Below are positions 1 through 7,832 of a DNA stretch of 7,832 bases, piece after piece (position 1 is the first letter of the stretch; each line of letters begins with the position of its first letter). Position numbers and translations under genes: made by a program. Origin of the DNA: an uncultured bacterium (GTDB lineage Bacteria; CALINM01); assembly GCA_938045315.1 (NCBI GenBank), contig CALINM010000115.1, positions 1 to 7,832 of the forward strand. Reading direction: 5' to 3'. Under the pieces are notes generated by a model. It was not told the DNA's origin and made no database searches. It saw only the letters and a program-made list of their open reading frames with translations.

Positions 1-789
1 TTTTTTGTTTTTCTTCAATTACTCTTTTTTCAACCTGATCTTTTATTTTTTCAAAAGGTTTGTATTTAGCTTCTCTTTTCTCCTCTAGTTTTATTATATG
101 TATTCCAAAATTGGTTTGAATTGGCCCGCTTATTTCACCCACTTTCATTGAAAATACAGCTTCTTCAAAGGTTTTTACCATCCTACCCCTACCAAAAAAT
201 CCAAGATCACCACCTCTTGATTTTGTACCGGGGTCATCGGAGTGTATCTTAGCCATCTTTGAAAAATCTGCTCCATCTTTTAATAACTTAATTATACTTT
301 CAGCTCTCTCTATGATTTTTCTCTTTTCCTCTTCAGCAGCATTTTGTTGCAGTCTAAGGAGAATATGCCTTGCTCTAACCTGTTCAGGAACATCTATAAA
401 TTCATCTAAATGAGTATCATAATAATTTTTTAGTTCCCCTTCATGGGAAGAAACTTTTTTTATAACCTCTTCTTTTAAAAATAATGAGGTTACGAAATGT
501 TCCTCTGATAGTTTAACCTGTTCCTTAATTTCCTTTTTTCTAAAAATTTTTTTCATCAGCAATTTTATAAATAAGATTATTTGCTACAATTTGCTTTAAA
601 ACCATCAGTTTCATCTGAGGATTTTGTTTAATTGCCTGTTTCTTCCCGGTTTAATTATATTCAATTATTCTACTTAGATCCTCTTCTGTAATTATTAAAT
701 CTCCTGCTTTAGCTAACTTTTTACCTTCTTTTGCATAACTTACTGAGAGACAAAAAATAATTAACATAGCAGCTAGAATTTTTTTTCAT
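1..789 (-). pseudogene. Parvulin-type peptidyl-prolyl cis-trans isomerase (SurA/PrsA-like), disrupted N-terminus, 3' end outside window
   Basis: Extracytoplasmic proline isomerase/chaperone of the rotamase (PpiC) family. From base 556 down to 1 the frame is open for 185 codons and shows a parvulin domain (about bases 379-83). It has the RARHILLRL strand, the SDDPGTKSRGGDLGFFGRG segment and a closing GIHIIKLEEK, followed by a basic helical tail. Upstream the gene is broken. ATG at 789 is followed by a run of eight A (786-779); removing one A gives a good signal peptide, MKKILAAMLIIFCLSVSYA. That frame continues as KLAKAGDLIITEEDLSRIIEYN and hits TAA at 653-651. It then resumes in the same frame (KKQAIKQNPQMKLMVLKQ) until a run of seven A (553-547), where one base too many shifts the frame into the parvulin part. 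The lesions are either real decay, homopolymer sequencing errors or slippage sites. The in-frame ATG at 556 has no Shine-Dalgarno and would give a cytoplasmic fragment. Confidence 0.8.
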
Positions 790-811
790 TTCCACACCCC
801 TTTCACTTCAT

Positions 812-842
812 AATATAGAATAAAAAATTAAAAAAATGTCAA
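812..842 (-). promoter_or_regulatory. Possible promoter of the isomerase gene
   Basis: Reading the minus strand, a perfect TTGACA lies at 842-837, with TATATT at 817-812 (19-bp spacer) or CTATAT one base earlier (18 bp). The spacer is almost pure T/A. A GAAAGGGG ribosome-binding stretch follows just before the ATG at 789. The spacing is longer than ideal, so support is moderate. An apparently intact promoter and ribosome site suggest the isomerase gene is not long dead. Confidence 0.45.
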
Positions 843-859
843 ATTTTGCTTAACGAATA

Positions 860-888
860 TTGAATATTACAAAAAAAATTTGTATAAT
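860..888 (+). promoter_or_regulatory. Sigma70-type promoter of the CASDH-archease-rtcB unit
   Basis: TTGAAT (860-865) and a perfect TATAAT (883-888) are separated by 17 bp. The spacer contains an A8 tract. Transcription would start about base 895 and give a ~38-nt leader with a strong AGAGGAGGT (916-924) before the ATG at 933. It faces away from the isomerase promoter in the same 143-bp gap. Confidence 0.65.
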
Positions 889-932
889 TGTTTTGCACTT
901 CTAAATTTTAATCATAGAGGAGGTAAGGCAAT

Positions 933-2150
933 ATGGGTAAAGTATTAGTTATTGGAGCAGGCGGAGTAGGTAATGTAGCTGTTAAAAAGATGGCACAACT
1001 ACCAGAAGTATTTACAGACATTTGTCTTGCCAGCCGAACTTTAAGTAAATGTGAAAAAATACAAAGTGATATAGAAAAACAGTACAAAAGAAAAATAAAG
1101 ATAGCTCAGGTTGATGCTGATAAAGTTGAGGAACTTGTCAAACTCATAGAATCCTTTAAGCCTGATATGGTAGTTAACTTAGCATTACCTTATCAGAATT
1201 TGACTATAATGGATGCCTGTGTAGAAACAGGAGTTCATTACTTAGACACAGCTAATTACGAGCCTCCCGAAAAACCCATTTTCGAATATAAATGGCAGTG
1301 GGCATACGATGATAAATTTAAAAACAAAAATATAACAGCAATTTTAGGCTGTGGATTTGATCCCGGTGTGACAAATGTTTTTTGTGCTTATGCTCAAAAA
1401 CATCTTTTTGATGAAATCAAAACTATTGATATTCTTGACTGCAATGCAGGCAGTCATGGATATCCCTTTGCTACCAATTTTAATCCTGAAATAAATCTTA
1501 GAGAAGTTACACAGAATGCAAAACACTGGAACAAAGGCAAATGGATAGAATCACCACCAATATTAGATCCAGAGAGTATTCACTTTACTTTTAAATTCCC
1601 AGTGGTGGGCAAAAGAGAGTGCTATATGTTATTTCACGAAGAATTAGAATCTCTTGTAAAAAATATAAAAGGATTAGAACGTATACGTTTCTGGATGACT
1701 TTTTCAGATTCATACCTAACGCATTTGAGAGTTCTACACAATTTAGGAATTACAAGATATGACGAAATTGATGTTGAGGGGCAAAAAGTTGTTCCTTTAA
1801 AGGTATTAAAAGCTCTTCTTCCTGATCCAGCAACACTTGGCAAGAATTATAAAGGCAAAACTGTAATAGGTTGCATTTTTGATGGATTTAAAAAGGGCAA
1901 AAGAAAAAGAATTTACATTTACAACGTATGTGATCACGAAGAAGCATATAAGGAGGTTCAATCACAGGCAATTTCATATACCACTGGAGTACCAGCAATG
2001 ATTGGTGCTATGATGGTTTTAACTGGTGTCTGGAATAAACCTGGCGTCTGGAATATAGAGCAGTTAGATCCAGATCCATTTATGGAAGCTCTACCTAAAT
2101 ATGGTTTGCCATGGAAAAAAGTGCCTTTTAGAGGCAAATTGCCAGATTAA
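933..2150 (+). CDS. Carboxynorspermidine/carboxyspermidine dehydrogenase (saccharopine dehydrogenase family)
   Basis: Probably condenses aspartate semialdehyde with 1,3-diaminopropane or putrescine and reduces the imine with NADPH, giving carboxynorspermidine or carboxyspermidine for decarboxylation by NspC. This is the alternative bacterial route to norspermidine or spermidine, in the cytoplasm. At 405 residues it has the family's usual length. The N-terminal Rossmann motif GAGGVG is at 8-13, and ASRT at 33-36 is where these enzymes contact the adenosine ribose phosphate. LDTANYE (104-110), ILGCGFDPGVTNV (137-149) and TNFNPEINLRE (181-191) are the blocks that mark this subfamily rather than lysine-pathway saccharopine dehydrogenases. 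The start is set by AGAGGAGGT eight bases upstream. It is first in a tight unit with archease (22-bp gap) and rtcB. No nspC decarboxylase lies in the window. The family call is firm; the preferred diamine cannot be read from sequence. Confidence 0.9.
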   Translation: MGKVLVIGAGGVGNVAVKKMAQLPEVFTDICLASRTLSKCEKIQSDIEKQYKRKIKIAQVDADKVEELVKLIESFKPDMVVNLALPYQNLTIMDACVETGVHYLDTANYEPPEKPIFEYKWQWAYDDKFKNKNITAILGCGFDPGVTNVFCAYAQKHLFDEIKTIDILDCNAGSHGYPFATNFNPEINLREVTQNAKHWNKGKWIESPPILDPESIHFTFKFPVVGKRECYMLFHEELESLVKNIKGLERIRFWMTFSDSYLTHLRVLHNLGITRYDEIDVEGQKVVPLKVLKALLPDPATLGKNYKGKTVIGCIFDGFKKGKRKRIYIYNVCDHEEAYKEVQSQAISYTTGVPAMIGAMMVLTGVWNKPGVWNIEQLDPDPFMEALPKYGLPWKKVPFRGKLPD

Positions 2151-2172
2151 AACAATTTTATGACTTAACGCA

Positions 2173-2592
2173 ATGCAAGCATTTTTCGAAACATTTGATA
2201 CCACAGGTGATGTGGGTTTAAATGTATATGGTAAAACCCTTGAAAACATCTTTCAACAGGCCGCAATTGGCCTGTTTTCTCTTATAACCGATATAAAAAA
2301 TATGGAAATCAATGCAACTAAAAAGATTAAGATCAGGGCAGATGATTATGAAAGTCTTTTAATAAACTGGCTGAACGAATTAGTTTTCCTCTTTGATTCA
2401 GAAGGTTTTATTGGGAAGAGAGTAAAAATATTGGAGCTAACAGAAAAAAAATTGATTGCCCTAATCGATGGGGATTTTTTTGATGAAAAAAAGCATTCTA
2501 AGGGGGTCTTGATTAAAGCTGCAACTTACCATAAACTTAAATTAGAAAGAAAAAATACAGGATGGAAAGCAACCATACTTTTTGACATTTAA
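2173..2592 (+). CDS. Archease, RtcB-activating protein
   Basis: Small metal-binding cofactor that speeds guanylylation and turnover of the RNA ligase RtcB and widens its nucleotide use. The 139 residues match the family's usual length. Visible blocks are GDVGLNVYGKTLENIF (12-27), with the conserved metal-site Asp at 13, the central LLINWLNELVFLFD (62-75), IKAATYH (114-120) and a C-terminal ILFDI with Asp138. The usual HTAD motif reads TTGD here, so the family His is a Thr while the Asp is kept. An in-frame TGA at 2161 rules out a longer product, so ATG 2173 is the first possible start. No Shine-Dalgarno precedes it, and translation probably relies on ribosomes finishing the upstream gene 22 bases away. 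It ends 9 bases before the preferred rtcB start, so the two are surely co-expressed. A GC-rich hairpin lies at codons 28-35. Confidence 0.9.
   Translation: MQAFFETFDTTGDVGLNVYGKTLENIFQQAAIGLFSLITDIKNMEINATKKIKIRADDYESLLINWLNELVFLFDSEGFIGKRVKILELTEKKLIALIDGDFFDEKKHSKGVLIKAATYHKLKLERKNTGWKATILFDI
2255..2280 (+). terminator. Terminator-like hairpin inside the archease gene
   Basis: AACAGGCC (2255-2262) pairs perfectly with GGCCTGTT (2269-2276) around the six-base loop GCAATT, and TTCTCTT follows. The stem has 8 bp, unusually GC-rich at its top for this AT-rich DNA, and the U-rich 3' side resembles a Rho-independent terminator. It lies inside codons 28-37 of archease (QQAAIGLFSL), on the sense strand. 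It could act as a premature terminator or attenuator, an RNA-stability element, or be chance. Translating ribosomes would normally prevent it forming. Confidence 0.4.
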
Positions 2593-2601
2593 AGGATGAT
2601 T

Positions 2602-4038
2602 ATGAATATAAGGAGAATCGATAAATATCGTATAGAAGTTCCAATAGGATATGTGGATGGTATGAGAGTACCTGGAATTATTTACATTGATGAAATCTTG
2701 GAAAAATATTTAGAAGAGGATGCAATAAGGCAGGTAGCGAATGTAGCGACATTACCAGGGATTATCAAGGCATCATATGCAATGCCAGACATACATACCG
2801 GATATGGTTTTGCGATTGGTGGAGTTGCAGCTTTTGATTTAGAAGATGGTGTTGTATCTCCCGGAGGTGTTGGATACGATATTAATTGTGGAGTTAGACT
2901 TGTAAGGAGTAATCTTGTTAAGGAAGAGGTAATCCCTAAAATAAGAACACTTGTTGAGGTTTTATCATATGAAATTCCATCAGGTGTTGGTTCTAAAGGC
3001 AAATTAAAACTCTCTAAAAACGATGAAAGACAACTTATGTTAAAAGGTGCTAAATGGGCAGTAGAGAATGGATTTGGTGAAGAAGATGACTTATTGCATA
3101 CAGAATCTGGGGGCTATTTAGAAGATGCAGATCCTTCTCTAATCAGTGAAAAAGCATATGAAAGGGGAAGGTCACAGCAAGGAACACTTGGTTCTGGAAA
3201 CCATTTCCTCGAAATTCAGTATGTTGAAGAAATTTATGACAAAAAAGCTGCAGATGCACTCGGGCTATTTCCTGATCAAGTAACAGTTATGATACACACC
3301 GGTTCTCGGGGATTTGGACATCAAATATGTACAGACTTTATCGAAATTATGGCAAGAGCAGTTAAAAAATACAATATTTTTTTACCAGACAGAGAACTGG
3401 CATGTGCCCCCATAAAAAGCGAAGAAGCAAGACAGTATATCGCTGCCATGAAAGCAGCTGCAAATTATGCATGGGCTAACAGGCAATGCATAATGCACTG
3501 GACAAGAGAGTCCTTTATGAAGGTTTTTGAAATGTCACCAAGGGATTTGGGCATGAAGTTAATCTATGATGTGGCTCACAATATTGCCAAAGTGGAAGAA
3601 CATATAATTGATGGAAAAAAAATTAAGGCTATAGTTCATAGAAAAGGTGCAACCAGGGCTTTTCCACCGGGACATCCAGAACTTCCCGAAATATATAAAA
3701 ATATTGGACAACCCGTATTAATACCAGGAGATATGGGAAGGGCTTCTTATGTTCTCTTAGGTACCAAAGAAGGCATGGAAGAATCTTTTGGTTCCACATG
3801 CCATGGAGCGGGAAGAGTACTATCAAGACATCAAGCAATTAGACAAGCTAAAGGAAGATCAATAAAAAAGGAATTGGAAGATGAGGGAATCATAGTAAAA
3901 AGTGCAGGTAGAGAAACACTTGCTGAGGAGATGTCTGAAGCTTATAAAGACATAAATAATGTAGTAGAAGTTGTTGCTAATGCAAAGATTTCAAAGAAAG
4001 TTGCCAGGTTAAGACCCTTAGGAGTGATTAAAGGATAA
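2602..4038 (+). CDS. rtcB: RNA-splicing/repair ligase RtcB (GTP and Mn2+ dependent)
   Basis: Joins RNA 3'-phosphate or 2',3'-cyclic-phosphate ends to 5'-OH ends through a GMP-histidine intermediate, in RNA repair or tRNA healing. The full-length ~480-residue form resembles archaeal RtcB rather than the shorter E. coli type. Counting from the ATG at 2602 (478 aa), the metal ligands are Cys96 (DINCGVR), His201 (GSGNHF), His232 (MIHTGSRGFGH) and His326 (DVAHN). The guanylylated histidine is His401 in STCHGAGR. The protein ends with the characteristic VARLRPLGVIKG. An ATG two codons earlier (2596) touches the AAAGG sequence directly, whereas AAAGGA lies five bases before 2602, so 2602 is preferred. 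All catalytic residues are present and no intein interrupts it. It is coupled to archease, its known partner. The stop codon abuts the gltX stop on the other strand. Confidence 0.97.
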   Translation: MNIRRIDKYRIEVPIGYVDGMRVPGIIYIDEILEKYLEEDAIRQVANVATLPGIIKASYAMPDIHTGYGFAIGGVAAFDLEDGVVSPGGVGYDINCGVRLVRSNLVKEEVIPKIRTLVEVLSYEIPSGVGSKGKLKLSKNDERQLMLKGAKWAVENGFGEEDDLLHTESGGYLEDADPSLISEKAYERGRSQQGTLGSGNHFLEIQYVEEIYDKKAADALGLFPDQVTVMIHTGSRGFGHQICTDFIEIMARAVKKYNIFLPDRELACAPIKSEEARQYIAAMKAAANYAWANRQCIMHWTRESFMKVFEMSPRDLGMKLIYDVAHNIAKVEEHIIDGKKIKAIVHRKGATRAFPPGHPELPEIYKNIGQPVLIPGDMGRASYVLLGTKEGMEESFGSTCHGAGRVLSRHQAIRQAKGRSIKKELEDEGIIVKSAGRETLAEEMSEAYKDINNVVEVVANAKISKKVARLRPLGVIKG

Positions 4039-4051
4039 CTAAACCTTATCC
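4033..4051. terminator. Weak bidirectional hairpin between rtcB and gltX
   Basis: GGATAA (4033-4038) pairs with TTATCC (4046-4051) around a seven-base loop, exactly across the two adjacent stop codons (rtcB TAA 4036-4038, gltX TAG 4041-4039). On the minus strand the stem is followed by TTTAAT. The plus side has only mixed A/T. The stem is short and AT-rich, so real termination is uncertain. Confidence 0.3.
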
Positions 4052-5436
4052 ATATAATTTATTGCCCTATCAATTCTTCTTATTGTCTCATTGATTCCAA
4101 TAACTTCAATAATTTCAAATAAGCCAGGACTAACAGTTTTGCCTGTTATAGCAAGTCTCAAAGATTGAGCTACCTCAGATACCTTTAATTTCAATTCTTC
4201 TGCCGTTTTCCTAACAATAATTTCAAAATCTGGTTCTAATAATTCATTTACCTTTGAAAGCTTTTCTCTAATCTCTTTTAAAGATTTCTTTGTTTGTTCA
4301 TTAAATATTTTTTTAATACCCTGCTCATCATAATTGAACTCAGAGGTAAAGTAAAAATCAGCCATATCCGCAATTTCAACAAGAGTTCTTCCCCTCTGCC
4401 TTAAAGAACATAATATCTTTTCAAATTTTGTCTCTTCTGGCAAACTATATCCCTTTTCAATAAAGAACTCCCTTGCCAGTTCTGCAAGTTTTGAGGGTTC
4501 CATTTCTTTGATATAATGGGCATTTAGCCATAATAGCTTTTCTGGATTAAATACCGCAGGTGATTTACCAATATTTTCAAGGCTGAACTTTTTAATCATC
4601 TCCTCTCTGCTAAATATCTCCTGATCACCATAGGACCAGCCAAGCCTGACAAGATAGTTAACCAACGCATCACTTATATAACCCATCTCTTTATAAGCCA
4701 TAACAGATGTAGCTCCATGTCTTTTTGAAAGCCTTGTTTTATCACTACCTAATATCATTGGCACATGAGCAAAAATGGGTATTGGGAAATCAAGAGCTTT
4801 GTATATCTGAATTTGTCTTGGAGTGTTATTAAGATGGTCATCACCCCTTATAACATGGGTGATATTCATATCTACATCATCAATTACAACTGCAAAATTG
4901 TAAGTTGGGAAACCATCGGAACGAATAATTATAAGATCATCGAGTTCTTCATTTTTAAAAATTACCCTGCCTTTAACAATGTCATCAACAATAGTCTCAC
5001 CATCCAAAGGTGCTTTGAACCTAATAACGGGTTTTCTATCAACAATTGGTTCTTTCAAATCTCTACATCTTCTATCGTATGTGGGCTTCTTACCTTCTTT
5101 TAGTGCCCTTTCCCTTCTTTCCTGCAACTCCTCTGGTGTACAGTAGCAATAATATGCTTTGCCTTCATTTAAAAGTTTTTCTGCAAAGTAACTATATCTA
5201 TCCATTCTTTGACTTTGAAAAAAAGGACCTTCATCCCAATCAAGATTCAACCATTTCATACCATCAAGAATTGCTTTAACAGATTCTTGAGTAGATCGCT
5301 CCACATCAGTATCTTCAATTCTTAGTATAAATTTCCCCCCTCTATTTCTTGCAAAAAGCCAGTTAAAAAGAGCTGTTCTTGCACCACCTATGTGTAAATA
5401 ACCTGTTGGACTGGGAGCAAATCTTGTTCTAACCAT
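4039..5436 (-). CDS. gltX: Glutamyl-tRNA synthetase
   Basis: Class I aminoacyl-tRNA synthetase that charges tRNA-Glu with glutamate in the cytoplasm. Its 465 residues are normal for the family. The HIGH-type motif is PTGYLHIGG (10-18). The zinc-binding insertion keeps Cys97, Cys99, Tyr120 and Cys124. RGDDHLNNTPRQ is at 197-208. The KMSKS equivalent is KTRLSKRHG (233-241). An all-helical anticodon-binding half follows to the end. The ATG at 5436 is preceded by AAAGGGGG (5449-5442) with five bases of spacing. It is last in the minus-strand series, 59 bases after the HD-GYP gene, so it may share that transcript or use its own promoter. Whether it is strict for tRNA-Glu or also mischarges tRNA-Gln cannot be decided here. 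No second gltX or gatCAB is in the window. Confidence 0.97.
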   Translation of the reverse strand: MVRTRFAPSPTGYLHIGGARTALFNWLFARNRGGKFILRIEDTDVERSTQESVKAILDGMKWLNLDWDEGPFFQSQRMDRYSYFAEKLLNEGKAYYCYCTPEELQERRERALKEGKKPTYDRRCRDLKEPIVDRKPVIRFKAPLDGETIVDDIVKGRVIFKNEELDDLIIIRSDGFPTYNFAVVIDDVDMNITHVIRGDDHLNNTPRQIQIYKALDFPIPIFAHVPMILGSDKTRLSKRHGATSVMAYKEMGYISDALVNYLVRLGWSYGDQEIFSREEMIKKFSLENIGKSPAVFNPEKLLWLNAHYIKEMEPSKLAELAREFFIEKGYSLPEETKFEKILCSLRQRGRTLVEIADMADFYFTSEFNYDEQGIKKIFNEQTKKSLKEIREKLSKVNELLEPDFEIIVRKTAEELKLKVSEVAQSLRLAITGKTVSPGLFEIIEVIGINETIRRIDRAINYMDKV

Positions 5437-5461
5437 CTTTTCCCCCTTTAAATTTGCAAAC

Positions 5462-5474
5462 TGTTATGATAACA
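5462..5474. promoter_or_regulatory. Small palindrome upstream of gltX, possible operator
   Basis: TGTTAT and ATAACA form a perfect 13-base inverted repeat around a single G, 26 bases before the gltX start codon in the 59-bp gap after the HD-GYP gene. On the minus strand it contains TATCAT, a passable -10 element, but no good -35 lies at the right distance. It could be a protein-binding half-site pair or chance in AT-rich DNA. Confidence 0.25.
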
Positions 5475-5495
5475 CAAAAAAACAATAAAATCTAA

Positions 5496-6569
5496 TCAAT
5501 CCTGATAGGTCTCGTAAATTTCATTGAATATATAAGAAATTTTTTCAAAGATATGTAAAATTTCAGGATCGAAATGGGACGGTAATGTTCTACCATCACC
5601 TTTCAGAATAATTTCACAGGCTTGTTTATGATCATACCCCTTCTTATATGGTCTATCACTTCTTAATGCGTCATACTGGTCGCAAAGAATCAAAATCCTG
5701 CCTTCTACAGGAATCTCTTTACCTTTAAGCCCCCTTGGATAACCAGTGCCATCAAATCTTTCGTGATGATTTAATGCAATTGACTCAGCAAGCATAATCT
5801 GGGGAAATGTTGAACCAGAAAGAATATTTGCACCTATTATTGTATGATTCTTCATAATTTCAAATTCTTCTTGAGTGAGCCGCCCTGGCTTTAAAAGTAT
5901 GGCATCAGAAATTCCTACCTTACCAATATCATGCATTGGCGCAGCAATTTCAATGTTTTCAACAAATTTGTTATTAAACCCTAATTCCTTTGCAATAACA
6001 CTTGCATAAAGTCCCATTCTTTTTATATGCATACCCGTATCATCATCTCTATACTCAGCTGCAATAGTTAGTCGTTTTATCATCTCTGAACTTGCATATT
6101 TAAGCATATCCAGAGCCTCTTCTAACTCCCTGGTCCTTTGATAAATTGTCTTTTCAAGTACCTTTTTATAATTTTTTTCCATAAGAATCAGCTGTCTGTA
6201 TTTTGCAGCTTTTTTCAAAGCATATATAAGTTGCTCTGGCTTATACGGTTTAATTATAAAATCGTAAGCCCCTTTCTTTATTGCCTCAACTGCCACATCA
6301 ATTTCTGCATACGCAGTCATTAGTACAACTGGCACATCGGGGTCTAAAGTATGGATTCTACTTAAAAGTTCAATCCCATCAACTTTTGGCATTCTTATAT
6401 CCGTCAATACAATGTCGAATTTATCTGTTAAAAATCTGTTATATGCTTCGTCACCACCTAAACAACTTACAACATTAAATCCATTGGCAATTAATAAAGA
6501 AGAAGCGGCTTCCAAAGAATAAAGATCATCATCAACAACTAAAACTCTTAATTCTTGCACATCATTCAT
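5496..6569 (-). CDS. Response regulator with HD-GYP domain (predicted cyclic-di-GMP phosphodiesterase)
   Basis: Two-component output protein of the RpfG type, 357 residues, predicted to hydrolyse cyclic-di-GMP when its receiver is phosphorylated. The receiver (about 8-122) has the acidic pocket Asp13-Asp15, phosphoacceptor Asp57 (LTDIRMP), Thr85 and Lys107 (FIIKPY). A charged helical linker (about 125-165) probably forms a coiled coil. The HD-GYP domain (about 165-345) has RDDDTGMH (174-181), MHDIGK with His213-Asp214, His242, [13 protein letters not shown] with His268-His269 and the GYP signature at 276-278, then [13 protein letters not shown]. All metal-site positions look intact. No histidine kinase is adjacent, so it is an orphan here. 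Its ATG overlaps by four bases (ATGA) the terminal TGA of the small upstream frame. Its own AAAGGA lies about 15 bases upstream, too far to be good, which suggests translational coupling. Confidence 0.93.
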
Positions 6570-6721
6570 TCTTGTTTATTACTATCCTTTTTCTCTTTAT
6601 CACATCGTGACCCGATGTCTGGATCATAGCCTCAACCCCTTATACCTAACCTTGGGAAAATAACTTTCAACAGGACAATCCAAACTACAAATAAAAATAA
6701 TAAAAAAATTAAACTTCTCAC
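6566..6721 (-). CDS. Small single-pass membrane protein, candidate selenoprotein with in-frame TGA at codon 30
   Basis: I do not recognise the family. The frame opens with GTG at 6721 behind AAGGAGGG. It encodes [20 protein letters not shown], one hydrophobic helix (residues about 3-22), then IFPRLGIRG and TGA at 6634-6632. If TGA is read through, the product is 51 residues with Sec30 and a hydrophilic tail, [20 protein letters not shown] plus E. It contains Cys40 and ends in TGA at 6568-6566, overlapping the next gene as ATGA. A SECIS-like hairpin follows the codon-30 TGA. The alternatives are a 29-residue peptide ending at that TGA (which would resemble short hydrophobic type I toxin-like peptides), or a Cys codon mutated or misread. 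TGA ends trmL and the HD-GYP gene, so a recoded genome is excluded. The ORF start is well supported; readthrough is inferred. Confidence 0.55.
6602..6634 (-). promoter_or_regulatory. Candidate bacterial SECIS element (UGA plus hairpin)
   Basis: After the in-frame UGA (6634-6632) come 13 bases, then ACAUCG (6618-6613), loop GGUCA (6612-6608) and CGAUGU (6607-6602). The stem is a perfect 6 bp, and an extra AUC/GAU pairing is possible below a three-base bulge. UGA to apical loop is 19 nt. As I recall, bacterial SECIS elements need a loop about 16-37 nt from UGA with a G in the first two loop positions, and the E. coli fdhF loop carries GGUC. All of these are met. The hairpin could instead be a DNA operator, since it is a perfect inverted repeat; no U tract follows, so it is not a terminator. 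Confidence 0.5.
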
Positions 6722-6724
6722 AAA

Positions 6725-6732
6725 CCCTCCTT
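6725..6732 (-). promoter_or_regulatory. Strong ribosome-binding site of the small ORF
   Basis: The minus strand reads AAGGAGGG and then three bases before GTG at 6721. It is the strongest Shine-Dalgarno match in the right half of the window. It sits where no longer gene begins, which is the main evidence that the tiny GTG frame is really translated. Confidence 0.7.
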
Positions 6733-6741
6733 GTTTTTCAC

Positions 6742-6769
6742 ATTATATAAAAAATATCAATACAGCCAA
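6742..6769 (-). promoter_or_regulatory. Likely promoter of the small ORF and HD-GYP gene
   Basis: Reading the minus strand just after the trmL stop, TTGGCT (6769-6764) and a perfect TATAAT (6747-6742) are 16 bp apart. The expected start point is about 6735, leaving a leader of only some 14 bases that is nearly all ribosome-binding site. This would make the small ORF, the regulator and perhaps gltX a unit separable from trmL. Confidence 0.5.
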
Positions 6770-6772
6770 ATA

Positions 6773-7225
6773 TCAAAATCCCTCAATCTGTCTTATGCTC
6801 TCATAAACCACTATAGCTACAGAATTAGCAAGATTCAAGCACCTAACAGGACCAAACATGGGTATTGTAAAAATTTTATCCGAAAACCTATGATAAATTA
6901 TATCAGGAAACCCTTTTGTTTCTGAACCAAAAATGAGCCAGTCTTTCTTTTCATATTTTATAGAAGTATAGGTTTTTTGCCCCTTAGAAGAGAAAAAATA
7001 AAAATTACCCTCTAAATTTGATATAAACTCTTCTAAGGAATCATAAATAAAAAGTTTTAAGTATCGCCAATAATCTAGACCTGCTCTTTTAAGATGCTTG
7101 TCACTTATTGAAAAACCAAGTGGTCTAACAAGATGCAATTCACAATTAGTTGCTACACAAAGTCTTGCAATGTTTCCAGTATTCTGTGGTATATCTGGAT
7201 GAATTAATACAACCCTCATTGACAT
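6773..7225 (-). CDS. trmL: tRNA (cytidine/uridine-34-2'-O)-methyltransferase TrmL
   Basis: SPOUT-fold enzyme using S-adenosylmethionine to methylate the 2'-O of the wobble base of tRNA-Leu isoacceptors. At 150 residues it is close to E. coli TrmL. It has the family's blocks: IPQNTGNIARLC (12-23), RPLGFSISDKHLKRAGLDYW (34-53), FGSETKGFP (99-107) and the knotted C-terminal cofactor site, IPM followed by RCLNLANSVAIVVYE (128-142). The usual RS(L/M)NLSN motif is RCLNLAN here, a mild change. ATG 7225 or ATG 7219 (two codons later) could start it; AGGA lies about 12 bases before the first. It follows the DUF362 gene by 41 bases and may share its transcript. The tRNA target is inferred from the family. 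Confidence 0.92.
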   Translation of the reverse strand: MSMRVVLIHPDIPQNTGNIARLCVATNCELHLVRPLGFSISDKHLKRAGLDYWRYLKLFIYDSLEEFISNLEGNFYFFSSKGQKTYTSIKYEKKDWLIFGSETKGFPDIIYHRFSDKIFTIPMFGPVRCLNLANSVAIVVYESIRQIEGF

Positions 7226-7266
7226 AATTAAAAATTTTCCTAAGTTTTTTAAAAAAATACAAGATA

Positions 7267-7832
7267 TTAGAATAATCTATTTTTCACTTTGATAGCATTG
7301 TAATTGCATAATTCCTGGCAACAAAAGCATCTTATACATTTTCTTTTATCAATCTTAGCAATCCCTTTAATAATAATTGCTCCTGCAGGACAATGTTTTT
7401 TGCATATTCCACACCCCTTACATAGACTGCTTACCCAGGGATAGGATACAAAAAAACTATTAACAAAATTATTAACAAGTTTAGGCAATCTGAAATTTGT
7501 AGAATAATTGGGTGGGTATTTTAACTTACCTTTTATTACTATTTCATTGATACCCTCTATAATAATTTCTTTTGAATCTACCTCTTTTAATCCCTTCTGT
7601 TTAGCTATTTTTAGGTATGGGACCATTTCTGCAGGGATTTCTAAAAATTCTGACACTATCATATCCAAAGATAGTGCATCACTACCAGCTGCAATAAAAC
7701 CAAAATTCCTTGGCTCCCCCGATGAAGGACCATTACCTTCCATACCTGTGATTGCATCAAGAATATTTATTTTTGGTTTGATAGCAGTATAAATATCAAG
7801 AAGCAGGGTAGCAAATAAATTATAGTCTTTCC
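7267..7832 (-). CDS. DUF362 domain protein with C-terminal 2x[4Fe-4S] ferredoxin module, 5' end outside window
   Basis: The last 187 residues of an iron-sulfur protein of unknown function; the frame is open to the right edge. An internal Met at 7743 is not the true start, because it is preceded in frame by KPKINILDAITG, part of the conserved DUF362 block that continues MEGNGPSSGEPRNFG. GSDALSLDMIVSE follows, typical of DUF362. The C-terminus has two ferredoxin clusters, CKGCGICKKHCP and CIRCFCCQELCN, each with four cysteines for a [4Fe-4S] centre. The second lacks the usual Pro after its last Cys (Asn instead) and has an additional Cys within CFCC, which is normal for this family. No signal peptide or membrane span is visible in this part. 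Such proteins are common in anaerobes and are presumed electron carriers. The role of this one is unknown. Confidence 0.9.
   Translation of the reverse strand, partial: KDYNLFATLLLDIYTAIKPKINILDAITGMEGNGPSSGEPRNFGFIAAGSDALSLDMIVSEFLEIPAEMVPYLKIAKQKGLKEVDSKEIIIEGINEIVIKGKLKYPPNYSTNFRLPKLVNNFVNSFFVSYPWVSSLCKGCGICKKHCPAGAIIIKGIAKIDKRKCIRCFCCQELCNYNAIKVKNRLF

Follow-up and report, generated by a model that had tools for sequence, protein, structure and literature searches.

The question raised by this locus is whether a short reading frame in the window (the whole 7,832-nt stretch of DNA analyzed), interrupted by an in-frame TGA, ends at that codon as a small membrane peptide or continues through it as a selenoprotein, and what role the product of such a gene might have. 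The frame comprises 51 codons and a stop (6566-6721, minus strand), with a GTG start at 6721-6719, a coding segment from 6721 to 6569 and a final TGA at 6568-6566. Within it a TGA at 6634-6632 forms codon 30, followed by a Cys codon at position 40. The first-pass annotation had described this GTG frame, its codon-30 TGA and the open frame beyond, without giving a strand; translation confirms all three features and places them on the minus strand. The ribosome-binding site that it had reported is the Shine-Dalgarno sequence GGAGGG at 6725-6730, located 3 nt before the GTG. A promoter-like pair, TTGGCT-16-TATAAT, is likewise present (6742-6769), but it is a consensus match only, with 4 such sites in the region against 1.6 in shuffled sequences. 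The proposed transmembrane helix ahead of the TGA corresponds to a hydrophobic stretch at residues 2-21 (6659-6718), which AlphaFold2, run on two sequences, models as a helix (block pLDDT 84-86 in the window protein) followed by a tail of low confidence. The hydrophilic tail (6569-6631), which includes Cys40, is followed by a gene for a response regulator combining receiver and HD-GYP domains (5496-6569, minus strand; named by eye), and the stop of the short frame overlaps the ATG of this gene exactly, in an ATGA at 6569-6566. The sister species G001 has the same next gene, as well as the same upstream neighbor, a SpoU/TrmL-like RNA methyltransferase (6773-7225, minus strand; named by eye), but its short frame ends in TAA, and the overlap to which the first-pass annotation had drawn attention is lost.

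When 60 genomes were searched at the protein level with translation continued past stops, the frame was recovered with a single in-frame TGA in the same genus, in the same family and in unrelated lineages. Profile searches then detected this family in 53 of the 82 genomes of one phylum (E below 1e-3) and, after improvement of the profile, in 43 genomes of a domain-wide sample of 386, or approximately one in ten. The members share a common layout, namely the helix, a motif approximating (I/V/F)(L/F)P(K/R)(L/M/F)G(V/I)xTU(M/L)SxxC, and a hydrophilic tail of at least 14 residues. In the 94 distinct members the codon at the Sec position is TGA in 91, and TGC, CGA and TAA in one each. The three exceptions are L182 of genome G101, with a Cys codon (TGC), L169 of G328, with an Arg codon (CGA) and a short tail, and L191 of G114, with TAA; all three genomes are selA-positive. 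The TGA and the tail beyond it are conserved in 91 members from many families, with a single Cys form, and the homologs do not stop at codon 30. Recurrence of the TGA in independent genomes eliminates a sequencing error, which had been raised as an alternative. A variant code in which TGA specifies another standard residue is also unlikely, as the neighboring genes are called normally with translation table 11. Genome G434 carries two copies of the family (L179 and L180) on different contigs, both with the TGA.

Selection on the protein downstream of the TGA, which had been suggested as a check, is apparent in the codon changes between the window and the sister species: over the first 11 codons of the tail, 3 changes are synonymous and none is nonsynonymous. 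The comparison with the next genus gives a pN/pS of 0.25. Beyond the first 11 or so residues the tail is weakly conserved. A Cys is present within 14 residues after the Sec position in 85 of the 94 members, at +5 in 70 of them and at +10 in the window protein, and none of the members has a Cys in the 25 residues before it.

The genome of the window contains a complete complement of the machinery that the first-pass annotation had listed for verification: selA (SelA match, E 5e-129), selB (358 bits against a cut-off of 242), tRNA-Sec (70 bits against a 47-bit cut-off) and selD (L104, contig C10:29515-30420). The latter gene itself has one in-frame TGA, suggesting that SelD is probably a selenoprotein in this organism. 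Across the sampled genomes, selA is present in 171 of the 386, and 42 of the 43 carriers of the family are selA-positive, an association that is strong both overall (Fisher p 1.6e-15) and upon exclusion of the window's own taxonomic family (1.7e-14). Roughly one in four of the selA-positive genomes in the sample (42/171) accordingly carries the family. The sole selA-negative carrier among the 43, G418, is an 82% complete genome, and given that only this one of the 215 selA-less genomes carries the family, Cys versions in organisms that do not use selenium are essentially absent. Of the 82 genomes in the phylum of G047, 63 have selA, and the carriers G116, G132 and G138 there gave no selA match.

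A further line of evidence is the hairpin downstream of the TGA. In the window this element (6602-6618, minus strand), ACAUCG-GGUCA-CGAUGU, lies 19 nt after the UGA and has a 6-bp stem, the loop GGUCA at 6608-6612 and an energy of -8.7 kcal/mol. It conforms to the bSECIS model of PMC13188914, namely a loop of 3-9 nt with a G in its first two positions, a stem of 4-16 bp, a location 16-37 nt after the UGA and an energy of at most -7.5, in keeping with the SECIS-like hairpin at an appropriate distance that had been predicted. Its folding energy by itself is unremarkable (z -1.1) and is uninformative alone, so that the case is carried by the alignment and the family statistics. In the next genus the stem reads ACGCUG/CAGUGU, which differs from the window stem by two compensatory changes and one G-U pair; the shuffle control for this covariation, with its three sequences, is a weak one (51/500), but none of the slid controls shows a two-sided change. 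Hairpins that conform to the bSECIS model follow the TGA in 68 of the 91 TGA-containing members, compared with 26% of the 3598 control TGAs drawn from those same loci (p 1e-21), a roughly 3-fold enrichment, although the pass rate of the control TGAs means that the filter is not specific by itself. G002 has a stem that is conserved by eye and yet does not pass the automated filter. The apical loop is in range in 89 members, with G in the first two loop positions in 78 of these 89. The region after the TGA in the 91 members is also more structured than its synonymous recodings (mean z -1.09, SE 0.10), whereas two upstream control windows give z values of -0.50 and -0.20 in the same test.

Judged from these sequence features, the window gene is almost certainly a genuine selenoprotein gene, in which UGA30 would be decoded as Sec by SelB under the guidance of the bSECIS hairpin just downstream, a step that is computationally well supported. 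An ordinary 29-residue membrane peptide with a chance open frame beyond its stop, to which the standard meaning of TGA and the at least 14 open codons that follow some 54% of TGAs taken at random from these loci might point, has a negligible probability in view of the use of TGA rather than TAA or TAG in nearly all members, the conserved (M/L)SxxC tail, the G101 member in which Cys replaces the TGA and the frame reads straight through, and the near-complete restriction of the family to selA-positive genomes. The status of the family as selenoproteins is therefore close to certain computationally, and it is the biochemistry that we infer below.

The first-pass annotation had been unable to match the architecture to a known bacterial selenoprotein family, and this holds for the sources searched. 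Ten members tested against the Pfam and NCBIfam models gave no credible match above cut-off, a search of solved structures with the family profile revealed no relative, and a plasmid collection yielded no match. In the 119-family inventory of prokaryotic selenoproteins of 2026 (PMC13188914), no entry of Table 1 could be matched to the layout or the TU(M/L)SxxC motif. In the open literature the motif returns chance letter matches only, and nothing corresponding was found among small bacterial membrane selenoproteins. As far as could be searched, the family thus appears to be undescribed in the open literature, Pfam, NCBIfam and the above inventory, and its layout of one helix with a Sec tail of at least 14 residues was not encountered in the bacterial catalog. 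Families in the same inventory, such as the FmdB family UxxU, UXX-star and SelW-like, resemble it in the in-frame UGA, the bSECIS and the shared machinery, and many of them also have a U...C arrangement (PMC13188914).

A probable reason for its having been overlooked lies in the manner in which selenoproteins are usually found, namely by pairing a UGA with a Cys-containing relative and by gene calls of ordinary length; the family suits neither approach and apparently escapes such pipelines despite its prevalence among selenium users. The near-absence of Cys forms would keep it hidden from searches for Cys/Sec pairs, and its near-exclusive use of Sec fits the caveat in PMC12013277 that the method used there may miss selenoproteins without Cys homologs. 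Glycine reductase selenoprotein A (GrdA) is named in that study as the one earlier case without such homologs. It resembles the present family in almost always containing Sec, with Cys forms nearly absent. GrdA is a soluble catalytic subunit, unrelated in sequence to the family. It also becomes testable whether bacterial genomes harbor further unnoticed short proteins of the Sec-only type.

The extent of this distribution and the identity of the operon partners both go beyond what had been noted from the window itself. A gene for an FmdB-type zinc ribbon (PF09723) lies no more than 400 nt from 42 of the 94 members, on the strand of the member itself and directly downstream in 41, and a search of 874 kb for the FmdB motif produced one further match only, which also adjoins a member. 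DUF6132 (PF19628) occurs near 22 of the 94, always on the same strand and directly upstream in 9, and a YgaP-like transmembrane protein (PF11127) is encoded upstream of the member in L153 and L163 (by eye) and L167 (by Pfam). The latter two are short membrane proteins like the members beside which they lie, but they lack Sec, differ in sequence and are neighbors rather than relatives. Other neighbors include a thioredoxin, a PDO/Thioredoxin_3 protein, a DUF255-like thioredoxin, a Trx/Grx-like protein and OsmC with DUF1858. Neighbor names were established with Pfam for one representative each, and by eye, motif or BLAST clustering for the rest. The neighboring genes differ between lineages, and those of the window gene, the TrmL-like methyltransferase and the HD-GYP regulator, give no redox hint, with no FmdB beside the gene. 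At locus L219 of the window genome (contig C154, 1429-3119, minus strand), genes for an RND pump, a YgaP-like transmembrane protein and one of the FmdB proteins of this genome stand in a row (by eye); the order of RND pump and YgaP-like gene is the arrangement in which L153 and L163, from other species, place the selenoprotein gene.

This genomic context bears on the possibility that the frame is a selenium-sensing leader, in which readthrough or termination at the UGA tunes translation of the downstream gene (FmdB, or the HD-GYP regulator in the window), with little activity residing in the peptide. A short frame that many genomes place close to the next gene, or in overlap with it, is consistent with such a device, and in the window translational coupling could proceed through the ATGA; nevertheless, conservation of amino acids on both sides of the UGA, the variation of the downstream gene by lineage, the Cys-for-UGA member and the loss of the overlap in the sister species together render it improbable.

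Instead, we favor the view that the gene encodes a functional Sec-containing membrane microprotein of an uncataloged, widespread family, acting as a tethered relay of selenol and thiol chemistry, and assign this statement as a whole a probability of about 0.6. The location of Sec right after the membrane, the usual presence of a downstream Cys and the thioredoxin-fold neighbors suggest a tethered selenol. The single helix would anchor the protein in the inner membrane, with the short tail probably facing the cytoplasm according to the positive-inside rule, as suggested by the charge bias (K/R 1.59 against D/E 0.02 in the juxtamembrane segment; K/R 0.45 against D/E 1.02 in the N-terminal flank), although an Arg at the N terminus of the window protein counts against a charge-based topology. 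In most members Sec and the downstream Cys could form a reversible selenenylsulfide in the tail; the nine members with no Cys within 14 residues of Sec indicate that this bond is not universal, and they would need an external thiol. The Sec might reduce membrane partners, or take up sulfane sulfur from them, and could be recycled by cytoplasmic thioredoxin- or glutaredoxin-type proteins. The FmdB zinc ribbon, DUF6132 and the small YgaP-like membrane proteins may take part in the relay, as hinted at by their proximity, and the family thereby offers a lead to the function of these three obscure neighbors. On the evidence of gene neighborhood, a redox-relay role is somewhat favored over other functions.

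Two other functions for the encoded protein can be envisaged, both of them unlikely to a similar degree. In the first, the Sec/Cys tail would hold a soft metal or metalloid (As, Hg, Cu or Zn) at the membrane, in partnership with an ArsR regulator and the FmdB zinc ribbon, a notion that accommodates the ArsR-family genes near seven members, immediately upstream in two, and the RND-pump genes near four loci. Set against it are the presence of one Cys only near the Sec, with none in the above nine members, and the thioredoxin-fold, OsmC and YgaP-like neighbors, which indicate thiol or sulfur redox chemistry. Moreover, regulators of the ArsR family respond to reactive sulfur too, as exemplified by BigR and SqrR. 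In the second, the protein would be a small subunit with an accessory or assembly role in a larger membrane complex, for instance an RND pump, a c554-type cytochrome or a complex of cytochrome c maturation, and Sec would serve as its redox switch. The genes for c554-type multihaem cytochromes downstream of the members in L147 and L183, with a similar one in L182, and the RND genes upstream in L148, L153, L163 and L181 could be interpreted in this manner, but no single large partner recurs across lineages.

Viewed more broadly, the tethered relay might have a wider significance: this almost exclusively Sec-containing family could represent a core, overlooked part of bacterial selenium use, supplying a selenol for thiol or reactive-sulfur redox chemistry together with FmdB and thioredoxin-fold partners, and constituting an independently arisen counterpart of the SelK/SelS layout, a proposal to which we give slightly less than an even chance. 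SELENOK and SELENOS have one N-terminal transmembrane helix and Sec in a short tail. The faint resemblance to these proteins pointed out in the first-pass annotation stands as regards layout, with a single N-terminal helix (predicted here) and Sec in a hydrophilic, probably cytosolic tail, but the SECIS is of the bacterial type, a hairpin inside the reading frame, whereas that of SELENOK and SELENOS lies in the 3' UTR. Furthermore, their Sec is near the C terminus, in contrast to its position directly after the helix in the PxLGxxTU motif of the present family. The likeness is one of layout only, and the profile search of solved structures gave no hint of a sequence relation.

Elsewhere in the window, the N-terminal end of a gene for a PpiC/SurA-like peptidyl-prolyl isomerase (1-790, minus strand) is spread over more than one frame, the corresponding region of the sister species being in one frame. 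This may reflect decay of the gene or assembly indels, and the contig may thus carry indel errors, by which the TGA of the selenoprotein gene is untouched. On the plus strand, two adjacent genes at 2173-4038, encoding proteins of 139 and 480 aa, are by eye archease-like and RtcB RNA ligase-like, respectively.
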